From Chloroflexota bacterium (GTDB lineage: Bacteria; Chloroflexota; Dehalococcoidia; Lucifugimonadales; UBA2962), in NCBI GenBank assembly GCA_002699485.1, contig PAAV01000014.1, forward strand, positions 39,305-103,304: a DNA stretch of 64,000 nt, in the 5' to 3' direction. Shown here piece by piece: positions 1-64,000 of the stretch (position 1 is the stretch's first letter; each line of letters starts with the position of its first letter). The notes beneath the pieces are model-generated. The model had not been told where the DNA came from and ran no database searches. It saw only the letters and a program-made list of their open reading frames with translations. Both the position numbers and the translations under genes were made by a program.

Positions 1-135
1 TTGTCCAATCCAGGCCTAAATGAATTAACGGAAGAGGAGAGCCTTTTACCGTTTACAAATTTTGATTCTGTTGATTTTATGGAAGGTCGGAAAGCATTTT
101 TGGAAAAGAGGAAACCCAAGTTTAAAGGGTTATAG
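1..135 (+). CDS. Enoyl-CoA hydratase/isomerase family protein, C-terminal fragment (truncated by window edge)
   Basis: Frame 1 translation LSNPGLNELTEEESLLPFTNFDSVDFMEGRKAFLEKRKPKFKGL*; the 'S.DF.EGR.AFLEKR.P.F.G' ending is typical of crotonase-family proteins. Confidence 0.75.
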   Translation: MSNPGLNELTEEESLLPFTNFDSVDFMEGRKAFLEKRKPKFKGL

Positions 136-181
136 TCAAGTGTCAAATCAAGCTAATTTTAAGTTGAGGTTACGGATTTAA

Positions 182-1378
182 ATGGGTGTAAAACGCGCAT
201 TAGATGGTGTTCAAATCTTAGATTGCACCCAAATACTGGCCGGTCCATTTTGCACAATGCTTTTAGCTGATATGGGTGCAGATGTAATAAAAATAGAGAA
301 ACCAGCGGGCGGTGACGATACTCGTCGAATGGGACCTCCTTTCGTGGATGATACAGCAGCAGCTTTTCTAATGGTAAATCGTAATAAACGAAGTATCACT
401 GTTGATTTAAAGAATGAAGATGGTATTTATATTTTCAAAGAGCTGGCAAAAAAGTCTGACATACTAGTTGAAAATCTACGCCCAGGTACAATGGAAAAAC
501 TCGGACTTTCTTATAGTGAAATACGATCAATTAAACCCGAAATAGTATATTGTTCTATTTCAGGCTTTGGAGCAACGGGACCTTATTCAAAAAGGTCAGG
601 ATTTGATTTAGTAGCCCAAGGCATGAGTGGGCACATGAGTTTCACTGGTCACCCAGATAGTGAACCTGTGAAATTGAGTGTGCCAATTAGTGATTTAAAC
701 GCCGGTATGTTTGCTGCATATGGCATTTTGTCTGCGTACATAAATAGACTAAAGACTGGAGAAGGTCAGTATTTAGACACATCTCTGTTAGAGGCTGGGA
801 TTGCTTATACAATGTGGGAATCCGCAAGTTTATTTTATGAAGACGTAATTCCAACTCCAGTTGGTTCCCGTCATCGTATGGCAGCACCATATCAAGCTTA
901 TAGCACATCTGATGGGTATATTAACATTGGAGTTGCAAATCAAGGTACATGGATTAGATTGTGTGATGCCATGGACAGAGCAGAAATGAAAGATGATCCG
1001 AGGTTTAGTACAAATGCAAAAAGAGTTGAAAATCTATCAATATTGAAGGTGGAAATTGAAAAGACTCTTCAGCGGCATGATACTGAACATTGGTGGAATC
1101 AGTTTATTAAATTTAATGTTCCTTCAGGCCCAATTTATGATATGAAACAAGTGTACGAAGACAAACATGTACAAGCTCGAGAAATGATGCTGGATATCAA
1201 GCATCCAAGTCTTGGAGACATAAAGAATGTTGGTTTTGGAGTTAAATTATCAGGTACTCCGGCTTCAGTTCGTATGCCCCCTCCAGATTTAGGACAGCAT
1301 AATCAAGAAGTGTTAGAGTCCATGGGATTTAAAGAATCAGATATTGCCAGGTTAAAACAAACCGGTGGTCTCGGATAA
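182..1378 (+). CDS. CaiB/BaiF family CoA-transferase
   Basis: N-terminus LDGVQILDCTQILAGPFCTMLLADMGADVIKIEKP...GDDTRRMGPPF and NRNKRSITVDLK are family hallmarks. Confidence 0.95.
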   Translation: MGVKRALDGVQILDCTQILAGPFCTMLLADMGADVIKIEKPAGGDDTRRMGPPFVDDTAAAFLMVNRNKRSITVDLKNEDGIYIFKELAKKSDILVENLRPGTMEKLGLSYSEIRSIKPEIVYCSISGFGATGPYSKRSGFDLVAQGMSGHMSFTGHPDSEPVKLSVPISDLNAGMFAAYGILSAYINRLKTGEGQYLDTSLLEAGIAYTMWESASLFYEDVIPTPVGSRHRMAAPYQAYSTSDGYINIGVANQGTWIRLCDAMDRAEMKDDPRFSTNAKRVENLSILKVEIEKTLQRHDTEHWWNQFIKFNVPSGPIYDMKQVYEDKHVQAREMMLDIKHPSLGDIKNVGFGVKLSGTPASVRMPPPDLGQHNQEVLESMGFKESDIARLKQTGGLG

Positions 1379-1381
1379 AAA

Positions 1382-2713
1382 CTAACCTTTAATTCGCTGA
1401 AGTACGTTTCTGACTGATCCGACCAACGTATCTATTTCTGTTTCAGTAGTAAGGCTGCATACGGCACCTTGAACTTTAGCAAACATCAGAATTCCCTCAT
1501 TCATTAAACCGGTGTACAGTACTTTTTTAAGCTCCTGATCTCCCCGCAGCATAGATCTGTAGTCAGTAATGTCTTCATCCGAGAATTGAATCGCGAATAG
1601 AGATCCCATTCCAGTTGCCTGCCCTGGGATTTCAAGTTCACCGAATACAGCGTTTATCTTTTGTCTGATCTCATCACCCTGGCCATTTAATCGGTTAAAA
1701 ACATCAGGTGTTAACTGCTTAAGAGTTTCTAATCCCGCGATCATTGTAGCTGGATTAGCGTTAAATGTGCCTGCATGTGAAATTACTGGACCTTTTTCAT
1801 TATCGTATAGAGCCATTAACTCTTCCTTGCCTCCCCATGCTCCGATTGGTAATCCGCCACCTATAATTTTCCCGAAAGTCGTGACGTCAGGAGTAACTCC
1901 ATAGATTTCTTGAGCTCCACCACTAGATAGGCGGAAACTTTGTACTTCGTCAAAAATCAGAACAATACCAAGTTGAGTAGTGAGGTCACGGATTCCCTGA
2001 AGAAACTCTGGTGTCGCAGGTACATAACCGAAATTGGATGAAACAGGTTCCATTATTACCGCTGCCAAATCGTCCACATTCTTTGTAATAATTTCTGTGC
2101 ATTTGTCCAGATCGTTGTAAGGTAGCACAATTACATCGTCAATTACACTTTGAGGTTGCCCAGGCCACTCTGGCACAGGGGTTGTTTCGTGTGGATTCAA
2201 CTTACTCATTGGAGTGTATACGCTTACTGAAACATACTCATGATTCCCATGGTATCCGCCTTCGAATTTTGCAAACTTTGGTTTGGATGTGAATGCCCGA
2301 GCCATTCTGATAGCGTTGAGCGTCCCTTCTGTTCCTGAGTTGGTAAATCTTACTTTGTCAACTGATGGAACTCGATCCACTATGGTTTTTGCTAACTCAA
2401 CCTGCACTTCGGTTGGGGCTGAATAACTCAATCCTATATCAGCCTGTGCCTTAACTGCTTCGGTTACTGCTGGGTTTGCATGGCCGACGATATAAGTGGT
2501 GGCGTTAAGCATAAAATCTAGGTAACTGTTTCCGTCCACGTCGTAAACGTGATGCCCAGATGCTTTGTCAACAAAGAAAGGATAAGGGTCAAAATATGCT
2601 GTGGCTCGTGAACTACCTCCTGGCATATATTTAGAAGCTTCTGCCTGCATAGTTTTGGATTTTGGGTGGTTGGCAGTGAATGTTCTAATTTCTTGATCCA
2701 TTTTGTTCGACAT
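1382..2713 (-). CDS. Class-III aminotransferase, glutamate-1-semialdehyde 2,1-aminomutase-like
   Basis: PLP-lysine motif TFGKIIGGGLPIGAWGG; FTNSGTEGTLNAIRMARAFT; IFDEVQSFR. Confidence 0.88.
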   Translation of the reverse strand: MSNKMDQEIRTFTANHPKSKTMQAEASKYMPGGSSRATAYFDPYPFFVDKASGHHVYDVDGNSYLDFMLNATTYIVGHANPAVTEAVKAQADIGLSYSAPTEVQVELAKTIVDRVPSVDKVRFTNSGTEGTLNAIRMARAFTSKPKFAKFEGGYHGNHEYVSVSVYTPMSKLNPHETTPVPEWPGQPQSVIDDVIVLPYNDLDKCTEIITKNVDDLAAVIMEPVSSNFGYVPATPEFLQGIRDLTTQLGIVLIFDEVQSFRLSSGGAQEIYGVTPDVTTFGKIIGGGLPIGAWGGKEELMALYDNEKGPVISHAGTFNANPATMIAGLETLKQLTPDVFNRLNGQGDEIRQKINAVFGELEIPGQATGMGSLFAIQFSDEDITDYRSMLRGDQELKKVLYTGLMNEGILMFAKVQGAVCSLTTETEIDTLVGSVRNVLQRIKG

Positions 2714-2772
2714 AGCTTTCCTCTTAATAGTTTTTTAATTATTATGCTAATCTTAACCTATATCATATCCGT

Positions 2773-3528
2773 TTACTGGGCTGTTAATCCACCATCAATT
2801 ACTAATTCAGATCCAGTCATATACGAAGATTCATCCGAGGCTAAAAATAATGCTGCATTACAGACGTCAATTGGTCTAGCAAACCTACCTAGCGGTATTT
2901 CAAGCCCCCTCTGTCTTTTTAAATTTATCTCTGGGTATACTTCAGTTAACATATCAGATTCCACAGGTCCTGGATGGATAGAATTTGCTCTCACGTTATC
3001 TTTAGCATGTTGCAAAGCCGTAGACTTGGTGAATACACGTACTGCTGCTTTTGACGGATTATAAGCTGTGGAAATTTTGCTTCCGATTATCCCGGCAGTT
3101 GACGAGATATTTACTATAGATCCGCCTCCTGCGGAAATCATCTTAGGTAGCACGATTTTTGTGCCTAGAAATACACCTTTTGCGTTTACACTCATTATTG
3201 AGTCCCATTTCGCACCATCTGTTTCCAAAATTTTTCCTGATCTATATATGCCAGCATTCTGCACCAATATTGTTGGTAGACCAAAGATCTTAACGGTTTT
3301 ATTTACTAGCTCTATCCAACTTGATTCGTTTGTGACGTCAAGATATGTGAAAATTGCGTTGCCAAACTTTTTTTGGGTGTCTCGTTCAATTTGTTTACCT
3401 TTTACTGAATCAATATCAGCAATTACTACTGCCGCTCCTTCGGAAGCAAATGTTTGAACTTGAGCAGAACCTAAATTACCTGTTCCGCCCGTTATTATTG
3501 CGATTTTATTAGCAAGTCTCATTCCCAA
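2773..3528 (-). CDS. SDR family NAD(P)-dependent oxidoreductase
   Basis: GGTGNLG cofactor motif, NISSTAG, YNPSK catalytic motif, C-terminal SYMTGSELVIDGG. Confidence 0.95.
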   Translation of the reverse strand: MGMRLANKIAIITGGTGNLGSAQVQTFASEGAAVVIADIDSVKGKQIERDTQKKFGNAIFTYLDVTNESSWIELVNKTVKIFGLPTILVQNAGIYRSGKILETDGAKWDSIMSVNAKGVFLGTKIVLPKMISAGGGSIVNISSTAGIIGSKISTAYNPSKAAVRVFTKSTALQHAKDNVRANSIHPGPVESDMLTEVYPEINLKRQRGLEIPLGRFARPIDVCNAALFLASDESSYMTGSELVIDGGLTAQ

Positions 3529-3580
3529 TTAATAAGAGCCTTTAAGTTGCTGTATTTCTTTGGCATCACAAATGAAGAGT

Positions 3581-4246
3581 TCATAACTTGTGCGTGGCTC
3601 TATCTCTTTTTACGTTCCAAGATTCCCAATAAGTAACTTCTTCTACCGGCTTCCTTTTCGGCTGAGACCATCTACCTTTAACTGGGTACCCAAGAGGGAT
3701 TATTGCCATTGTTAAGGTGTCATCCGGAAGATTAAGGAGGCTTTTAATTTGAGTTTCATTTGTAGAATGAAGCGCTGTTAGTGTTGAGCCTATTCCATAT
3801 GCTCTTGCTGCTAACATTAAGTTTTGAACTGCCCCATAAATAGATGATCCGGTTCTTGGATCTTGAGAACCAGCAACATCCCTTAGAACAGGAATAATCC
3901 AGACTGGTGCATCATGTATATGATTTGCCAGATGATCTGCGCTCAGGAAGTTTTTTGGCCCTAGCGCATCATCGTCGGTGCCAGATAATATTTCTTCTCG
4001 CCTAACCCCATATTCCTTATTCCAGTTTTCAAGATACCAATGAGCAATTTTTGTTTTAGTGTTTTTATCTCTAATCACCATCCATACCCAACCTTGTTTG
4101 TTCCCACCTGAAGGACCTCGTATGGCAGCATCAATAATATCCCATATAATTGCGTCCGATATTGGTTTGTTAGATAGGTATCTTCTGGACGGAGTGGAAT
4201 GCAAGCCATCAATTAAACCTATGGACTCAAAGTGTTCCTTATCCAA
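3581..4246 (-). CDS. Nitroreductase family protein
   Basis: SRRYLSNKPISDAIIWDIIDAAIRGPSGGNKQGW and AVQNLMLAARAYGIGSTLT. Confidence 0.9.
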   Translation of the reverse strand: MDKEHFESIGLIDGLHSTPSRRYLSNKPISDAIIWDIIDAAIRGPSGGNKQGWVWMVIRDKNTKTKIAHWYLENWNKEYGVRREEILSGTDDDALGPKNFLSADHLANHIHDAPVWIIPVLRDVAGSQDPRTGSSIYGAVQNLMLAARAYGIGSTLTALHSTNETQIKSLLNLPDDTLTMAIIPLGYPVKGRWSQPKRKPVEEVTYWESWNVKRDRATHKL

Positions 4247-4420
4247 TGATAAATCCTTTTTTAAAAACGAGTGCTGAAACTTATTGCTAAAGTATAATCA
4301 GAGTCATCCTAAAAGCAAGGGCATGAGTCAATAATTATGTCCCTGCAAAATAGATCAACAAGTTTGGGTGGTTCAATAGTACAAGACCCAACTATTGCGG
4401 CAGTAAAATCAGCTGCTTAA

Positions 4421-5236
4421 TCACTCATTCATAGAGCCAGATCGAAAGCCTTCTATATCAATAGTTATGTATTTATATCCTAGTGATTTCAATCGTTTTG
4501 TAATTTCTTGTTTAATTGATGGCGTTAATAATTTATCGAATTCGCTAATAGGCAGTTCTATTCTAGCTACAGTGTTATGATCCCGAACCCTAAGTTGATC
4601 AAACCCTAGATCTCTCAGCACTTGCTCAGCCGCTCCAATTCGGTTTAATAATTTACTTGAAATTTGTGTTCCGTAAGGCACTCTTGATGCAAGGCACGCT
4701 TGAGCCGGTTTGTCCCAGGTTGGCAGGTTCATATCCCGTGAAAGAGCTCGAATATCTGTTTTCGTTAGTCCTACCTCTGCTAATGGGCTTATTACACCAT
4801 GATCGCTAGCAGCCTTTATGCCTGGTCGATAATCACCTAAATCATCATGGTTTGTTCCATTAGCAACCGTCTTATAATTTAATTTAGATGCCAACTTTGA
4901 AAGCTCTTGGTAAAGAGTATCTTTGCAGAAATAACATCTATTCGGCTGATTCGCCTTATACTCTGGTCTTTCTATCTCCTGTGTTTTTATAATATGACAC
5001 GAGAAGCCAACGGTTTTAGACAAAGAAATAGCTTTATTGATCTCAATATCAGTAATGCTCGGGGATTTTGCGATTACCGCTAATGATTTGTTTCCTAATA
5101 CTTGATGCGCTACGGAAGCTAAAAGAGCACTATCAACGCCACCTGAGTATGCGACGATCAACGAATCACTCAAAGAAACTCTCTCCTTTAAAGCAATCAA
5201 TTTATTCTCTAAATTTGTAGATTCAATAGCTTGCAT
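4421..5236 (-). CDS. larE: ATP-dependent sacrificial sulfur transferase LarE (nickel-pincer cofactor biosynthesis)
   Basis: PP-loop AYSGGVDSALLA, PNRCYFCKDTLY, KPAQACLASRVPYGTQIS. Confidence 0.92.
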   Translation of the reverse strand: MQAIESTNLENKLIALKERVSLSDSLIVAYSGGVDSALLASVAHQVLGNKSLAVIAKSPSITDIEINKAISLSKTVGFSCHIIKTQEIERPEYKANQPNRCYFCKDTLYQELSKLASKLNYKTVANGTNHDDLGDYRPGIKAASDHGVISPLAEVGLTKTDIRALSRDMNLPTWDKPAQACLASRVPYGTQISSKLLNRIGAAEQVLRDLGFDQLRVRDHNTVARIELPISEFDKLLTPSIKQEITKRLKSLGYKYITIDIEGFRSGSMNE

Positions 5237-5273
5237 TAGTTGATTTTAGTATCGCTGGTCGTAAATTTGTGAC

Positions 5274-7523
5274 TTATTCCTCTGAAACAAAACGCTTAAG
5301 AACATTATTAGTTATTTTTGATACATCATTATTATAATTATTGTGCGATAAAGAGCCGCACCATGATATAGAACCAGTTGAAAACACTGCTCCATTATTT
5401 GGTCCTTCGTAATACACCATATCACCTCTAACCAATGGATTTACGGTGCCACCTTGTAATCCATCATTTAGCAACACCTCTTCAATTACATGTTGGTATA
5501 CATCAGAGAATCCGTCTGTTGTGGCCAGAACAAGAGCATGTGGAGGTGTGCCGAGCTCTATGTCAGCTCTATCTATTTCAAAACCGCCTGCACCTCCTTG
5601 AACCAATCCATAGTCTCCGAATTCCTCTCCTTCATCAACTCCTTCCATAATGAATGAAACTCTCGGGTCTTTACTTTCTTCTGATTTCCGGTATGGGTTA
5701 GATGTATCAAATCCTTGAGATGTAAACCCTACACCTACTAACTGTTGTGGGGGTCGTCCCCTAAATCTCCATAGACCACCCAATTCCCCTGTGCTTTGAT
5801 GATAATATTCTCCCGGGGCAGCTTCCCAAGCTTCCGTACCTCGGTGTCTTCTTACTTCTATTGAGTGAGTGGAGTCTGTTCCATAAGATGTTACCCAGTA
5901 ATATCCATTCCCTCCCAAGTACATATGCCTACCTCCATCTACAAGATATTCCTCTAGGTAATCTAACATTTCTCCAGTCCAGTATTCTGGGTGAGAACCA
6001 CTCACGACTACTTGATATCTGCGTAATAGATCTGCTCCCTCTAGGTGTAAGTCTTCGTCAGTAGCTACATCAAATTCATGCCCCATTTGTTCGAGCCAAT
6101 CAGTTAAGTGTAGGTCGGCATTGAATTGGTGGGGAGCCCCCTTCATATTATCCAACAACGGAAAAATATATTTAGGCCTCATGTTCAGAATAGGCCTCAG
6201 TCTGGATGAGTGAGCGACTCCGCTGCCATCTGTGTGTCGGTCATACAGGCTGCGTAGTTTGTTATCGACCATGTATCTATCTGGATCCGTGGCAGGATGA
6301 TCCCACTTTATTCCTGTATCTTCCCCGAATAGTCCCTCATAATCGATTCCTGGTGTATTCCAATGAAAATTAGCATATGCCAGGTAACTATTTGTAGGCA
6401 CTAAAAACAAAATGGGTGCAGTAGATGTTTTGATTGGTGGACGCACAAAGAAGGGTATGTAATCTTCTGCATCGTTTGATTTGAGTCGTGCCGCATATAC
6501 TCCACTACGCAAATTTTCTGGCACTTTTAGCTTAAAGCCTACTTCCCATTCCGCGTCGTCCAAATGGTCATCATGGAAATGTATGGCTCCATATAATTCG
6601 GGTGCTATTTTATAGTTTTGTTCTTGACCTCTCCAAAGATGTCCGGTCATTCCTCTGTAAGGTCTATTGATCACCCGTCCATTGTGGCCGTTACCTGATA
6701 TGTCGTCCACCTCTGATTTTGAAAAATTCGTGGTAAATGTCCAGGCAGAAACTAAATTCCCATCACCAACTTCATTAGCTGGAGCCTCATTTTTTAACCT
6801 GTACACCTCGTCTTTTGTTAAAGCACAACTGTAAATTTTTGGACTGTCTATTTTGCCATTGTATTTGGAGTCAATTAAAAACTCAGAACTTTTATTTGTG
6901 TAAGAGTGAGCGGCCATCATGAAAGGCACGTCAGTTTTAGGGGTTTTTACAAATTCAACATCCGTCTTCGTTTCTACTAGAGAAGGTTCATTAGGCCAAA
7001 TCGTAAGAGGAATTTGATAGATTGCGACTTGTTGTTTATCAGCATCATAGCTAATTGCAGCAAAATACCAGACCCCGTCTCTCATTGGCACATTTGATGA
7101 TACTCGTAAAGATGTTTTTGAGTTCGCACAAGTCAATCCTAAACAACCATTTTCGGTAATAATCATGCGGTATCCAACAGAGTCAGACCCCGACCATTTA
7201 CCAAGTATAGTTTGCTCTCTAAGTTTGGTCGTCGTTGGGTAGATCCAAGCTTGAATAGTCAGGCTTTCAGTAATATTCAGTTCTTCTGCATCGGGTACAG
7301 TTACATAAGATCCATTTCTTATTTCCTGAAACTTGCCTTTGTACTCTCCATCTATGTGTGTTTTAACATATTCTTCTTTAAAGCCTGGCCCATCTTGACT
7401 CGTGTCTCCGTGAATCAGGCGAACTATATCTGCATGATAATTGTCGTTTTGACAACTGACCATAAAGTCTATATTCTCGCCTGGGTGTAAGCTCAGTTTG
7501 TTTGCATATCCAACGACTTTCAT
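5274..7523 (-). CDS. N,N-dimethylformamidase large-subunit-like protein with LamG/concanavalin-like domain
   Basis: LamG-like segment (ESLTIQAWIYPTT...GVWYFAAISYD) and C-terminal domain with YQVVVSGSHPEYWTGEMLDYLEEYLVDGGRHMYLGGNGYYWVTSY. Confidence 0.85.
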   Translation of the reverse strand: MKVVGYANKLSLHPGENIDFMVSCQNDNYHADIVRLIHGDTSQDGPGFKEEYVKTHIDGEYKGKFQEIRNGSYVTVPDAEELNITESLTIQAWIYPTTTKLREQTILGKWSGSDSVGYRMIITENGCLGLTCANSKTSLRVSSNVPMRDGVWYFAAISYDADKQQVAIYQIPLTIWPNEPSLVETKTDVEFVKTPKTDVPFMMAAHSYTNKSSEFLIDSKYNGKIDSPKIYSCALTKDEVYRLKNEAPANEVGDGNLVSAWTFTTNFSKSEVDDISGNGHNGRVINRPYRGMTGHLWRGQEQNYKIAPELYGAIHFHDDHLDDAEWEVGFKLKVPENLRSGVYAARLKSNDAEDYIPFFVRPPIKTSTAPILFLVPTNSYLAYANFHWNTPGIDYEGLFGEDTGIKWDHPATDPDRYMVDNKLRSLYDRHTDGSGVAHSSRLRPILNMRPKYIFPLLDNMKGAPHQFNADLHLTDWLEQMGHEFDVATDEDLHLEGADLLRRYQVVVSGSHPEYWTGEMLDYLEEYLVDGGRHMYLGGNGYYWVTSYGTDSTHSIEVRRHRGTEAWEAAPGEYYHQSTGELGGLWRFRGRPPQQLVGVGFTSQGFDTSNPYRKSEESKDPRVSFIMEGVDEGEEFGDYGLVQGGAGGFEIDRADIELGTPPHALVLATTDGFSDVYQHVIEEVLLNDGLQGGTVNPLVRGDMVYYEGPNNGAVFSTGSISWCGSLSHNNYNNDVSKITNNVLKRFVSEE

Positions 7524-7673
7524 GATTCAATCCTTATTAGTATTAAAGTTAATAGATTTACGAAATGTTAGCATTTAAAATTTTGTTTTCGCAATTTTAT
7601 TAGATATATCGATCAGCTCTATATCATAAAACACAGAATTTCATTCCAAAAACAAATGTAAGAGAGCACGAAA

Positions 7674-8429
7674 ATTAACGAAGAATCCATTAAGAAACTT
7701 TTAGAAAGATATAGCGAGGGCGAACTAAGCTCAGAAGAAGTCATAACAAAATTGGCTTATATGCCCTATCAAGACCTCGGGTTCGTGAAAGCCGACCACC
7801 ACAGGGAATTGCGGACTGGTTTCCCTGAGGTTATTTTTGGTCAGGGTAAAACGACGGAGCAGGTTGTGAAAATTTCAACAGAGATACTTAAATTTAGTGA
7901 TCGGTTAATGATTACACGTGCATCTAATGAAATGTATTCGCAAATAAAAAATCTTTCTTCGGAAGCAAAGTATCATGATATTGCTAAAGCTATAACGATT
8001 GACACAAGGCACCCGGTTTCGAAACAAAAGGGAGTTTTAATTGTTAGCGCTGGCACGTCCGATTTACATGTTGCAAAAGAAGCACAGATAATTGCCGAGC
8101 TAATGGATTGCACAGTCAAAATGTTAATTGATGTTGGAGTGGCAGGGCTTCATAGATTGCTCGACAATTTAGAAGAGATAAAAAAACATAATGTGATTGT
8201 CGCTGTCGCTGGAATGGATGGTGTTTTACCTGCAGTGTTAGCAGGGCTTGTTAAAGCTCCCGTTATAGCCGTGCCTACCAGCATTGGCTATGGCGCAAGT
8301 TTTGAAGGGATAGGTCCTTTATTGACCATGTTAAATTCATGTGCTCCAGGCGTATCAGTAGTAAATATTGATAATGGATTTGGCGCAGGATACCTGGCTG
8401 CTGTGATCAATAAATCTATCGAGGATTAA
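7674..8429 (+). CDS. larB: Nickel pincer cofactor biosynthesis protein LarB; ORF track starts at TTG 7752 but conserved N-terminus continues upstream to a possible ATT start
   Basis: PYQDLGFVKADHHRELRTGFPEVIFGQGKT; C-terminal GFGAGYLAAVIN; upstream in-frame translation NEESIKKLLERYSEGELSSEEVITKLAYM. Confidence 0.88.
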   Translation: MNEESIKKLLERYSEGELSSEEVITKLAYMPYQDLGFVKADHHRELRTGFPEVIFGQGKTTEQVVKISTEILKFSDRLMITRASNEMYSQIKNLSSEAKYHDIAKAITIDTRHPVSKQKGVLIVSAGTSDLHVAKEAQIIAELMDCTVKMLIDVGVAGLHRLLDNLEEIKKHNVIVAVAGMDGVLPAVLAGLVKAPVIAVPTSIGYGASFEGIGPLLTMLNSCAPGVSVVNIDNGFGAGYLAAVINKSIED

Positions 8430-8436
8430 AAAAAGT

Positions 8437-9282
8437 ATGAGAGAAAGAGTAGTTGGCAACTCAGGGATACTTGCCTTTTCAGTCATAAAACCATTTGGTC
8501 TTTTACCGGAAGGTATGTCGTATGGGGGAGTTAGCGCATGTTGTGTTGATTCAGAAGACAGAGTTTATGTCTTACGAAGGTCTGATCCTCCAGTTATAGT
8601 TTTTGACAGGGACGGCAAATTTTTGAATTCTTTCGGCAATGGACACGTAATAGAGGGTCATGGGATGTCTATATCATCTACGGACGATATTTGGATAACT
8701 GATAAAGATGGTCATGTGGCACTAAGGTTTAATACATCGGGTAAAATCACAATGAAATTAGGAAATTATGAAGTTCCTAAATTACAAGAACCATTTTCTC
8801 ACCCGTCTGATGTTGCTGTTCACAGAAATGGGGATATTTATATATCTGATGGTTATGGGAATTCGAGAATCCATCATTTTTCTCCAGATGGGGAATTAAT
8901 TAAAAGCTGGGGCAAGCCAGGTAATGGACCCGGGGAATTTACAGTTCCTCATGCTTTGGCTTTTGATAGTAAAGACAGATTATTTGTTTGTGACCGTGAA
9001 AATTACAGGATTCAGGTTTTTAATACAGATGGTAATATTATTGATATTTGGCCAGACCACTATAAGCCAATGGATATATATATTGATAAAAAAGACAGGA
9101 TATTCGTTACAGATCAAGTTCCTCGAATATCTGTTTTAGATGGTGATGGAAAATTAATTGCCAGAGGTCTGCACCGTGGCCATGGGATTTGGGGTGATTC
9201 TGTTGGGAACATCTATTCTTGTTGGCCTCAACCTAATTCAAATCCAGTGGTGAAATTAGAATTAATTGAACCTGCTTCATGA
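8437..9282 (+). CDS. NHL-repeat / six-bladed beta-propeller protein, peptidyl-alpha-hydroxyglycine lyase-like
   Basis: Repeated NHL-type blades: 'FSHPSDVAVHRNGDIYISDGYGNSRIHHFSPDGELIKSWGKPGNGPGEFTVPHALAFDSKDRLFVCDRENYRIQVF'. Confidence 0.9.
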   Translation: MRERVVGNSGILAFSVIKPFGLLPEGMSYGGVSACCVDSEDRVYVLRRSDPPVIVFDRDGKFLNSFGNGHVIEGHGMSISSTDDIWITDKDGHVALRFNTSGKITMKLGNYEVPKLQEPFSHPSDVAVHRNGDIYISDGYGNSRIHHFSPDGELIKSWGKPGNGPGEFTVPHALAFDSKDRLFVCDRENYRIQVFNTDGNIIDIWPDHYKPMDIYIDKKDRIFVTDQVPRISVLDGDGKLIARGLHRGHGIWGDSVGNIYSCWPQPNSNPVVKLELIEPAS

Positions 9283-9302
9283 TTTGGTCAAAAGGATGAA
9301 CA

Positions 9303-10469
9303 ATGAAGATAACTGATATTAAAACAACCCTATTATCTTTTCCAATACCAGAGGAAAAAAGATGGCGTACCGACTTGGGAGTTGCCACTAAATCAGACAA
9401 TTGTCTGATTCATATTGAAACTGATAATGAAATATCAGGAGTCGGAGTTGGGTACGGTAATCCTGAAGTTGTTAAATCGATTGTTGAGACTCAATTAAAA
9501 CCTTCACTGATTGGAGAAAACCCTTTATATATCGAAGGACTGTGGGAAAAAATGTATAGTGGTTCACGAGGTATACCGAGCTTAAATAGAGGTGTTTCAC
9601 AGCCGACTTTTAGCCGGCGTGGCGATACACTATGTGCGATAGCAGGTATTGATATTGCGTTATGGGATATTCTTGGAAAATTTTTTGAAAAGCCTATTTA
9701 CCAAATTTTGGGTGCGTCAAGAAATAGAGTAAGAGCATATGCTTCAGGAGGTTGGGCTCCAGGCAATAAAGCCGGAGAAGAAATGGGGCAATATGCTGCT
9801 AAAGGTTTTAGTGCTGTAAAAATGAGAGCTGAAGGCATAGATGGATTCTCATTAACAAAGCTTAGAACTAGAGTTGGATCTGCGCGAAAAGTTTTGGGTC
9901 CTGATATTGAATTAATGGTGGATGCACATGGGTCTTTTGATGTTTCCACAGCAAAAAGGGTAGCCAAAATTCTAGAGGAGTTCAATGTAGATTGGTTTGA
10001 GGAGCCGGTGTCCTATGATGATCATATCGGACAGGCTGAAGTCAGGAAAAGCACCTCAGTTCCAATTTCCTCTGGAGAAAGTGAGTCTACTCGATTCGAA
10101 GTGCTGGATTTGCTAAGAAACAGGTCGGTTGACATAGTTCAACCGGATGTGGCGATGTCTGGAGGGATAACTGAAAATCGAAGAATTGCTGCTCTAGCGG
10201 GTGCATACAACGTTCGATATGCACCACATGTCTGGGGTAGTGGAGTTACATTTGCCGCTAGTATTCATTTGGCGATGCATGCTCCAAACTGTTTTATTTT
10301 TGAAGTTTCTCAGAGCAATTCGCCTTTGAATTGGGAACTATTTGTTGAACCTTTCGAAATAAAAGATGGATACGTGTGCGCTGCTGACCGTCCCGGGTTG
10401 GGGTTCACTCTTCGAGATGGGTTAGAAAAACAATATCCTTTCCAAAAGGGACCGAGTTACATCTATTAA
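9303..10469 (+). CDS. Mandelate racemase/muconate lactonizing enzyme family protein (enolase superfamily)
   Basis: VKMRAEG, MVDAHGSFD, WFEEPVSYDD, DIVQPDVAMSGGITE, APHVWGSG. Confidence 0.93.
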   Translation: MKITDIKTTLLSFPIPEEKRWRTDLGVATKSDNCLIHIETDNEISGVGVGYGNPEVVKSIVETQLKPSLIGENPLYIEGLWEKMYSGSRGIPSLNRGVSQPTFSRRGDTLCAIAGIDIALWDILGKFFEKPIYQILGASRNRVRAYASGGWAPGNKAGEEMGQYAAKGFSAVKMRAEGIDGFSLTKLRTRVGSARKVLGPDIELMVDAHGSFDVSTAKRVAKILEEFNVDWFEEPVSYDDHIGQAEVRKSTSVPISSGESESTRFEVLDLLRNRSVDIVQPDVAMSGGITENRRIAALAGAYNVRYAPHVWGSGVTFAASIHLAMHAPNCFIFEVSQSNSPLNWELFVEPFEIKDGYVCAADRPGLGFTLRDGLEKQYPFQKGPSYIY

Positions 10470-10491
10470 ACCAGTGTTATCATAGTCTTAA

Positions 10492-11037
10492 ATGTCTTAT
10501 TCTAAATTCGAATTTACCCAAATATCGCGACTTGAGGTTGAAGCTTTAGGCAAGCCAGGAAATCGTACATTCCGTATTATCACTGAAAGTAATAATAGTG
10601 TTGCGTCAATATGGATTGAAAAAGAACACTTGTTACAGCTGTCTTTGTCTGTAAAACAATTGCTAGATTCCATTGTTGAAGGCGAGGATGCTGCAGTGTC
10701 TGGTATGGCTCCCACTCAGTTTGAAGCGCCAGAAACTACAAAATTAGATTTCAAAATAAGCAGCCTTTCATTAAGGCATGATGATGCCTCTGGCATGTTT
10801 TTAATCGAGTTTAATGACGCTGACAGTGTAGAGGACAAGGACGATACTCCTGATTTGCGATTATGGGTTAATAAACACCAAGCAGATTCATTTGCTGATC
10901 AAGCGATGCACGTTTGTGCCGCAGGAAGGCCACTTTGCAATCTTTGTGGAGCGCCAGTCGACTCTCCTGAAGAAGGCGGTCATAGATGTCCAAGAAGAAA
11001 TGGAAACCATACCGCAGATGAGATACAAAAGATTTAA
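10492..11037 (+). CDS. DUF3090 family protein
   Basis: C-terminal treble-clef-like AAGRPLCNLCGAPVDSPEEGGHRCPRRNG; followed by SCO1664-type gene as in actinobacteria. Confidence 0.85.
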   Translation: MSYSKFEFTQISRLEVEALGKPGNRTFRIITESNNSVASIWIEKEHLLQLSLSVKQLLDSIVEGEDAAVSGMAPTQFEAPETTKLDFKISSLSLRHDDASGMFLIEFNDADSVEDKDDTPDLRLWVNKHQADSFADQAMHVCAAGRPLCNLCGAPVDSPEEGGHRCPRRNGNHTADEIQKI

Positions 11038-11088
11038 AAATTTGTAATTTCAGTCGTAATTTGTTTGGATATATATTAATTTAAATCA

Positions 11089-11841
11089 ATGTCGGTTGAA
11101 CAAAAATCAGAAAATGTAATTGATCCGCCTGGCTTGATTGCGAAACAGATACTGGAGTCGGCTGAAATCATTTCTGGCGGCCAATTACTTCTGGGCTCAA
11201 ATAGTACCTTTTTAGTAAATCTCGACGCGGACGACGGAAAGATAATGCGGGCTATATACAAGCCTAAGATAGGTGAAAAACCTCTACACGATTACCCAAC
11301 GCAGACTCTATACAGAAGGGAATACGCTACTTACTTGATGTCTCGATTTTTAGGCTGGCCGAATATCCCCATAACTGTGGTAAGAGAAGGCCCTTTGGGG
11401 GTTGGAACATTACAGTCTTTTATTAACTTTGACCCAAATAAAAACTATTTCACTTTAAGAGAAAAGCGGCTAGAAGAACTGGTGGTCGTAGCTCTTTTTG
11501 ACCTTGTAGTCAATAATGGTGATAGGAAGGGCGGACACTTTCTAGAAGATATTACTGGAAAGATTTGGAGTATTGATCATGGTCTCACATTTCATAAGGA
11601 CTTCAAATTACGTACCGTTATGTTCGAATATTGTGGATCTTCATTTCCCAAAGAACTTATTGATGATATAAAAAACTTAGCAATTCAATTAGAAAGTAAG
11701 GATACTCAACATAAAATATTGGCAGACCAAATTAGTGATGTTGAAATCGATGCTTTAATTAGTAGATTGCTATTTATTATTGAGAATCCTGAACATCCGG
11801 TACTAGATCCTTATATTGATGTTCCTTGGCCACTTGTTTAA
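11089..11841 (+). CDS. SCO1664 family protein (PI3/4-kinase-like fold)
   Basis: LLGSNSTFLV...YKPKIGEKPLHDYPTQTLYRREYATYLMSRFLGWPNIP; VVNNGDRKGGHFLED..WSIDHGLTFH kinase-like loops. Confidence 0.87.
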   Translation: MSVEQKSENVIDPPGLIAKQILESAEIISGGQLLLGSNSTFLVNLDADDGKIMRAIYKPKIGEKPLHDYPTQTLYRREYATYLMSRFLGWPNIPITVVREGPLGVGTLQSFINFDPNKNYFTLREKRLEELVVVALFDLVVNNGDRKGGHFLEDITGKIWSIDHGLTFHKDFKLRTVMFEYCGSSFPKELIDDIKNLAIQLESKDTQHKILADQISDVEIDALISRLLFIIENPEHPVLDPYIDVPWPLV

Positions 11842-11888
11842 TGCAATGAGCAACAATTGTTTAGATAATCAACAAAAACACTTAAAAA

Positions 11889-12797
11889 TTAGATTTTAAA
11901 TAAGTTTTTCAGCGTTCTTTTCCAGCTAAATTTGTATTCAAGATTTTGGCAAATAAGGTTCACTATTCCAGTTGAGCCAAAAACCAAGGGTGCATGCCAT
12001 TTACGTAGTTTGGCTACGTCAACATCATCTTTTACTGATTGGTTGTAGAATGAATGAAAGTCGGACCATATGACCTTTGTTTTACCTTTGCTTCCGGCTT
12101 TTATGTTTCCTCCAGCTTCTTTGATGATTATTAGCCCTGCCGCCACATCCCATATTGCTAACGAACCAAGTAGTGCGGAATATTGAAGAACACCGGTCGC
12201 AACCATAGCTAGTTCATATGCGATACTACCTAATATTCTAGGTTCGCCTTTAATCCTGTCTGTAAATCGGTAATAGTTATGGAAAGAACCTGGTATACCT
12301 ACTAAGCTTACAGCCTCGGGTGACTCTCTATCTTTTATCTCTATACGTTTATTATTTAAATAAGCTCCTTTACCAATAACTGCATGAACAATGTCCCCTC
12401 CCTTGTTCCCATTGGGAATAAATATTGCTCCAGCGATCGGAATCCCATCACGTAAAACACCAATAGAACATGCAAATACCCTAAGTCCATTGGAAAAATT
12501 TCTCGTGCCATCTAGTGGGTCGATAACCCAAACGTACTTAGGTATTGTTTTATTCGTTCCTGTTTGATCTTCTTCACCTATTACCGCGTGATCTGGAAAA
12601 GACTTAAGGATAGATTTTTTTAATAAATCCTGGACAGTTTTATCGGCTTCAGTAACTGGATCAGTTTGGGCACTATCTTTGTATTCAATATGAATTGGTT
12701 TGCCAAAATAAGTAAGTAGGGTTTTCCCAGCTTCTTTAGCAAGCAACTTCAATTCACTTTCAATTTCTAATAAATGTAAATTATCTTCAGAAGCCAA
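11889..12797 (-). CDS. Inositol monophosphatase family protein
   Basis: DPVTEADKTVQ, VIGEEDQTG, WVIDPLDGTRNFSNG, IWDVAAGLIIIKEAGG. Confidence 0.93.
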   Translation of the reverse strand: MASEDNLHLLEIESELKLLAKEAGKTLLTYFGKPIHIEYKDSAQTDPVTEADKTVQDLLKKSILKSFPDHAVIGEEDQTGTNKTIPKYVWVIDPLDGTRNFSNGLRVFACSIGVLRDGIPIAGAIFIPNGNKGGDIVHAVIGKGAYLNNKRIEIKDRESPEAVSLVGIPGSFHNYYRFTDRIKGEPRILGSIAYELAMVATGVLQYSALLGSLAIWDVAAGLIIIKEAGGNIKAGSKGKTKVIWSDFHSFYNQSVKDDVDVAKLRKWHAPLVFGSTGIVNLICQNLEYKFSWKRTLKNLFKI

Positions 12798-12902
12798 TTT
12801 TCAACACCATTACTTTAAAGAGATTTTAAATTTCACAAACTACGCTGTTCAACGTATTTCATAATTGCTTGTTTCTGCTGACCATAATATAAAATCACTG
12901 AT

Positions 12903-13697
12903 ATGGGTATTAAATTTAATCTACGGCCAGGGAAAATAGTAGTGGTACAGCTTTTTGGAAAAATTGGTGGATCAATAAAATCGCCTGTTTACGAAAAGTT
13001 AATTGAGAGGTTGCGGAAGGACAAATCATGTAAAGCATTAGTTTTAGATATTGATTCTCCGGGAGGAACCGTTACCGACTCAGAATACATATATCATGTT
13101 TTATCCAGGTTTGGATCGGATAAGCCAATAGTTTCTAATGTAAGAGGATTGGGAGCTTCAGGAGCATATCTAATAGCTTGTGCAGGGCGCACAATAGTGG
13201 CCTCTCCAGGAGCTATTGTCGGTTCAATTGGAGTTATATCTATTAGACCTATGGTAGAAGAGCTATTAAAAAAAGCTGGTATAGATGTCAATGTAACAAA
13301 GACAGGACTTTACAAAGACATGGGAGCATATTGGAGACCTACTACAAAAGAAGAGGAAATTAAACTTCAAAGTTTTGTTGATGAATCATATAAACGATTC
13401 TTAGGGGTGGTTATGAATGCCCGAGGCCTCCCTAAGACTGAAGTTGAAAACCTAGCAAATGGTGAAGTGTTCTGGGGCGCTGCCGCTTTAGAAAATGGTT
13501 TGGTTGATAAATTAGGGACTTTGGATACAGCGATTGATACAGCAGCTGAATTAGCCAACTGCAAAAGGAAAGTAGTCACATTAGGACCAAAGAAATCCTT
13601 GATGCAAAAAATTACTGGATCATTGTCATCATCTCTGGTCGATTCAACTGTAAATGAGTTAGAAACAAGGATATGGTCTGATTACGTCAGATACTGA
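12903..13697 (+). CDS. sppA: S49 signal peptide peptidase SppA-like protease
   Basis: LDIDSPGGTVTDSE, GLGASGAYLIACAG catalytic Ser region, KTGLYKDMGAYWRPTTKEE with catalytic Lys; no obvious N-terminal TM segment. Confidence 0.92.
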   Translation: MGIKFNLRPGKIVVVQLFGKIGGSIKSPVYEKLIERLRKDKSCKALVLDIDSPGGTVTDSEYIYHVLSRFGSDKPIVSNVRGLGASGAYLIACAGRTIVASPGAIVGSIGVISIRPMVEELLKKAGIDVNVTKTGLYKDMGAYWRPTTKEEEIKLQSFVDESYKRFLGVVMNARGLPKTEVENLANGEVFWGAAALENGLVDKLGTLDTAIDTAAELANCKRKVVTLGPKKSLMQKITGSLSSSLVDSTVNELETRIWSDYVRY

Positions 13698-13734
13698 TGA
13701 ATGTGAGTGTTTTAGTCCGTCATTTATGTCTCAA

Positions 13735-13763
13735 TTGACTTTTTTTATTTAGTTCTGTATGCT
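13735..13763 (+). promoter_or_regulatory. Sigma70-type promoter TTGACT-N17-TATGCT upstream of the DUF1800 operon
   Basis: TTGACT 13735-13740, 17-bp spacer, TATGCT 13758-13763; about 95 bp upstream of the first ORF. Confidence 0.65.
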
Positions 13764-13858
13764 GGCGCCAATCCTGTGTTTCCAGGTCTAATTTGTCCAA
13801 TTCGTAAAAATATCGTTTTGGAAGGAAGATTTCGCAAATCATTTAGCAAAATTTAGAT

Positions 13859-15274
13859 ATGAGGTGTCAAATGCCTGAAACACACTTAGCGACAGTAGCT
13901 CATTTATTACGGCGTGCTGGATTCGGAGCCGGACGTACAGAAATAGAAGCATACGCAGCTAATCCTTATGAAGAAATTGTTGAAGATCTTTTAAGCCCTG
14001 AGAAAGCCCCTGAATATGACTCTGATTTAATTTCTCGACATTTGATGGGCACGGTCACTGGTGATTCATATCCACAAATTCAGGCTGCTTGGATTTACAG
14101 AATGATTAACACTCCTCGTCCACTAGAAGAACGCATGACGCTCTTTTGGCATCACATCTTTGCGACTGGCTATACTAAAAGTGAAGATGCGCTTGTCTGT
14201 GCAAAGCAAATTGACATGTTTCGTTCCATTTGTTTGTCTGATATGAAAACGATTCTTATATCTCTATCGAAAGATCCTAATATGACATTCTGGCTTGATA
14301 ATAGTGAAAATCATAAGGATTCTCCTAATGAAAATTACGGCCGTGAGATTATGGAGTTGTTCTCAATGGGTATAGGCAACTATACCGAGGAAGACATAAA
14401 AAATGCAGCAAGAGCTTTTACTGGTTGGACCTTTAGTCAAAATATACCGTTGTACCCTTTCGGTTCATATTCACCTGCATTTGAATTCCGTCAAGATGAC
14501 CATGATTATGGTGAGAAGCACTTTTTAGGAGAGGTTGGAGATTTTGATGGTGATGATATTGTGGATATTATAGTTCGGCAGCCAGCAACTGCTAAATTTA
14601 TATCTCGCCACTTATACAATTTTTTTGTTGAAGATGAAGCTCAGGTTCCAGCTTGGAGTATTCAAGAACCGAGGAATCCTGAAGCTATTGAAACACTTTC
14701 TAAAACCTTCCGTGATACAGGTGGCAATATACGTGAAGTTTTACGTGTATTGTTAAACTCAGATTTTTTTAAAGAAGCTCGATTTAAGAAAATAAAAAGT
14801 CCGGTTGATTTCGTAGTAGGTACAGTAAAACTAACGGGAACGCACACCATTCCGGAACCTGATTTAGTTAATCTTGCAGCAGCAACTTCGTTAATGGGTC
14901 AGACTTTAATGGACCCTCCAACTGTAGAAAGCTGGCATACGGGTCCAGAATGGATCGATAGTGGAACTTTAACGGATAGGATTAACTTTGCGGTAGAACA
15001 GATAGGTGATATTGAGAGCGCTGGAATAAAAGATCTCATAAATCGAATTAAATCTAAAGGTGATGAAATATCGCCGCCTGATTTTGTTAACAATTGTTTA
15101 GAATTGCTGGGGCATATGGAGGTTGATGACAAAACGAAACAAGGCCTTATGGAATTTGCTGAGAAAGTTGGCGGACTGAAATTTACAACCAGTGATCAAG
15201 AGCAGGAGAGTTTAGAAAATATAAAACAGATGCTGCAGATGTCGGTATCAAGCCCGGAATATCAATTTGCATGA
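13859..15274 (+). CDS. DUF1800 domain-containing protein
   Basis: HLLRRAGFGAGRTEIE, MTLFWHHIFATG, DNSENHKDSPNENYGREIMELFSMGIGNYTEEDIKNAARAFTGW. Confidence 0.95.
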   Translation: MRCQMPETHLATVAHLLRRAGFGAGRTEIEAYAANPYEEIVEDLLSPEKAPEYDSDLISRHLMGTVTGDSYPQIQAAWIYRMINTPRPLEERMTLFWHHIFATGYTKSEDALVCAKQIDMFRSICLSDMKTILISLSKDPNMTFWLDNSENHKDSPNENYGREIMELFSMGIGNYTEEDIKNAARAFTGWTFSQNIPLYPFGSYSPAFEFRQDDHDYGEKHFLGEVGDFDGDDIVDIIVRQPATAKFISRHLYNFFVEDEAQVPAWSIQEPRNPEAIETLSKTFRDTGGNIREVLRVLLNSDFFKEARFKKIKSPVDFVVGTVKLTGTHTIPEPDLVNLAAATSLMGQTLMDPPTVESWHTGPEWIDSGTLTDRINFAVEQIGDIESAGIKDLINRIKSKGDEISPPDFVNNCLELLGHMEVDDKTKQGLMEFAEKVGGLKFTTSDQEQESLENIKQMLQMSVSSPEYQFA

Positions 15275-15296
15275 GGTTTATTAAAGGAAAAATATT

Positions 15297-16439
15297 ATGA
15301 CTACCGTTACTGCACCCCCAGTTCTAGTTGTTGTACAGCTTAGCGGAGGGAATGACTTCATGAATACTGTCATTCCTATCTCAAACGGCATTTATCATGA
15401 TTCTCGCCCAATTCTAGGAGTTAGTGAAGAGGATGCTTTGCCGCTAAACAATGAACTTGCTTGGAACCCAGTAGCTGCTCCGTTGAAATCACTTTATGAT
15501 CAGGGTAATGTCGCAATTATTCAAGGAATAGGTTACGAGAATCATAACAGGTCTCATTTTCGTGGTATGGATATATGGCATACGTGCGAACCTGAGAAAA
15601 TAGTAACTGAAGGCTGGTTGGGCAAAACAATTAGAGAACTGGATCCCTCTGGGGAAAACGTAGTAACTGGTGTTAGTTTCGGTAAAGGGTTACCGAGAGC
15701 AATGGTTTCACCTGGTGTGCCGGTTACATCTGTTAGTGATTTAGATTCTTTTGGAGTCATGTCTGCTATCGATGAAAAAAAACAAAAGGAAGAAGCCCTT
15801 AATGTGTTTAAAAGAATGTATACACCGGTAATGGGATCGGGTGTTGTCGCGGATTATTTGTCTAACACTGGAACGAATGCTCTGGCAAGTTCAGAGATTT
15901 TAGGAACGGTTCCCGGTAAATATACTTCTACGGTTGAATATGCGGATGATTCAATTTCCAAAAGTTTACGTGATGTGGCTCGGGTGCACACTGCAGGTAT
16001 CGGTACAAGGGGTTTTTATACTCAACATGGTGGCTATGACACTCATGCAACTCAATTAGCGGTACATCCAAAACTACTTAAAGAATTAACGCGTGCGATT
16101 ATGGATTTTTTCGAAGACCTAAGAAACCATAATGCCTCCGAAGAAGTGGTCATGTTAGTTTTTAGTGAGTTTGGAAGGCGAATTAAAGACAACGGGAGTG
16201 GAACAGATCATGGTTCCGGCGGTGGAGCTTTTGTAATTGGAGATCGTGTTAAAGGGGGACTATATGGGCAATATCCTTCGCTTGAATTTTCTGATCTAGC
16301 CAATGGTGAGGACATGGGATTCAATATTGATTTTAGAGGAGTCTACTCGACTTTGTTAGATCAATGGTTGGGGCTTGATGCAAGCCCGATTGTTAATGGC
16401 ACTTATGAACAAATAAGCCCATTTAAAAAAGACTATTAA
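15297..16439 (+). CDS. DUF1501 domain-containing protein (alkaline-phosphatase/sulfatase-like superfamily)
   Basis: LVVVQLSGGNDFMNTVIP, NHNRSHFRGMDIWHT, FSEFGRRIKDNGSGTDHGSGGGAFVIG. Confidence 0.95.
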   Translation: MTTVTAPPVLVVVQLSGGNDFMNTVIPISNGIYHDSRPILGVSEEDALPLNNELAWNPVAAPLKSLYDQGNVAIIQGIGYENHNRSHFRGMDIWHTCEPEKIVTEGWLGKTIRELDPSGENVVTGVSFGKGLPRAMVSPGVPVTSVSDLDSFGVMSAIDEKKQKEEALNVFKRMYTPVMGSGVVADYLSNTGTNALASSEILGTVPGKYTSTVEYADDSISKSLRDVARVHTAGIGTRGFYTQHGGYDTHATQLAVHPKLLKELTRAIMDFFEDLRNHNASEEVVMLVFSEFGRRIKDNGSGTDHGSGGGAFVIGDRVKGGLYGQYPSLEFSDLANGEDMGFNIDFRGVYSTLLDQWLGLDASPIVNGTYEQISPFKKDY

Positions 16440-16459
16440 TTGACAGAGGTATTGTAAAC

Positions 16460-17482
16460 ATGGCTGCAGCCGACGCTTTATTTAGATGCGGTTTTCCTTA
16501 TGTTAAAACACTTGGGATGCGTAGAGTTACATCTGCGGCCGTAGATGTTATACCCGGTTCAGATGGACGGGTGTATGTTTTGGTTAGAGCTGAGATCCCA
16601 ATAGGCGGATGCTGTATTCGCATACTAAATTGGGAAGATGAAGATTTTGGCACGATAGGCGAAACAGGTAGTGGAGACGGACAGTTTTCTTGGCCTACTA
16701 AACTATTAATTGACCAAGATGAAAACCTTATAGTTTCGGACGAGGCTCTAAATCGTATTACCGTTATGGCCAAGGACGGATCATTTTTATATAAGTGGGG
16801 ACAAACAGGGGAAAAAGAAGGTCAATTGAACCGGCCTTCTGGAATGGCCTTAGATAAAGATAATAATCTTATTATCGTCGATAGTTTTAACCATCGAGTT
16901 CAAAAGTTTACAAAAAATGGAGATTATATTTCATCATGGGGACATCAAGGTTCTGGTCCTGGTCAATTTAGTTATCCATGGGGTGTGGCAGTTAGGGGGG
17001 ATAATCATATCTTTGTATCTGACTGGAAAAATAATCGGATTCAGCATTTCACAGAAGAAGGAACATTCGTGAAAGAATTCGGACAAGATAATAAGAATGA
17101 ACTAGGCCTGAATCGGCCAGCTGGTATCACAATTGACCAAGATGGAGACGTATATGTAGCGGATCGAGATAATAATCGTATTGCAATATTTGATGCTAAT
17201 GGGAGATATGTTCAAAAACTGTTGGGCGATTCGCAACTTACAGGCATGGCAAGACAATATGTCAAAACGAATCCAGTTGTATTAAGGCTTAGGGAAATGT
17301 CCCAGCTGGATGATCAGAAACTATTTAGGTTTCCAGTGGGTGTTACTGTTGACAACAATGGTATGTTATGGGTCGCAGATTATGGTTCTCATAGGATTCA
17401 AATTTACAAAAAAGATGCTGAAAGGTTACAACCTCATGAGTTGGAACCACCCCTAAAGTCTCCAAAGTTGATCATTAATTAA
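16460..17482 (+). CDS. NHL-repeat beta-propeller protein
   Basis: Serial NHL blades, e.g. GQLNRPSGMALDKDNNLIIVDSFNHRVQKF, GQFSYPWGVAVRGDNHIFVSDWKNNRIQHF. Confidence 0.93.
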   Translation: MAAADALFRCGFPYVKTLGMRRVTSAAVDVIPGSDGRVYVLVRAEIPIGGCCIRILNWEDEDFGTIGETGSGDGQFSWPTKLLIDQDENLIVSDEALNRITVMAKDGSFLYKWGQTGEKEGQLNRPSGMALDKDNNLIIVDSFNHRVQKFTKNGDYISSWGHQGSGPGQFSYPWGVAVRGDNHIFVSDWKNNRIQHFTEEGTFVKEFGQDNKNELGLNRPAGITIDQDGDVYVADRDNNRIAIFDANGRYVQKLLGDSQLTGMARQYVKTNPVVLRLREMSQLDDQKLFRFPVGVTVDNNGMLWVADYGSHRIQIYKKDAERLQPHELEPPLKSPKLIIN

Positions 17483-17502
17483 ATGGAAATACCTATTTAA
17501 CA

Positions 17503-17844
17503 ATGCCAGTTAGGATTGGATTCACCCAATATAGGTTGCAGCTTTTAAGGCAGGAGCTTGAAAGACTGGTAGCAGAATTACCGGCATTAGGCGCTTTGAA
17601 GGTTATTATTACTGGAGACCTTTTAACTGAAGATATAACCCCATCAAGTATTATTGAATTAATTATTGTTCAGGATACCGAAGCATTATATTTGGACCGG
17701 ATAGATTTTTTTGTTTCACATCTTAGGCCCAACGTCGGGGTTGAAATATCCGTACTAAACCCTAACGAATTCTCTAATTTAGAATCAAGTAATTTAACGA
17801 TGTTTAAAAAAATAAAGCCTGAAGGTGTTTTATATGAACTCTAA
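17503..17844 (+). CDS. Small nucleotidyltransferase-like (MNT-like) protein with degenerate catalytic motif
   Basis: 113 aa; GDLLTEDITPSSIIELIIV resembles the GS-x-SDIDLLV motif of minimal nucleotidyltransferases; directly coupled to a HEPN gene. Confidence 0.6.
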   Translation: MPVRIGFTQYRLQLLRQELERLVAELPALGALKVIITGDLLTEDITPSSIIELIIVQDTEALYLDRIDFFVSHLRPNVGVEISVLNPNEFSNLESSNLTMFKKIKPEGVLYEL

Positions 17845-18244
17845 TATCAAATCAGAGGTAGATAGGTGGTTAGAGCAAGCTGAACATGATATTGAATCGG
17901 CACGCATTGTAACGGAGCATAGCTTATATAGCTGGGCGTGTTTTATGTGCCAACAGTCTAGTGAAAAAGCCGTTAATGCCTTTTTATATTCTAATAATGT
18001 AGAGGAAGTCTGGGGCCACTCATTAGCTGATTTATGTGAGGATGCCAAAGATTTTGATCCCAGTTTTGAAATGATAAAATCGGTTGCTATTCTATTGGAT
18101 AAGTACTATTTTTCGACTAGATATCCATCTTATCTACCTGGAGGCACCTCGATAAATGCATACTCTGAGGATGAATCACTAAAAGCGATAGAAATATCAC
18201 AGGAAGTATTAAGTTTTGTCAGAGGCAGGATTTACGGCGATTAA
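17825..18244 (+). CDS. HEPN domain-containing protein (start may be ATG at 17834)
   Basis: WLEQAEHDIESARIV..SLYSWACFMCQQSSEKAVNAFLY...GHSLADLCEDA...LDKYYFSTRYPSYLPGG is the HEPN pattern. Confidence 0.9.
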   Translation: MFYMNSNIKSEVDRWLEQAEHDIESARIVTEHSLYSWACFMCQQSSEKAVNAFLYSNNVEEVWGHSLADLCEDAKDFDPSFEMIKSVAILLDKYYFSTRYPSYLPGGTSINAYSEDESLKAIEISQEVLSFVRGRIYGD

Positions 18245-18291
18245 TCTTTCAATCTCATTTTTGAACACAACAGCCCAATTTGATTATTAGA

Positions 18292-19095
18292 TTAATTATT
18301 TTCTAATTTTGCCTTTTCCCATAGATCATTTTGTTCTGATAAAGAAAGCCCATCAACTGACCTACCCTGTTTTTCACAAGACTCTTCTATGAACTTGAAA
18401 CGTTTTTCAAATCTTTTATTTGATTTTCTTAAAGCAGATTCAGCATCTATATTATTCCATCTGCATAGATTCACAATAGAGAATAGAATATCTCCTAATT
18501 CATGTTCTTTATCGGCGTCTGTCTCACTTTTATTAAACTCTGAAATCTCTTCCGAAATTTTGTTTAAAACTCCATCTAAATCTTCCCAATCAAAGTTTAC
18601 TCGCTCTACGCGTTTTTGCATTTTCTGAGATACCGATAAAGATGACATGGCTTTTGGCATGCCATCTAAAATTGATTTGTAATTAGAATGATTTTTTTCG
18701 GTTCTTTTAATCTCCTCCCAGTTTTTTAGCAAATGTTTCTCGTCTTTGATTTCGACACCCTCGAAAACATGAGGATGCCTAGTAATTAGTTTATCTATTA
18801 TGGCCTTAAAAACCTGAGTTGCTGAAAATAAATCCAATTCTTTTGCTAACTGAATTTGAAAAGCGATATGTAGGAGGACGTCACCTGATTCTTCACAAAT
18901 AGATTCACTTTTTCCTTCATCCAATGCGTCAATTAACTCATACGTCTCTTCAAGAAACTGGTTGCGAAATGATTCTCTAGTTTGCTTTTGATCCCATGGA
19001 CATCCTTCAGGACCTCTCAATTTTTCTACAAGTTTTAGTAGCCCATTAAATGTTGAAGGGTATCCGTTTTCGGGATTCGTCTCTAAAATATTCAT
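18292..19095 (-). CDS. mazG: Nucleoside triphosphate pyrophosphohydrolase MazG
   Basis: LRGPEGCPWDQKQTRESFRNQFLEETYELIDALDEG; ELGDILFSIVNLCRW. Confidence 0.95.
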   Translation of the reverse strand: MNILETNPENGYPSTFNGLLKLVEKLRGPEGCPWDQKQTRESFRNQFLEETYELIDALDEGKSESICEESGDVLLHIAFQIQLAKELDLFSATQVFKAIIDKLITRHPHVFEGVEIKDEKHLLKNWEEIKRTEKNHSNYKSILDGMPKAMSSLSVSQKMQKRVERVNFDWEDLDGVLNKISEEISEFNKSETDADKEHELGDILFSIVNLCRWNNIDAESALRKSNKRFEKRFKFIEESCEKQGRSVDGLSLSEQNDLWEKAKLENN

Positions 19096-19803
19096 ATGAC
19101 ATACCGCCTTAAGTTATTTTTTAAAATACTGTTAACATCAATTTTCATTCTATGTATACCGGTATTTCTTGTTACTTCTAATGTCCGTTGGGTAATTGAT
19201 ACACCTCTCTTATATTCCTACGGATTCGATAAATATGATACTGCTGCTAGGACCGGCATTGAACGCCCTGAGCTTATTAAGGCAGGGAAACTTTTTAGGG
19301 ATTATTTCAATAATGATCAAGAATTACTGCAGGTGAGAGTAGTACAAAATGGAGTTTTAAGGAACTTATATAACGCAAAAGAAATTGCTCACATGGTGGA
19401 TGTTAAAGATTTAGTACAAGGAGTTTTTGATACCCAAATATATTTGGGTATATTTTTAGCGACTTTTGTTGGCTTAGGATTTTTAATCTATAGGCTCAAA
19501 TGGCTAAGAATTTTAGGCGAACTTATTGCGTTGGGTGGAATGTTAACTTTGGCTTTGGTGGTGTTCGTAGGTTTACTATCTTTAATTGGATTCGATAAAT
19601 TGTTCTTAGCATTCCATATCATCTCATTTGATAATAATCTTTGGCAGCTTGACCCGCGAAGAGACATGTTACTCATAATGTTTCCGGAGGGATTTTTCTT
19701 TGATGCAACTATGTGGATTGTGGGTGCGACCGTTGTTCAGGCAGGTATTCTATGTCTATATAAGTGCTGGATCTGGATGAAAAAATTGAGGCTAAAGATT
19801 TAA
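19096..19803 (+). CDS. DUF1461/TIGR01906 family integral membrane protein
   Basis: N-terminal TM, extracytoplasmic 'LFRDYFNNDQELLQVRV..LYNAKEIAHMVDVKDL', then several TM segments; family recognised by pattern. Confidence 0.8.
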   Translation: MTYRLKLFFKILLTSIFILCIPVFLVTSNVRWVIDTPLLYSYGFDKYDTAARTGIERPELIKAGKLFRDYFNNDQELLQVRVVQNGVLRNLYNAKEIAHMVDVKDLVQGVFDTQIYLGIFLATFVGLGFLIYRLKWLRILGELIALGGMLTLALVVFVGLLSLIGFDKLFLAFHIISFDNNLWQLDPRRDMLLIMFPEGFFFDATMWIVGATVVQAGILCLYKCWIWMKKLRLKI

Positions 19804-19857
19804 ATATTAGCTATAAACCTAATTAAATGGATCATATAATTAATTGATAGGTAAATT

Positions 19858-21066
19858 ATGGCTAACAAAACACCTGAAATTAATAATCAAGATCCTGTAG
19901 GTAGATACGGATCTTTTGGCGGCCAGTATGTTCCAGAAACCTTGATGCAAGCTTTAGATGAATTGTCTCAAGAATACGAAAGCGCTAAATCAGATGATGC
20001 ATTTAAAGCTGAGATTGATAGTCTGGCAAAGAATTATGTCGGACGCCCAACTCCTATGTATTTTGCTAAAAATTTGACTGACCATCTAGGCGGAGCTCAA
20101 ATTTATATTAAAAGAGAAGATTTGGCTCATACTGGTGCTCATAAAATAAATAACGCATTGGGGCAGGCTATTTTGGCAAAACGAATGGGCAAAACACGTA
20201 TTATTGCTGAGACTGGAGCCGGCCAACATGGAGTTGCTACAGCGACTGCATGCGCCATGCTCGGTTTTGAGTGCGTAGTGTATATGGGCGAAGAAGATAT
20301 CAACCGACAGCGCTTAAATGTATTCAGAATGGAACTTCTTGGCGCAGAAGTGAGGTCAGTAACTTCAGGAACTCGAACTCTTAAGGATGCAATAAATGAA
20401 GCAATAAGGGATTGGGTGACTAATGTAGATAATACTCACTATTTGATTGGTAGCGCTGTTGGCCCTCATCCTTATCCTGAAATCGTAAGAGATTTTCAAA
20501 AGGTTATAGGTATCGAATCGAAGGAACAAATCATACAGTTGATTGGCAGATTACCTGACTATGTAGTTGCATGTGTAGGTGGCGGTAGTAATGCCATCGG
20601 GCTATTCTATGAATTTATTAAAGATGAAGAAGTCAATTTAATCGGAGTTGAAGCAGGTGGATTAGGCCAGGAAGAAGGGCAACATGCTGCTACTTTAACT
20701 CATGGAGAAATAGGTGTTTTGCACGGTAGTATGTCTTATTTACTGCAGGACGAAGATGGTCAAGTTTCTCCAGCTCACAGCATATCGGCTGGACTGGATT
20801 ACCCCGGGGTAGGACCAGAGCATAGTTATTTAAAAGATGCAGGTCGGGCCAATTATGTGAGTGTAACAGACCACGAAGCAATTGAAGGATTTAAATTACT
20901 AACCAAAACTGAAGGCATAATTCCTGCCCTCGAACCAGCACATGGCATAGCATATCTTTCAAAATTTGCACCAAAGCTCTCAAGTGATTCCATTGTTTTA
21001 TTTGGTTTGAGTGGTAGGGGCGATAAAGATATAGATACCGTATCCCAATTTGAACCGAATTCGTAA
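19858..21066 (+). CDS. trpB: Tryptophan synthase beta subunit
   Basis: [63 protein letters not shown]. Confidence 0.98.
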
Positions 21067-21088
21067 ACAAATTATATAAATATTACGC

Positions 21089-21697
21089 TTGATTCAACTC
21101 GAGTATGTTTCAAGGTCTTATTATAGTTTGTTTAAATGGAGCCTGTTTTTGTTACTTGAGCGATCTAATTTGAATATTTTCTTCTGCATTATCCTTGCAG
21201 CTTTATTAATATTTTGGAATTATGATTATATTGAGGCTCATGGGGGAGTAACGGTGTTTAAAAAGCAGATTGTTGGCCCTTATGAAATTCAGTTTGGAAC
21301 CAGTCCAAGGTCTCCTTCACCTGGTCCAATCCATATTGCCTTAAGAATCGTGTCGATAGATACCGGACTTCCACTTGATGGCGCAACCGTGCACTTATCT
21401 GGAAAGACGCCAGGATTCGATGGAAATTCGACAAGCTACCTCGAGCCGATTTTTGCTGACCAATTTATGGATGATCCTGTGTTTTGGGATGTCGACATTA
21501 TCATTTCTGAGGAAGGCGATTGGTCATTTAAGGTGATTATTGAAAACTCAGGAGAACTTTATGAAGCCGATTTTGATGCGAAAGTAAAAGAATCCAGTCC
21601 TATTGTGGGAGTGTTTTCAGTTATTGGTTTAATATTATTTCTAACTGTACTGGCTCTCGCTGTTCGCACTTATTTTAAGCCTAAAGTCATTACTTGA
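21089..21697 (+). CDS. Membrane-anchored extracytoplasmic protein, YtkA/FixH-like in overall layout, unknown function (true start probably downstream of the TTG)
   Basis: N-terminal TM, beta-rich 130-aa domain, C-terminal TM (PIVGVFSVIGLILFLTVLALAVRTYF). Confidence 0.55.
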   Translation: MIQLEYVSRSYYSLFKWSLFLLLERSNLNIFFCIILAALLIFWNYDYIEAHGGVTVFKKQIVGPYEIQFGTSPRSPSPGPIHIALRIVSIDTGLPLDGATVHLSGKTPGFDGNSTSYLEPIFADQFMDDPVFWDVDIIISEEGDWSFKVIIENSGELYEADFDAKVKESSPIVGVFSVIGLILFLTVLALAVRTYFKPKVIT

Positions 21698-21766
21698 TTA
21701 TTGAAATCAATTTAATGGCGTGATTAAATTCACATATAGAAAATCAAAAGGCAGAAAAACTTTGTT

Positions 21767-22264
21767 ATGAAATTTTTAATATTAAACTTGATATTATTAA
21801 CTGGCTTAATAGTGGGTTGCAGCGGTAGCTCTGAGCCTTCGGAAGCTAGTATAAGTTTGGCGATAAAATATGACATGAACTCTCATGAATTAAGCTTACT
21901 TAGTGTTGATGAGCCAAATAAAGACTACGATATGGGATCCCATAATCAATATTATGCTTTAAATGATAGTGGTGTTATTAAGCTTCGACAGGGAGATACA
22001 TTCACGATCAATTTAACGTCAGAAGTTGCTGGAGGTTTTCACATACATGGTTACGATATTTTAAACGAGGTTGAGGCAGATAAATCACTCACTTTCACTT
22101 TTGTAGCAAATGCGACCGGCAAATATGATATGGTGTTCCACAGATTTATGGGAGAGAAACATCAAGATCATGGAGACCATCAAGATCATGGAGACATGTC
22201 AAAAGATGAAGATCATGAAGACATGGAGATAGTTTTAGGCTCCATAGAGGTCTTCCCGAATTAG
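21767..22264 (+). CDS. Lipoprotein with cupredoxin-like layout and His-rich loop
   Basis: Lipobox LIVGCSG; GGFHIHGYDI; GKYDMVFHRFMGEKHQDHGDHQDHGDMSKDEDHEDMEIVLGSIEVFP. Confidence 0.65.
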   Translation: MKFLILNLILLTGLIVGCSGSSEPSEASISLAIKYDMNSHELSLLSVDEPNKDYDMGSHNQYYALNDSGVIKLRQGDTFTINLTSEVAGGFHIHGYDILNEVEADKSLTFTFVANATGKYDMVFHRFMGEKHQDHGDHQDHGDMSKDEDHEDMEIVLGSIEVFPN

Positions 22265-22268
22265 ATAG

Positions 22269-23702
22269 GTGATTTTTAACAACAAACCCAGAGTACTTAT
22301 TTTAACTGCGGGTTTGGTTGCCTTTTTTTCAATAACTTCAACGGCACATGCACATGGATTTGGTGAAAGATATGACCTTCCTATGCCTCTTTTGTACTTT
22401 ATTATCGGTGCCGTCGTCGCGGTAGGGTTATCCTTTTTACTAGTTGGTGTATTTGTTACAAGCGAAACTTCCGCAGGAAACTTTAGGTATGAAGTTAAAT
22501 TGCCTAAATGGCCCATGGGATATATTGGTACTCGCTCTGCCAATTGGCTTGTAAAATCCTTCTCAGTATTCCTGTTGGCATTGATTATTCTGACTGCCTT
22601 ATTTGGATCTAATAAGCCAATTTATAATTTCGCTCCTACATTTATATGGATAATTTGGTGGGTAGGCATTGGGTTCGTTTCGGCTGTTTTTGGTAACGTA
22701 TGGCCTCTTATAAATCCATGGAAAATCACATTTGAAATAGCTGAAACAGTAAGTAAACTTTTTAGAAGAGGCAGAGAAGTTAAACCATTTCTAAGATATC
22801 CATCTGATTTGCATGGGTGGCCTGTTGTTATTATTTTTGCAGTTTTTGCTTGGATAGAGAATGTTTACTGGGGTGCTGCAATACCACGTCATTTAGCCAT
22901 ATTAGTAATAATTTATAGCCTAGTGCAGTGGGGTGGAATGTTATGTTTTGGTAAGCAAATTTGGCTGAAAAATGCAGACCCTTTTACTCTTATCTTCAGG
23001 TTTTTCTCTAAATTATCTGTTTTTGAAATAGATGACTCACACGGGAAAGTTCTTATCAGACCACCTGGATGGGGCTTTTTTACTTCTAGTAAACCTCATG
23101 TTTCAATAATGATTTTTGTGCTGATTTTACTTTCTACTGTTACATTTGACGGTATTAAAGAAACGCCATTTTGGAATGATATATACACAAGTTTGTCACA
23201 CCTCTCTTATACCCAAATTGATACTTTGGGCCTGATAGTAGTCCCAACTATATTTGTTTCCATATATTTTTTATTTTGTTTGTCTATAAGGTACTTCTCT
23301 CGAGAAAACACAAATTTAATTTCTATTGGTGCAACTTTTGCATTTTCTCTGCTACCAATAGCACTGGCTTACCATTTCGCGCATTATTTATCATTATTAT
23401 TGATACCAGGCCAGGCTATAATCCCCTTATTATCTGATCCGTTTGGGATAGGGTGGAATTTGTTCGGATCTGCAGATTACCAGATTAAATTGAATGCTAT
23501 AAATGCAAAAGCAGCATGGTTTTTCTCGGTATCAGTTATTGTCATCGGTCACGTGCTTGCGGTTTACATATCTCACGTATTTGCTTTAAAGATGTTCAAA
23601 TCTCATGATAATGCTATTAGAAGTCAGTATCCCATGTTGCTTTTGATGTTGATATACACTGCAATAAGTCTTTGGATTTTGTCGATGCCAATCGTAGAGT
23701 AG
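22269..23702 (+). CDS. Polytopic membrane protein of the type often annotated 'fenitrothion hydrolase' (GTG start)
   Basis: Signal/TM N-terminus followed by HAHGFGERYDLPMPL and many TM segments; large hydrophobic protein. Confidence 0.6.
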   Translation: MIFNNKPRVLILTAGLVAFFSITSTAHAHGFGERYDLPMPLLYFIIGAVVAVGLSFLLVGVFVTSETSAGNFRYEVKLPKWPMGYIGTRSANWLVKSFSVFLLALIILTALFGSNKPIYNFAPTFIWIIWWVGIGFVSAVFGNVWPLINPWKITFEIAETVSKLFRRGREVKPFLRYPSDLHGWPVVIIFAVFAWIENVYWGAAIPRHLAILVIIYSLVQWGGMLCFGKQIWLKNADPFTLIFRFFSKLSVFEIDDSHGKVLIRPPGWGFFTSSKPHVSIMIFVLILLSTVTFDGIKETPFWNDIYTSLSHLSYTQIDTLGLIVVPTIFVSIYFLFCLSIRYFSRENTNLISIGATFAFSLLPIALAYHFAHYLSLLLIPGQAIIPLLSDPFGIGWNLFGSADYQIKLNAINAKAAWFFSVSVIVIGHVLAVYISHVFALKMFKSHDNAIRSQYPMLLLMLIYTAISLWILSMPIVE

Positions 23703-23721
23703 TCATATAGAATTATATTAA

Positions 23722-24639
23722 ATGGCCTCACCCAAACCTATTTCATTTAAATCTGTCACTAAAACTTATGGTTCACATGTTGCTATCCAAAATATGGACC
23801 TCACTGTTGAAACTGGTGAAATTTTTGGATTTCTAGGCCCGAATGGAGCCGGTAAAACCACAGCCATTCGAATTCTTACTGGATTTTTAAATCCGACTTC
23901 CGGAATGGCGTCTATTTTTGGGATGAATTGTTGGAAGGATACTGTCGATATAAGTAAAAAAATTGGCTTTGTTCCAGACTTATCCTCTCTTTACGATAAT
24001 AGTACTGGTATCGAGCTGCTTGATTACTTTGGATCTTTACACGGAGGTCTTAATCGAAATGTTTTGAATGAGCTTTGTGAGGCTCTAAAGTTAAGTCATA
24101 AAGATTTAAACCGTAAAATCAAACAGTATTCTCATGGAATGAAAAGAAAGCTGGCGATTATACAAGCAATGCAGCATCAACCGGATTTATTAATAATGGA
24201 CGAACCTACCCAGGGATTAGATCCACTTACCCAAATATCACTTTTTGGAATCTTAAAATCGTTTAGTAACAATGGAGGTACTATATTCTTTTCCTCCCAT
24301 GTGTTGTCTGAAGTTGAAAATCTTTGTGAAAGAGTAGCTATTATTCGTGAAGGCAAATTAATTGTTATAGAAAAAATAAAGAAACTTAAGTCTCGTAAGA
24401 GACGAGTAGCAAAGATCAAGTTTAAAAATGAAGCACCTTTGAAGTTTGATTTAAAAGGAGCAACCATAATTTCTAATAAGAATAATGAAGTTTTACTTTC
24501 ACTTGATCACGACATAAACCCGTTGATAAAAATGCTAAGTAATTATGAAGTCGAAGATTTGTCTATAGAAGAACCAAGTTTAGAGGATATCTTTTTGGAG
24601 TATTACAAGGATTCAAATCACAAGGACTTATCTTTATGA
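23722..24639 (+). CDS. ABC transporter ATP-binding protein (ABC-2 type, NosF-like)
   Basis: Walker A GPNGAGKTTA, signature YSHGMKRKLAIIQAM, Walker B LLIMDEPTQGLDP, H-loop SSHVLSEVE. Confidence 0.95.
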   Translation: MASPKPISFKSVTKTYGSHVAIQNMDLTVETGEIFGFLGPNGAGKTTAIRILTGFLNPTSGMASIFGMNCWKDTVDISKKIGFVPDLSSLYDNSTGIELLDYFGSLHGGLNRNVLNELCEALKLSHKDLNRKIKQYSHGMKRKLAIIQAMQHQPDLLIMDEPTQGLDPLTQISLFGILKSFSNNGGTIFFSSHVLSEVENLCERVAIIREGKLIVIEKIKKLKSRKRRVAKIKFKNEAPLKFDLKGATIISNKNNEVLLSLDHDINPLIKMLSNYEVEDLSIEEPSLEDIFLEYYKDSNHKDLSL

Positions 24640-25430
24640 GATTTGTGTTTTGGGCAACTTTAAGAGGTAGCAAAGTTTCAGTCCCTGTTCTTTGTTTTGC
24701 GGCTTTATTATTTTCGTTTGTCTTTCTGGCTACATTTGATGCATTCGGTGATATGTTTTTTGAAATGATTGAAACGATGCCTCAGGGTTTCCGTGCTTTA
24801 ATAAAAGCTAGCGGAGAATACGCATCAGAAGAAATGGGGTATTTAGCAGTCGGTTTTAGAGAACCGATTTATTTAATAATAATACTAAGTTTTGTTATAG
24901 CTTCATCATCTAGTGCTATAGCAAAGGAAATTGAAAGAGGCACGATATTTCTTCTCTTGTCTAGGCCTGTTTCAAGAGAGGACTTTTTTCTTGCAAAGCT
25001 TGCTACCACTTTCATAGGTACAGTTTTACTACTTTGCTTCGCAATTTTAGGTACATGGTTAGGATCAATAGTTTTTGGTGTAAATGGGATAGATTATGAT
25101 CTTGTATTTAAGATTCAAATCAATGTATTTTTTCTGGCCCTAGCCGTTGCTGGAATTGGATACCTAATATCTTCAATGTTAAGTGAAGGAGGCAAAACCT
25201 TAGCGCTATCGTCTGGTGTGACGGTATTAATGTTTTTCATTGAATTTTTGGCTGACAGTCTGCCTTCAATCGACTGGATAGGATATGTATCGGTCTTTCA
25301 TTACTATGAACCATCAATCCTTGTTAATTCAGAATCACTTTCGTGGGTTAACTTGTCTATTCTAATAATCGTGGGTTTCATAGGCTTGACACTAGCGACA
25401 ATTATGTTTAAAAGACGAGATATACCCTAA
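24636..25430 (+). CDS. ABC-2 type transporter permease
   Basis: Six TM-like segments; AIAKEIERGTIFLLLSRPVSREDFFLAKL typical of ABC-2/NosY-type permeases; 4-bp overlap with ATPase gene. Confidence 0.9.
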   Translation: MRFVFWATLRGSKVSVPVLCFAALLFSFVFLATFDAFGDMFFEMIETMPQGFRALIKASGEYASEEMGYLAVGFREPIYLIIILSFVIASSSSAIAKEIERGTIFLLLSRPVSREDFFLAKLATTFIGTVLLLCFAILGTWLGSIVFGVNGIDYDLVFKIQINVFFLALAVAGIGYLISSMLSEGGKTLALSSGVTVLMFFIEFLADSLPSIDWIGYVSVFHYYEPSILVNSESLSWVNLSILIIVGFIGLTLATIMFKRRDIP

Positions 25431-25605
25431 AGGACTTGACCATCAAAAGTACCATCTATTAATGGTATTCATTGGGACAGTATCAGTTTTTCTCAAGAAC
25501 AGGCTATCTTTATAAAATTATAAGTAGCGAGTTGTCTTGACTGTACATATAATACTCAAGTTCCTATACGTTTTAGTTAATTACAAATAACGATTTTCAG
25601 AGAGG

Positions 25606-26436
25606 ATGTTTATGTCTGTTGACGGTTCTAGCTTACTCGAAATAAAAGATTTAGCTAGGAGAGTCCGTATTGATGTTCTAAATATGGTAGCAAAAGCTAA
25701 CAGCGGACATCCCGGAGGATCGTTATCTGAGACTGACATTCTCGCGGTCTTATATTGCGAAGTCATGAAACACGACCCAGCAAAGCCTGATTTGATAGAC
25801 AGAGACAGGTTTATTCTTAGTAAAGCTCACGCATGTCCTGGCTTATATGCAGTCTTGGCAGAAACAGGATATTTTGAGGTAAAAGAACTAGACACCTTTC
25901 GGCAAATCGACTCTAGAATTCAAGGCCATGCTCATATAAAAACTCCAGGTGTTGAGATGTCAGGAGGGTCTTTAGGCCAAGGGCTATCATTTGGTGTTGG
26001 GGTATCGTTGGCGAGTCGCTTAAATGAACTACCCTCACGTACCTTCGTTCTTCTTGGTGATGGCGAATGTGATGAAGGGCAAATATGGGAAGCTGCTATG
26101 TCAGCATCACACCATGGATTAGATAATCTCGTTGCGATAGTCGATCGAAATAGAATTCAAAATGATAGGTGGACGCATGAAGTTATGAGTCTCGAACCAT
26201 TTGCTGATAAATGGAAGTCATTTGGATGGCATTCAATGGAGGTCGATGGACACAGTGTTGACGAGCTACTTTCTGCGTTTCATACAGCTGAACAAACCAA
26301 GGGCAGGCCATCAGTGATCATCGCCAATACCTTGAAAGGTAAAGGAGTGAGTTTTATGGAGAATAATGTTGATTTCCATGGTAAAGCTCCATCACCAGAG
26401 GAGTTGTCTAAAGCCTTGGAAGAATTAGGGGAATAG
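25606..26436 (+). CDS. Transketolase N-terminal (TPP-binding) subunit
   Basis: ANSGHPGGSLSETDILAVLY, GHAHIKTPGVEMSGGSLGQGLS, LLGDGECDEGQIWEAAM. Confidence 0.96.
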   Translation: MFMSVDGSSLLEIKDLARRVRIDVLNMVAKANSGHPGGSLSETDILAVLYCEVMKHDPAKPDLIDRDRFILSKAHACPGLYAVLAETGYFEVKELDTFRQIDSRIQGHAHIKTPGVEMSGGSLGQGLSFGVGVSLASRLNELPSRTFVLLGDGECDEGQIWEAAMSASHHGLDNLVAIVDRNRIQNDRWTHEVMSLEPFADKWKSFGWHSMEVDGHSVDELLSAFHTAEQTKGRPSVIIANTLKGKGVSFMENNVDFHGKAPSPEELSKALEELGE

Positions 26437-26444
26437 AAGATATT

Positions 26445-27383
26445 ATGGCAAATTCGGCGTCTACACGTGAAGTAGCAGGTGATCTTTTAGTTAAGCTTGG
26501 ACATGAATATTCTGACTTGGTTGTAGTTGGAGGAGATCTAAATAAATCAACATTCGCGAATAAATTCCAAGCGGAATTCCCGGATCGTTTTTTTGATTTC
26601 GGACCAGCTGAACAAAATATGGTGAGTGTAGCTGCAGGTCTTGCTGCATCGGGAAAAATTCCAGTTGTAAGTACATTTGCCGTTTTTGGAACTGCCAGAC
26701 CATTTGATCAGTTGCGTGTGGGAGTTTCCCAGTCAAAACTGAATGTTAAATTGATACTTACCCATAGTGGGCTTCTTACTGCTGAAGATGGTGTGTCTGC
26801 ACAGTCCATCGAAGATATCGCAATAATGTCGGCATTACCTTCATTCACTGTAATAGTACCTGCTGACGGACCAGAAACAGAGCATGCAATAAAGGCGTCC
26901 ATTGAAATGAATGGACCAGTTTACATTCGCCTTTCCAGGCCAGCAACCCCTATAGTTCATACGAAGGATTATGATTTTAAAATTGGAACTGCGGAAGTCA
27001 TGAGAGAGGGAGATGACGTAACAATTGTATCTTATGGAATAATGGTGAATGAATCATTGAAAGCGGCTAAAGAACTTGAACAACAAGGTATTTCATCAAC
27101 GGTGATCAATATGGCCACTGTAGCTCCATTAGATCAGGAAGCTATATTAAGTTCGGTTGGTAAAACTGGTCTCATTGTTACTGCTGAAGAGCATCTAATT
27201 CAGGGTGGTCTCGGTAGTATGGTTGCGACTTTATTAGCTCAAAACGCCCCAGCTCCTATAGAGATGGTGGGTTTAAGGGGCTATGCTGAGTCAGGAAAGC
27301 CAGAACAGTTATTAAAAAAGTATCATCTAACTTACAATGATATAGTTGCTAGTGTGTTAAAGGGTATTGCTAGAAAGTCTTAG
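26445..27383 (+). CDS. Transketolase C-terminal (pyrimidine-binding) subunit
   Basis: DLNKSTFANKFQAEFPDRFFDFGPAEQNMVSVAAGLA; THSGLLTAEDGVSAQSIEDIA. Confidence 0.96.
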   Translation: MANSASTREVAGDLLVKLGHEYSDLVVVGGDLNKSTFANKFQAEFPDRFFDFGPAEQNMVSVAAGLAASGKIPVVSTFAVFGTARPFDQLRVGVSQSKLNVKLILTHSGLLTAEDGVSAQSIEDIAIMSALPSFTVIVPADGPETEHAIKASIEMNGPVYIRLSRPATPIVHTKDYDFKIGTAEVMREGDDVTIVSYGIMVNESLKAAKELEQQGISSTVINMATVAPLDQEAILSSVGKTGLIVTAEEHLIQGGLGSMVATLLAQNAPAPIEMVGLRGYAESGKPEQLLKKYHLTYNDIVASVLKGIARKS

Positions 27384-28708
27384 CGTAGTAAGCGCTGCAT
27401 TGCCTTGAATCCTTGCCCAGAATTCATCTGTTTCATTAATTTACGAGTCTGAGTGAATTGATTTAACAATTGATTCACTTGCTGTGCGGACGTGCCGCTA
27501 CCTCTGGCAATACGCTTCTTTCTACTACCGTTAATTAGATTTGGATTGCGTCTTTCATCGACAGTCATGGATAGAATGATTGCCTGTATTTGAGAAATAT
27601 GACGTTCATTTACGCTAGCATCGTCTAACTTGCTACTGAGTTTACTCATCCCAGGTATCATTCCTAAAACATCACCCAGTGGTCCCATTGATTTTAAACT
27701 ATCTAGTTGCCCTAAAAAGTCCTCTAAATCAAACGTTGATTGGCGCATTTTCTTTTCAAGTTCTAAAGTTTTAGTTTGGTCAAAGTTTTTCTGCGCTTTT
27801 TCAGCTAATGTAACTATATCTCCCATTCCTAATATACGTGATGCGAGTCTGTCAGGGTGGAATTGTTCTAAAGCATCAGGGCGCTCACCTGTTCCAATAA
27901 ATTTTATAGGTACCCCTGTAACACTAGTGATCGATAGGGCAGCACCTCCTCTAGCGTCTCCGTCTAATTTACTAAGAATTAAACCTGTCAATCCAACATA
28001 TTCATTAAATGACTGGGCAACGTTTACTGACTCTTGGCCTGTCATTGCATCAACTACTAGTAGAACTTCATCTGGTCTAACTTGGTCTTTGATATTTTTG
28101 AGTTCATTCATAAGCTCGTCATCGACTTGAAGCCGACCGGCTGTATCTATAATTGTCCAAGCAGCATCGACTTTGTTGCTCTGACGAATAGCATTTTTAC
28201 AAACCTCAACTGGTGTTGAATTCAGGTCAGGCTTATATGCTTCTAACCTCAGATTTTCGGAAAGACTGATCAACTGAGTCACAGCAGCGGGACGGGCTAA
28301 GTCAGCCGGAACCAAAAAAGGTTTTTGACCAGAATCGCTTAAATGTTTTGCCAATTTAGCTGCAGTTGTAGTTTTACCTGCACCGTTTAACCCGACCAGT
28401 AATATGGTTGATTTATCTGAGTTTTTATCCAGCGAATGAGAAGTGCCAGTTAATATCGAAGTCAGTTCATCATTTGTTATCTTAACGATTTGATTGTGAG
28501 CGTTTAAACTTTCGAGAATATCACTTCCGACCGCTCGTTCTTTAATGCGAACTATCAGGTTTTTAACCACTTTGAAGTTTACATCGGCCTCTAATAATGC
28601 TAAGCGTATTTCCCGCATAGCAACGTCAAGATCTTTCTCTGTTATTCGGCCTTTATTGCTGAGGGTCTTTAAAGTTTGTGTTAATTTATTAGACAGGTTT
28701 TCAAACAT
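27380..28708 (-). CDS. ffh: Signal recognition particle protein Ffh
   Basis: GLNGAGKTTTAAKLAKHL, DTAGRLQVDDELM, LSKLDGDARGGAALS, M-domain RIARGSGTSAQQVNQLL. Confidence 0.98.
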   Translation of the reverse strand: MFENLSNKLTQTLKTLSNKGRITEKDLDVAMREIRLALLEADVNFKVVKNLIVRIKERAVGSDILESLNAHNQIVKITNDELTSILTGTSHSLDKNSDKSTILLVGLNGAGKTTTAAKLAKHLSDSGQKPFLVPADLARPAAVTQLISLSENLRLEAYKPDLNSTPVEVCKNAIRQSNKVDAAWTIIDTAGRLQVDDELMNELKNIKDQVRPDEVLLVVDAMTGQESVNVAQSFNEYVGLTGLILSKLDGDARGGAALSITSVTGVPIKFIGTGERPDALEQFHPDRLASRILGMGDIVTLAEKAQKNFDQTKTLELEKKMRQSTFDLEDFLGQLDSLKSMGPLGDVLGMIPGMSKLSSKLDDASVNERHISQIQAIILSMTVDERRNPNLINGSRKKRIARGSGTSAQQVNQLLNQFTQTRKLMKQMNSGQGFKAMQRLLR

Positions 28709-28780
28709 AACACAACGAGACTAACACATTTTACTTACGACAATAAGAGGATCGGTAAATTTAAATCACTATGAGGAAGT

Positions 28781-31333
28781 TTATTTCTTAGGAGATTTAT
28801 TGTTACCACTAATTTGTGAGTTTAAGGCTTCTATATCAAATGCTTGTTGAGGCTCAATATCTGTACAAACCGAAATAGAAGTAACTGAATCACCAGCTGG
28901 CAGTTTAAATATAGTTACACCCTGGGTTATTCGCCCAATGCTGGAAATCTCCGACAGGTTTGTCCGCAATACTTTTGCCTGTTTTGATATTACGTAGACT
29001 TCAAGGTCGTCAGTAACTACCTCAGCGGCCGCAACTACGCCTGTTCTGGCAGTTATTCTAAAGGTTTTTAATCCTCTGCCTCCACGGGCTTGCTTACGAT
29101 AGTATTTCAATGAGGTTAGTTTCCCAAACCCTTTTTTGCTAATCACAAACAATTTACTATCACTGTCACTGTCTATGATGCTCATTCCTACAATATAGTC
29201 TTTTACAGGTTTTTTATTGCCCTTAACTTTTTTAGGTCGTATTTCCATACCACGGACTCCGCCTGCCGCTCGCTGCCTAGCAGTGACATCGGATATTGCA
29301 AATCGTATAGACATGCCCTGTTGACTTATCATAACCACATCATCATCATCCTTGGCTAGTCTTGCTGTAACTAGCTCGTCTGTTCCTCTAAGGTTCATTA
29401 TATTTAGGCCAGAGCGACGCCTGTGTAAACTATTTATGGATGCAAGAGAAACTCGTTTTATTGCCCCTTCTCTTGTGCCCATAACAAGGTAGGCATTTTC
29501 AGCGTCTAAATTACTTACTGCAACAACAGCATTTACTTTGTCATCTGACTTTAGCGGAATAACATTAATCAGAGGCGTGCCTCTTGTGTTTCGACTAGTA
29601 TCGGGTCTGAGTTCGTATGTTTTTAGCGGGAGCACTCTGCCTTTCTCGGTAAAAAATAACAAAATATCATGAGAATCACAGACCAGTAGTTCACGAATCA
29701 GGTCATCCTCTTTTGTCTTCATACTTACAACGCCTTTACCTCCACGATGTTGGTTTCGGTAAGTTGTGGCGGGTATACGTTTTATATAACCACTGTGACT
29801 TAGAGTTACGACCACAGACTCGTGAGGTTCTAGATCTTCACGGCTTAGATCTTCAGCAGCACCCTCTATTTTGGTTCGACGCTTATCTCCGTGTTTTTTC
29901 TTGAGTTCTTCGGTTTCATCTTTTATAACCGCATCGATTTTAGCGGGATCGCCCAGTAATGTTTCAAGTTCGCCAATTCTCGTCTGCACTTGCTTATATT
30001 CATCTTCAATACGTTGCCGTTCTAGTGCGGCGATTCTCCTGAGCTGCATATCCAAAATGGCTTGAGCTTGTAAATCAGATAACGAAAATTTTTCTATAAG
30101 GCCCTTTTTTGCTGCTTCTGCACTATCGGAGCGCCTTATTAATTCAATAACTGCATCAAGGTCATTAAGTGCTAGGTTTAACCCTTCTAATATATGAGCC
30201 CTGGCCTTGGCTTTTCTAAGTTCAAATTCAGATCTTCGGGTAATAATTTGCCTACGGAATTTTATAAACTCTACCAAAATGGTTTTCAGGTCTAATACTT
30301 TCGGTCGACCGTCTACTAAAGCCAGCATGTTTGCAGAGAAACTACTTTGCATTGAGGTGTATTTGTATAAATTGTTTAATACAACCAATGGCTGACTTCC
30401 ACCACGAAGCTCAAAGACCATTCTCATTCCCTTTCGGTCTGATTCGTCTCTGACTTCAGTAATTGCTTCAAATCTTTTGGTTTTACTGAGAGCAGCTATT
30501 TTTTCTATCAAGGATGCTTTATTTACTTGGTAAGGTAGCTCTGTAACAACGATTCTAAGTCGTTTTCCACGTTTATCTGCCTCAATTTCTGCTTTAGCAC
30601 GAACAACAACTCCACCCTTGCCGGTTGTGTATGCACTTAGCGCTCCTTCCTTACCCATAATTGTTCCATAAGTAGGAAAATCTGGAGCCCTAACGGATCT
30701 CATTAATTCAGGCACTGTTAGCTCTGGATCATCAATTAACCTAATTATTGCTGAACATACCTCACCTGGGTTATGTGGAGGAATATTTGTAGCCATGCCG
30801 ACAGCAATGCCGGATGCACCATTTATTAGTAAGTTTGGCAATCGAGCCGGCAATACAGTGGGCTCTTGCAGGGTGTTATCAAAGTTATCAGCTGTATCAA
30901 CTGTTTCCTCATCAAGGTTTACCAACATTTCTTCTGCTACTCTTGATAAACGCGCTTCTGTATAACGCATGGCTGCTGGAGGATCTCCATCTACTGAGCC
31001 AAAGTTGCCTTGGCCATCAACTAACGTCATTCTCATTGAGAAATTTTGAGCCATTCTTACCATTGCATCGTAGATAGCTGAGTCGCCATGAGGATGGTAT
31101 TTACCTAGAACTTCACCTACTAAGCGAGCACTTTTCTTGTATGGAGTGCCGGGGCGCATGCCTAGATCGTTCATGGCATATAAAATACGCCTCTGAACTG
31201 GCTTCAACCCGTCTCTAACGTCCGGTAATGCTCGCGAAACTATTACACTCATTGCGTAGTCCAAATAAGACGAGCGCATTTCATGAGTTAATTGAGTTGG
31301 TTTTACGTTGCCTATAAGTGGGTTACTAACCAT
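28781..31333 (-). CDS. gyrA: DNA gyrase subunit A
   Basis: [53 protein letters not shown]-terminal beta-pinwheel; 850 aa, no intein. Confidence 0.98.
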
Positions 31334-31503
31334 ACGTTTCTCCGGTTATGAATCGCATGAAGATGATGATCTTTGTGTTAAGTTTGTTTGGTAAAGTGGG
31401 TGACTTAATATCAGTCGCTTGAGGAGACAACTTTTGGTTGCTTTTTCTTGCAACGATATAACTGTTTTTATACCCCATTAATTACTATACATTTGCAACC
31501 TCG

Positions 31504-31531
31504 ATTATAACAGTAACATAAGAAAAAGCAA
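31504..31531 (-). promoter_or_regulatory. Putative gyrA promoter TTGCTT-N16-TATAAT (minus strand)
   Basis: Reverse complement reads TTGCTTTTTCTTATGTTACTGTTATAAT; about 170 bp upstream of gyrA. Confidence 0.55.
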
Positions 31532-31584
31532 AACTTATTTTCGATAAAGTTCTAAAATAGGCCAGAATATATGTGCTAACATAT

Positions 31585-32301
31585 TTAAACTTGCGATTTT
31601 TGCTGAGATTTAGCTACAAGTGCTGCAAATAGCCTGTCAAAATGAGGCGGCATTTCACCCCTCAATTCCGGATGAAATTGTACTCCTAGTACCCATGAAT
31701 GATTAGGGCTTTCCATTGCCTCAACCAGCCCATCTTCCAATGAATATGCAGAAGCAAGTAGCTTCTTGGATTGCTTGGCAGAGTTAACTCCTTGATGGTG
31801 CCAACTGTTGACTCTGACAATCCCTCCAGATCCGACCGATGAAGCAAGTTTTGTGCCCGGGGCTATAAAAATACGATGCTTTGAAGTTGTTTTGTCTCCA
31901 CCTTCATTTAAACTATATCCATGACCAGGATATGCATCGCCAAGATCCTGAATCAATTTCCCGCCTAGTACAACGTTTAATGCTTGCATACCTCGACATA
32001 CACATAAGATTGGCATATCAAGTTCCATCCCCATTTTTAACAGAGGGAGCTCCATTGCGTCACGCTCAACTTGACTCGATACGTTAGCATCTGGATCAAT
32101 TGATTCTCCATATTCAGAGGGATGAATATCTGGGCCACCACCAATTAATAAACCATCCAGTTTATCAAGGGTAGATTTAACATCTATGTTGTCTTCAGGA
32201 TATATCGGAAATGGTTCTCCATCTGCTTTCTCTATAACGTCAATAAAAGGAGCCATGTATTGAGGTTCGCTTTCAGTAATTCCTATTAATGGTTTAGACA
32301 T
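31585..32301 (-). CDS. Gamma-glutamyl-gamma-aminobutyrate hydrolase family protein (class I glutamine amidotransferase-like, peptidase C26)
   Basis: GLLIGGGPDIHPSEYGE, ILCVCRGMQALNVVLGG, VLGVQFHPE. Confidence 0.93.
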   Translation of the reverse strand: MSKPLIGITESEPQYMAPFIDVIEKADGEPFPIYPEDNIDVKSTLDKLDGLLIGGGPDIHPSEYGESIDPDANVSSQVERDAMELPLLKMGMELDMPILCVCRGMQALNVVLGGKLIQDLGDAYPGHGYSLNEGGDKTTSKHRIFIAPGTKLASSVGSGGIVRVNSWHHQGVNSAKQSKKLLASAYSLEDGLVEAMESPNHSWVLGVQFHPELRGEMPPHFDRLFAALVAKSQQKSQV

Positions 32302-32393
32302 ATATAAATTTTCTTCTTAAAAAGTTCCAAATTTGTGAATATAAGTTTAACTGATTAATTACGTACTAAAAAGTCTTGGATTCAGAAAGGGTT

Positions 32394-32442
32394 AAAAAAG
32401 AATGTGCTTGGCTGGTTTGTTGGTACGCCAGCCAAGCACATT
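32394..32442 (-). terminator. Strong intrinsic terminator of the 32488-33219 gene
   Basis: Perfect 15-bp stem AATGTGCTTGGCTGG(32401-32415)/CCAGCCAAGCACATT(32428-32442), 12-nt loop, followed on minus strand by CTTTTTT. Confidence 0.9.
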
Positions 32443-32487
32443 GCAGATAGAAAACTATTTTCTCTGCGCTTCTCTTACTCTTATTGT

Positions 32488-33219
32488 TTAGTCAGAGCTA
32501 GTAGCTAGTTTTGCTCCAACTAAAACGCTCCACAATACTGAAATTGCGAAACTTACTCCTCCAACTATACCCGCTGTATTGCTGCCTGCTGTTGGGTCGA
32601 TAATAAGCACAGAGACTATTATCAATATTCCAATAATGGCTGCTAGCGGCCCTAGTGGAATCATTGGAATTATGCTTTTAAAGCTCGAATTTAAAGTATA
32701 CGCAACTCCGATAAGAAAGAAACCAGCGCCCCAAAGCAGAGATCCTATGTTGTTTGCTGCAACATTAAATGCTTGTACAGCACCAGTGGATATTTGCGCT
32801 GCGTATGCAGCATCCATGTATTTGGCTGCGGCAGCTGCGTCACCACCTGCTGTAGCTGCTCCAATTCCAGCGGTATACTCAGCTAATTTATCTCCCATTT
32901 CAACATGGGTGCCTAATAGTCCTATGGTAGCCACAAAAACTATAACTCCCAGGGTAACGAATCCGATACCTAATGTTTCGAATGTTCCGCCAGCTTGTCC
33001 TTTGATGCCTCTCAGGCCAGCAATGAATATTGGTAAACCAACTATGATTAATATAATCACAACTGTTGCCATCACTGTTCCGCCCTCAGCATTGCTTAAC
33101 AAACCAGCAATGTCATCATTCTCAGTACTACCAATAAACGTAGCCTGGTAAAGAATCCATCCGATAAAAGCAACTACTGGGCCTAAAATTAGGCATATGC
33201 CTTTTCCTTTGTTACTCAT
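32488..33219 (-). CDS. Polytopic membrane protein of unknown function
   Basis: Multiple TM segments (ICLILGPVVAFIGWILY, VMATVVIILIIVGLPIFIAGL, LGIGFVTLGVIVFVATIGLL, LAAIIGILIIVSVLII); good Shine-Dalgarno (AAGGAG) and own terminator. Confidence 0.8.
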   Translation of the reverse strand: MSNKGKGICLILGPVVAFIGWILYQATFIGSTENDDIAGLLSNAEGGTVMATVVIILIIVGLPIFIAGLRGIKGQAGGTFETLGIGFVTLGVIVFVATIGLLGTHVEMGDKLAEYTAGIGAATAGGDAAAAAKYMDAAYAAQISTGAVQAFNVAANNIGSLLWGAGFFLIGVAYTLNSSFKSIIPMIPLGPLAAIIGILIIVSVLIIDPTAGSNTAGIVGGVSFAISVLWSVLVGAKLATSSD

Positions 33220-33400
33220 GAATACTCCTTATAAGTTTTATACTTGTAAATTACTTAAAATTAAGTAAATACTTCATATTGGGGTGCATTCATACCACGG
33301 AGTGTGTAATAGCGCAAGTTAATCACAATATATTGACCTTAATTTACCTTAATAGGTTAATAGATTAATTTGAGTTTAATACAAAATTAGAACAAATGTG

Positions 33401-33429
33401 TTTACAGTTAAAGGCTTACGTGTTACGAT
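33401..33429 (+). promoter_or_regulatory. Putative recA promoter TTTACA-N17-TACGAT
   Basis: TTTACA 33401-33406, 17-bp spacer, TACGAT 33424-33429, 46 bp upstream of recA ATG. Confidence 0.5.
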
Positions 33430-33474
33430 CATTTATACCGACATTCGAGTCGAGGTTCATGTAAGGATACTTTA

Positions 33475-34470
33475 ATGAGTGAAGACAAAACCAAATCACT
33501 GGACTTAGCTATTGGCCAGATTGATAGACAATTTGGCAAAGGCGCTGTAATTAGGCTGGGAGATGCCGAAGGGCAAGGTAAGGTTGAAAGTATTTCTACG
33601 GGATCTATAGCTTTAGATATGGCATTAGGTATTGGTGGAATACCACATGGGCGAGTCACAGAAATATTCGGCGCAGAATCATCAGGAAAATCAACCGTTG
33701 CATATCATATTATGGCTAATGCTCAAAAGAACGGAGGTACGGCAGCTTACATAGACGCAGAGCATGCTCTAGACCCTCTATATGCCGGCAAATGTGGAGT
33801 AAACACAGAAGATTTACTTGTTTCGCAGCCTGATTCAGCTGAGCAGGCACTAGAGATATGTGAGTATTTGGTTAGGAGTGGAGCTGTTGAAATTGTTGTT
33901 ATAGATAGTGTTGCAGCCCTAGTTCCGAAAGCAGAAATAGAAGGCGATATGGGCGATACTCATGTGGGCCTTCAAGCAAGAATAATGTCACAGGCTTTAA
34001 GAAAACTTACCGGATCAATTAGCAAATCAAACACAGCAGTATTATTTATTAATCAAATTAGAGAGAAAGTTGGAGTAATATGGGGAAGCCCAGAGGTGAC
34101 ACCTGGTGGTAGAGCATTGAAGTTCTATTCTTCAGTTAGGATAGATTTGCGTCGAGCAGAATCTATAAAGTCAGGCACCGATGTGGTAGGAAATAGGGTT
34201 AGGGCTCGGGTAGTAAAAAATAAAGTTGCAGCCCCATTCAAAGTAGCGGAATTCGATATTATGTTTAATCAGGGAGTCAGCCTTGAAGGAGATCTCCTTG
34301 AACTTGGCGATGAAATGGGAATAGTGAAAAAAAATGGATCCTTTTATTCTTTTGGCGACACACGATTAGGACAAGGCAGGGAAAACTCCAAAACTTTCTT
34401 GCGAGATAATACAGAAATAGCTACTAGTATCGAAAACATGATTAGGAAAAATGGGAAAGTAGAAGAATAA
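33475..34470 (+). CDS. recA: Recombinase RecA
   Basis: [58 protein letters not shown]. Confidence 0.99.
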
Positions 34471-34524
34471 AAGGTTAATAAACGTTAATCAGGGTTCATT
34501 CGATACATACAGAGCCAATTTATA

Positions 34525-35007
34525 ATGAGTGAAAAATTAACTACGGCTGCAAAGATATCTGCGCTCAGGTTATTGAGCTATAGGCCACGATCCACCGCTG
34601 AAATTCAAAACCGACTATCGGACAAATTTGACCATGAAACTGTTGGAATTACTATGGATTGGTTAATTAGAAACGAGATGGTAAATGATGAGAAATTTGC
34701 AAATTGGTGGACTGAATCCAGGGTTAGACAGAAATTTTTAGGTTCATCAATGATTCGTAAAGAATTATTTGAAAAGGGAATTTCTTCAAATATTGTAAAT
34801 AAAGCTTTAGTGAATGTGGACGATAACCTTAATGCCCATCAGTTAGCCGAGCGGATGTTCCGTACTATTGGAACCAAGGATATTAAACAATTTAAACGGA
34901 AGCTGTATGGCAAACTTCTGCGCCGAGGCTTTTCGTCGGGAGTAGCTTTAGGTTCAATTGATAAAGTTTGGAATTCCCTTAATGTAAGTAAAGAAATTAG
35001 CCTATAA
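34525..35007 (+). CDS. recX: Regulatory protein RecX
   Basis: Directly downstream of recA; AALRLLSYRPRSTAEIQNRLSDK-type start, three-helix repeats, KLYGKLLRRGFSSGVALGSIDKV. Confidence 0.9.
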   Translation: MSEKLTTAAKISALRLLSYRPRSTAEIQNRLSDKFDHETVGITMDWLIRNEMVNDEKFANWWTESRVRQKFLGSSMIRKELFEKGISSNIVNKALVNVDDNLNAHQLAERMFRTIGTKDIKQFKRKLYGKLLRRGFSSGVALGSIDKVWNSLNVSKEISL

Positions 35008-35091
35008 AGCGAATTAAGTTGTAAAATAGTTTGATCACCAAAAACGTGTATATTAAACAGGTGATTAGTTAAAAGTTTTAGGGGTCCTCTG

Positions 35092-36384
35092 TTGGACGTG
35101 CCATATTGGTACATCATTCTAATATTAATTTCGTTGGCTTTATCAGCTTTTTTCTCTAGTGCGGAATCGGCGTTTTTAGCTTTGCAAAACACACCCAGGC
35201 TTCAACATTTGGTTAGCACTGGCGATTTAAAGGCCCTACGAGTTCAAAAAATGCTAAATAGCCCCGAGCGGCTATTGGCAACAATTCTATTGGGCAATAA
35301 TTTAGTCAACATACTTTTTGCCTCATTAGTGACTATGTTGGTAATGGATTTTATGGAGGACGAATTATTTGGTGTGATCGTGGCGACGGTGCTGGGTACT
35401 GCTGCACTACTTATTTTCGGTGAGGTAATACCTAAAGCATTCGCGATCAGAAACTCCGAAAAGGTTGCTTTTGTTTATGCTAGGCCTTTGAAAGTCGTGG
35501 AAACCGCTTTCTATCCCGTCATCGTTGGCATTCAGTTTGTAAGCCGAACTATATTAGTGAGGCAAGTTGAACACGAATCAGAGTCGCCATCCATAACCGA
35601 AGGCGAGATACGTACATTAATTGATATAGGCGAGGCTGAGGGGGCTTTTGAACCCGAAGAAGCAGAACTATTAGAAAACGTATTTAGATTTGGTGATAGA
35701 CAAGCTCGCGAAGTGATGACACCTAGGACTGAAATCGTATTTGTCGAGCAGGATTCAACAGTTGAACAGTTTCTAAATGTCTACGCTGAAAACTCACATA
35801 CCAGATTTCCTGTATATCAAGGAGAAACTGAAAACGTAACTGGAATTATTTCTTCAAAGGATATTCTGAAGTCTATTTCAGGCAATAGCATTGAAATGAG
35901 AAAGGTAATTACAAAACAGTTGCGTCCAGCATATTTTTTCCCTGAAACCAAGAGAATTAGCGAATTATTTCAAGATATGCGTATGTCTGGTAGTCAAATA
36001 GCTATAATTGTTGACGAGTTTGGTGGAATTGCAGGATTGGTTACATTAAAGAAGTTGTTAACAGAATTAGCTGGCCCCGTTGGAGAGGACGGTGAAGCTC
36101 CAGAGGAAGAATATGAGGCTATTAATGAATTCACCTTCCAAGTAGATGGGAGCATGGATATAGATGAAGCAAAAGAAGCATTCGAGATTGATTTACCCAA
36201 TGGAGACTTTGAAACTGTAGCTGGGTTCGTGCTTGACCATCTTGGCCATATACCCGTTGCAGGAGAACAATTTGAGTTTAACCAAATAAAGGTTGAAGTA
36301 TTGGAAATGAGGAAGTTTAAGGTAGAGTCGATCCGATTAATCAAGCCTTTTAATGGAAAAAGTAAGCTTGCTGAAAATAAATAA
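35092..36384 (+). CDS. Hemolysin/CorC family CNNM-CBS domain membrane protein (TTG start)
   Basis: SALSAFFSSAESAFLAL, EVIPKAFAIRNSEKVA, AREVMTPRTEIVFVEQ, IVDEFGGIAGLVTLKKLLTELAG. Confidence 0.95.
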   Translation: MDVPYWYIILILISLALSAFFSSAESAFLALQNTPRLQHLVSTGDLKALRVQKMLNSPERLLATILLGNNLVNILFASLVTMLVMDFMEDELFGVIVATVLGTAALLIFGEVIPKAFAIRNSEKVAFVYARPLKVVETAFYPVIVGIQFVSRTILVRQVEHESESPSITEGEIRTLIDIGEAEGAFEPEEAELLENVFRFGDRQAREVMTPRTEIVFVEQDSTVEQFLNVYAENSHTRFPVYQGETENVTGIISSKDILKSISGNSIEMRKVITKQLRPAYFFPETKRISELFQDMRMSGSQIAIIVDEFGGIAGLVTLKKLLTELAGPVGEDGEAPEEEYEAINEFTFQVDGSMDIDEAKEAFEIDLPNGDFETVAGFVLDHLGHIPVAGEQFEFNQIKVEVLEMRKFKVESIRLIKPFNGKSKLAENK

Positions 36385-36403
36385 TAAAACGTAACCGAGT
36401 GCA

Positions 36404-37828
36404 ATGAAATCAAAAAATGTTTTAGATATTAAATCTGCTGTCAAAGAGTCAATTTCAAAAGCAAATTTAGAGGGATCTTGTTTACTTGTTGCAGTTTCGG
36501 GTGGCCAGGATTCTTTAGCCTTACTTCATGTGCTTTATTCTCTGCAACAGGAATTGTCCATAGATTTGGTGGTTGCTCATCTGAATCATAATCTCAGAGG
36601 AATGGAATCTAAATTGGATTCAGAATTTGTGTCAGAGTTAGCCAGTAAATTACAAATTCCGTGTGTACTTGGAAGTTCTGATGTTCAATCAATAAAAGAT
36701 AACAAGAAGTTGTCATTGGAAGAGGCGGCAAGAGAGGTGCGGTATGAATTTCTGTCAAATAAGCTAATTGAGAACGCGGCAGATGCTGTTGCAATAGGAC
36801 ATACATTCACAGATCAGTCAGAGACCATTCTTTTCAATGCACTAAGAGGATCTGGATTAAAAGGAATATCTGGAATGAAAGAGATGTCATTTATGTCAAC
36901 TCATGGTGTAAGCGTCCCAATATTTCGTCCATTTCTGAATGTAACTCGAGATCAGACTTATGAATATTGCATAAACAATGATTTGAAGCCCAGGCATGAT
37001 TCATCTAATGACCAGGAAAGTTTTACTCGAAATAGAATCCGGAAACAACTTATCCCTGCGTTGAAAGAGTTCAACAAAAATGTAGAAGAGTCTCTAATTC
37101 GCCTTGCATCGAATGCATCAGAAGCGAATGATTTTATTCAATCTTGTGCAAAAGAGATTTATGGCCAGCATGTAACTTTTTATAAAGAAAAAGTTGTAAT
37201 AAATAATGATGTAATCGAACTTCATCCTGCTCTGAGAAGTGGTTTAATCTTACAAGCCTTAGAAGAGCTAAATCACGGATTAAAAAACATACGGCAGATA
37301 CATGTTAGGGAAATAGTGAATTTAATGCTTGGAGGCACAGGCAAGTTAATTAATCTACCAAATGGAATCGAAGCTTATACAGAAAAAGATGCGACGATTC
37401 TGTCGTTTAAAAAAAATAAATCGGTAATTAGTATTGATGGCGAATATATGATGAAAATCCCAGGAATAACAGATATTCCTGGTTGGCGAATAAATTCATC
37501 TTTTGAAAACACTATAGATTCAAATTTTTCAAATAAAGACCATACAACCGTTAAGGTGGATAAACGATTAGCTGGTAATCCTATTTGGGTACGAGGCTGG
37601 CAAAATGGAGATAGAATGCAACCACTAGGGATGGAAGGCACAAAGAAAGTGCAAGATATATTCGTCGATCATAAGATTCCTAAGATTCAGCGTCAATCAA
37701 TGCCAGTGATATGCTCGGTCAAAGGTATAATCTGGGTGGCAGGATGTGGAATATCAGATTGGGCTAAGGTGATTGATACCGATAGTCCTGCTTTAACATT
37801 AGCCGCAACGGAAATTTCTATTAAATAA
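36404..37828 (+). CDS. tilS: tRNA(Ile)-lysidine synthase
   Basis: PP-loop VAVSGGQDSLALL, AHLNHNLRG, GHTFTDQSETILFNALRGSGLKGISGM. Confidence 0.96.
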   Translation: MKSKNVLDIKSAVKESISKANLEGSCLLVAVSGGQDSLALLHVLYSLQQELSIDLVVAHLNHNLRGMESKLDSEFVSELASKLQIPCVLGSSDVQSIKDNKKLSLEEAAREVRYEFLSNKLIENAADAVAIGHTFTDQSETILFNALRGSGLKGISGMKEMSFMSTHGVSVPIFRPFLNVTRDQTYEYCINNDLKPRHDSSNDQESFTRNRIRKQLIPALKEFNKNVEESLIRLASNASEANDFIQSCAKEIYGQHVTFYKEKVVINNDVIELHPALRSGLILQALEELNHGLKNIRQIHVREIVNLMLGGTGKLINLPNGIEAYTEKDATILSFKKNKSVISIDGEYMMKIPGITDIPGWRINSSFENTIDSNFSNKDHTTVKVDKRLAGNPIWVRGWQNGDRMQPLGMEGTKKVQDIFVDHKIPKIQRQSMPVICSVKGIIWVAGCGISDWAKVIDTDSPALTLAATEISIK

Positions 37829-38819
37829 TTCTATCGAGTCGAGTATTTTGTGTTATACCAGGAATTTTTCCTCGTCTTGCCACAGGACGTCCATCAATTT
37901 CATGTATATCTGCATTGAATGGGTTTGAATTTGCGCTTGCAATATATGATCCAACTCCAAAACTTTGAATTGGCGTTTTGGCATCAACAAAACCTTTAAT
38001 TTTTGCAGGAGTTAATCCTCCGGAAATTGAAATGTCTACGTGTTGAAATCCTGCAAGATCCAGTCGAGCACGAATCTCCTGCACTAAGTTAATGCTTACT
38101 CCACCTCTTTCCTGTGTTGTATCTATTCTTACCCCTCGCAAACGATCTTTAAGGGCTCTTGCAGTAGCAATTGCCTCTTCTCCTTCGTCCCGATGTGTAT
38201 CTACTAAGGCTATTCTGGGTACATCTTGTGGGGTGTGTTTGTCAAAAGCCTGTAAAGCTCGCACGGTATCCCCCATAATCAAAGATAATGGGTGAGACAT
38301 AATTGCAATAGGAGTCACTCCGGAAAGTCTGGCGCCAAGAATAGTGGAACACGACACACATCCACCTATTATTGATGCATAATCCATTATGGCGGAGACA
38401 TTAGGATGCACGCTTTTAGCCCCGATTGAATAAACCGGAGTGCCATCTGCTGCATCGACGCACTCTTTAGCAGCAGTAGCCCACCCGGTTGATGACGACA
38501 AAATACCGCTGATAGCAGTTTCATAAAGCCCAATAGATCCATAAGGCGATTTGACTCTAAGAGCTACTTCTCCTGCATCGACTGAATTTCCCTCTTCAAT
38601 TGCCCAAACTTCACTTCCAGCTTCGGGAAGAATCTTTTCAAGCAGGGTTTTAACCTCACGCAAACCACATAAAACCCCAAAAGATGAGGGAGAAAATTCC
38701 ATCACAACTACAGGATTAATTCCTTCACCACGTAAAATCTGAGTGGTTTTTTGCAATGAGTTATCGGACGTATCACCGATCATCGTTGGGCGTTTAATAT
38801 CAAATTCTGGATTAGCCAT
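37821..38819 (-). CDS. Nicotinate phosphoribosyltransferase
   Basis: GVLCGLREVKTLLEKILPE, SIGAKSVHPNVSAIMDYASIIGGCVSCSTILGA, DISISGGLTPAKI. Confidence 0.85.
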   Translation of the reverse strand: MANPEFDIKRPTMIGDTSDNSLQKTTQILRGEGINPVVVMEFSPSSFGVLCGLREVKTLLEKILPEAGSEVWAIEEGNSVDAGEVALRVKSPYGSIGLYETAISGILSSSTGWATAAKECVDAADGTPVYSIGAKSVHPNVSAIMDYASIIGGCVSCSTILGARLSGVTPIAIMSHPLSLIMGDTVRALQAFDKHTPQDVPRIALVDTHRDEGEEAIATARALKDRLRGVRIDTTQERGGVSINLVQEIRARLDLAGFQHVDISISGGLTPAKIKGFVDAKTPIQSFGVGSYIASANSNPFNADIHEIDGRPVARRGKIPGITQNTRLDRII

Positions 38820-38990
38820 ATTTACTCCTAACCTAAAACCTGAGGATCTCTGCTAATAAAATAAAGATTTGTTTTACCATAGGATATTCTATTCTATTTG
38901 GGATATAAACTTAAGCTTACTGTATTTTGAATTAATAACTTATCCTGTACACAGAGTTAATTATCAGAATTCACACCACTGAAGGCATTT

Positions 38991-39740
38991 TTACTGTCTA
39001 CTGAATCTTAACTTAGATTTGGCTGATCTAAGACCGCCAAATTTTAGTCTAGCTAAACCACATAAGTCATAGAGAGCGGTGCTTAAGACTTTTACGCGGG
39101 TATCTGGATCGTCTGACCATCTGACAGGTACTTCTTTGATACGATAGTCACATTTGTCTGCAATGACCAGTAATTCAGTATCGAAAAACCAACCAGAGTC
39201 TTTGATCAAAGGCACTATATGATCAGCTGCAGATCTGCTTATTGCCTTAAATCCACATTGGGCGTCATTAAAATTCACAGAAAATACCAACTGGATGATT
39301 TTATTGTATGCCCTAGATGTGATTTCTCGTTTTCTTGATCTGCCTTCCACTATCGACCCTTTAATTAATCTTGAACCTATAGCTAAGTCATAACTGTTTT
39401 TTGAAATGGAATCCAATAAGGGTCTGATATCATCTAATTGAGTTGATAAATCGATATCCATATATGCGACTATATCGGATTGAGAAGATGTCCAGCATTG
39501 CTTCAATGCCCTTCCACGACCTTTCTGAGCAATCCTCACATAGTTAACTCGATCAAACTTAGTTGATAAAATTTTGGATATATCAGCGGTTTTATCGGTA
39601 GAACCATTGTCAGCTATCGTTATTTGCCAAGCATAGTCCTCAAAGTGTGCTTCAAGAAAATTATGAATTGCATAAACAGATGCAGAAATAATTTTTTCTT
39701 CATTTAATACGGGCAATATAAATTCGACTGAGTGGCTCAT
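38991..39740 (-). CDS. Glycosyltransferase family 2 (dolichyl-phosphate glucosyltransferase-like)
   Basis: FILPVLNEEKIIS, ITIADNGSTDKTADI, GRGRALKQCW, YMDIDLSTQLDD. Confidence 0.92.
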   Translation of the reverse strand: MSHSVEFILPVLNEEKIISASVYAIHNFLEAHFEDYAWQITIADNGSTDKTADISKILSTKFDRVNYVRIAQKGRGRALKQCWTSSQSDIVAYMDIDLSTQLDDIRPLLDSISKNSYDLAIGSRLIKGSIVEGRSRKREITSRAYNKIIQLVFSVNFNDAQCGFKAISRSAADHIVPLIKDSGWFFDTELLVIADKCDYRIKEVPVRWSDDPDTRVKVLSTALYDLCGLARLKFGGLRSAKSKLRFSRQ

Positions 39741-39769
39741 TGTTTTAATATTAATAAAGTTATGTAAAT

Positions 39770-41299
39770 TTAATGTTTGAAATGGCGCATATGGGTAAAC
39801 ACCATTGATAAACCTAGTTTATTAGCTGTTTCAATTGTTTCGTCATCTCTAATAGATCCTCCAGGCTGGATAAAAGCCAAAACTCCAGCCTTAGAAGCTA
39901 GTTCAATATTATCCGCAAAGGGAAAAAACGCATCCGAAGCCAACACACTTCCTTGTGAAGAATTACCAGCAGCCCGTACTGCTAAGTGAATAGAATTTAA
40001 GCGATTTGGCTGACCTGACCCCATTCCTAACAACTGATTATTTTTAGCCAAAACAATGGCATTCGATTTTACGTGTTTTACGGTGGTCCAAGCAAAGGCA
40101 AGATCATCCATCTGGTCTTTTGTTGGAGGTTTTTTAGTCACCACGGTCCATGAGTTACGATCGGCTCGTTGTACGTCAATGTCTTGTATTAAAGCCCCAC
40201 CCGATATGTTTCTGATTTCTACTTGGCCAGTTGGACTTGGATTTTTCCCAACCTCTAAAATTCTCAAATTCTTTCTTTTACCTAATAAATCTAAAGCTTC
40301 CTGATCGAAACCAGGAGCAACAATCACTTCGTAAAACACTGATTTAAAGGCTTTTGCTGTTTCAAGATTAACTTTTCGATTGAAACCTAATATGCCTCCA
40401 TATGCCGATACGGGATCACCCTCAAATGCAAGCTTGTATGCTACAGCCTGATCTTTATTTACAGCCAATCCACATGGGTTGTTATGCTTAACTACCACTG
40501 CAGCGGTTTCATCGAAGTCAGATACGATGTTCCATGCAGCATCAGCATCTAATATGTTATTAAAAGAAAGATCTTTACCATGTAGCTTGCTTGCGTTTGC
40601 TATGCCTGTGGAAGATTTAGGATACCTATACAATGATGCTGATTGATGAGGGTTTTCACCGTATCTCAGAGTAGAGACCTTATCGAGGTTATTGGCAAAT
40701 GATTCTAATGAAAAAGTATGATTTTCATTAAGGTAATTGCTAATAATAGAATCATATTCTGACACGTGTTTGAAAGCTTTGTGCGCTAGATATTTTCGAT
40801 AATTGAAGTCAATTCCTTTTAAGCCATTCTCTGCAATAGTACCTGCGACTTTATCGTAGTCTTTTGGATCGACAATCACAATTACATCCTTGAAGTTTTT
40901 AGCAGCAGCTCTTAGCATCGAAGGACCACCTATATCAATATTTTCTAATGCGTTGTCTAGTGTGCATTTTGGGTTAGATATTGTCTGTGAGAACGGGTAT
41001 AAATTTACGGCTACCAAATCAATTGTGGATATCGCGTGATCGGATAATTGAGCTATATCATTTTCATCATTGCGCCTGGCTAGAATCCCTCCATAAATTT
41101 TTGGATGGAGAGTTTTTACCCGACCGTCAAGAATTTCTGGAAAGTCAGTTACTTCTTTTACAGCGGTTACTTTAATATTTGAGTCTGATAATTGTTTATA
41201 AGTCCCGCCCGTGCTTATAATCTCCAGTCCGGAGTCGGATAGGCTTTTGCCTAACTCAATTACTCCAGTTTTGTCATATACACTTAATATAGCTTTCAT
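39770..41299 (-). CDS. purH: Bifunctional AICAR transformylase/IMP cyclohydrolase
   Basis: LSVYDKTGVIELGKSL, ISTGGTYKQL, GRVKTLHPKIYGGILARR, RYGENPHQSASLYR. Confidence 0.99.
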   Translation of the reverse strand: MKAILSVYDKTGVIELGKSLSDSGLEIISTGGTYKQLSDSNIKVTAVKEVTDFPEILDGRVKTLHPKIYGGILARRNDENDIAQLSDHAISTIDLVAVNLYPFSQTISNPKCTLDNALENIDIGGPSMLRAAAKNFKDVIVIVDPKDYDKVAGTIAENGLKGIDFNYRKYLAHKAFKHVSEYDSIISNYLNENHTFSLESFANNLDKVSTLRYGENPHQSASLYRYPKSSTGIANASKLHGKDLSFNNILDADAAWNIVSDFDETAAVVVKHNNPCGLAVNKDQAVAYKLAFEGDPVSAYGGILGFNRKVNLETAKAFKSVFYEVIVAPGFDQEALDLLGKRKNLRILEVGKNPSPTGQVEIRNISGGALIQDIDVQRADRNSWTVVTKKPPTKDQMDDLAFAWTTVKHVKSNAIVLAKNNQLLGMGSGQPNRLNSIHLAVRAAGNSSQGSVLASDAFFPFADNIELASKAGVLAFIQPGGSIRDDETIETANKLGLSMVFTHMRHFKH

Positions 41300-41303
41300 A
41301 TAG

Positions 41304-42323
41304 TTAAATTAATATCTCTGATTCTGTACTTGCTATAGTTTCTCCCACCAATTTTGAATTTGGGATTGATTCAAGAATGTAATCTACATTGCTCGAATCG
41401 CATATTGCAATCATTCCTAGACCCATGTTAAAAACACGATTCATTTCGATAAAAGATACATTTCCCTCTGATTTAATCAAATCAAAGATGACAGGTACAT
41501 CCCAAGACTGTTGATCGAATTTGGCACCGATTCCTTTAGGTAAAGCTCTTGGCATGTTTTCTATCAATCCGCCCCCGGTTATATGAGCTAGAGACTTTAC
41601 TTTACCTCTTATAAGATCAGTTTCTTTCACATATGAACGGTGAGGCTCTGATATTTCCTCAGCCAAGGTGCGCCCCAAAGTATCAGAGTATTTACTTAGT
41701 ATTGTATGATCATTTTCAATATCAAATACCTTTCTAATTAATGAGAAACCGTTGGTATGTATACCGCTTGATGGGATACCAACAAGAGAATCGCCAGCAT
41801 TAATTGCATTTGGGTTCAGTAATTCATCTTCTTCTGCAACCCCTACGACGAATCCCGCCATATCAAAATCATCATCATCGTATATCCCAGGCATTTCAGC
41901 TGTTTCACCGCCGATTAGAGCGCAACCGGCGTCTTCACATGCAAGATTCATTCCGGATACCAGCTGGTTGATGATGGTCTGATCGATTTTTCCAATTGCA
42001 ATATAGTCTAAAAAGAATATCGGCGTCGCACCACTGACAATTACATCATTAAGACATGCATTTACAAGGTCAATTCCTAAATTCTTATAATTGCCAGTTA
42101 ATTTCCCTAGAAGTAATTTTGTACCAACACCGTCAGTACTTGATACCAGGACAGGATTTGTATAACTAGCTAGTTTATATAAACCGCCAAAACCTCCTAT
42201 CCCAGATAAAACTTCCTTTCCATGTGACGATTTTGCTATATTAGCAAGAGAAATTTTTATTTGTTCAGCGGAGTTACGATCTACTCCAGCAAGTTTATAT
42301 TTATCTACAGGGTGTTTACTCAA
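41304..42323 (-). CDS. purM: Phosphoribosylformylglycinamidine cyclo-ligase
   Basis: YKLAGVDRNSAEQIK, VSSTDGVGTKLLLG, LIGGETAEMPGIY, HITGGGLIENMPRALP. Confidence 0.99.
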   Translation of the reverse strand: MSKHPVDKYKLAGVDRNSAEQIKISLANIAKSSHGKEVLSGIGGFGGLYKLASYTNPVLVSSTDGVGTKLLLGKLTGNYKNLGIDLVNACLNDVIVSGATPIFFLDYIAIGKIDQTIINQLVSGMNLACEDAGCALIGGETAEMPGIYDDDDFDMAGFVVGVAEEDELLNPNAINAGDSLVGIPSSGIHTNGFSLIRKVFDIENDHTILSKYSDTLGRTLAEEISEPHRSYVKETDLIRGKVKSLAHITGGGLIENMPRALPKGIGAKFDQQSWDVPVIFDLIKSEGNVSFIEMNRVFNMGLGMIAICDSSNVDYILESIPNSKLVGETIASTESEILI

Positions 42324-42347
42324 TTTAACCTATATTCATAGTTTGAT

Positions 42348-43778
42348 TTAAAATTCGAGAGCAAGTTTGTCCATTTCAAGCTGGACAGGTATAGGGTGAT
42401 TGCCACTAAAGCAACCTAGGCATACTTTGTCTTTTGGAATATTAACTGAATCCAATAAGTTTTCTATGTCAAGATATCCGAGGGAATCCGCGCCAATAAA
42501 TTCTCTTATTTCCTCCACGGATTTATTAGCAGCAATAAGCTCTCGTTTTGATGCCAAGTCAACGCCTAGGTGGCATGGCCATTTTATCGGAGGGGCACAT
42601 ATCCTTAAATGGATTTCCTTGGCACCACCGCTTTTTAACAGATTAACAACATGTGGAGTAGTAGTACCTCTCACAATTGAATCATCAACAACGACAAGTC
42701 TCTTGTTTTTAATAATATCGGGCAGTGGATTCAGTTTTCGCCTAACTCCTAATTCTCGCTGCCTTTGATCAGGTAATATAAAAGTACGCCCTGCGTAACG
42801 ATTTTTGATTACGCCTTCCCCATATGGTATTCCTGAAGCTTTGGAATAGCCCACAGCGGCGGCGGTAGCGCTATCTGGTATCCCGATTACTAGATCTGCT
42901 TCAACGGGGTATTTGCGTGCCAACTCAGCTCCCATTTCCATTCTTTGAGTATAGACAAGTTTTCCATCCAAACTGCTATCAGGTCTAGCAAAATAAATGT
43001 TTTCAAAGATACAAGAAGCAGCTCGGCCATTACTCGGTTTTTGGTAGATTGTCTTTATGCCATCTGAATTTACCATTATGGCTTCCCCTGGCATAACTTC
43101 ACGAATGAATTTAGCCCCGACATGATCGAGAGCACAGGTTTCTGATGCAATTACCCAGCCTTTACCAAGAGAGCCAATGCATAACGGCCTGACACCTAAA
43201 GGATCACGTATAGCCATAACTCCCTCTTTGGTGAGCACAGTCAGAGAATACGCTCCGCTAAGTCGTCTCATCAATGAAGAACATCTTTGACCCCAGTCTG
43301 AACCAGGTAAATATGTGAGCATATGGGCGATGATCTCAGAATCATTTGATGTTTCAAAGTTACAGCCCCAATCAATAAGTTCTCTACGAAGTTCTACAGA
43401 ATTAACAACATTACCGTTGTGTGCAAGAGCAATTTCTCCATTGGGTCCTTTTGATCTGATAGGTTGGGCATTTTTTGAATGACTGCTTCCTGTGGTTGAG
43501 TATCTGGTATGACCAATGGCCGAGTGTCCAGGTAGCAAGGATATTTGATCTTCAGTGAAGCCTTGTGCAACAAGACCCATGGCAGTTTTAATCCTTAGTT
43601 CGGTCCCGTCCCATGAAGCAAAACCTGCGCTTTCCTGTCCTCTATGTTGTAAAGCAAATAACCCAAAAAACGCAATACGAGTTACAGATTCATCAGCGGA
43701 AAATACGCCTACTATTCCGCATTCCTCATGAATACCAGAATCAAAAGTCATATGATTTTTATTTCTACTAGAAGTCAT
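42348..43778 (-). CDS. purF: Amidophosphoribosyltransferase
   Basis: EECGIVGVFSADESV, LQHRGQESAGFASWDG, IGHTRYSTTG, VVVDDSIVRGTTTPHVV. Confidence 0.99.
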   Translation of the reverse strand: MTSSRNKNHMTFDSGIHEECGIVGVFSADESVTRIAFFGLFALQHRGQESAGFASWDGTELRIKTAMGLVAQGFTEDQISLLPGHSAIGHTRYSTTGSSHSKNAQPIRSKGPNGEIALAHNGNVVNSVELRRELIDWGCNFETSNDSEIIAHMLTYLPGSDWGQRCSSLMRRLSGAYSLTVLTKEGVMAIRDPLGVRPLCIGSLGKGWVIASETCALDHVGAKFIREVMPGEAIMVNSDGIKTIYQKPSNGRAASCIFENIYFARPDSSLDGKLVYTQRMEMGAELARKYPVEADLVIGIPDSATAAAVGYSKASGIPYGEGVIKNRYAGRTFILPDQRQRELGVRRKLNPLPDIIKNKRLVVVDDSIVRGTTTPHVVNLLKSGGAKEIHLRICAPPIKWPCHLGVDLASKRELIAANKSVEEIREFIGADSLGYLDIENLLDSVNIPKDKVCLGCFSGNHPIPVQLEMDKLALEF

Positions 43779-44175
43779 TAGATTGGCTCATTTAAGAAAG
43801 AAATATGTCTTATGTACATCAGTGTTAGAGCCAATACCTCATTGGTGGAAACCTGTAATTGATTATAAGGGCTTATTTGATCCTATTCTACGGCTCAAAT
43901 TGTAGAGGGTCAATCATAAAAAAGACAGGCCCGATAATGAAGATTTCTGGCTAGAACTAATTAGATAACTTATGAAACAAGATCGGTTAATTAGCTTTTT
44001 ATTAACTAAAATCAGTGTAGATTTCGTTTTAAACCGTCTATTACGCGGTTCGTGAACCATTTCTCAAAATTGACATGATTTATGGCTAAATATAGAATCC
44101 CACTCAAGTTTCTGAGCTTCCATCAATCTAAAAATTCTTAGGTTGATTTAAAAAGTTAATAAGGAGGTGATGGGC

Positions 44176-45705
44176 GTGTTAAACACGGTTATTACTATCA
44201 TCGCCGTCTTGATTGGATTGGGAGCAGGAGCATTAGTTGGATTTTACTGGAAAAAAATTGTTAATCGAAGGCGATTACATGAAGCGCACGAGGACGCTGA
44301 GCTTTTAAAATCTGAAGCTCATGAGAGTAAAAGAGCCATAATTATTGAGGCTAAAGAAGAGAGTCTTAGGATTCGAACAGCTACTGAATCCGAATTGCGC
44401 GAACAGCGATCTGAGATAAAGGACTCAGAGCGTAGATTAAGTAAAAGAGAAGAACAACTTGATCGTCGAAATCATAATTTAGAAATACGTGAAAAGACAT
44501 GGCATTCAAAAGAAAAGGACTTGGAGTTAGTTAGGAATGAAGTAGATGAAGTTCTAAAAAAGCAACTTGAATTACTTGAAAATCTAGCTGGTATTTCTAA
44601 TCAGGAGGCTGAAAGTCTTTTGCTGGAAAAAGCTTCAGAAGAAATTCAGCATGAAGTTACACGTAGATATAGAGATTATGAGGAACGAATCAGAGAAGAG
44701 GCAGAGGATAAGGCTAAAAGTATAATAGGCCAAGCTATCCATAGACTTGCCTCGGATGTTGTTTCTGAAATGACTATAGCTTCTGTTTCATTGCCATCTG
44801 ATGACATGAAAGGTCGTCTGATTGGACGAGAAGGACGGAATATAAGAGCTATTGAGAAGGCTACCGGAGTAGATTTAATAATAGATGACACTCCAGAACA
44901 GGTGACGCTATCTTGCTTTGATCCAGTTCGGAGAGAAATTGCAAAAATGGCAGTTAGTAAATTAGTTGCCGATGGCAGGATTCATCCCGCTCGTATCGAA
45001 GATATCGTATCTAAGTCTGAGAAAGAGATTTCGGCTAATATTTGGAAGAGCGGTGAGGATGCCGTATTTGAAACAGGCGTTCGTGGCTTACATCCAGAGA
45101 TAGTTAAGTTACTTGGCAAATTAAAATATAGATACAGCTATGGCGAAAATGTACTACTTCATAGCATTGAAGTTGGTAATTTAGCTGCCATGATCGCGTC
45201 CGAATTGGGTGCTAACGTTAAGACAGCAAAAACTGGTGGGTTGCTACATGACCTAGGCAAAGCTCTTAGCCATGAAATTGAGGGTGGCCATGCCAAAATT
45301 GGCGCTGATGTTGCGGCTAAATATAAAGTTTCTAAGGCAATTTGTGATTGTATTGCTGATCATCATGATGATGAACCACGTTCTGTGGAAGGCTTTGTTG
45401 TTGCCGCCGCCGATGCCATTAGTGCTGCTCGGCCGGGCGCCAGAAGCGATACTCTTGAACACTACATAGAGCGGATAGAAGCACTAGAAGATGTAGCCAC
45501 TGGTTTTGAGGGAGTTGAAAAATGTTACGCCATCCAGGCTGGCAGGGAAATTAGAGTATTAGTAAAACCAGATAACGTGGATGATTTAATGGCATCTGAG
45601 TTAGCTAGGAAAATTGCTAACAAGATTGAAGAAACATTAGTTTATCCAGGTCAAATTAAGGTGACGGTAATACGCGAAAGCAGATCGATAGAGTTGGCTC
45701 AGTAA
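44176..45705 (+). CDS. rny: Ribonuclease Y (GTG start at 44176 preferred over 44167 because AAGGAGG overlaps the latter)
   Basis: KH domain LIGREGRNIRAIEKATGVDLIIDDTPEQVTLS; HD domain LLHDLGKALSHE; N-terminal TM. Confidence 0.98.
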   Translation: MLNTVITIIAVLIGLGAGALVGFYWKKIVNRRRLHEAHEDAELLKSEAHESKRAIIIEAKEESLRIRTATESELREQRSEIKDSERRLSKREEQLDRRNHNLEIREKTWHSKEKDLELVRNEVDEVLKKQLELLENLAGISNQEAESLLLEKASEEIQHEVTRRYRDYEERIREEAEDKAKSIIGQAIHRLASDVVSEMTIASVSLPSDDMKGRLIGREGRNIRAIEKATGVDLIIDDTPEQVTLSCFDPVRREIAKMAVSKLVADGRIHPARIEDIVSKSEKEISANIWKSGEDAVFETGVRGLHPEIVKLLGKLKYRYSYGENVLLHSIEVGNLAAMIASELGANVKTAKTGGLLHDLGKALSHEIEGGHAKIGADVAAKYKVSKAICDCIADHHDDEPRSVEGFVVAAADAISAARPGARSDTLEHYIERIEALEDVATGFEGVEKCYAIQAGREIRVLVKPDNVDDLMASELARKIANKIEETLVYPGQIKVTVIRESRSIELAQ

Positions 45706-45809
45706 CGCTGCGAAGATAATAAGAGTTTGATACATTAAAACAAGGTTTAATATATTGAATTTCAAATTATATGGTAGTTATGTATTTACTTAGACATGTG
45801 TGAACGTTA

Positions 45810-46661
45810 ATGTTCGATTTAGATTTACATCTCCACAGCACCGCATCAGACGGGACATTAAGTCCATCTGAGCTTGTGAATAAATGTGCTGAAAACGGAC
45901 TTAAAGTAGTTGCCCTTACTGATCACGATACACTAGATGGCATTGACGAGGCCATTGGTCGAGCTAACACGCTTCGCAATATTGAGGTTATTCCAGGAAT
46001 TGAAGTCAGTTGCAGTTGGAATGGAACAGAAGTGCATATACTCGGTCTATTTGCTCGTTTAGACGATACCAGGTTATCTGAATATTGCAGAAGGGCCAGA
46101 AAAAATAGACTATCTCGCAGCAAGAAAATAGTTGAAAGACTGCAGCATATTGGTGTTGAAATTAAATTCGAAAAAGTGATTGAGTTAGCCGGAGATGCAG
46201 TTATTGGCAGGCCTCATATCGCTAAAGCACTAGTAGATGCTGGTTATGTAAAATACCCGAAAGAAGCATTTGATTTATATTTAGGATCATCGCACTCATC
46301 TTATTATCCTAGTAGTACAATATCGCCGGTTGAGGCTATTGATTTGCTTGTGGAGTCAAATGCCTTGCCAGTTTTAGCTCATCCATTCAGGTCAAAGGTG
46401 AAATCTGGAAGAAACCCAATAGTCAACTTATCTACGTTGATATCAGAACTCAGGCCTAGAGGCTTACAGGGGATGGAGGTTTATTATGGTGATTACACAG
46501 ATAGTCAGATTAATAGACTTAGTTTGATTGCAAAGGACAACGATTTAATCGAATGTGGAGGAAGCGATTTCCATAATTCAGGTAACCCTGGTGAACCACA
46601 ACCAGGTACAGTGGGTCCGCCAATTAAAACTTTTCATAGTTTGCAAGAGAGGTTGAAATAA
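45810..46661 (+). CDS. PHP domain-containing metal-dependent phosphoesterase
   Basis: DLHLHSTASDGTLSPSELV, ALTDHDTLDGIDEA, GSDFHNSGNPGEPQPGTVG. Confidence 0.95.
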   Translation: MFDLDLHLHSTASDGTLSPSELVNKCAENGLKVVALTDHDTLDGIDEAIGRANTLRNIEVIPGIEVSCSWNGTEVHILGLFARLDDTRLSEYCRRARKNRLSRSKKIVERLQHIGVEIKFEKVIELAGDAVIGRPHIAKALVDAGYVKYPKEAFDLYLGSSHSSYYPSSTISPVEAIDLLVESNALPVLAHPFRSKVKSGRNPIVNLSTLISELRPRGLQGMEVYYGDYTDSQINRLSLIAKDNDLIECGGSDFHNSGNPGEPQPGTVGPPIKTFHSLQERLK

Positions 46662-46684
46662 ATTAGCAATGCTCAAGGTTCAAA

Positions 46685-47356
46685 TTGATTGTTGAAATAG
46701 CGCTGGTCGTTGGTGCTTTCATAGTAGGCTCTATCCCAACATCGTATATTGCTGGTCGACTTTTACACGGTATTGATGTGAGAAGATTTGGGTCTGGCAA
46801 TGTTGGGTCTTCGAACATAATGCAAATTTCCGGAAAAAAACTGGGGTTATCAGTCGGCATTTTTGATGCATTTGCTAAAGGAACTACCCCGATTATTTTA
46901 GTTCGGTATTTATATCCAGAGCCATGGATGATGTTTGCGGTAGGCATTGCACTGGTTGCTGGGCACAACTGGAGTATTTTCCTTAAATTTACTGGAGGTA
47001 GAGGTGTTGCGACTACTATAGGTGTCGTGTTTGGTCTATTCATGTGGAAAGAGATCTTATTGCTTACCGTTGTGATGGGTGGGATGGGCAAAGTTTTATC
47101 AAAAGATATGAGTGCATGGACTTTGTGTGCGATGATTCTACTTCCGATATTGGCGTGGATTTTCAACCAACCACTTGAATATGTATATGCGTCTGTGGCA
47201 ATGAGCTGTGTTATGCTGCTGAAAAGGTTGACTGGCAATTTTGAAAAGATAGATACAAAAAATTCTTCATTTCTACTAATCCTATGTTGTCGCATAATTT
47301 GGGATAGAGATGTCCCAGATAGGGAAACCTGGATGCGTAGGAAATTAGGAAGTTAA
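46685..47356 (+). CDS. plsY: Glycerol-3-phosphate acyltransferase PlsY (TTG start)
   Basis: IVGSIPTSYIAGRLLHGIDVRRFGSGNVGSSNIMQ, GHNWSIFLKFTGGRGVATTIG. Confidence 0.93.
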   Translation: MIVEIALVVGAFIVGSIPTSYIAGRLLHGIDVRRFGSGNVGSSNIMQISGKKLGLSVGIFDAFAKGTTPIILVRYLYPEPWMMFAVGIALVAGHNWSIFLKFTGGRGVATTIGVVFGLFMWKEILLLTVVMGGMGKVLSKDMSAWTLCAMILLPILAWIFNQPLEYVYASVAMSCVMLLKRLTGNFEKIDTKNSSFLLILCCRIIWDRDVPDRETWMRRKLGS

Positions 47357-47500
47357 TCAGCTTTTACAAGTTCACTTAATTGCGTTATATGGGATGCAAT
47401 TGTTATTTGTTTCACAATATAATATATAATGAGGGTTAAATATTCCTTTAATAACTATGGATATAAACAATTCGAGTTTATTATCTGTTTTTTTTGCAAC

Positions 47501-47574
47501 CTATCGTAAATTTATGCAAGTTATCGTAAATTTATGGAAGTTATCGTAAATTTATGGAAGTTATCGTAAATTTA
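47501..47574. repeat. Tandem repeat array, 20-bp unit TTATCGTAAATTTATGGAAG, about 3.7 copies
   Basis: Units start at 47501 (2 mismatches), 47521, 47541 and 47561 (partial, 14 nt matched). Confidence 0.97.
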
Positions 47575-47694
47575 ACGAAACAGAATGGCTGAATTCGTAT
47601 ATTTAAGAAGAAATCGTCCCGTATCTGTAGTTATTTTTCGGAAGGATATATGTGAGAAATTTAAAATTTATGATTTGTATGATTTGGAAGTTAA

Positions 47695-48135
47695 ATGATA
47701 TTAGATAAGATAGACAAAAAAATAATTGAACTACTTGAGGTAGACGGACGCACATCTAATGCTTTTATCGCTAAGGAAATAGGAGTGAGTGAAGGCACTA
47801 TACGTCGAAGACTTGTAAAGCTACTTTCTGGTGATTACCTGCATGTGAATGCAGTAGCGAACCTAACTAAAATAGGACTGGATTCTCAAGCAATTGTTGG
47901 AATAAAGGCGGATGCAGATAAAGTTGAGCATATTGTTGCGACATTGAGTGAATTTCAAGAAGTTAAATGGATAACGGAGACTGCCGGACAATACGATGTA
48001 TTTTGCTGGGTAGCTTTAAGCACTCCCAAGGATCTCGGTAAGTTTTTGAGAGATAAGTTAGGGTGCATTGCCGGATTGCAAAGGTCAGAGACTTTTGTAA
48101 GCTTGGGCGGTATAGTCAAAAACTTAATGGCGTAA
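47695..48135 (+). CDS. Lrp/AsnC family transcriptional regulator
   Basis: LDKIDKKIIELLEVDGRTSNAFIAKEIGVSEGTIRRRLVKL HTH; AsnC ligand domain ITETAGQYDVFCWVAL. Confidence 0.95.
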   Translation: MILDKIDKKIIELLEVDGRTSNAFIAKEIGVSEGTIRRRLVKLLSGDYLHVNAVANLTKIGLDSQAIVGIKADADKVEHIVATLSEFQEVKWITETAGQYDVFCWVALSTPKDLGKFLRDKLGCIAGLQRSETFVSLGGIVKNLMA

Positions 48136-48232
48136 AATAAGTTACACATAGACTGTATTGAGATATGTTTTTGCTTGAACTTGATCGAAAATAAATATAC
48201 ATTTTCCCCTACTAGATATATGAGTAAAGACA

Positions 48233-50026
48233 TTGCATAAAAGTATTGATTGCGGCTCGGTTCGCAAAACACATTTAGGACAAGAGGTGGTCATTGCGGG
48301 ATGGGTACATCGTCGTAGAGACCACGGGAATATAATTTTCTTGGATTTGCGTGATCAGCAAGGGTTAGTTCAGGTAGTTTTTGATCCTAAATCTGCTCCC
48401 GAAGCACATATTACTGCTGAATCCGTTAGAAACGAATGGGTTTTGAAAATAAAAGGCGTGGTTTCTAATAGGCCTGAGGGCACGATAAACTCTGATATGC
48501 CAACTGGTGATGTTGAAGTTTTGGCAAGTGATCTAGAAATTATGTCCAGATCTAAAACCCCACCGTTTTATATCAATGAAGAGTCTGATGTTGATGAGTC
48601 AATACGATTAAGATATAGATACATGGACCTTCGGCGCCCTTTTATGCAAGAAATTTTGGTTTTACGTCATAAGGTAGTTAAATTTATACGAGATTTTCTT
48701 GACAGTCATAACTTCGTTGAAATAGAAACTCCAATCTTAATTAAAAGTACTCCGGAAGGTGCTAGAGACTATATTGTGCCAAGCCGAGTGCACCCAGGAA
48801 TGTTTTACGCATTGCCTCAGTCTCCTCAACAATTAAAGCAATTGCTGATGGCTTCTGGATTCGAAAAATATTTTCAAATAGCAAGATGCTTTCGTGATGA
48901 AGATCTAAGAGCCGATAGACAACCTGAGCATACACAACTTGATTTAGAGATGAGTTTTGTACATAGGGAAGACATCTTAGGCTTGATAGAGGAACTAATT
49001 ATTCAATTAGTTGAATCAGTAGTTCCCGATAAACAGCTTACAAATCCATTCCCTAGACTTGCTTACCATGAGTCTATGGCCAAATACGGCACAGACAAAC
49101 CGGATTTACGATTTGGTTTAGAAATTACCAATATTACAGATTGTTTTTCTAATAGCGATTTTCAGGTTTTCAAAAATGTTATTAAGGATGATGGTGTTGT
49201 TCAAGGAATAGTTGTTCCCGGACAAGGCAATATGCCGAGGAAAAAACTTGATAAACTTGTTGAGCAAGCTCGTGATCTGGGTGCTCAAGGATTGATTTGG
49301 GTTGGATTCTCAGAAGAATTTAACAGTGTAAACAATGGTTCCGATAACATTAGATCTTCCATATCAAAATATATATCTGACGAAGAGATTAATGATGTAG
49401 CTTCGGCTACTAAGGCATCAGCAAACGACTTATTATTAATTGTTTCAGGCGAGATAAAAATGACCCAAACTGTATTAGGGCAACTGAGAAATTCTCTTGG
49501 TTCCGTTCTAGGGTTGGCGAATAAAAATCAGTTGGAATTTGCTTACATAATCGACTTTCCTCTATTTGAACCCGGAGAAAATGAAGGACAGTGGACAGCT
49601 GCCCACCATGCTTTTACTATGCCGAAAGATGGTGACGCTGCGAAATTGGAAACAGATCCTGGGTCGGTCATAGCAGATTCTTACGATTTGGTATGTAATG
49701 GTTTAGAGATAGCTAGCGGAAGCATAAGAGTGCATGACAGAGAACTACAAGAACGAATATTAGGTGTATTAGGATATAGTACTGATCAAATAAGTGAACG
49801 TTTTGGACAATTATTAGAATCATTTGATTATGGCGCTCCTCCTCATGGAGGAATAGCTCCAGGAATCGATAGGTTAGTAATGGTGCTTGCAGGTCTAGAA
49901 AGCATCAGAGACACTATAGCCTTCCCAAAGACTCAGAGTGCAGTTGATCCTCTGTTCGGGTCACCTGGCCCAGTAGAAGATGTTCATCTGGCTGAGTTAA
50001 AGCTAAATATTATTGATACAGACTAG
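48233..50026 (+). CDS. aspS: Aspartyl-tRNA synthetase (TTG start)
   Basis: VIAGWVHRRRDHGNIIFLDLRDQQGLVQVVFDP, RCFRDEDLRADRQPEHTQLDLEMSF, GIAPGIDRLVMVLAG. Confidence 0.99.
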   Translation: MHKSIDCGSVRKTHLGQEVVIAGWVHRRRDHGNIIFLDLRDQQGLVQVVFDPKSAPEAHITAESVRNEWVLKIKGVVSNRPEGTINSDMPTGDVEVLASDLEIMSRSKTPPFYINEESDVDESIRLRYRYMDLRRPFMQEILVLRHKVVKFIRDFLDSHNFVEIETPILIKSTPEGARDYIVPSRVHPGMFYALPQSPQQLKQLLMASGFEKYFQIARCFRDEDLRADRQPEHTQLDLEMSFVHREDILGLIEELIIQLVESVVPDKQLTNPFPRLAYHESMAKYGTDKPDLRFGLEITNITDCFSNSDFQVFKNVIKDDGVVQGIVVPGQGNMPRKKLDKLVEQARDLGAQGLIWVGFSEEFNSVNNGSDNIRSSISKYISDEEINDVASATKASANDLLLIVSGEIKMTQTVLGQLRNSLGSVLGLANKNQLEFAYIIDFPLFEPGENEGQWTAAHHAFTMPKDGDAAKLETDPGSVIADSYDLVCNGLEIASGSIRVHDRELQERILGVLGYSTDQISERFGQLLESFDYGAPPHGGIAPGIDRLVMVLAGLESIRDTIAFPKTQSAVDPLFGSPGPVEDVHLAELKLNIIDTD

Positions 50027-50136
50027 AAGAATTGACTCAGAAGTAATCAAACAAAGATGAGTTCAATCTGCTAGCATTCTGACCTGATGCTATAATTTTC
50101 CCTTTAAACACTTTATTCGAGGTTTCTTTATTGCTC

Positions 50137-50227
50137 GGAGAGGTGGCCGAGCGGCTTAAGGCGCTAGTCTCGAAAACTAGTATGCGAGGTAATCGTATCG
50201 CGGGTTCGAATCCCGCCCTCTCCGCCA
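50137..50227 (+). tRNA. tRNA-Ser(CGA)
   Basis: Acceptor GGAGAGG/CCTCTCC with encoded CCA; anticodon stem CTAGT-CTCGAAA-ACTAG, anticodon CGA; long variable arm. Confidence 0.96.
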
Positions 50228-50268
50228 CTAAATTGGATCGGTAATAATTAGATATAACGTAATTTTTG

Positions 50269-50360
<92 letters not shown>

Positions 50361-50563
50361 GAATCAATGAGAATCAAATTAATTGATCTTATATTAGAAA
50401 TACTTAAAAAAAGGGTCGATCTTTCGGTTTAATTTATTTTGATCAGTTATAAACTAAACTTGTGCTACACTGATATTTATTATCTCCTTTTGCAAATCAT
50501 GCCATGATATTTATGTGCTATGAACGAGTGGAAGGATATTTTTACGGAATCTAAACAAAAGAT

Positions 50564-52717
50564 ATGTCTAAGAATTTAGTAATAGTTGAATCGCCGGCTA
50601 AAGCTCGTACTGTGGGCCGTTTTCTAGGAAAGAGCTATGTGGCTAAAGCCTCAATGGGCCATATTAGAGATTTGCCTAAAAAAACCATGGGAGTAAAAGT
50701 CGATGATTTATCATTTACCCCAAAATATGCTTTAATACCCGAACGGCGTAAGATTATTGATGATTTAAGGACGGCTGTTAAGAAAGCTGACAATGTCTAT
50801 TTGGCAACCGACCCAGATAGAGAGGGAGAAGCAATATCTTGGCATCTGATAGCGGCTGCAAAAATCGAACCAACAAAAATCAAAAGGGTAGTTTTTCACG
50901 AAATAACCAAAGATGCGGTACAACATGCTTTTGATAATCCCAGAGAAGTAGATTACAACTTAGTCGCTGCTCAACAGGCAAGGCGTATCTTAGACAGATT
51001 AGTTGGCTACGAATTAAGTCCGGTTTTATGGAAAAAAGTTCGTCCAGGATTGTCAGCAGGCAGAGTTCAATCATCGGCTGTTAAGTTGGTTATCGAAAGA
51101 GAAGATGAACACAATAGCTTTGTTCCAAAAGAGTATTGGACTATTTCAGCAACTGTATCCAAAGATAAATCGGCCAAGACCTCGTTCGAAGCAAAATTAA
51201 CTGCTATAGACGATTCTAAAAAAGATCTAGGGTTGGATAATGAGAAAAACGCCCAGTCTGTTTTAAGTGATTTGGGCAATGCTGAATTTAAAGTAAAAAA
51301 TGTTACTAAGAAACAAACTATTCGTAGGCCACCTCCGCCGTTCATAACCAGCACATTACAACAAGATGCCTCACGTAGATTCAGATTTACTGCTTCCAAT
51401 ACTATGAGAGTTGCTCAGCAACTTTATGAAGGCCTTGACCTGGGATCTGAAGGATCAGTCGGTTTAATCACATATATGAGAACTGACTCAACCAATGTAT
51501 CTAAATCTGCGATTATGGAAACGACAGAATTTATAAAAAATGAATATGGGGATAAATACCATTTGGCAAAACCCAGATTTTATAAAACTAAAGTCAAAGG
51601 AGCTCAAGAAGCACACGAAGCGATTAGGCCAACTTCGGTATTTCATACTCCTGAAAAAATCAGAAAATATCTTAATAATGATCAATTTAGATTATATAAA
51701 TTGATATGGAATAGAATGGTTTGTAGTCAAATGCCGGATGCATTATTTGACCAAACAAAAGTTGAAATCTCTGCAAACAAAAATAGTGATAAACAGTATT
51801 CATTTACATCGGTGGGAACAATTCTTAAATTCGATGGGTATAGAACTGTATACATGGAATCCGAAGATGATACAAAGGATGTCTTGCCTGATAAAACTAG
51901 ACTTCCTGATTTAATAAAAGGAGACCATTTAAACTGTTTAAGTATTTTCAAGAAGCAGCACTTCACCGAAGCACCACCTCTTTACACAGAAGCCACCCTT
52001 ATCAAGCTTTTGGAAGAAAAAGGCATTGGACGCCCAAGCACTTACGCATCCGTAATGGGAACCATACAAGACCGATATTATGTGCAGAAAATTAACAGTC
52101 GTTTTGTATCCACCAAGCTTGGTAAAGTTGTGAATTCACTTTTGACTCAGCACTTTACCGATACTATGAATGTAGGATTCACTGCAAAATTAGAAACATA
52201 TTTGGATGAGATTGCAAGCGGTGAACGAGAATGGGTTCCAGTTATAAAAGAATTCTATATACCGTTTCATAATTTGATAAAAAAGTCAGAAATCGATGTG
52301 GAAAGAATACCGAGAAGTGAAATTGACGAAGAATCTGATGAAGTTTGTGAAACATGTGAAAGACCCATGGTAATTAAACTTGGCAGATATGGAAGATTCT
52401 TGTCTTGCAGTGGATTTCCTGAGTGTAAAAATGCACGACCTCTGGTAACAATTTTGGATGTTAACTGCCCGCAATGTGAGAGTAAATTGGTAGAGAAGCA
52501 GAGGAAGGGTAGAGCTAATAAAACTTTTTATGGATGTTCTGGTTACCCTGAATGTACTTTTGCGTCTAATCGTAAACCTATATCGGAACCATGTCCCGAA
52601 TGCAGCGGATTGTTAGTTATGTGGGGACAGAACAGGGCAAGATGCGTTAAATGTCCATACAAAGGTACGGTAAAACAAAATGAAACAACAAATGAACAGC
52701 TCGAAGTTGTGGTTTAA
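50564..52717 (+). CDS. topA: DNA topoisomerase I
   Basis: LVIVESPAKARTVGRFLG, YLATDPDREGEAISWHL, LITYMRTDSTNVS, C-terminal Cys4 zinc fingers. Confidence 0.99.
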   Translation: MSKNLVIVESPAKARTVGRFLGKSYVAKASMGHIRDLPKKTMGVKVDDLSFTPKYALIPERRKIIDDLRTAVKKADNVYLATDPDREGEAISWHLIAAAKIEPTKIKRVVFHEITKDAVQHAFDNPREVDYNLVAAQQARRILDRLVGYELSPVLWKKVRPGLSAGRVQSSAVKLVIEREDEHNSFVPKEYWTISATVSKDKSAKTSFEAKLTAIDDSKKDLGLDNEKNAQSVLSDLGNAEFKVKNVTKKQTIRRPPPPFITSTLQQDASRRFRFTASNTMRVAQQLYEGLDLGSEGSVGLITYMRTDSTNVSKSAIMETTEFIKNEYGDKYHLAKPRFYKTKVKGAQEAHEAIRPTSVFHTPEKIRKYLNNDQFRLYKLIWNRMVCSQMPDALFDQTKVEISANKNSDKQYSFTSVGTILKFDGYRTVYMESEDDTKDVLPDKTRLPDLIKGDHLNCLSIFKKQHFTEAPPLYTEATLIKLLEEKGIGRPSTYASVMGTIQDRYYVQKINSRFVSTKLGKVVNSLLTQHFTDTMNVGFTAKLETYLDEIASGEREWVPVIKEFYIPFHNLIKKSEIDVERIPRSEIDEESDEVCETCERPMVIKLGRYGRFLSCSGFPECKNARPLVTILDVNCPQCESKLVEKQRKGRANKTFYGCSGYPECTFASNRKPISEPCPECSGLLVMWGQNRARCVKCPYKGTVKQNETTNEQLEVVV

Positions 52718-52754
52718 ACTAATATAGTTCGACAAGCCTCTGGTAAATAAATTC

Positions 52755-53711
52755 ATGACTTCTGTAACTAACACAGCAATCTATTTCAGAAATGACGAAT
52801 CTAAGTGGCGAGATTTGGTAGACTCATTCGAACATCACGTAAAAACTGAACGAGGATTATCTGAACTTACAATTCGCAACTACCGAAATGACCTAGCTCC
52901 CTTGTTTGATTTCATGCAAATTCAAGGGTTAGATTCTATAAATGACCTTAATAGAACAAACTTGAGAGAATATCTGGCTTGGCTCGTAGACATCGGATAT
53001 GTACGCTCCAGTGTTGTTAGAAAACTCAGTACTTTGAGGGGTTTTTTAAAATGGCTTGTCCGTGATGGAATAATAAAAACAGATCCATTGCCGCGTAGAG
53101 GAGTTTTAAACAAAACTCGACGACTACCCAGATGTTTATCTAAAGAAGAGATAAGCAAGATATTTGAGGTTATAGATAGTGAATCTTTAGTAGGGATGAG
53201 GGATTTAGCTTTACTTGAATTAATATATGCCGCAGGATTACGTGTAAGCGAGGTTCATAAGTTAAACATTAGCGATATTAATCTTGGCAATCAAGAGCTT
53301 GTAGTAACAGGTAAGGGCTCGAAGCAGAGAATTGCATTAATTGGCAAACCTGCAACAAATGCAATTGAGCAATATATTAAACACGGAAGGATAAAATTAG
53401 ACAGTAAAGGTAAAACAAAAGCTTTGTTTTTGAACCAAACTGGTGGCCGACTCACTCAACGCACCATTCAAAAAAAAGTTAATTACTACAGTAATTTGGC
53501 TGGTTTGAAAGATGTGCATACTCATACTCTTCGTCATTCATTTGCTACTCATCTGTTAGATGGAGGAGCGGATTTAAGAGTAGTGCAAGAGTTACTCGGC
53601 CATTCTAGTCCATCAACTACGCAGTTATACACGCATGTTAGTAGTTCTGAGGCAAGACAAATATATTTATCAGCGCATCCTAGAGCAATGAAAGATGAGT
53701 CGAAATCATGA
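52755..53711 (+). CDS. Tyrosine recombinase XerC/XerD-like
   Basis: LIYAAGLRVSEVHKLNISDI, TLRHSFATHLLDGGADLRVVQELLGHSSPSTTQLYTHV. Confidence 0.96.
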   Translation: MTSVTNTAIYFRNDESKWRDLVDSFEHHVKTERGLSELTIRNYRNDLAPLFDFMQIQGLDSINDLNRTNLREYLAWLVDIGYVRSSVVRKLSTLRGFLKWLVRDGIIKTDPLPRRGVLNKTRRLPRCLSKEEISKIFEVIDSESLVGMRDLALLELIYAAGLRVSEVHKLNISDINLGNQELVVTGKGSKQRIALIGKPATNAIEQYIKHGRIKLDSKGKTKALFLNQTGGRLTQRTIQKKVNYYSNLAGLKDVHTHTLRHSFATHLLDGGADLRVVQELLGHSSPSTTQLYTHVSSSEARQIYLSAHPRAMKDESKS

Positions 53712-54154
53712 AAGTTTTAGTAATCAATGGTCCAAACTTAAATATGCTCGGTAAACGTGATGCTGACCAGTATGGAGTTGAAACACTGGATCAAATTTCA
53801 CATCGAATTTCTGCTAAAGCAGCTGAACTAGATGTCAACGTCGAGTTTTTCCAATCAAATCATGAAGGATCTATAATAGACTTTTTGCAGTCTAATTTTG
53901 AAAATGCTTCTGGAATATTGATCAATCCTGGGGCATTAACACATTACGGAATATCACTTCGTGACTGCCTTTCAGATGTAAAAATTCCGTTCATTGAAAT
54001 ACATTTATCTGACATACATGAACGAGAAGAATTTCGAAGGCACTCGATGATATCAGATTTATGTTTGGCGCAAATTAAAGGCCATCGAGGCGATGGATAT
54101 ATTATGGGTCTTGAACGATTGGTTGATCACCTTCGAGAACAAGGACAAACTTGA
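53708..54154 (+). CDS. aroQ: 3-dehydroquinate dehydratase type II
   Basis: VINGPNLNMLGKRD, FFQSNHEGSIIDFLQ, NPGALTHYGISLRDCL, EIHLSDIHEREEFR. Confidence 0.98.
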   Translation: MKVLVINGPNLNMLGKRDADQYGVETLDQISHRISAKAAELDVNVEFFQSNHEGSIIDFLQSNFENASGILINPGALTHYGISLRDCLSDVKIPFIEIHLSDIHEREEFRRHSMISDLCLAQIKGHRGDGYIMGLERLVDHLREQGQT

Positions 54155-55233
54155 ATCAGAGGATTACAAAACTGCGTCATAATCTTGCGGAAGCCGGACT
54201 TGATGCTCTATTAATTTCAACCTTTGAAAACCGACTTTATCTTTCTGGATTCACTGGCTCTGCTGGTTTTTTGTTTATTACCGATTCTGAACTCATTTTA
54301 GCTACTGACTCCCGTTATACTGAGCAAGCTTCGATACAGGCAACAAATTTCAATATAAAACTTATATCAGCAAAATTGGATTGGTTCGCTGGTTTGGTTG
54401 AAAGCTCAGGTTCAAAAAAGATCGGGTTTGAAGCGGATGATATTAGCTTTAATATGCACCAAGCCCTTTTGTCAAAAATCAATCAATCAAATTCTGATAA
54501 AACGAAACATGTAGAAATGGTTAGCACGTCAAATTTTGTAAGTAATCTAAGACAGGTAAAGACTTCAGATGAAATCCAAATTTTGGAAAAGGTATGTTCG
54601 ATAACCGACGAAGCTATGGACACTGTAACTCCTGATATTGTGGCTGGTATGACTGAAAAAGAATTATCATGGCTATTGGAGCAAGCAATGCGGAATTTAG
54701 GAGGAGAAAAGATGTCGTTTGACGTCATTGTGGCGGCAGGGCCAAATGGAGCGCTTCCACACCATCGTCCCGACTCTTCAAAGCTAAAGTCCGGTGATTC
54801 AGTGGTTATTGACATGGGATGTGTATATCAAAATTATTGCAGTGATTTAACGAGAACAATTGTGGTTGATGAACCGGATGACAAGTTTAAAAAAATATAC
54901 AAAACGGTTCTAGATGCTCAGATAAAAGCAGAGAAAGAAGCGCGTCCTGGAATGTCAGGTGCAGACATCGATGACCTAGCTAGGTCTGTTATTAGAGAGG
55001 CTGGCTTTGGGGAGTACTTCGGGCATAGTCTTGGACACGGAGTAGGTTTGCAAGTACATGAACAGCCGTGGATATCTGCTAATTCAAAAAATATTGTTAA
55101 CCCTGGAATGGTTTTTACAGTTGAACCAGGGATTTATATACCCGGATGGGGAGGGGTAAGGATTGAAGATGTGGTCGTTATGCAAGAAACTGGGGTAGAG
55201 TTATTAAATAAAGCTAAAAAGATGACAATTTGA
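54151..55233 (+). CDS. Xaa-Pro peptidase (M24 family, TTG start)
   Basis: VIDMGCVYQNYCSDLTRTIVV, GHSLGHGVGLQVHEQPW, MVFTVEPGIYIPGWGGVRIED. Confidence 0.96.
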   Translation: MNQRITKLRHNLAEAGLDALLISTFENRLYLSGFTGSAGFLFITDSELILATDSRYTEQASIQATNFNIKLISAKLDWFAGLVESSGSKKIGFEADDISFNMHQALLSKINQSNSDKTKHVEMVSTSNFVSNLRQVKTSDEIQILEKVCSITDEAMDTVTPDIVAGMTEKELSWLLEQAMRNLGGEKMSFDVIVAAGPNGALPHHRPDSSKLKSGDSVVIDMGCVYQNYCSDLTRTIVVDEPDDKFKKIYKTVLDAQIKAEKEARPGMSGADIDDLARSVIREAGFGEYFGHSLGHGVGLQVHEQPWISANSKNIVNPGMVFTVEPGIYIPGWGGVRIEDVVVMQETGVELLNKAKKMTI

Positions 55234-55246
55234 TTGGAGCAAATTT

Positions 55247-55810
55247 ATGACGATTAGTTATGGGGATCTAAAAAAAGGAATGGCAATAGATCTTGAAGGC
55301 GAACCTCATGTTGTTGTTGAATATGAGCGTTCTAAAATGCAAGCACGTGCTCCAACATCCCGTGTTCGATTTAGATCAATAAAAACAGGAAGAGTGGTAG
55401 ACCGATCTTTTATTGGTTTCAATGTTAAATTTAGTCCTGCAGCAGTAGAAAGAAGAACGTCTCAATATATATATCGAGAAGACGAGTTATATTATTTTAT
55501 GGATCAAAAAACCTTTGAACAATTTCCCCTTAGTGTTATTCAATTGGGAGACGATATTAAATATTTGGTAGAGCAAATTGAATTAGAAATCATTTTGCAT
55601 GATGATGTTCCAATTGCTGTTGAATTGCCTATAACTGTTGATATGAAAATCAAAGAAACGGGACCATCTTTCAAAGGAGATACCGCGCAAGGTGGAACTA
55701 AGCCAGCCACATTAGAGACAGGCCTAGTTATTAATGTTCCTTTATTTATAGATGTTGATGATACTGTGAAAGTAGATACTAGGTCTGCAGACTATATCTC
55801 GAGGGTGTAG
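55247..55810 (+). CDS. efp: Elongation factor P
   Basis: SYGDLKKGMAIDLEGEPHVVVEYERSKMQARAPTSRVRFRSIKTG; ETGPSFKGDTAQGGTKPATLETGLVINVPLFI. Confidence 0.98.
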   Translation: MTISYGDLKKGMAIDLEGEPHVVVEYERSKMQARAPTSRVRFRSIKTGRVVDRSFIGFNVKFSPAAVERRTSQYIYREDELYYFMDQKTFEQFPLSVIQLGDDIKYLVEQIELEIILHDDVPIAVELPITVDMKIKETGPSFKGDTAQGGTKPATLETGLVINVPLFIDVDDTVKVDTRSADYISRV

Positions 55811-55816
55811 AGTTTC

Positions 55817-57025
55817 ATGGAAACTAAAATTTTCCCGGTATCACATCTGACCTCGTATATTCGTGATTTATTAGAAAAAGATTCCAATTTGGTGGACATT
55901 TGGGTTACAGGTGAAGTGTCAAATTTGGCACGACCAGGCTCAGGTCATAGCTACTTCAGTTTAAGAGAAGGAGACTCTACTTTGAGGTGTGCCATGTTTA
56001 AATACGCTGGCATGGGAGCAGAGTTGTTAAATGAAGGCGACAGCATAATAGTTCATGGCAAAGTGTCTATTTATCCTCAAAGAGGCGACCTTCAATTGGT
56101 CGTAGATTTAGTACAGCCCGAAGGCACAGGCGAACTTAAGCTAAAGTTTGAACAACTACGTGCAAAATTAGAACAAGAGGGACTATTTGATCCTTCAAGG
56201 AAACGGGAATTACCTAAGTTTCCTAATAAAGTAGCTGTTGTTACGTCAGTTAGTGGGGCCGTGTGGCATGACATTGTAGATGTTTTTCAACGGAGGTATC
56301 CGTTAGCAGAATTGGTGCTTTTCCCTACTTCTGTACAGGGAGATGCTGCTTTAACAGAGATTGTTGGTTCGTTTAATAATTTGAACCTATATAAAGACAT
56401 TGATGTAGTGATTTTAGCGAGGGGTGGAGGCTCGAAGGAAGATCTATCAGTTTTTAATGAAGAAGATCTGGCAAGAGCTATTTTTAGTTCAAATTATCCT
56501 GTTATCAGTGCTATTGGACATGAAACTGATACAACTATAGTTGATTTGGTTGCAGATGTCAGAGCACCAACCCCCTCTGCAGCAGCAGAAATCGCTGCAC
56601 CAAATCTATTAGAAATTCTTGAGTCTATAGATATAAATTTACAACGACTCAATATAGAAATAGAAAGAACAACTAAATCAGCTAAAGAATTAGTTTCAAT
56701 ACAAGGTTCACGAATCATTGATTTGTTGCCAGATTTTGTGTCCTTAAGAATGAGGATAGATGATTGGCTTAGGGTATCTGCAAATGAAATAGATTCCTTA
56801 AGAAAAAATATTGACATTAATGTTGAAGGGCTTGTAAAAAGATTGAGTTCGTTGAGTCCAGCAGGAACAATGCAACGAGGGTATGCCGTTGTACAAAATC
56901 ATGAAACAAACGAATTAATTACCGACTCATCAGTATTATCGGTAAATGATAAAACGAGGATTAATCTAGCTCAAGGTGCGTTTATCGCTTCGGTCAATTC
57001 TGTTTCGGAGGTCAAAAATGAATAA
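55817..57025 (+). CDS. xseA: Exodeoxyribonuclease VII large subunit
   Basis: VWVTGEVSNLARPGSGHSYFSLR-like OB fold; VAVVTSVSGAVWHDIVDVFQRRYP; GHETDTTIVDLVADVRAPTPSAAAEIA. Confidence 0.98.
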   Translation: METKIFPVSHLTSYIRDLLEKDSNLVDIWVTGEVSNLARPGSGHSYFSLREGDSTLRCAMFKYAGMGAELLNEGDSIIVHGKVSIYPQRGDLQLVVDLVQPEGTGELKLKFEQLRAKLEQEGLFDPSRKRELPKFPNKVAVVTSVSGAVWHDIVDVFQRRYPLAELVLFPTSVQGDAALTEIVGSFNNLNLYKDIDVVILARGGGSKEDLSVFNEEDLARAIFSSNYPVISAIGHETDTTIVDLVADVRAPTPSAAAEIAAPNLLEILESIDINLQRLNIEIERTTKSAKELVSIQGSRIIDLLPDFVSLRMRIDDWLRVSANEIDSLRKNIDINVEGLVKRLSSLSPAGTMQRGYAVVQNHETNELITDSSVLSVNDKTRINLAQGAFIASVNSVSEVKNE

Positions 57026-57299
57026 TGAACTTGAAAACGAAAAGTCAAATGAGTCTTTTGAACAGTTACTCACCAAATTAGATGAGACAGTGAGGAAACT
57101 TGAGGCTGGTGGATTGTCTTTAGAACAATCTACTGATTTGTATGAACAAGGTTTGAAACTGGCTCGTGAGTGCACTGAAAAAATCTCGGCTGCAGAATTG
57201 AAAATAACAAAAATAAGAAATGAATACGGGCAAAATGTTAGCTCGGTAAACCAAGAGCCTTTAGAGTTAGAATATGATTCAACCAGTGAGGATGAATAA
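57018..57299 (+). CDS. xseB: Exodeoxyribonuclease VII small subunit (start corrected from 56976 to ATG 57018, preceded by GGAGG)
   Basis: SFEQLLTKLDETVRKLEAGGLSLEQSTDLYEQGLKLARECTEKI. Confidence 0.95.
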   Translation: MNNELENEKSNESFEQLLTKLDETVRKLEAGGLSLEQSTDLYEQGLKLARECTEKISAAELKITKIRNEYGQNVSSVNQEPLELEYDSTSEDE

Positions 57300-57315
57300 A
57301 TAAGTTTTAATTAAT

Positions 57316-57966
57316 GTGATCAAGTCAGACTTTCATATACATTCTAAATACTCGCCGGATTCACTACTTTCAATAGATTCTTTAATCAGACGTTGTATTG
57401 GAAAGGGATTAGGTCTTATTGCGATTACCGACCATAACGCAATTCAAGGAGCTTTGGAGGCCAGAGAAATATCTCCGTTTCCAGTGATTGTAGGAGAAGA
57501 AGTTACGACTGCTGATGGTGAGTTAACAGGACTTTTTTTAAAGGAATTAGTACCCAGAGGCCTGACAGCTCAAGAAACTGTAAAAATCATTAAAGCTCAG
57601 GGTGGCTTAGTATCAGTCCCTCATCCATTTGATACATTTCGACGCAATGTAATTTCTGAATCGGCGCTTTCAGAGATAATAATGGATGTCGATATTATAG
57701 AGGGATTCAATGCTAGAAATACACTAAATTCTGCTAATAATAAAGCTAAGACTTTGGCTTTAGAATACAGTAAACCTATTACATCAGTTACAGACTCACA
57801 TACATCTTATGAGTTGGGTAGGTGTTACACTGAACTGTCAATCGACTTGTCTAAAGATATTACGCCGCATGCTCTACTGGAATCATTAGGTAATGCACAT
57901 TTACATGAGAATAAAGTTACTCCAATGATCCACATAGCAACTACATTGACTAAGCTTATTAAGTAG
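57316..57966 (+). CDS. PHP domain-containing protein (GTG start)
   Basis: DFHIHSKYSPDSLLSIDSLI, GLIAITDHNAIQGALEA, SVPHPFDTFRR, TDSHTSYELG. Confidence 0.92.
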   Translation: MIKSDFHIHSKYSPDSLLSIDSLIRRCIGKGLGLIAITDHNAIQGALEAREISPFPVIVGEEVTTADGELTGLFLKELVPRGLTAQETVKIIKAQGGLVSVPHPFDTFRRNVISESALSEIIMDVDIIEGFNARNTLNSANNKAKTLALEYSKPITSVTDSHTSYELGRCYTELSIDLSKDITPHALLESLGNAHLHENKVTPMIHIATTLTKLIK

Positions 57967-58084
57967 AAACAGGATTTTTAGAGATATTATTCTATTTAGG
58001 TCATTTGTAGTTTATTTACCCTGTTAGTTCATTGTTAAACTTGACAGATAATTAGGATGCGGAAGCTTTATGTTTGGGGAATAA

Positions 58085-59101
58085 ATGTTTAGAAGAATAT
58101 TTTGGTTACTAAACCAGTATAGTAAAACTTACGCTAAAGGCATGCCTAGTTCGTGGGTTACATACTTGCTTTTGTCTGTAAACGGTTTAGTTTTTATTGC
58201 AATGGAATTTGCTGGAGGCTCCACTAGCTCTCAGGTCTTGATAAATTTTGGAGCAATGTTCGGCCCTTATATAGAAGCTGGACAGTACTGGCGATTATTT
58301 ACAGCGATTTTTATCCATGTCGGGTGGTACCATTTAGTTCTTAATAGTATTGGAATCTTTATATTTGGAAGGATATCCGAAACTTTATTTGGGCCGTATA
58401 AGTTTATATTAATCTATGTTCTCGCTGGGTTGTTTGGCGCTGTGGCTTCTTACATTTTTAGTCCTATTAGTGTTGCTGCTGGAGCCAGTGGAGCTCTCTT
58501 AGGACTGGTAGGCGCGTTATCGGGCTTTTTCTTAACTATGTACAAAGATCCTAACGCGCGAAAAAATCTTTATGGGCTTTTATTTCTAGTTGCAATCAAT
58601 CTTTTGTTTGGATTAGCACCAGGGATAGACAATTGGGCACATATAGGCGGACTTGTCACGGGATTTTTTCTTGGCTATTTTTTAACTCCTGTAAGTGGGT
58701 TTTTACACCCAGGTTTCGAGGGATTTTATGTGATAAATAAATTTAAGAATAGCTTTACCAGATATGCGGCTATATTCATTGTTGTCTTTGCTATTTTAGG
58801 GGGAATATGGTTAGGAAATGTAACCTTGCCAACAAGCACTACTACAGAAGTATTAAAAGCAGAAAAATTTCTAAAAGATCGTAACTATACTGCAGCCATA
58901 AAAAACATTGAAAAAGCTATAGAGTTAGGTACTTTAGAAGAAAAGAATTTTGTGGGTAGAGCATATTTCCTAAGAGCGTTGATTATGGTGGAATATGGTA
59001 ATTTGGAGGAAGCTAAGAGTGATCTAGGATCTGCGCTTTTAATTGCAGATTCGGAAACAAGAAGCAAATCAATAGAGTTGCTGACCGAACTCAACAATTA
59101 A
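58085..59101 (+). CDS. Rhomboid family intramembrane serine protease with C-terminal TPR-like domain
   Basis: FIHVGWYHLVLNSIGIFIFG, GASGALLGLVGAL, NWAHIGGLVTGFFLG; C-terminal TPR-like helices. Confidence 0.94.
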   Translation: MFRRIFWLLNQYSKTYAKGMPSSWVTYLLLSVNGLVFIAMEFAGGSTSSQVLINFGAMFGPYIEAGQYWRLFTAIFIHVGWYHLVLNSIGIFIFGRISETLFGPYKFILIYVLAGLFGAVASYIFSPISVAAGASGALLGLVGALSGFFLTMYKDPNARKNLYGLLFLVAINLLFGLAPGIDNWAHIGGLVTGFFLGYFLTPVSGFLHPGFEGFYVINKFKNSFTRYAAIFIVVFAILGGIWLGNVTLPTSTTTEVLKAEKFLKDRNYTAAIKNIEKAIELGTLEEKNFVGRAYFLRALIMVEYGNLEEAKSDLGSALLIADSETRSKSIELLTELNN

Positions 59102-59130
59102 AATAATAGAGGGTTTTGACTTATCTATTA

Positions 59131-60429
59131 TCAAGCTGATTTTTGTTCTTCAATAAGCTCAATTTCATTATTTAGACTGTGTCGAAAGAGTTTGCCATCG
59201 GCATTAGTCATTGATACAGAAGAGACACCTTTGATTGCATCTGCGCCAACTACACACTTAGTTATCCCAGATATACCAGGAATGTGATACATGGTGTCGA
59301 GTAGGGTTTTTTCTAGTATTGTTCTTAATCCACGGGCACCAGTTTTGTTTTCAATCGCAATTTCTGCTGCGGTAGTAAGTGCTTCTTCGGTAAACTCGAG
59401 ATCCACATTATCCATAGAAAAAAGACATTGATATTGTTTAACAAAAGCATTTTTTGGCTCGGTTAAGACTCTTACTAAAGAATCAATATCCAGTGCCTCT
59501 AATCCAACTACTACTGGTAGCCTTCCAACAAACTCGGGGATAAAGCCATATTCTAAAAGATCTTCTGAGTTCACATTGTCTACAATTAATGATTCGTCGG
59601 ATGCAGCATCGATTTTTTCAGCATCTCGGAATCCGATTGTGATATTTCCTTTTGCAACTCTTCGATTAATAATTTCATTTAAACCTTCAAACGCACCGCC
59701 GCAGATAAATAAAATATCATCAGTCTTTATTTGCAAAAAGTCTTGATGGGGATGCTTTCTACCACCCTGCGGAGGCACATTAGCGATCGTGCCTTCAATG
59801 ATTTTTAAAAGCGCCTGTTGTACACCCTCTCCTGACACATCTCGTGTTATGGAAGGATTTGGGCTTTTTCGCGCGATTTTATCAATTTCGTCGATGTATA
59901 TTATTCCATGTTCCGCTTTATTTATATCGAAATCAGCTGACTGAATTAATCTCAATAATATATTCTCAACGTCTTCTCCAACATAACCTGCTTCAGTTAG
60001 TGAAGTTGCATCAGCTATAGCAAATGGTACATCAAGTATTTTTGCCAAAGTTTGCGCGAGCAATGTTTTACCTGATCCTGCAGGACCAAGTAGCAGAACA
60101 TTAGACTTTTGTACTTCTACACCTTCCTGTTGCTGGTTAGAAGTTATACGTTTATAGTGATTGTAAACGGCAACACTCAAAACCTTTTTAGCAGTATTTT
60201 GACCAATTACATATTCTTCCAGCCGTTCAAATATCTGCTTTGGATTAAGGCTTTTTGGAATAACCGCAGAGGATTCCTTTGCTTTTGCTGGCCCTTCTTC
60301 TGTGATGATTTGCTCACACAGAGTGACGCATTCATCACAAATGAATACTCGGTCTGGACCTGCTATAAGCCTTTTAACCTGAGCTTGAGCTTTTCCACAA
60401 AATGAGCATTGATAATTTGGAGTTGTCAT
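59131..60429 (-). CDS. clpX: ATP-dependent Clp protease ATP-binding subunit ClpX
   Basis: Cys4 zinc domain CSFCGK...[55 protein letters not shown]. Confidence 0.99.
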
Positions 60430-60484
60430 GTATACGTCTCTTTGAAGTTTTAGTAAATATTCAACATGTGAGTGGTTACTTACT

Positions 60485-61123
60485 TTATTTTTTATCTTTT
60501 TTGTTTTTGTCTTTTTCGTCTGAAGACGATAATACCTTGTCTATCAATCCATACTCTTGGGCTTTTTCAGATGTTAAATAATAGTCTCTATCTGTGTCTC
60601 TTGCTACTTTGTCATATGGTTGTCCAGAATGATGAGATATTATTTGTCGCATTTTATCTTGCAGCCTGAGGATCTCTCGTGCCGCTATATCGATGTCTGA
60701 AGCTTGTCCCTGAGCGCCAGATAATGGTTGATGCATATGTATTGTTGAATTAGGAAGAGCATATCTTTTACCAGGGGTACCTGCTGTAAGCAAAACGGTT
60801 GCCATGCTTGCTGCCAACCCTACGCATATAGTTGATACATCAGGCCTGATTAAATGCATTGTGTCATATATAGCTAGTCCAGCATGAATAACTCCGCCTG
60901 GTGAATTGATATATAAACTAATATCTCGCTCAGGATCTTCTCTGTCTAAGTAAAGTAATTGTGCGGTTATAGTATTCGCGACCTGATCATTTATTGGAGT
61001 TCCTAAGAAAATAATTCTTTCTTTGAGCAGTAATGAATAAATATCAAATGCCCTTTCTCCTCTTGCTCCGGTTTCAATTACCATTGGTATCATAGATTCT
61101 GGGTAAGCTAATCCTTCACTCAT
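60485..61123 (-). CDS. clpP: ATP-dependent Clp protease proteolytic subunit
   Basis: [82 protein letters not shown]. Confidence 0.99.
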
Positions 61124-62505
61124 TTTTTATTGCCTTTCTTTGAACTTTTAATTGTTTTTCCAGGAGTTTTTTTCTTATCTGTTTTACTTGATTTAATGTT
61201 ACTTTTTGCTATATCAGATAGTTTTTTAACTGCACTCTCAAATTGGATATCGCCTCTTATCCTGTCTTCTGCCTCTTGAATTCTTTGTTGGAGTTCTTTC
61301 GGCTTTATGCCTGATTTTTTAACCTCGGCAGGATTTATTGATGCTTTCAACTGATCTAATCTTAACTTTACTTGTTGTTCATCAACTTCTAGTTTCTCTT
61401 GCTCCATAAAGCTTTGTAAAATATATGTACGATGTAACCGTTCTATCGAAGATTGACGGAGTTCGTCTTTGAACTCCTCTTCTGTTTTGCCTGAATAGCT
61501 CAGGAAGTCTTTTAACTCGACATTCATTCTGCTAAGGGACTGTTGGCGCTCTTCCATTATGTGATCTAATTCATGTTCAATTAATAATTCAGGTACCGTT
61601 ATTTCTGATTTTTCTACTAATTGAGTTACAGCTGCATTTTCAAATTGCACGTCATGTTCTCGATCAAATTCCTGCTGCAATTCTTGTTTTATTGATTTTT
61701 TTAGTTCCTTCAGGCTTGTATGACCACTTCCAACTGACTTTGCGAATTCATCATCTGTTTCTGGTAACAAACGTTCCTTAATTTCAGTGACTGTAACCTC
61801 GAATGACGCTTCTTTGCCGCCAATGTCATTTTCACTAGACTCAGCTCTATAATCTTCTGGGAGAATGATTTGAAATTTCTTGCTTTTCCCTTTTGACACC
61901 CCAACTAGATTATTGCAAAATCCTGGCACTATAGTATCGCGCTGATTATCTAAAATTATGATCGCATCGTTTTTTTCGATAAACACGGTTCCTTCTACTT
62001 TGGCTGTAAAGTCAATTGTAAGAATATCTTCGAGTTTGGCTTTTCGACTAACTGGCTCCCATGTTGATTGGCTTTCTCTTACTCGCTCAATCTGGCTGTT
62101 AACGTCACTAGCTTTTACTTTGTTTACGGGTAAATCTACAGTTATCGTTTTATAGTCACCAAGCTCCACAAGGGGTTTTAAGGGAATAGTCGCTTCGAAT
62201 TTAACTGGATCTAAGCTTATAAGACTTATTCTTGGGAGCCCTCCAAGATCCAATTCTTTTTCCTCTATGATTTTTGAGGTTACATCAGAAACCATATGTT
62301 CGGCGATTTCGTTTATTAAATAAAGTTTACCGAATTGTTTTTCCACTATCGAACGAGGAGCCTTGCCTTTTCTAAAACCGGGTATGTTAACGCGCTGGAC
62401 CACCTTTTGGTAACCCTTATTCAAATAGGGTTCAATGTCATTATCATCTAACTCGATTTCGAGTTTAGTTTGACGTGCAAGTTCCTCTTGTTGTGTGATA
62501 TTCAA
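61120..62505 (-). CDS. tig: Trigger factor
   Basis: [22 protein letters not shown] signature; PPIase and C-terminal helical domains; upstream of clpP/clpX. Confidence 0.97.
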
Positions 62506-62571
62506 TAGGGGTTTCTCAGGACGAATTGTCCATGCATCAGATCTTTTATTTTTTACGACCTGAGCAACTTA

Positions 62572-62602
62572 ATTATATCATGCAAGGCGGTACAAATTGT
62601 AC
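62572..62602 (-). promoter_or_regulatory. Putative extended -10 promoter (TGATATAAT on minus strand, 62572-62580) with palindrome GTACAA-A-TTGTAC (62590-62602) near -35
   Basis: Direct reading; about 67 bp upstream of tig start. Confidence 0.5.
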
Positions 62603-62643
62603 TAATAGGAAGTACGTTTTCCCATAAGTGCGATATTGGGTAG

Positions 62644-63996
62644 CTACATTATGTCAGGTTTATTATCAAATCCAACAATTTTCTCAATCCATGAAGCTGC
62701 AGATAGAAGTTTCTTTTCATCAAATGGCTTGCCAATTATCTGGATGCCTAAAGGTAAACCTTTAGCTGTAACGCCATAAGGCAAGCTGATAGCCGGCAAA
62801 CCAGCTGTCGTAATAGCAGCTTGCCATCTAGGATCACCAGTAGTTGCGATATCTGGCGGACCTGCCTCTTTCGTAGTACTTGTGATTATTACTTCATATG
62901 GTGCAATCTGTTTTAACAATTCCCGTCTATACACTTGTCGAATCTTTTCCGCTTTTATATAGGCTGTTGCTGGAGTGAGAATGCCAATTTCGATCATCCT
63001 TCGCACGTCCTCAGCATATTTATTTGGGCTTTGATTGAATCCATCGCTATGAATTGATGCTCCATTTACATTCATCACCATTCTATGAGCAGCATGAATA
63101 AGATCCATGTCAAAAGGTAAATTGATTTCGTCTATTTTTACACCCTCATTCGATATGAGTTTGGTTAAATTTAATATGTGGGACTTAACTTCAGGATCAC
63201 ATTCTTCCAAGAAAAAAGATTGTAATATTCCGATTGATTGTGGTTTGCGGTCACGGTGCTGGTCAAAATCAAGTTCTTTATGAGAAACATGAGAAGAATA
63301 CTGGTCTTTTGAATCCCATCTGGCCAATACCGATAACATCAAAGCCGCATCTTCTATAGTTCTAGAGAAAAACCCCATAGTATCCACAGACCAAGAAACT
63401 GGATGGACGCCATATCTGCTAATTCTGCCCATTGTAGGTTTCGTCCCAACAATTCCATTGTACGCTGCAGGCCTAAGCACCGATCCAGCTGTTTGAGAGC
63501 CCATAGCAACCGGAAATATGTTAGTAGCAACTCCGACGGCAGACCCAGTACTTGAACCACCAGGAGTTCGATGTTTGTTCCAAGGGTTTAATGTAGAAGG
63601 TGGGTCGCCGCAAGCAAATTCAGTTGTAACAGTCTTTCCCATAATTATAGATCCTGCTGATTTAAGAAGAGCAACAGAAGTAGCATCGAAATTAGGGATA
63701 TGATCTTCATATATCGGCGATCCGTGAGACGTCCTAATCCCCTTAGTATTAAATATGTCTTTTATACCTATGGGTACACCGTGTAGAGGACCCATAGGCC
63801 CACTGGTTGCAAGCTCCCTATCTTTTTGCCGGGCATCTTTAATTGCCCTTGTGGTGTCCAATTCAGCCCATAAATTTAATTGAGGATTAAGTCTTTCAGA
63901 GCGATCAAGTAAACTTTTGATTAGATCTTCGCAGCTGATCTGGCCTTCTCTGATGTAGTTGGCAGCTTGCGCGGCAGAAAATTCGTGAGGCGACAT
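62644..63996 (-). CDS. Amidase signature family protein
   Basis: PLHGVPIGIKDIFNTKGIRTSHGS, TTEFACGDPPSTLNPWNKHRTPGGSSTGSAVGVATNIFPVAMGSQTAGSVLRPAAYNGIVGTKPT. Confidence 0.97.
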   Translation of the reverse strand: MSPHEFSAAQAANYIREGQISCEDLIKSLLDRSERLNPQLNLWAELDTTRAIKDARQKDRELATSGPMGPLHGVPIGIKDIFNTKGIRTSHGSPIYEDHIPNFDATSVALLKSAGSIIMGKTVTTEFACGDPPSTLNPWNKHRTPGGSSTGSAVGVATNIFPVAMGSQTAGSVLRPAAYNGIVGTKPTMGRISRYGVHPVSWSVDTMGFFSRTIEDAALMLSVLARWDSKDQYSSHVSHKELDFDQHRDRKPQSIGILQSFFLEECDPEVKSHILNLTKLISNEGVKIDEINLPFDMDLIHAAHRMVMNVNGASIHSDGFNQSPNKYAEDVRRMIEIGILTPATAYIKAEKIRQVYRRELLKQIAPYEVIITSTTKEAGPPDIATTGDPRWQAAITTAGLPAISLPYGVTAKGLPLGIQIIGKPFDEKKLLSAASWIEKIVGFDNKPDIM

Positions 63997-64000
63997 TTGA

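Follow-up and report, generated by a model that had tools for sequence, protein, structure and literature searches.

The window analyzed here, a 64-kb stretch of DNA, derives from a genome (G000; 1.9 Mb in 61 contigs, 90.7% complete, 5.6% contaminated) whose nearest relatives with a name belong to the SAR202 cluster (Chloroflexota), namely, G001 (contig JAKUTS010000005.1, ALOHA) and G004 (contig VFGV01000005.1, OSU_TB35); a further genome, G002, belongs to the same genus. The SAR202 bacteria are Chloroflexota of the deep ocean, abundant and for the most part uncultured. A full-text search of the open literature for papers that combine SAR202, transcriptional regulator, and Lrp found none. The genes rny, a PHP gene, plsY, lrp, aspS, and topA follow one another in identical order in the window and in G001. 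The lrp product consists of an AsnC-type HTH and a ligand-binding domain, and it is the sole Lrp/AsnC member detected in G000 (one match in a genome search); its closest solved relatives in the PDB are Lrp-type proteins of the PH1519/FL11 type, and the recognition-helix region of the HTH, VSEGT[IV]RRR, is almost invariant among the compared Lrp proteins of the order. Features of the locus are collected in Table 1.

Table 1. Position of genes and sequence elements around the plsY-lrp gap, in window coordinates
Feature	Position	Strand	Remarks
plsY (glycerol-3-phosphate acyltransferase)	46685..47356	+	Pfam PF02660, E 2.2e-36; upstream neighbor of the array gap
Probable lrp promoter, TGCAAT - 17 nt - TATAAT	47395..47423	+	conserved in congeners; predicted
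Species-specific extra DNA, ~230 bp	47425..47654		absent in G001, G004, and G002
Tandem array, period 20, 4.2 copies	47491..47574	+	TRF: 93% matches, score 133
TTGCAA beside the array	47494..47499	-	homologous to the -35 of the G001 solute-binding-protein promoter; leftward, -10 weak
Site 1, TATCGTAAATTTA	47502..47514	+	read from the sequence
Site 2, TATCGTAAATTTA	47522..47534	+	read from the sequence
Site 3, TATCGTAAATTTA	47542..47554	+	read from the sequence
Dispersed module	47558..47613	+	homologues in G000:C21 (86%, E 5e-17) and, twice, in G001:C12 (E 9e-15, 4e-10)
Site 4, TATCGTAAATTTAACGAA, quasi-palindrome TCGT-N7-ACGA	47562..47579	+	read from the sequence
Site 5, GAATTCGTATATTTA	47591..47605	+	includes GAATTCGTA (order-wide lrp-promoter word); core-to-core distance from site 4, 31 bp
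9-bp direct duplication, TATGATTTG x2	47669..47686	+	exact; directly before the lrp ribosome-binding site
Putative Shine-Dalgarno-like GGAAG of lrp	47686..47690	+	conserved in G001
lrp, Lrp/AsnC regulator, 146 aa	47695..48135	+	PF13404, E 1.6e-14; PF01037, E 1.8e-10

The 9-bp duplication before the ribosome-binding site is absent in congeners. From about lrp codon 91 into the start of aspS (47965-48270), species resemble one another unusually closely at the DNA level: third codon positions are conserved at 80 to 100% from that codon on versus 33 to 80% in the first 90 codons. No Rfam match and no covariation to speak of was found in this segment, and its conservation suggests a promoter, a DNA or RNA element, or recombination across the 3' end of lrp. 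Elsewhere in G000, a fragment of a solute-binding-protein gene is preceded by a 77-aa open reading frame (L130:1409-1642, G000:C25) that looks like an Lrp/AsnC ligand-binding (RAM) domain on its own.

The 20-bp array and its sites

The gap between plsY and lrp measures 338 bp (47357-47694), not 339 bp as given in the preliminary description of this DNA, and it holds the strongest TRF repeat of the window, the next one scoring only 72. None of 2,000 shuffles of the gap reached the score of the array (maximum, 90), and a separate repeat search returned unit spacings of 20, 20, and 20 bp, which confirms the four head-to-tail 20-bp units without spacers that had been reported. TATCGTAAATTTA occurs in all four units, at 47502, 47522, 47542, and 47562, and each occurrence includes the octamer TAAATTTA, as had been noted for a fixed phase of every unit. 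The earlier account of the array was thus accurate but incomplete, since it left out a fifth related site, TTCGTATATTTAA, with its core at 47595 and 31 bp past the fourth core, as well as the homology to other loci that extends to 47613 and the membership of the array in a dispersed module located at transporter promoters.

The full site is TCGTAWATTTAACG, a 13- to 14-bp quasi-palindrome. Among the five TCGTA-WATTTA sites of the window, site 4 alone has the full TCGT-N7-ACGA arms; array units 1 to 3 have lost the right-hand arm (ATG for ACG) and keep one arm and TAAATTTA. The TCGTA cores of the window lie at 0, 20, 40, 60, and 91 (steps of 20, 20, 20, and 31 bp), and the array sites are accordingly spaced center to center by the two or three helical turns typical of Lrp operators. 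In G001, the cores lie at +0, +31, +94, +105, and +136 (steps of 31, 63, 11, and 31 bp), including two pairs of TCGTAWATTTAACG sites, the two members of each pair being separated by exactly 31 bp. At 10.5 bp per turn, all G001 cores fall on one face of the helix (R 0.989, with a probability of ~0.001 under random spacings), and the window cores drift (R 0.73). Across the genome, the single 14-mer is not enriched over its reversed control, and a genome-wide regulon of this 14-mer was rejected. The proposal of an intrinsically bent region was likewise dropped because the computed curvature is ordinary; in the wedge model, the end-to-end ratio of the array is 0.960, and 73% of AT-matched 84-mers of the window are more curved.

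Promoter segment, extra DNA, and dispersed module

The predicted lrp promoter lies in a segment shared among congeners. Within it, GGATGCAATTGTTATTTGTTTCACAATATAATA is common to the window and G001, with close variants in G004 and G002, and TTGTTATTTGTTTCACAATAtAATA, whose TATAAT occupies 47418-47423 of the window, is common to the window, G001, and, with one base changed, G002, a diverged form being present in G004. This promoter was not among the results of a consensus promoter scan. The plsY-lrp gap is only 115 to 130 bp in G001, G004, and G002 (about 115 bp in the first two), versus 338 bp in the window, and the ~230 extra bp lie between the conserved promoter segment and the lrp ribosome-binding site; if the segment is indeed the promoter, the array would be part of a transcribed leader, about 75 to 145 nt after the start. 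No array is found upstream of lrp in G001 and G004, the two congeners that keep the gene, or at 27 other lrp loci of the order. An ancestral, conserved lrp operator was therefore rejected, and autoregulation as an ancestral trait is not supported, given both this absence and the position of the array downstream of the conserved promoter. In G002 (L184:2169-2473, G002:C62), lrp has been lost; all that separates plsY from aspS there is the promoter-like segment and, behind it, a relic of the first lrp codons, again without an array.

The right half of the extra DNA is a module with homologues elsewhere. DNA searches found a single homologue in its own genome (C21:13438-13509, opposite strand) and two adjacent copies among relatives (G001:C12). 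A profile built from the four copies detected no further convincing copy in 60 relatives, and a 25-base module pattern had no match outside G000 in a 393-genome sample of the class to which G001 did not belong; with two loci in G000 and one double locus in G001, a many-copy dispersed repeat was rejected. One weak profile match in G004 falls within the coding sequence of a carboxyltransferase-like gene and is thus attributed to chance. No match was found in phage records, and the module had none in viral contigs, so a viral or phage origin was also rejected.

The C21 copy lies in the intergenic stretch that separates an ABC permease gene from a solute-binding-protein gene, and the G001 copies are located upstream of a different, peptide-type solute-binding-protein gene (the names of the genes flanking the G001 copies are read off the sequences). 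In G001, the module adjoins the -35 of a promoter-like TTGCAA-17-TAGAAT, and ATCTG(T)nTTGCAA is common to the window and L088 (4419-4436). The G002 orthologue of the C21 solute-binding-protein gene has a conserved proximal promoter and largely unrelated sequence at the module position, so that G002, which has no lrp, also has no module there. An 11-bp x3 tandem repeat occurs at that position in G002 (L126:1379-1411, G002:C2), upstream of the solute-binding-protein -35 region. No module precedes the G000 fragment that is orthologous to, and 89% identical with, the solute-binding protein of G001. In addition, 17 bases at 47428-47444 and 14 bases at 47634-47647, which flank the array, correspond to neighboring portions of the 3' end of the C21 permease gene, as would be seen if this DNA had come from that junction and been rearranged; beyond 47613, 59 of 2,000 and 54 of 3,000 shuffles were as good, and an origin from the permease 3' end is only suggestive there.

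The 27 lrp loci from other families of the order share a promoter element. The word TTGACAGAWTTCGTA is present upstream of lrp in L014, L016, L018, L021, L022, L025-L033, L035, L037, and L038, where it comprises the -35 and, in the promoter spacer behind it, a conserved word; the order-type lrp promoter is TTGACAGAATTCGTA. TTCGT occurs in 18 of the 27 promoters versus 3 expected, and the log-likelihood of the de novo motif was 201, compared with 46 to 54 in shuffled sets. Across 40 genomes, with 0 to 2 exact TTGACWGAWTTCGTA matches per genome as a rule, all seven matches lie within ~100 bp upstream of lrp and on its strand; the word is therefore lrp specific, which suggests an autoregulatory operator and makes the TTGACAGAWTTCGTA word a candidate for that of the SAR202 Lrp. 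In the genus of the window, the lrp promoters themselves have lost this motif. Its core, GAATTCGTA, has one occurrence in the window gap (47591, within site 5) and two in the promoter region of the G001 solute-binding-protein gene, whereas 0.013 occurrences of the word family GAWTTCGTM are expected per 338 bp, in a comparison of promoter and module words that was chosen after the data were seen. All four array units carry TATCGTA, one change from WTTCGTA and a loose match to the order motif; this change, together with the missing right arm of units 1 to 3, accounts for their poor score against it.

A candidate Lrp-type operator and its alternatives

The sites bound by members of the Lrp family are 13- to 15-bp semi-palindromes with an AT-rich center that occur in clusters, with steps of two or three helical turns (PMC2995911, PMC10201364), and regulation of their own gene and clusters of imperfect palindromes are features of the family (PMC2995911). 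The helical spacing of the sites in the window and in G001 favors reading the array and module as a cluster of operator sites of Lrp/AsnC (feast/famine) type that is specific to this species, as do the order-word core GAATTCGTA within the module, the joint lack in G002 of lrp and of the module at the C21-type promoter, and the position of the array directly before the only lrp gene, the other copies preceding solute-binding-protein genes. The multi-site operator put forward in the preliminary description thus stands as the leading hypothesis, stripped of bending and of ancestral autoregulation, although we hold it tentatively, at just under an even chance; the absence of the module upstream of lrp in the lrp-intact congeners G001 and G004 counts against it. 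Also on the negative side are the unenriched 14-mer, the drift of the window cores, the missing right arms and loose order-motif match of the array units, the loss of that motif from the lrp promoters of the genus, and the G000 solute-binding-protein fragment that has no module. The module would have been gained, or kept, only in the window species. A plausible course is that a TCGTA-centered quasi-palindrome module, with sites two or three turns apart and normally found beside solute-binding-protein promoters in this SAR202 genus, came to lie downstream of the conserved lrp promoter and ahead of the start codon, where one 20-bp site unit may have been multiplied to four by tandem duplication, through slippage or unequal recombination. 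Lrp dimers or an octamer produced from the downstream gene could then occupy the five roughly in-phase sites and wrap the leader DNA, so that lrp transcription would be repressed or tuned, and the same protein may act on the transporter promoters.

The main rival, and a strong one that we consider distinctly possible, is that the array is a minisatellite without regulatory role: an intergenic fragment from between transporter permease and solute-binding-protein genes would have been inserted before lrp in this lineage, one 20-bp unit would have slipped to four, and lrp would still be driven by the conserved upstream promoter. The array is species specific and lies downstream of that promoter, the right arm has decayed in units 1 to 3, other short intergenic arrays exist in the genus (11 bp x3 in G002, 12 bp x3 in G001), the module has weak matches to the 3' end of the C21 permease on either side, and lrp is dispensable, having been deleted in G002, all of which agree with such a neutral origin. 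However, every copy has kept the TCGTA core, with spacings near whole turns of the helix, and the module, which contains the lrp-specific promoter word, was found nowhere but at promoters and beside lrp. Transporter promoters make up two of the three module loci, with the module adjoining their -35, and the lrp regions of congeners have no module; one could thus imagine the operator of a different dimeric regulator controlling solute-binding-protein genes, with lrp brought under that regulator where the module landed. We judge this improbable, because the gene next to the array is the sole lrp, the spacing and the GAATTCGTA word point to Lrp, and the module copies showed no linkage to any other regulator gene.

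The location downstream of the predicted transcription start would also suit an element of the lrp mRNA leader (an attenuator, a leader peptide, or a structured RNA), and short frames such as MEVIVNLWKLS are present, but these arise because a 20-bp unit gives 60-nt frames, and they have no Shine-Dalgarno sequence; MEVIVNLWKLS was accordingly rejected as a leader peptide and regarded as a by-product of the repeat. Neither an Rfam match nor a terminator-like site nor an inverted repeat was found, and at the other loci the module lies upstream of, not within, the predicted solute-binding-protein transcript, which leaves a leader element very unlikely. Replication iterons, or the remnant of a plasmid or phage origin, are hardly credible: the head-to-tail repeats have an iteron-like length, but the neighborhood is a chromosomal housekeeping one (rny, plsY, lrp, aspS, topA) with no replication initiator nearby.

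Should the Lrp-type operator be real, the Lrp protein of SAR202 would have a predicted operator and its first candidate regulon members, an order-wide lrp promoter word would be open to direct testing, and the locus would offer a natural example of tandem duplication giving rise to an operator array within a single species. A more far-reaching and rather unlikely scenario is operator turnover by module capture, in which lrp would be autoregulated in most families of the order via the promoter word, this word would have been lost in the window genus, and, in a single species, the transporter module would have been captured into the lrp leader and multiplied by helical steps. If that were so, autoregulation would have been rebuilt in the form of a variable-number repeat, and feast/famine control could be tuned through the number of its copies.

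Comparison with known Lrp operators and repeats

In Escherichia coli, Lrp operators are in-phase clusters of degenerate AT-rich sites upstream of amino acid and peptide transport genes, and transporter genes are typical targets; compared with the window sites, those of E. coli show greater degeneracy and occur in larger numbers across the genome. Intergenic minisatellites (VNTRs) likewise consist of short head-to-tail units with lineage-specific copy number, whereas the window units have retained a core of regulatory type near helical phase and resemble promoter modules at other loci. The BarR operators of the Sulfolobales offer a close parallel, with four to five regularly spaced semi-palindromes beside their own Lrp-type gene, spaced by two helical turns (Sa-BarR and St-BarR) or by a mixture of two and three (Ah-BarR), the DNA being wrapped around an octamer (PMC10201364). 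They differ in being archaeal and experimentally bound, in having 15-bp sites, and in lying between divergent genes (PMC10201364), whereas the window sites are species specific, lie within a predicted leader, and are known here from DNA sequence. FL11 of Pyrococcus recognizes a 13-bp palindromic site, and Ss-LrpB combines autoregulation with cooperative binding and DNA wrapping, spacing by two or three turns being a feature of the family (PMC2995911); compared with both, the window sites differ in sequence, are imperfect, and are tandemly duplicated.
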